DNA of 11,936 nt from NCBI GenBank assembly GCA_018396935.1, contig JAGTRA010000019.1, forward strand, positions 1-11,936, given 5' to 3'. The translations under genes and the position numbers were made by a program. The notes below the pieces were generated by a model. The model made no database searches and was not told the DNA's origin. It was given only the letters and a program-made list of their open reading frames with translations. Shown in pieces: positions 1 through 11,936 of the stretch. Origin of the DNA: Candidatus Bathyarchaeota archaeon. Its GTDB lineage: Archaea > Thermoproteota > Bathyarchaeia > Bathyarchaeales > Bathycorpusculaceae. Position 1 is the stretch's first letter. The number at the start of each line of letters is the position of its first letter.

Positions 1-248
1 TAGCCTATTCTGCTCACTATTATCTGGCAAAGGGCCTAGCTACACTAGCTATAGAGAAAGCATTAGAGCATAACGTAGGGGTTGTAGGATTCTCCGGTGG
101 CGTAGCCTGTAATCAAATTTTTACAAAGATTATACGTGAGACAATAGAGTCCGCTGGATTAAGATTCATAGTTCATGAATTCATACCCCCTGGAGATGGA
201 GGTTTATCATTTGGTCAAGCAGTGTATGGTGGCTTCTTTAACCCTTAA
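1..248 (+). CDS. hypF: HypF C-terminal fragment, carbamoyltransferase for [NiFe]-hydrogenase maturation
   Basis: Only the last 81 codons are in the window; the reading frame starts at base 3 and ends at a TAA at 246-248. HypF transfers the carbamoyl group of carbamoyl phosphate to the C-terminal cysteine of HypE, the first step in making the cyanide ligands of the [NiFe] centre. The visible part is the end of the Kae1-like domain. It has the family motif GFSGGVACN (family form G-x-SGG-V-x-x-N) and the terminal PPGDGGLSFGQA motif, which matches the HypF PPxDGGxxxGQA block. hypC follows 47 bases downstream, and hypD and hypE are close by, which supports the call. The intact stop and normal C-terminus suggest the gene is complete beyond the window edge. 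The main alternative would be a Kae1/TsaD-type protein, but the hyp neighbours make HypF much more likely. Confidence 0.9.
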   Translation, partial: AYSAHYYLAKGLATLAIEKALEHNVGVVGFSGGVACNQIFTKIIRETIESAGLRFIVHEFIPPGDGGLSFGQAVYGGFFNP

Positions 249-250
249 AC

Positions 251-266
251 CATAAATAATTTATTA
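251..266 (+). promoter_or_regulatory. possible TATA box for hypC-hypD
   Basis: The 47-base gap after hypF holds an AT-rich run, ATAAATAATTTATTA, preceded by TTAAACC, which could act as a BRE. In archaea transcription starts about 25 bases after the box centre, which would fall near 282-290 and give a very short leader before the hypC ATG at 296. No strong Shine-Dalgarno site precedes that ATG, which fits a short or leaderless transcript. The call rests on the AT-rich match and spacing only. Confidence 0.4.
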
Positions 267-295
267 TCGCACGTATTGGCTTACCTTGATAGGTA

Positions 296-535
296 ATGTG
301 TTTAGCCATACCAGCGAGAGTTGTGGATATAAACGGTAACAAAGCCAAAGTTGACTTTGGAGAAGGCATTATGAGAGAGGTCGATGTGACACTAGTTAAT
401 GTTAAAGTTGGAGAATACGTCTTGGTTCACGCCGGGTATGCTATTCAAGTTTTAAGCCCCGATGAAGCTGAAGAGACCATTAAACTCTGGAATGAGCTTC
501 TAGAATTTGAGAAGCAACAGCCGAAAATGCGCTGA
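296..535 (+). CDS. hypC: HypC, hydrogenase assembly chaperone
   Basis: The 79-residue product has the usual HypC size and begins MCLAIPARV, the family signature. Its Cys2 (after Met removal, the N-terminal cysteine) binds the iron atom and the hydrogenase large-subunit precursor. HypC works with HypD as the scaffold on which Fe(CN)2CO is assembled, then carries the group to the large subunit. The ATG start is fixed by the need for Cys2 at the N-terminus. The rest of the chain has the small beta-barrel pattern of the family (VDFGEGIMREVDVTLVN, then VGEYVLVHAGYAIQVL). hypD starts 9 bases after the stop, so the two genes are very probably cotranscribed. Confidence is high because both motif and neighbours agree. 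Confidence 0.97.
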   Translation: MCLAIPARVVDINGNKAKVDFGEGIMREVDVTLVNVKVGEYVLVHAGYAIQVLSPDEAEETIKLWNELLEFEKQQPKMR

Positions 536-544
536 TGATTAAAA

Positions 545-1642
545 ATGTCAATAATGAAGCTGAAATTTAGAGACTCCACATTGGCAAAAAAAGTTATAGA
601 TAAAATCAACGATACGTCAAGGGAATTGGGTTATGTTAAAATTTGCCATGTTTGTGGAACCCATGAGTGGGCTATCACTCATTATGGCATCAGAAGTCTG
701 CTGCCTAAGAATGTGGACGTTATCGCTGGACCTGGATGTCCAGTTTGTGTCACACCAGCTTCTGAAATTGATGAGTCCATTAAGTTGGCAGAGAATGGTG
801 CTGTAATAGCCTGTTACGGGGATATGTTGAGAGTTCCAGGCTCTCATGGCTCCCTTTTAGACGCCAAGGCTGAAGGTGCAGACATTAGGGTTGTTTATAG
901 TGTTTCTGACGTCGTTAAAATGGCTAGGCAAGAGCCAAATAGAGAATTTGTGTTTTTTGCAATAGGCTTTGAAACGACAGCACCATCTACAGCTATTGAA
1001 GTTTTGAGGGGTCCCCCTAAAAATCTCAGTTTCCTAGTGTCGCATAGATTGATCCCGCCTGCTATGGAGCTACTCGTAGGAATAGGTGACCTCCATATAG
1101 ATGGCTTTATAGCTCCAGGCCATGTAAGCACCATTATTGGTTTGAAACCATATGAAATTTTTCCTAGGGCTTACCGTATGCCAACAGTCGTCGCAGGCTT
1201 TGAACCACTTGATATCCTTTTCGCAATATATATGATACTTAGACAGATTAAACGCGGGGAGGCTCGACTGGAAAACGAGTATATGCGGGTTGTAAGCTGG
1301 GATGGTAATATTAAAGCCCAGGAGTTTATGAATAAGGCCTACAATGTCGTAGATGGCAATTGGCGTGGACTGGGTAAGTTACCCCTTTCAGCCCTAAGGC
1401 TTTCAGAAAAATACTCAAAGTTTGATGCCAGGGAAAAATTTGGGGTTAAAGTAGAAGAGGGTGAGGACATCCATCCAGGATGTCAATGTCACCTAATTAT
1501 GATCGGTAAGATTAAGCCGCCTGAATGTCCATTATATATGAGAGCGTGTACGCCACAAAGGCCTATAGGAGCCTGTATGGTGAGCATGGAAGGAACATGC
1601 CGCATATGGGCTAAACATCAAATCAAAAATTATGAAATTTAG
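545..1642 (+). CDS. hypD: HypD, [4Fe-4S] protein for Fe(CN)2CO assembly
   Basis: The 365-residue length is normal for HypD. The protein carries the [4Fe-4S] cluster and redox-active cysteines needed to attach CN and CO to iron on the HypC-HypD complex. The CGTH motif is at Cys37 and the GPGCPVC motif at Cys65 and Cys68; these are the conserved central-cavity cysteines. GFETTAP lies in the middle of the chain. The C-terminal part has six cysteines (313, 315, 328, 335, 344, 352) in the pattern GCQC...ECP...CTP...GAC...GTC, which contains the cluster ligands. The ATG at 545 was chosen; an in-frame ATG at 554 is also possible, as there is no clear Shine-Dalgarno site to decide. It sits 9 bases after hypC and converges on hypE with 7 bases between the stops. 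Confidence 0.97.
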   Translation: MSIMKLKFRDSTLAKKVIDKINDTSRELGYVKICHVCGTHEWAITHYGIRSLLPKNVDVIAGPGCPVCVTPASEIDESIKLAENGAVIACYGDMLRVPGSHGSLLDAKAEGADIRVVYSVSDVVKMARQEPNREFVFFAIGFETTAPSTAIEVLRGPPKNLSFLVSHRLIPPAMELLVGIGDLHIDGFIAPGHVSTIIGLKPYEIFPRAYRMPTVVAGFEPLDILFAIYMILRQIKRGEARLENEYMRVVSWDGNIKAQEFMNKAYNVVDGNWRGLGKLPLSALRLSEKYSKFDAREKFGVKVEEGEDIHPGCQCHLIMIGKIKPPECPLYMRACTPQRPIGACMVSMEGTCRIWAKHQIKNYEI

Positions 1643-1649
1643 CATGCTT

Positions 1650-2711
1650 TTAACATATCCTTGGGATGGGATCCCCTAATGGTCTGGCAATTACTCGCTT
1701 ACCGCCAATTATAGTTTGCATAGCTACTCCGCTAAAATCTCTAGTTACCTCTCCTATTATCTCAGCATTCTTTCCCTCCTCAGTTCCTCGTAAGAACTGT
1801 AAAACTTCCTCAGCCTTCTCTTTAACCACCCCTATGACGATTTTTCCTTCATTTCCTATTTCAAGTGGATCTAACCCTAGCATCTCACAAGCTGCTCGAA
1901 CATTTTCATTAATTGGAATTTTATCCTCTTGAATGAGGATTCCAACTCCTGATTTTTCACTCATCTCATTTAGAGCGTCAGCAAGCCCTCCCCTAGTAGG
2001 ATCCTTCATAGCTACTATGCCTCCAACTTCTCCAAGTAGTCTCTGAATTAGCTTATTTAATGGTCTGACATCTGACCTTATTTCACCTAAGAAGTTTAAT
2101 CCCTCTTGAGCTGACAAAACAGCCAAACCGTGATCGCCTATTGTGCCAGATATGATTATCTTATCTCCATACCTTAAGTTTGAATCTAAAATCCACTTAG
2201 ACTCAAAGCTAGGTCTGAACTTTTTAACAATTCGTATATTGTTCTCCAGGGCAGCTGTTCTTCTACCTATACCTGAAACGTTAATTAAACACCCTCCAAG
2301 CTTCCCCCTCTCTACAACTTTTGTATCTCCGGTAATTATCCCGACGCCAGCCTCGATGCATGTGTTACGCATGCTTGCTAAGATCCTCTCAAGATCACTT
2401 ATTGGCAATCCTTCTTCCAATATTAAACCGCAAGCTAAAGCATGAGGCTCTGCTCCTAAAACAGATATGTCGTTCACTGTTCCAGAAATCGACAATCGCC
2501 CGATATCTCCCCCAGGAAAGAAAATCGGCTTAACCGCGTGGGAATCGCTTTTAAGAACTATGTCCCCTATTACAGCAGCGTCATCAAAAGCTTTTAACGG
2601 CACCTCCGCCTCTAAGAGATCGCCAAAATATTTTGCGATATAATTCCTAATCAACTCATGCATAACCGATCCGCCAGCACCATGTAGCATAGTAATATGG
2701 TCGATGTCCAA
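1650..2711 (-). CDS. hypE: HypE, carbamoyl dehydratase that makes the cyanide ligand
   Basis: HypE accepts a carbamoyl group from HypF on its C-terminal cysteine, dehydrates it with ATP to a thiocyanate and hands cyanide to HypC-HypD. The chain ends PRIC, with the catalytic cysteine last, exactly as in the family. Other marks are LHGAGGSVM near the N-terminus, FDDAAV, TVNDISVLGAEP (the PurM/AIR-synthase-like ATP-binding fold), GDTKVVERG and MKDPTRGGLADALNEM. The TTG at 2711 is my preferred start: it gives MDIDHITMLHGAGG, the usual short N-terminus, and has GGGGGT (2721-2716) four bases upstream. An upstream in-frame ATG at 2756 would add 15 residues but has no Shine-Dalgarno site and overlaps possible TATA sequences. 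The gene runs opposite to hypC-hypD, so it has its own promoter. Confidence 0.95.
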   Translation of the reverse strand: MDIDHITMLHGAGGSVMHELIRNYIAKYFGDLLEAEVPLKAFDDAAVIGDIVLKSDSHAVKPIFFPGGDIGRLSISGTVNDISVLGAEPHALACGLILEEGLPISDLERILASMRNTCIEAGVGIITGDTKVVERGKLGGCLINVSGIGRRTAALENNIRIVKKFRPSFESKWILDSNLRYGDKIIISGTIGDHGLAVLSAQEGLNFLGEIRSDVRPLNKLIQRLLGEVGGIVAMKDPTRGGLADALNEMSEKSGVGILIQEDKIPINENVRAACEMLGLDPLEIGNEGKIVIGVVKEKAEEVLQFLRGTEEGKNAEIIGEVTRDFSGVAMQTIIGGKRVIARPLGDPIPRIC

Positions 2712-2731
2712 TTTGACCCCCTTCTCCACCA

Positions 2732-2753
2732 CTTTATATCCGACTAAAATAAA
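2732..2753 (-). promoter_or_regulatory. possible TATA elements for hypE
   Basis: On the minus strand two TATA-like runs lie just upstream of the preferred hypE TTG start: TTTATTTTA (2753-2745) and GATATAAAG (2740-2732). The first would place the start of transcription near 2723, giving a short leader. The second would place it close to 2711, giving an almost leaderless message. Both fall inside the reading frame if the longer ATG start at 2756 is used, which is one reason to prefer the TTG. This is inferred from sequence match and spacing only. Confidence 0.35.
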
Positions 2754-2816
2754 CATGTTACGGCCTGTGTTTGCCCTTTATGATGAGAAAGTCGGCATCA
2801 ATCACGCTGTGTAAAT

Positions 2817-2833
2817 GGAAAACCATATAAATA
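2817..2833 (+). promoter_or_regulatory. BRE/TATA promoter of the ribosomal protein operon
   Basis: GGAAAACC followed directly by ATATAAATA (2825-2833) matches an archaeal BRE plus TATA box. Transcription would start near 2855, leaving about 20 bases of leader that contain GGGGAT (2861-2866), a Shine-Dalgarno-like site 7 bases before the uL22 TTG. It is the only good promoter in the divergent gap between hypE and uL22, and it faces a long co-directional gene array. Confidence 0.6.
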
Positions 2834-2842
2834 GCCATGTAG

Positions 2843-2858
2843 CTGTTCAATTGCACAG
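2843..2858. promoter_or_regulatory. imperfect palindrome at the predicted operon start site
   Basis: CTGTTCAATTGCACAG reads almost the same on both strands; only one pair of positions fails to match. It lies about 10 bases downstream of the TATA box and covers the predicted transcription start, a position typical of archaeal repressor operators. No known regulator can be named from the sequence, and a 16-bp imperfect palindrome in AT-rich DNA could occur by chance. Confidence 0.3.
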
Positions 2859-2873
2859 TCGGGGATATAAAAA

Positions 2874-3362
2874 TTGCCAGAATGGGGATATTCAATACCT
2901 GAAGAATCTCTTGATCCAGAAAAAACGGCTAAGGCGAGCGGTAGGGAGCTTAGAATATCCTGTAAATCCGCTCGTGAAATATGCAATACCATAAAAGGCA
3001 TGTTACTTCCTCAAGCCAAGAAGTACTTAAAAGATGTTATAGCTAAAAAGAAACTTGTCCCCTTTAAGAGGTATAATAAAAAGGCTGCTCATCATGGTGG
3101 TTTAGAGAAAGCTTACTCTGGAAAATATCCCGTTAAGGCTGCAAGGCATATATTGAAGATTCTTGAAAGTGCGGAGGCTAATGCTGAAAACAAAGGATTA
3201 GATACAGAGCGACTAAAAATAATCCACGCCTCCGCTTATCCCGGCACAAAAATTAAGAGATATATGCCGAGGGCCTTTGGAAGAGCCACGCCGAAATTTG
3301 AAACATTATGCCATGTTGAAATAGTATTAGAAGAAATTCCAGGATCCGAGGGGAGCGCGTAA
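2874..3362 (+). CDS. rplV: Large-subunit ribosomal protein uL22 (L22)
   Basis: uL22 lines part of the peptide exit tunnel of the 50S subunit. The 162-residue product has the archaeal L22 pattern: an N-terminal WGYS...DPEKTAKASGRELRIS block, then a stretch rich in basic residues with PFKRYNKKAAHHGG, and the C-terminal hairpin with IHASAYPGTKIKRYMPRAFGRA. The start is TTG at 2874; the preceding in-frame codons contain a TAA at 2868-2870, so no earlier start is possible, and GGGGAT lies 7 bases upstream. It is the first gene of the operon here. In most archaea uL22 is preceded by uL3, uL4, uL23, uL2 and uS19, none of which is present. Its TAA overlaps the uS3 ATG by one base. Confidence 0.96.
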   Translation: MPEWGYSIPEESLDPEKTAKASGRELRISCKSAREICNTIKGMLLPQAKKYLKDVIAKKKLVPFKRYNKKAAHHGGLEKAYSGKYPVKAARHILKILESAEANAENKGLDTERLKIIHASAYPGTKIKRYMPRAFGRATPKFETLCHVEIVLEEIPGSEGSA

Positions 3363-4024
3363 TGTCCGCGGTAAAACATTTCATATCTGATGCAAAAAAG
3401 AAGGTGGCGATAGACGAGTTTTTAAGTAAAAAACTAGAGAAAGCTGGATATGGCGGTGTTGAGATTTCAAGGACACCTCTCGGTACCCATGTAGTGATAT
3501 ACGCGATGCGACCTGGGCTCGTCATAGGTAGAGGTGGAGAGACGATTCGTGAACTCGCAAAGGATCTTGAGGAAAAATTCGGAGTTGAAAATCCGCAAAT
3601 ATCCGTATCTGAAATTGAAGTCCCAGAACTAAATGCTTATGTTGTTGCCTCCCGCATTGCTGCTGCCCTTCAAAGGGGTGTTCACTTCCGTAGAGCTGGC
3701 TTTTGGGCTCTAAATCAAATAATGGAGGCAGGGGCTCTCGGCGCTGAGATAATCATAAGCGGGAAACTTAGAACTGAAAGAGCTAGGTATGAGAAGTTCA
3801 AAAGCGGGTACCTGCCAAAATGCGGGGACCCTGCGATGAAGTATATGAGAAAAGCAGAAGTTCACGTACAGCTTAAGCCAGGTATTTTTGGGGTAAAAGT
3901 TAGAATAATGCCCCCAGAAGCCAAGTTTCCAGATAAGCTTCAGATTGTTGAAACATCAGTTCAAGAAGCTACAGGAAACGAGTCTAGCGAGAAAACAGAA
4001 TTAAAAAGAGAGGGAGCTGAATAA
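3362..4024 (+). CDS. rpsC: Small-subunit ribosomal protein uS3 (S3)
   Basis: uS3 sits at the mRNA entry site of the 30S head. The 220-residue chain has the type II KH domain with its VIGRGGE loop at residues 54-60, followed by the S3 C-terminal domain (HFRRAGFWALNQIMEAGALGAEI, then SGKLRTERARYEKFKSGY). The last 25 or so residues form a charged tail rich in Glu, Lys and Ser, common in archaeal S3. The ATG overlaps the uL22 stop by one base (TAATG), which suggests translational coupling. uL29 starts on the next base after the stop. Confidence 0.98.
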   Translation: MSAVKHFISDAKKKVAIDEFLSKKLEKAGYGGVEISRTPLGTHVVIYAMRPGLVIGRGGETIRELAKDLEEKFGVENPQISVSEIEVPELNAYVVASRIAAALQRGVHFRRAGFWALNQIMEAGALGAEIIISGKLRTERARYEKFKSGYLPKCGDPAMKYMRKAEVHVQLKPGIFGVKVRIMPPEAKFPDKLQIVETSVQEATGNESSEKTELKREGAE

Positions 4025-4252
4025 ATGGCAATACTTAGAGTCAAGGAAATAAGAGCAATGTCTCCTGAAGAACGAAAAAAGAAGTTAGCTGAGCTTAGAA
4101 CTGAGCTAATGAGGTTGCAAACAATGATAAGGGCAGGGGGCACCGTAGAAAATCCAGGGATAATAAAAGAGATTCGAAAAACAATAGCCAGGATACTTAC
4201 TATTGAAAATGAGCAGAAAAGTGGTAAGGCTAAGATGCATCAGGGGGCTTAA
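4025..4252 (+). CDS. rpmC: Large-subunit ribosomal protein uL29 (L29)
   Basis: This 75-residue protein is a two-helix coiled hairpin near the exit of the peptide tunnel, where it helps form the docking site for targeting factors. The family pattern is clear: RVKEIRAMSPEERKKKLAELRTEL in the first helix, then GGTVENPGIIKEIRKTIARILTI in the second. The ATG directly follows the uS3 stop with no gap. In some archaea a SUI1/aIF1 gene lies between uL29 and rnp1; here only six bases separate them, so it is absent. Confidence 0.97.
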   Translation: MAILRVKEIRAMSPEERKKKLAELRTELMRLQTMIRAGGTVENPGIIKEIRKTIARILTIENEQKSGKAKMHQGA

Positions 4253-4258
4253 AGACTC

Positions 4259-4540
4259 ATGAAAGTTACGCCAGATATAATACGATGGGAATTTATTGGC
4301 ACTGATCTTACCGTCGCAGAAAGTAAAAACCCAAACTATGTTGGATTACATGGTAAAGTTATTGATGAAACGAGAAATACATTTACAATAGTTGACGATT
4401 CTAAACGGCGGACAATGATTAAAGAAGTTTGCATTTTCCATTTCAAATTCCCAGATGGAACAGTTGTTGAAATAGATGGGAAACTTCTAACCGGTAGACC
4501 TGAAGATAGACTTAAAAAAAGAATTAAGAGGTTATGGTGA
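4259..4540 (+). CDS. rnp1: Ribonuclease P protein subunit Rnp1 (Pop4/Rpp29)
   Basis: Rnp1 is one of the archaeal protein partners of RNase P RNA, which trims the 5' leader of precursor tRNAs. The 93-residue product matches the archaeal Rpp29/Pop4 core: a short N-terminal helix region (MKVTPDIIRWEFIG), the Sm-like barrel start VAESKNPNYVGLHGKVIDETRNTF, then DGTVVEIDGKLLTGRPEDRLKK at the end. Its place between uL29 and uS17 is the standard archaeal one, which independently supports the call. The ATG at 4259 gives the usual short N-terminus; one base separates its TGA from the uS17 ATG. Confidence 0.94.
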   Translation: MKVTPDIIRWEFIGTDLTVAESKNPNYVGLHGKVIDETRNTFTIVDDSKRRTMIKEVCIFHFKFPDGTVVEIDGKLLTGRPEDRLKKRIKRLW

Positions 4541-4541
4541 A

Positions 4542-4862
4542 ATGTCCCTGATGTTTAAAAAACCGGATAAAACATGTAATGATAGAAACTGTCCATTCCA
4601 TGGCAACTTGCCTATCCGAGGTCGTATACTTGAGGGTGTCGTTGTCAGTGCGAAAATGGATAAAACAGTTATAGTTAGGCGGGACTACCTGCATTATGTT
4701 CCCAAGTTTATGCGATATGAACGCAGGCATAGCAGAATTCCATCCCATAATCCTCCATGTATAAACGCGAAGGAAGGTGATCGTGTAGTAATAGCTGAAT
4801 GTCGCCCCATAAGCAAGACTGTATCCTTTGTTGTTGTAGAGAAAAAGGAGGAGGCTAGGTAA
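4542..4862 (+). CDS. rpsQ: Small-subunit ribosomal protein uS17 (S17)
   Basis: uS17 binds 16S rRNA early in 30S assembly. The 106-residue protein has the archaeal/eukaryotic N-terminal block [17 protein letters not shown], which bacterial S17 lacks, then the OB-fold pattern: [35 protein letters not shown] and [14 protein letters not shown]. The ATG at 4542 lies one base after the rnp1 stop; a second in-frame ATG at 4551 is possible but would remove only three residues. uL14 starts two bases after the stop. Confidence 0.98.
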
Positions 4863-4864
4863 TA

Positions 4865-5305
4865 ATGGCTGCAAAGGCGAAGTCCAGGGGATTAATTGCA
4901 AAGGGAGTTGCCGGTCAGGTTCCGAAGATTTCAAGGGGGTTACCCGCAGGTTCCATACTGAAGTGTGCCGATAACACGGGGGCTAAGGAGCTTCGATTAA
5001 TTCAGGTTATAGGCTACAAGGGACGAAGGGGGCGTGTTCCCTCAGCTGCTGTCGGTGACAGAGTGGCTGTTTCAGTTAGACGTGGAACCCCAGACATGCG
5101 TAAAAAAATATTCCATGCCGTTGTGATTAGGCAGCGCATGCCCTTCCGCAGACCCGATGGTATATGGGTTCAGTTTGAGGATAATGCTGCAGTTATAATA
5201 ACCCCTGAGGGTGAAATGAAAGGGTCGGAGATAAGGGGTCCTGTAGCTAAGGAAGCTGCTGAAAGATGGCCGAGGATAGCGAGTGCAGCTAGCATAATCA
5301 TCTAG
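4865..5305 (+). CDS. rplN: Large-subunit ribosomal protein uL14 (L14)
   Basis: uL14 lies at the subunit interface of the 50S subunit and contributes to an inter-subunit bridge. The family block begins at about residue 24 with [20 protein letters not shown], continues through [22 protein letters not shown], and ends [24 protein letters not shown]. The 146-residue length is a little longer than most archaeal L14 because of a basic N-terminal lead of about 20 residues ([14 protein letters not shown]...). The ATG two bases after the uS17 stop is the natural start; the last codons of uS17 carry a purine-rich GGAGGAGG run that could serve as its ribosome-binding site. Confidence 0.98.
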
Positions 5306-5306
5306 A

Positions 5307-5312
5307 GAGGTG
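5307..5312 (+). promoter_or_regulatory. Shine-Dalgarno site fixing the uL24 start
   Basis: GAGGTG lies 6 bases before the GTG at 5319. The other in-frame GTG (5310) is inside this site itself, so it cannot be the start used with it. This decides the uL24 start at 5319. Confidence 0.7.
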
Positions 5313-5318
5313 TTAAGA

Positions 5319-5912
5319 GTGCAGAGAGCTATACAATCCTCAAAACCTTCTAAGCAGCGTAAAAGGCTATTCCAAGCCCCTGACCACATTAGATACAAAC
5401 ACCTGTCAGCCCCTCTGTCTCCTGAACTTAGGAAGGAGCATGGAATTCGAAGTCTTCCAGTGAGGTCTGGAGACACTGTACGCGTTATGAGAGGCGACTA
5501 TAAAGGGTTTGAGGGAAAAGTGCTCAGGGTTGATAGGAAAGAATATCGAATTTATATTGAGGGTTTGACACGGGAGAAAGTTGACGGTACAACCGTTTTA
5601 GTACCCATTCACCCATCAAAAGTTATGATAACAAAGCTAAACCTTGATGATAAGTGGAGAAAGAACATATTGGAGAGGAAAAAGAAGACTAAAGGTGTTT
5701 CTGGCTTAAAATCTCAAAAGGAGCCTGAGGAAAAACAATCAAGTGAAGCTAAGAAGACGAAAAAAGCGTCTAAGAAGCCTACTAGAAGAGTGCAGAAATC
5801 CGCAGAGAATGTAGTTGAAAATAAGGATAAAAAGGATAAAAATGCAAAAGTGGAGGCGCAAGAGAAAAAAGTAAGAACACGTAGAGGGAAGCGAAAGTCG
5901 GAGGAAGCATAA
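5319..5912 (+). CDS. rplX: Large-subunit ribosomal protein uL24 (L24) with long charged tail
   Basis: uL24 starts assembly of the 50S subunit by binding the 5' end of 23S rRNA. The chain of 197 residues has the archaeal [20 protein letters not shown] lead, the KOW motif around residues 48-75 ([21 protein letters not shown]), and [17 protein letters not shown]. Archaeal L24 usually ends near residue 120; here a further 77 residues (121-197) follow, made mainly of Lys, Glu, Ser, Ala and Arg and probably disordered. The GTG at 5319 is chosen from its Shine-Dalgarno site; a GTG at 5310 would add three residues. The TAA shares its last base with the eS4 ATG. The frame stays open and the codon use resembles the core, so the tail is probably real coding sequence. 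Confidence 0.95.
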
Positions 5913-6688
5913 TGGGCAAGAAGGGTGGCTCTCAGGCTTTAAAGCGTAAACCAGCTCCGAGAATTTGGCCGATTCATAGGAAGGAATTCACATGGACTGT
6001 TAGGCCTACGCCAGGTCCCCATTCTATGGAGCGTTGTATACCCCTAGTTATAATGTTACGTGAAATTTTAGGCTTTGCAAAGACAAGGAAAGAAGCTAAG
6101 ATAATAGTTGCTCAGGGTAAGGTTTACGTTGATGGGAGAGTTAGACGTGATGATCGTTTCCCTGTAGGTTTAATGGATGTTGTTTCAATACCTGATATGG
6201 ATAAAACTTTCAGGGTCCTACCCCATAAAAAGGGGTTAACCTTATTCCCAATAAGTAAGGATGAAGCTGACTTTAAGCTCTGCAGAATAGAGAATAAAAC
6301 GACGGTGAAGGGCGGGCATATACAACTTAACCTTCATGATGGATCAAATATTCTCATTAAAGTAGCTGATGCAAAGAATCCCCAGGAAGACGTCTATAAA
6401 ACCTTTGATACCCTAAAAGTAAGCCTCCCTGAAAGAAAAATTTTAAGTCATATACCCATGAGAGAAGGAGTTTACGCAATAATTACCGGTGGAAAAAACC
6501 AAGGAGTTTGCGGGAGAGGAGTTGAAAGAGAGAAAGCTGAGGGTAAGCGGCGCAAGGACCTCCTTGTAACTATAGAAGATGATGCTGGAAATCGTTACCA
6601 AACGATATTAGACTTCGTCTTCGCGATAGGCGAATCTCAACCACTAATATCATTGCCAAAAGCTACGGAGGTAATGCAAAGTGTCTGA
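5912..6688 (+). CDS. rps4e: Small-subunit ribosomal protein eS4 (S4e)
   Basis: eS4 is a 30S protein found in archaea and eukaryotes but not bacteria. The 258-residue chain opens [20 protein letters not shown] with KEFTWTVRPTPGPHS, has the S4-like RNA-binding domain at about residues 42-95 (REILGFAKTRKEAK, VYVDGRVRRD, FPVGLMDVV), the S4e central domain, and a C-terminal KOW region around residues 185-205 (GVYAIITGGKNQGVCGRG) ending near FVFAIG. The length is slightly above the common archaeal size. It begins on the last base of the uL24 stop and overlaps uL5 by 8 bases, so the three are probably coupled in translation. Confidence 0.98.
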   Translation: MGKKGGSQALKRKPAPRIWPIHRKEFTWTVRPTPGPHSMERCIPLVIMLREILGFAKTRKEAKIIVAQGKVYVDGRVRRDDRFPVGLMDVVSIPDMDKTFRVLPHKKGLTLFPISKDEADFKLCRIENKTTVKGGHIQLNLHDGSNILIKVADAKNPQEDVYKTFDTLKVSLPERKILSHIPMREGVYAIITGGKNQGVCGRGVEREKAEGKRRKDLLVTIEDDAGNRYQTILDFVFAIGESQPLISLPKATEVMQSV

Positions 6689-7220
6689 GGAAGAGATTAT
6701 CCAACTATGGGAAACTAACCCTATGCTTAAGCCGAGAATTGAAAAAGTAGTTGTTAATATGTGTGTTGGAAAATCTGGCGAAATCCTGGAGAAAGCCTCT
6801 AAAGTTTTGGAGGAATTAACCGGTCAAAAACCCTGTAAGAGAAAAGCTAAACGGACAATAAGAGATTTTGGCATAAGAAGGGGTGAGCCTATCGCTTGTG
6901 TAGTCACCCTCAGGAAAGAGAGAGCTGTAGAATTCCTTAAAAAAGCGTTGTATGTTGTTGGATATAAACTCCCCAAAAGTTGTTTTGACAAGTTTGGCAA
7001 CTTTGCCTTTGGCATCAAGGAACATATAGAGATTCCAGGCGTGAAGTATGATCCTGAGGTTGGGATATTTGGGATGGATGTATGTGTTTCCCTTTGTCGT
7101 GCTGGCTGGCGGGTTAAATACAGGCGGAGGGCGCGATCCAAAATTGGTTCAAGACACTTATTAACTCGCGATGAAGCTATGATCTTCATGAAGAACTTTT
7201 TAGGAGTTGAGATATCCTAG
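6681..7220 (+). CDS. rplE: Large-subunit ribosomal protein uL5 (L5)
   Basis: uL5 binds 5S rRNA and forms part of the central protuberance. The 179-residue product has the archaeal L5 blocks [66 protein letters not shown] and [23 protein letters not shown]. The start is GTG at 6681, inside the end of eS4; GGAGGT at 6667-6672 lies 8 bases upstream and supports it. The 8-base overlap with eS4 suggests translational coupling. uS14 follows within a dozen bases. Confidence 0.98.
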
Positions 7221-7226
7221 GAGGTG
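7220..7226 (+). promoter_or_regulatory. Shine-Dalgarno site fixing the uS14 start
   Basis: GGAGGTG begins on the last base of the uL5 stop. It is 5 bases from the TTG at 7232 but only 2 bases from the in-frame GTG at 7229, which favours the TTG. Confidence 0.7.
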
Positions 7227-7231
7227 GAGTG

Positions 7232-7396
7232 TTGGCTAAACAGAAACCTAAAAAGGAACGAAAATTCGGTAAGGGTTCTAGACCTTGTATAAGATGTGGA
7301 TCATACGGCCCAATAATTAGGCGATACAAACTGTACATTTGTAGGCACTGCTTTAGGGAAGTCGCAAAGAAATTAGGCTTTCGTAAATATGAGTGA
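7232..7396 (+). CDS. rpsN: Small-subunit ribosomal protein uS14 (S14), zinc-ribbon type
   Basis: This 54-residue gene sits between uL5 and uS8, the standard place for uS14. It reads (M)[17 protein letters not shown], then Cys19-x2-Cys22 and Cys37-x2-Cys40, a complete zinc ribbon, and ends KKLGFRKYE. The KFGKGSR lead before the first cysteine pair is typical of archaeal S14. It helps assemble the 30S head. The TTG at 7232 was chosen because of the spacing to GGAGGTG; the GTG one codon earlier (7229) is the alternative and changes only one residue. TGA is at 7394-7396, and uS8 starts 12 bases later. Confidence 0.95.
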
Positions 7397-7408
7397 GCGG
7401 GGGAAATT

Positions 7409-7792
7409 ATGGACGTATTAGCAAATGGGTTAACTGCCATATTTAATAGTGAGATGAGGAATAAACGTGAGTGTGTAATTAGCCCAGCGTCTAAGCTGTT
7501 GGGTAAAGTTCTTCGTGTTATGCAGCTTCACGGCTACATTGGAGAGTTCGAGTTTATAGACGATGGGCGTTCAGGTAAATTTAAGGTTCAACTTCTTGGC
7601 AGAATAAATAAGTGCGGAGCAATCAAGCCACGTTTTCCAGTGAGTGTAGATGAAATAGAAGATTGGGAGAAAAAATTCCTACCATCTCGGGATATGGGTA
7701 TCCTAATAGTCTCAACCTCTCATGGAGTGATGTCCCATAGGGAAGCGAAGGCAAAGGGTATAGGCGGTAGGCTTCTAGCTTTCGTTTATTAG
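7409..7792 (+). CDS. rpsH: Small-subunit ribosomal protein uS8 (S8)
   Basis: uS8 binds the central domain of 16S rRNA and, in several prokaryotes, can also bind its own operon mRNA to limit translation. The 127-residue chain has the archaeal S8 blocks [71 protein letters not shown] and the C-terminal [26 protein letters not shown]. The ATG has only a weak purine-rich GCGGGGG site upstream. Whether autoregulation operates here cannot be judged from the sequence. uL6 begins 11 bases after the stop. Confidence 0.98.
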
Positions 7793-7803
7793 GGAGATGA
7801 ATA

Positions 7804-8358
7804 ATGGTGCAAGCCATAAAAGTTTCACGGATCATTGAAGTTCCAGATGACGTAGAGGTGCATTTAGAGGGGAAAAAAGTTATAGTAAAGGGATCAAAGG
7901 GAACCCTAACAAGGGACTTCTCTAAGGAACCTGTCTCTATAGAGCTTATTGAAGGTGGTAAAAAGGTTCATGTATGGGCAAACTGGCCAAGAAGAAGAGA
8001 AAGCGCTCTCGTGGGAACAATTGCTGCACATATAAAAAATATGATAGTTGGAGTTCAGAAGGGCTTTACTTATAAGCTTAAAATAGTTTTCTCTCACTTT
8101 CCGATATCCGTTAAAGTTCAAGATAAAGTGGTTCTAATAGAGAACTTCGTTGGTGAGAGAGCTCCAAGGAAAGCGAGGATAGTTGGAGATGTTAAAGTTA
8201 AGGTTTCCGGAGACGATGTAATAGTGCAAGGCATCGACCTAGAGGCTGTTAGTCAAACAGCAGCAAACATAGAGCAGGCAACAAAGATTAGGAATAAAGA
8301 TCCAAGGGTCTTTCTTGACGGTATATATTTATATGAGCGGAGTGAGGGTATGGATTAG
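7804..8358 (+). CDS. rplF: Large-subunit ribosomal protein uL6 (L6)
   Basis: uL6 lies near the factor-binding site of the 50S subunit, next to the sarcin-ricin loop. The 184-residue length is normal for archaea. Two repeated L6 domains are visible: the first around IEVPDDVEVHLEGKKVIVKG with GTLTRDF, the second around FPISVKVQDKVVLIENFVGER and DVIVQGIDLEAVSQTAANIEQAT, ending KDPRVFLDGIYLYER. The ATG at 7804 is preceded by GGAGATGA, a usable Shine-Dalgarno site. Only two bases separate its stop from the eL32 ATG. Confidence 0.98.
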   Translation: MVQAIKVSRIIEVPDDVEVHLEGKKVIVKGSKGTLTRDFSKEPVSIELIEGGKKVHVWANWPRRRESALVGTIAAHIKNMIVGVQKGFTYKLKIVFSHFPISVKVQDKVVLIENFVGERAPRKARIVGDVKVKVSGDDVIVQGIDLEAVSQTAANIEQATKIRNKDPRVFLDGIYLYERSEGMD

Positions 8359-8360
8359 CC

Positions 8361-8885
8361 ATGAAAAAAATGGAACAAGCTGATCTAGAAAAGGCCCTAC
8401 GCCTTAGAGAGCAAATAAAGAGAAAGCGACCTGACTTTGTTAGGCAGGAGAGTTGGCGTTATGATAGGCTTAAGGAGAACTGGCGCAGGCCTAAGGGTAT
8501 AGATAATAAGATGCGGCAGAAGAAAAAGGGATGGCCTCCAACGGTTAATGTAGGATATCGTGGGCCAAAGACCACAAGAGGGTTGCACCCATCTGGATAT
8601 GAGGAAGTTCTAGTCCATAACGTTGATGAGGTCGCTAAAGTTAACCCTGAAACTCAAGCTATTCGTATAGCTCATACCGTTGGAAAAAAGACAAGGATGC
8701 TAATCATAGCGGAAGCTAAAAAGATGAATATAAAAATCCTGAATCTCAGGGAGTCTGAAGAATTTAAATCCGAATCAGTAAGTGCAGAAGAAACTAAGGG
8801 AGAACAGTCAGAAATCGGGAAGGAAAAGGCCTCTTTAAATGCTGATAAAAGCTCTGAAGAGGTGAAGTCGTATGGTGAATCTTAG
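8361..8885 (+). CDS. rpl32e: Large-subunit ribosomal protein eL32 (L32e) with acidic tail
   Basis: eL32 is a 50S protein of archaea and eukaryotes. The conserved core is clear: RKRPDFVRQESWRYDRLKEN, WRRPKGIDNKMRQKKKGWPP, VGYRGPKTTRGLHPSGYEE and the C-terminal helix region ending near KILNLR at residue 130. The 174-residue total is long for an archaeal family usually close to 130. The extra 44 residues hold 13 Glu/Asp and 10 Ser and no Arg, and look disordered. The tail overlaps the start of eL19 by 14 bases, so part of it is written over the eL19 Shine-Dalgarno site and first codons. An in-frame ATG at 8370 is a possible shorter start. Confidence 0.96.
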   Translation: MKKMEQADLEKALRLREQIKRKRPDFVRQESWRYDRLKENWRRPKGIDNKMRQKKKGWPPTVNVGYRGPKTTRGLHPSGYEEVLVHNVDEVAKVNPETQAIRIAHTVGKKTRMLIIAEAKKMNIKILNLRESEEFKSESVSAEETKGEQSEIGKEKASLNADKSSEEVKSYGES

Positions 8886-9327
8886 AACTCAGCGTCGATT
8901 AGCTGCCAAGATATTAAAAGTTGGGGAAAATAGGGTTTGGATAGATCCTAATAGAATAGAAGATGTTGAGGCAGCTATAACTCGTGAAGAAATTAAAAAG
9001 CTTATTCATGAAGGGGTTATTAAGCCACTACAGGAAAAAGGTGTAAGTAGGGCTAGAGCGAGAGTTATCCATGAGAAAAAGAAAAAAGGACTACGCCGGG
9101 GTCCTGGAAGTAGAAGTGGAAGTGCCGGGGCGATAATATCAAAGAAAGAGGTTTGGATGAAGAGGATTCGAGCATTAAGAAAGAGACTTAGAGAGCTGAA
9201 GGAGAAGAAGCTAATTGATCAAAGCACTTATCGTGATCTGTATAGCATGGCTAAGAGTGGACGCTTCAAGTCTGTAGCGGATATGGAGCGTTATATCGAA
9301 AGCCATAACCTATGGAGGAAGCGTTGA
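8872..9327 (+). CDS. rpl19e: Large-subunit ribosomal protein eL19 (L19e)
   Basis: eL19 is a long, basic helical protein of the 50S subunit and takes part in an inter-subunit bridge. The 151-residue length fits the family. Recognisable blocks are NLRTQRRLAAKILKVGENRVWIDP, IKKLIHEGVIKPLQEKGVSRAR, KKKGLRRGPGSRSGSAGA and WMKRIRALRKRLRELKEKK. GAGGTGA at 8859-8865 lies 6 bases before the ATG at 8872, so this start is well supported even though it lies inside eL32. The uL18 ATG follows its TGA directly. Confidence 0.98.
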   Translation: MVNLRTQRRLAAKILKVGENRVWIDPNRIEDVEAAITREEIKKLIHEGVIKPLQEKGVSRARARVIHEKKKKGLRRGPGSRSGSAGAIISKKEVWMKRIRALRKRLRELKEKKLIDQSTYRDLYSMAKSGRFKSVADMERYIESHNLWRKR

Positions 9328-9924
9328 ATGGCTAAAGATGCACGTTATTGCGTTCCATATCGTAGAAGAAGAGAGGGAAAAACAAATTATAGAAAGCGGA
9401 AAGCCCTGATTGTTTCGGGCAAACCGCGTTTGGTTGTTCGCGGATCCCTAAAGAATATAATTGCTCAAATCATAGTAGCTAAGCCTCATGGAGATGAAGT
9501 TATAGTTTCAGCCCATAGCAGGGAACTTATAAAGTATGGTTGGCGTGCCCCTAGGGGTAATGTACCCGCAGCTTATCTCACTGGCTTCTTATGCGCCTTA
9601 AAAGCTAAATCAATGGGTGTGAAGGAGGCTTTGCTTGATATTGGCCTACACACACCATCCAAGGGTTCACGAGTTTTTGCAGCATTAAAAGGAGCTATTG
9701 ATGCTGGGCTTGCTATACCCCATAGCGAGGAAATACTTCCTGATGATAGTAGGGTTGTAGGCGAGCACATTGCAAATTATGCGAAAATGCTATCTGCAAA
9801 TTATGAGAAATATGCTTCAACTTTCTCACAATACATTAAAAATAGCATTTCGCCCGAGAATCTTCCACAACATGTTGCAGAGGTAAAAGAGGCGATAATT
9901 ACAGCTTTAAGTGGAGGAAAGTGA
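9328..9924 (+). CDS. rplR: Large-subunit ribosomal protein uL18 (L18)
   Basis: uL18 binds 5S rRNA together with uL5, encoded earlier in the operon. The 198-residue product has the archaeal/eukaryotic L18 (L5e-like) pattern: [88 protein letters not shown] and a helical C-terminal end. The start is the ATG immediately after the eL19 stop. Its TGA (9922-9924) lies just before the uS5 ATG and overlaps the alternative uS5 GTG. Confidence 0.98.
9913..9917 (+). promoter_or_regulatory. Shine-Dalgarno site favouring the uS5 ATG
   Basis: GGAGG lies 9 bases before the ATG at 9927 and only 3 bases before the in-frame GTG at 9921. The spacing favours the ATG. Confidence 0.6.
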
Positions 9925-9926
9925 AA

Positions 9927-10562
9927 ATGTCTATCGAAAAGTCTAGTAGCTTAGAAGGGTGGATACCTAGAACGCGTTTAGGAAAACTAGTTCAGGAAGG
10001 CAAGATCACCTCTATTGAAGAGGTTTTTATGGAAGGCTACTCGATACGTGAGCCCCAAATAGTTGATGCTCTACTTCCAGATCTCCAAGAGGAAGTTATT
10101 AACATAAGTCTCGTTCAGAAGCAGACAGATGCGGGGGAAAGATCTAGGTTTAAGGCCATAGTTGCTGTGGGAAATCGAGATGGTTATATAGGATTAGGCT
10201 CTGGGAAAGCCAGTCAGGTGCGAACAGCTATAGAGAAAGCTGCAGCAGCTGCTAGACTAAATATAGTGCCCGTAAGGCGTGGATGCGGTAGTTGGGAGTG
10301 CGGTTGTGGGAAACCTCACTCAGTTCCATTTAGGGTTGAGGGTAAATGTGGTAGTGTAAGGATCGTGGTTATACCTGGCCCCAGGGGCCTCGGCCTTGTT
10401 GCAAGCGAGGTCGCAAAGGTGATATTAGGTCTTGCTGGGATTCATGACTGTTGGACTAGAAGTTATGGATCGACGAGAACCATTCCATCCTTCGCGTTCG
10501 CAGTTTTTGATGCTCTGAAAAAGACTTACGCTCTGGTCACTCCAACAGACTGGGTGAGGTAG
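9927..10562 (+). CDS. rpsE: Small-subunit ribosomal protein uS5 (S5)
   Basis: uS5 sits at the mRNA entry tunnel of the 30S subunit and affects decoding accuracy. With the ATG at 9927 the chain has 211 residues, normal for archaea. Motifs are GWIPRTRLGKLVQEGKI at the N-terminus, the double-stranded-RNA-binding-like S5 domain with ERSRFKAIVAVGNRDGYIGLG and KASQVRTAIEKAAAAARLN, and the C-terminal domain with PGPRGLGLVASEVAKVILGLAGI and CWTRSYGSTRT. The cysteine-containing segment GCGSWECGCGKPHSVPF is the one seen in archaeal and eukaryotic S5. GTG at 9921 would add two residues. uL30 starts on the base after the stop. Confidence 0.98.
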   Translation: MSIEKSSSLEGWIPRTRLGKLVQEGKITSIEEVFMEGYSIREPQIVDALLPDLQEEVINISLVQKQTDAGERSRFKAIVAVGNRDGYIGLGSGKASQVRTAIEKAAAAARLNIVPVRRGCGSWECGCGKPHSVPFRVEGKCGSVRIVVIPGPRGLGLVASEVAKVILGLAGIHDCWTRSYGSTRTIPSFAFAVFDALKKTYALVTPTDWVR

Positions 10563-11051
10563 TTGTCTGAGTTTATGGAAAAGCGAAAGTGTATTGCAGC
10601 GATTAAAATCCGTGGAACTATACGGGCGCCGCTAGAGGTAAGGGAAACCCTCAGAATGCTTAATCTAAAACGAACAAACTACGCCATTCTAATCGATGAT
10701 AGACCATCTTTCATCGGAATGCTTAGAACAGCCCAGAACTATGTAACCTGGGGGGAGATCTCAAAGGATACAATCGCCCTCCTGATTGAGAAGCGTGGGC
10801 GTCTTGCTGGAAATAAAGAGATAACCGAAGAATACCTGCAGGAAATAGGATACAAATCAATTGATGAACTGGCTGAAGATATATTCAATTGCAAAGTTGA
10901 GTACTGGAAACTTCCTGGGATTCAACCCTACTTCAGGCTACATCCACCTACCAAGGGCTTCAGAGGTAAAATAAAGAAGAGCTATTCTATGGGTGGAGAA
11001 CTTGGATATCGAGGAGAAACCATTAACGAGCTTATACGGCGAATGATTTAA
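10563..11051 (+). CDS. rpmD: Large-subunit ribosomal protein uL30 (L30)
   Basis: The 162-residue product is the long archaeal/eukaryotic form of L30 (related to eukaryotic L7), not the 60-residue bacterial form. The core IAAIKIRGTIRAPLEVRETL with LNLKRTNYAILIDD and MLRTAQNYVTWGEI is diagnostic; the C-terminal part has FRLHPPTKGFRGKIKKSYSMGGELGYRG. The TTG at 10563 directly follows the uS5 stop, and GGTGAGGT just upstream is a good Shine-Dalgarno site at short spacing. An in-frame ATG at 10575 is possible but lies 14 bases from that site. In most archaea uL15 comes next; here a spacer and an Hsp20-like gene intervene. Confidence 0.97.
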   Translation: MSEFMEKRKCIAAIKIRGTIRAPLEVRETLRMLNLKRTNYAILIDDRPSFIGMLRTAQNYVTWGEISKDTIALLIEKRGRLAGNKEITEEYLQEIGYKSIDELAEDIFNCKVEYWKLPGIQPYFRLHPPTKGFRGKIKKSYSMGGELGYRGETINELIRRMI

Positions 11052-11065
11052 AATCATACGCTTTG

Positions 11066-11080
11066 GCGATACCTTTTATA
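11066..11080 (+). promoter_or_regulatory. possible internal promoter before the Hsp20-like gene
   Basis: The 62-base gap after uL30 is the longest one inside the array. It contains GCGATACCTTTTATA, with TTTTATA (11074-11080) as a TATA candidate. A start about 26 bases beyond its centre would be near 11103, just before GTGGGGA (11107-11113) and the ATG at 11120. The box is only a moderate match and the upstream BRE is weak, so transcription may simply continue from uL30. Confidence 0.35.
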
Positions 11081-11119
11081 GTCAGTTTAGGAATGCCATT
11101 GTGTTAGTGGGGAATGTCC

Positions 11120-11545
11120 ATGGGGCGAAAAAAGAAGCTTAAGCGTCACGGTTGGCCAAAGAAAAACAAAAGATTCAATGGGGACACATTTAGGATGAAA
11201 TATGTTAAAATTGGGGGTTCCCAACCACATAAATACGGCGTCTTAAAAACCTTCACTAAAAAAATGATGAAGGAACCTGCTCCATTAATAGACGTGTTTC
11301 AAAATGGGGATTATATAACAGTAGTTGCTGAGCTTAAAGGTTTTCGACGTGAGAATATAAAGGTAGAAGTTGAGGGTCAACGTTTAACATTGTCTGCTAA
11401 AGCTTCTAACCGTAAATTCTATAAGGTTTTAAGTCTTCCAAACAAAGTGTTGCCTGAAAGTCTTCGCACAAACTACAAGAATGGTGTACTTGAGATACGC
11501 TTAAAAAAAGCTTTAGTGCAAAAAATAAACAAAGTGGCTGGTTAA
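11120..11545 (+). CDS. small Hsp20/alpha-crystallin-like protein with basic N-terminus
   Basis: With the ATG at 11120 the product has 141 residues. Residues 55-130 read as an alpha-crystallin/Hsp20 domain: PLIDVFQNGDYITVVAELKGF, RRENIKVEVEGQRLTLSA, then RKFYKVLSLPNKVLPESL and the signature YKNGVLEIRLKK. The loop between LTLSA and KFYKV is very short, and no I-x-I motif follows the domain, so large oligomers of the classic type are not expected. Residues 1-50 are strongly basic (17 Lys/Arg, one acidic residue) and look like a ribosomal protein extension. It lies between uL30 and uL15, with uL15 starting one base after its stop. GTGGGGA is 6 bases before the ATG at 11120; ATG at 11114 is too close. 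A chaperone or RNA-bound role in ribosome assembly is inference only; a CS/p23-type fold is the alternative. Confidence 0.8.
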   Translation: MGRKKKLKRHGWPKKNKRFNGDTFRMKYVKIGGSQPHKYGVLKTFTKKMMKEPAPLIDVFQNGDYITVVAELKGFRRENIKVEVEGQRLTLSAKASNRKFYKVLSLPNKVLPESLRTNYKNGVLEIRLKKALVQKINKVAG

Positions 11546-11546
11546 A

Positions 11547-11936
11547 ATGCCTCATAGGCTCAGGAAGATTAGGAAGAAGCGTGGTACTCGTACAGTTGGC
11601 TATGGCCGCGTAGGTCAGCATAGAAAAACAGGCTCTAAGGGCGAGCGGAGAGCAGGGCGACATAAGCATGGTTGGACCTACGTACTTAGATATGAACCAG
11701 ATTACTTTGGCAAGAGAGGCTTTACTTCACCTGCAAGTTTAAGGCGCATTGAAAATATTATAAATGTTGGGGAACTTGAAGAAATGGCGGAAAAAATAGG
11801 CGCTACTGAAAAAGATGGCAAGATATTCCTTGACCTAACGAGCCTAGGATATACAAAGCTATTGGGAAGAGGAAGAGTTAAAAAAGCCTTCATAATAAAA
11901 GTTCCATCGACTTCGGAGGCTGCTGCTGAGAAAATA
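11547..11936 (+). CDS. rplO: Large-subunit ribosomal protein uL15 (L15), partial at 3' end
   Basis: The first 130 codons are present and the gene runs off the window end. uL15 is a late-assembling 50S protein. The archaeal N-terminus is clear: MPHRLRKIRKKRGTRTVGYG with GRVGQHRKTGSKGERRAG and RHKHGWTYVLRYEPDYFGKRGF, then INVGELEEMAEKIG and LTSLGYTKLLGRGRV of the C-terminal L15 domain. The ATG comes one base after the Hsp20-like stop (TAAAATG), so the two genes are probably coupled. In archaea secY usually follows uL15, but that lies outside the window. Confidence 0.97.
   Translation, partial: MPHRLRKIRKKRGTRTVGYGRVGQHRKTGSKGERRAGRHKHGWTYVLRYEPDYFGKRGFTSPASLRRIENIINVGELEEMAEKIGATEKDGKIFLDLTSLGYTKLLGRGRVKKAFIIKVPSTSEAAAEKI

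Follow-up and report, generated by a model that had tools for sequence, protein, structure and literature searches.

What is a gene for an Hsp20-like protein doing between two ribosomal protein genes of the spc operon, the gene order of which is very stable? The question is raised by an 11,936-nt stretch of DNA from a Candidatus Bathyarchaeota archaeon (contig JAGTRA010000019.1 of assembly GCA_018396935.1; hereafter the window), the last genes of which, all on the plus strand, are uS5, uL30, the Hsp20-like open reading frame (ORF) and the first 130 codons of uL15 (Table 1). An original prediction, made from the sequence alone, had noted a gene for a protein with an alpha-crystallin domain between uL30 and uL15, in the same orientation as both, with uL15 starting one base after its stop; both points are borne out by the gene coordinates (stop at 11545, start at 11547) and by the match to the HSP20 family of Pfam. 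The interval then assigned to the gene, 11052..11546, does contain it, but opens at the base after the uL30 stop, and its first 62 bases (11052-11113) are a non-coding leader before the ORF starts at 11114.

Table 1. Features at the uL30-uL15 junction of the window.
Feature	Position	Strand	Evidence
uL30 gene (TTG start), upstream neighbour	10563..11051	+	NCBIfam uL30_arch, 174.3 bits (cut-off 150.05)
Conserved BRE/TATA-like box GCGATACCTTTTATA, putative promoter of an hsp20-uL15-secY unit	11066..11080	+	Conservation of the box; promoter activity inferred
Hsp20-like (alpha-crystallin) ORF, spc-linked, 143 aa	11114..11545	+	Pfam PF00011, 39.5 bits (cut-off 20.8)
Single-base spacer from Hsp20 stop to uL15 start	11546..11546	+	Sequence
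uL15 gene, truncated by the contig end	11547..11936	+	Pfam PF00828 (Ribosomal_L27A), 40.7 bits

Strand, tight spacing and conservation across relatives all assign the gene to the spc operon. Relatives of its product at 92% and 85% identity mark it as genuine, and the named relatives are mostly labelled Bathyarchaeia or Bathyarchaeota. The genome itself (G000; 1.08 Mb, approximately 75% complete) carries one further Hsp20 copy on a different contig. A structured RNA close to the gene was also considered, but a search of window positions 10900-11936 against Rfam gave no match. Directly ahead of the ribosomal genes, at 296-2756, are ORFs that, judged by their translations, resemble the hydrogenase maturation genes hypC and hypD (plus strand) and hypE (minus strand).

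Membership of the Hsp20 superfamily is supported by the Pfam match, by structure prediction and by comparison with solved structures. The prediction, which had been proposed as a check, returned a confident alpha-crystallin sandwich (strands at residues 59-132; 73 residues with pLDDT of at least 90), preceded by a basic N-terminal arm (about residues 1-52) of low model confidence that is probably disordered. By sequence, the protein matches archaeal small heat shock proteins of solved structure, the best being 4rzk (E 6.6e-18). The alpha-crystallin domain of Sulfolobus Hsp20.1 (4rzk) is also the closest fold (Foldseek E 6.1e-9, TM 0.86 by target, 47% identity over 81 columns).

How widely the arrangement occurs was examined in 151 genomes of the same order, in which f1 denotes the window's family and f2 to f9 the other families. 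uL15 was found in 74 of the 79 f1 genomes, and an Hsp20 gene lies no more than 100 nt upstream of it in 73 of these 74; in the remaining genome (G148) Hsp20 and uL15 are both located at contig ends. A further Hsp20 match, at least one, is present in 70 of the 74 f1 genomes with a slot copy, and none of the 25 other f1 copies among the matches listed comes closer than 3 kb to either ribosomal gene, uL15 or uL30. In f1 the gene is thus found neither at random positions nor in a single genome, the two outcomes that would have counted against the original prediction. An assembly artefact was considered and rejected, since the arrangement agrees in many genomes and the sole exception has contig ends.

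The position of uL30 is less regular. In the 73 adjacent f1 cases it lies within 700 nt in 34, at 700-1000 nt or not found in seven, on the same contig but more than 1 kb distant or separated in some other way in 21, and on another contig, possibly through assembly, in 11. Many of the 21 distant cases fall in two genera and hence do not represent 21 independent events. The lasting neighbour of Hsp20 in f1 is uL15, not uL30, and a link to uL30 in that role was rejected for this family on the strength of those same-contig cases. The check proposed with the original prediction, whether the gene always sits between uL30 and uL15, is borne out in f1 for its uL15 side (73/74) but not for its uL30 side.

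In the rest of the order, Hsp20 was found beside uL15 in 3/3 genomes of f2, 1/2 of f4 and 14/22 of f6 (genomes with uL15 found), and in none of the 34 such genomes of f3, f5, f7, f8 and f9. Presence or absence in f4 and f6 was settled by reading the sequence, and absence in f7 and f9 rests on uL30-uL15 gaps of 15-78 nt; one of the eight f6 genomes without an adjacent Hsp20 offers just 458 nt of sequence. In another f6 genome (G048; locus L202), approximately 1.3 kb containing an ORF on the opposite strand separates uL30 from an Hsp20 gene downstream, and uL15 is on another contig. Three loci of the order (L203, L207 and L220) hold a third Hsp20 type with a long, coiled-coil-like N-terminal part (approximately 250 aa).

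Beyond the order, Hsp20 precedes uL15 in four of 38 loci read from the same class (f12, f15, f21 and f23), and also in one more family, f10. In f16, the ORF before uL15 at L100, L102 and L105 is, by eye, a 167-aa uL13-like frame that overlaps uL15 by approximately 10 nt. Reading of 31 loci from other classes of the phylum showed uL15 after uL30 in 23, and Hsp20 stands between the two in 2/23 (f33 and f50); the f33 genome is publicly listed as Bathyarchaeota archaeon B24, so that names and our group codes differ. A set of 99 genomes centred on a Baldrarchaeota genome, taken as the Asgard phylum, gave a uL30 match in 94, and 70 loci were read: of the 63 decidable ones, 15 have Hsp20 interposed between uL30 and uL15 and 48 have the two genes adjacent without it, and seven more were left undecided. 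The Baldrarchaeota genome at the centre of the set has no Hsp20 between the two genes. Because the surveys of the phylum and of Asgard were anchored on uL30, they miss Hsp20-uL15 pairs located away from it, such as that of a Nezhaarchaeota genome in which the uL30 locus shows no uL15. Among the best 80 named relatives of a six-copy alignment of linked proteins, 24 lie next to a ribosomal gene, one of them in a Nezhaarchaeota record, and some of these 24 loci belong to genomes already counted in the surveys.

A soil lineage departs from this pattern, in that Hsp20 follows uL30 and no uL15 was seen downstream as far as the contigs reach. A strict uL15 rule was rejected for this reason, and any rule containing the word 'always' fails both here and in the sister families without the gene beside uL15. 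At one locus (L255), a second, partial uL30 match (5917-6150, 55.9 bits) lies approximately 3 kb downstream of an intact uL30-Hsp20 pair. At another (L198, f52; 1161-2804), Hsp20 follows uL30 by approximately 640 nt and is succeeded by a frame that by eye is a CDC48-like ATPase; this copy probably belongs to an unrelated Hsp20 operon.

Part of this distribution is already in print. A study of Asgard genomes describes the addition of an HSP20 gene to the S10-spc cluster in four Thorarchaeotes and an Odinarchaeote and, in the passages available, sets Asgard genomes beside non-Asgard ones and suggests horizontal transfer (PMC10833476). No further paper on the arrangement stood out in a literature search of titles and abstract openings, from which subscription journals mostly fell outside, and the string 'ribosom' had no match in a review of archaeal small heat shock proteins.

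The Hsp20 proteins encoded in the uL30-uL15 slot, which is occupied in several lineages of archaea, form a distinct group. On a tree of linked and generic copies, the two labels required six changes as against approximately 39 when shuffled (11 duplicate loci dropped), and on a second tree five as against 45.9 (six divergent rows dropped). The linked copies of several families also have their own N-terminal pattern in common. One locus, L249, was treated as generic in both trees and in the charge and box counts given below, as linked in the constraint tests, and was excluded from the 78-protein tail set. The constraint tests, both run without the six divergent rows, gave a tree better than that of the free search when all 62 linked rows were held together (+6.19, p 0.597), and one still better with the Asgard copies placed among the generic ones (+11.28, p 0.662). 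On a uL15 tree, which is weakly supported and built on few columns, presence of the linked gene took 15 changes, with L102 mislabelled as linked. The uL15 of Asgard loci with the gene mostly falls near that of Asgard loci without it, and transfer of the whole segment is thus not favoured. To judge from these trees, the linked copies may have a single origin or may stem from repeated insertion.

Within f1, substitution rates also mark the gene as genuine. In five genome pairs, dN for Hsp20 (0.01-0.05) was lower than dS (0.14-0.47), and in four of those pairs uL30 gave dN of 0.02-0.06 and dS of 0.14-0.44; in the pairs computed, dN/dS of the Hsp20 gene resembles that of uL30. A recent insertion was rejected, as 73/74 f1 genomes keep the arrangement and dN is below dS. 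The earlier argument that the tight join speaks against a recent random event is therefore upheld, and the join reflects long selection. That the gene is a neutral insertion retained by chance is very improbable: the patchy distribution outside f1 and the many presence changes on the uL15 tree count in its favour, but low dN, a conserved box and retention through rearrangements count against it.

The box, the loss of a C-terminal motif and a basic charge are features that the original prediction had not foreseen. The box before the gene has the consensus GCGATA-NN-TTTTATA and was found, at no more than three mismatches of 16, in 72/73 f1, 3/3 f2 and 9/14 f6 loci. None of 85 upstream regions labelled generic, of which L249 is truly linked (its uL30 lies just beyond the distance cut), has it at that threshold; the best of the 85 has five mismatches, and shuffled means are about six. 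Four genomes were scanned for the exact box, and each has it a single time, before the slot hsp20; matches with one mismatch elsewhere in these genomes number five, versus eight for a reversed-pattern control. A longer form of the box was matched exactly at 53 of 309 loci, all of them f1 or f6 slot loci. The box was not seen in linked loci of f4, f10, f12, f21, f23, f33 and f50, and a further 12 linked loci from named genomes yielded a match within four mismatches in the Nezhaarchaeota case alone. A role as a general heat-shock promoter was also considered; the five mismatches of the best generic upstream region and the single exact occurrence per genome in the four scanned leave it unsupported.

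A G-rich, Shine-Dalgarno-like stretch follows the box in at least half of the aligned f1 and f2 loci. The gap between the Hsp20 stop and the uL15 start has a median of 2 nt in the 73 f1 loci (range -73 to 30), and in 23 of them uL15 starts inside the Hsp20 frame at -11; from this distribution, the two frames often overlap. SecY lies downstream of uL15 in the two loci tested by Pfam (L147 and L135), followed in L135 by an EMC3/TMCO1-like gene; in the other aligned loci, inspection by eye showed SecY in the majority, though not in every one. From its conservation we infer that the box is a promoter, and hsp20 is likely to be co-transcribed with uL15, because the box precedes hsp20 and the median gap is so short.

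The protein encoded in f1 is also unusual. The window protein has a pI of 10.6, and f1 slot proteins a median pI of 10.3 and net charge of +20 (66 of 74 used, the eight of 120 aa or less having mis-picked starts), versus medians of 5.8 and -2 for 79 generic copies. In groups other than f1 and f2 the slot copies have near-neutral medians, and by this measure the basic character is confined to these two families. The C-terminal I-x-I/V motif of small heat shock proteins serves oligomer assembly, and the window protein lacks it. After the last strand, an I-x-I-like tail was found in one of 74 f1 proteins (not that of the window) versus 75 of 78 generic ones, in 3/3 f2, 14/14 f6 and 19/20 other linked copies outside Asgard, and in 2/15 Asgard linked copies. 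The 13 remaining Asgard copies stop right after the last strand; f1 copies retain a tail of approximately 12 residues without the motif. An alternative rule based on the last eight residues gave 3/66 f1 versus 77/79 generic (strict I-x-I, 1 versus 45), but would include the last strand itself in Asgard copies, and so one rule was applied to the part after that strand. Since slot copies outside f1 and Asgard are nearly all tailed and those outside f1 and f2 near neutral, the basic tail-less form is derived and is not implied by the slot alone. Tail loss could also reflect a constraint on the DNA, as the end of the Hsp20 gene overlaps the uL15 start region.

We tentatively favour the reading that the f1 Hsp20 is a holdase which does not oligomerize and is dedicated to newly made ribosomal proteins or to 50S assembly, and not an ordinary stress chaperone. 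If the box acts as a promoter, hsp20, uL15 and SecY would form a unit able to run apart from the upstream operon, and transcription from the box with coupled translation would provide Hsp20 immediately ahead of uL15 and at a matching pace. Presumably no longer able to form the usual large oligomers or cage, the protein would work as a monomer or dimer, its basic arm might bind RNA or the ribosome, and it would shield new ribosomal proteins, uL15 first and then its neighbours, and help 50S assembly; general stress protection would fall to the remaining Hsp20 copies of the genome. In favour of such a holdase are the adjacency to uL15, which persists where uL30 has moved, the conserved box and short gap, the lost tail, the high pI, the separate clustering of linked copies and a dN/dS resembling the value for uL30. 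Against it are the tailed, near-neutral slot copies of other lineages, the many linked loci in which the box is not seen, the soil lineage that keeps uL30 without uL15, the f6 genomes (8/22) and sister families without a slot copy, and SecY, which is nearly as close as uL15.

The chief alternative, possible but on the unlikely side, is that the protein has general housekeeping duties as a small heat shock protein, draws on the strong ribosomal operon only for constitutive, growth-linked expression and has no ribosomal client. Slot copies outside f1, f2 and Asgard resemble ordinary archaeal Hsp20 proteins with an I-x-I-like tail, and that of f21 passes the NCBIfam equivalog NF041800 for archaeal Hsp20 (201.6 bits, cut-off 140). 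The additional Hsp20 matches of most f1 genomes mean that the slot copy could be the constitutive one. However, the f1 copy has its own conserved promoter-like box, fails the same equivalog cut-off (95.8 bits in the window), and has lost the tail and changed its charge. This rival is thus disfavoured in f1, and may hold for other lineages.

A lineage-specific protein in which the alpha-crystallin domain has turned into a ribosome-associated or structural component is improbable. It would fit the high median pI, the low-confidence basic arm, the ribosomal operon, the near-universal presence in f1 and the substitution rate like that of uL30 in the pairs computed, but the basic character does not extend beyond f1 and f2 by medians, and sister families lack the gene beside uL15. 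A further reading, that f1 has domesticated an alpha-crystallin chaperone, encoded together with uL15 in a coupled unit, as a stoichiometric component bound to the ribosome, either an assembly factor or a ribosomal protein, we regard as unlikely; if true, domesticated chaperones of this fold would be a new source of ribosomal components. Similarly improbable is a holdase on the translocon side that would assist SecY and the EMC3-like insertase with membrane proteins. The genes downstream of uL15 in the Pfam-tested loci agree with it, but the tightest join is to uL15, and in archaea SecY usually follows uL15 whether or not Hsp20 is present, which disfavours this explanation.

As the spc gene order is stable and a chaperone gene recurs in one slot in several lineages of two archaeal phyla, the arrangement points to a link of protein folding with ribosome building. 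Dedicated ribosomal-protein chaperones are known from yeast, such as those of the Acl4, Sqt1 and Rrb1 type, with folds unrelated to Hsp20. The likeness lies in the proposed mode alone, the guarding of one new ribosomal protein. Whether dedicated chaperones of ribosomal proteins exist in archaea is a question that can be put to the basic tail-less form as a specific protein, and the conserved box offers a handle on the timing of slot Hsp20 production. With Sulfolobus Hsp20.1 (4rzk) and NF041800 the window protein shares the alpha-crystallin fold; it differs in scoring below the equivalog cut-off, in lacking the I-x-I tail, in its basic arm and in being encoded in a ribosomal operon with a promoter-like box of its own. 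The HSP20 of the Asgard S10-spc cluster is the nearest precedent, a gene of the same family in the same ribosomal cluster; the exact position, a promoter, the tail loss and Bathyarchaeia do not figure in the available passages of that study (PMC10833476). The fold and the Asgard precedent were thus already known; what is new is the breadth of the arrangement, the promoter-like box and a variant of the protein that is basic and tail-less.
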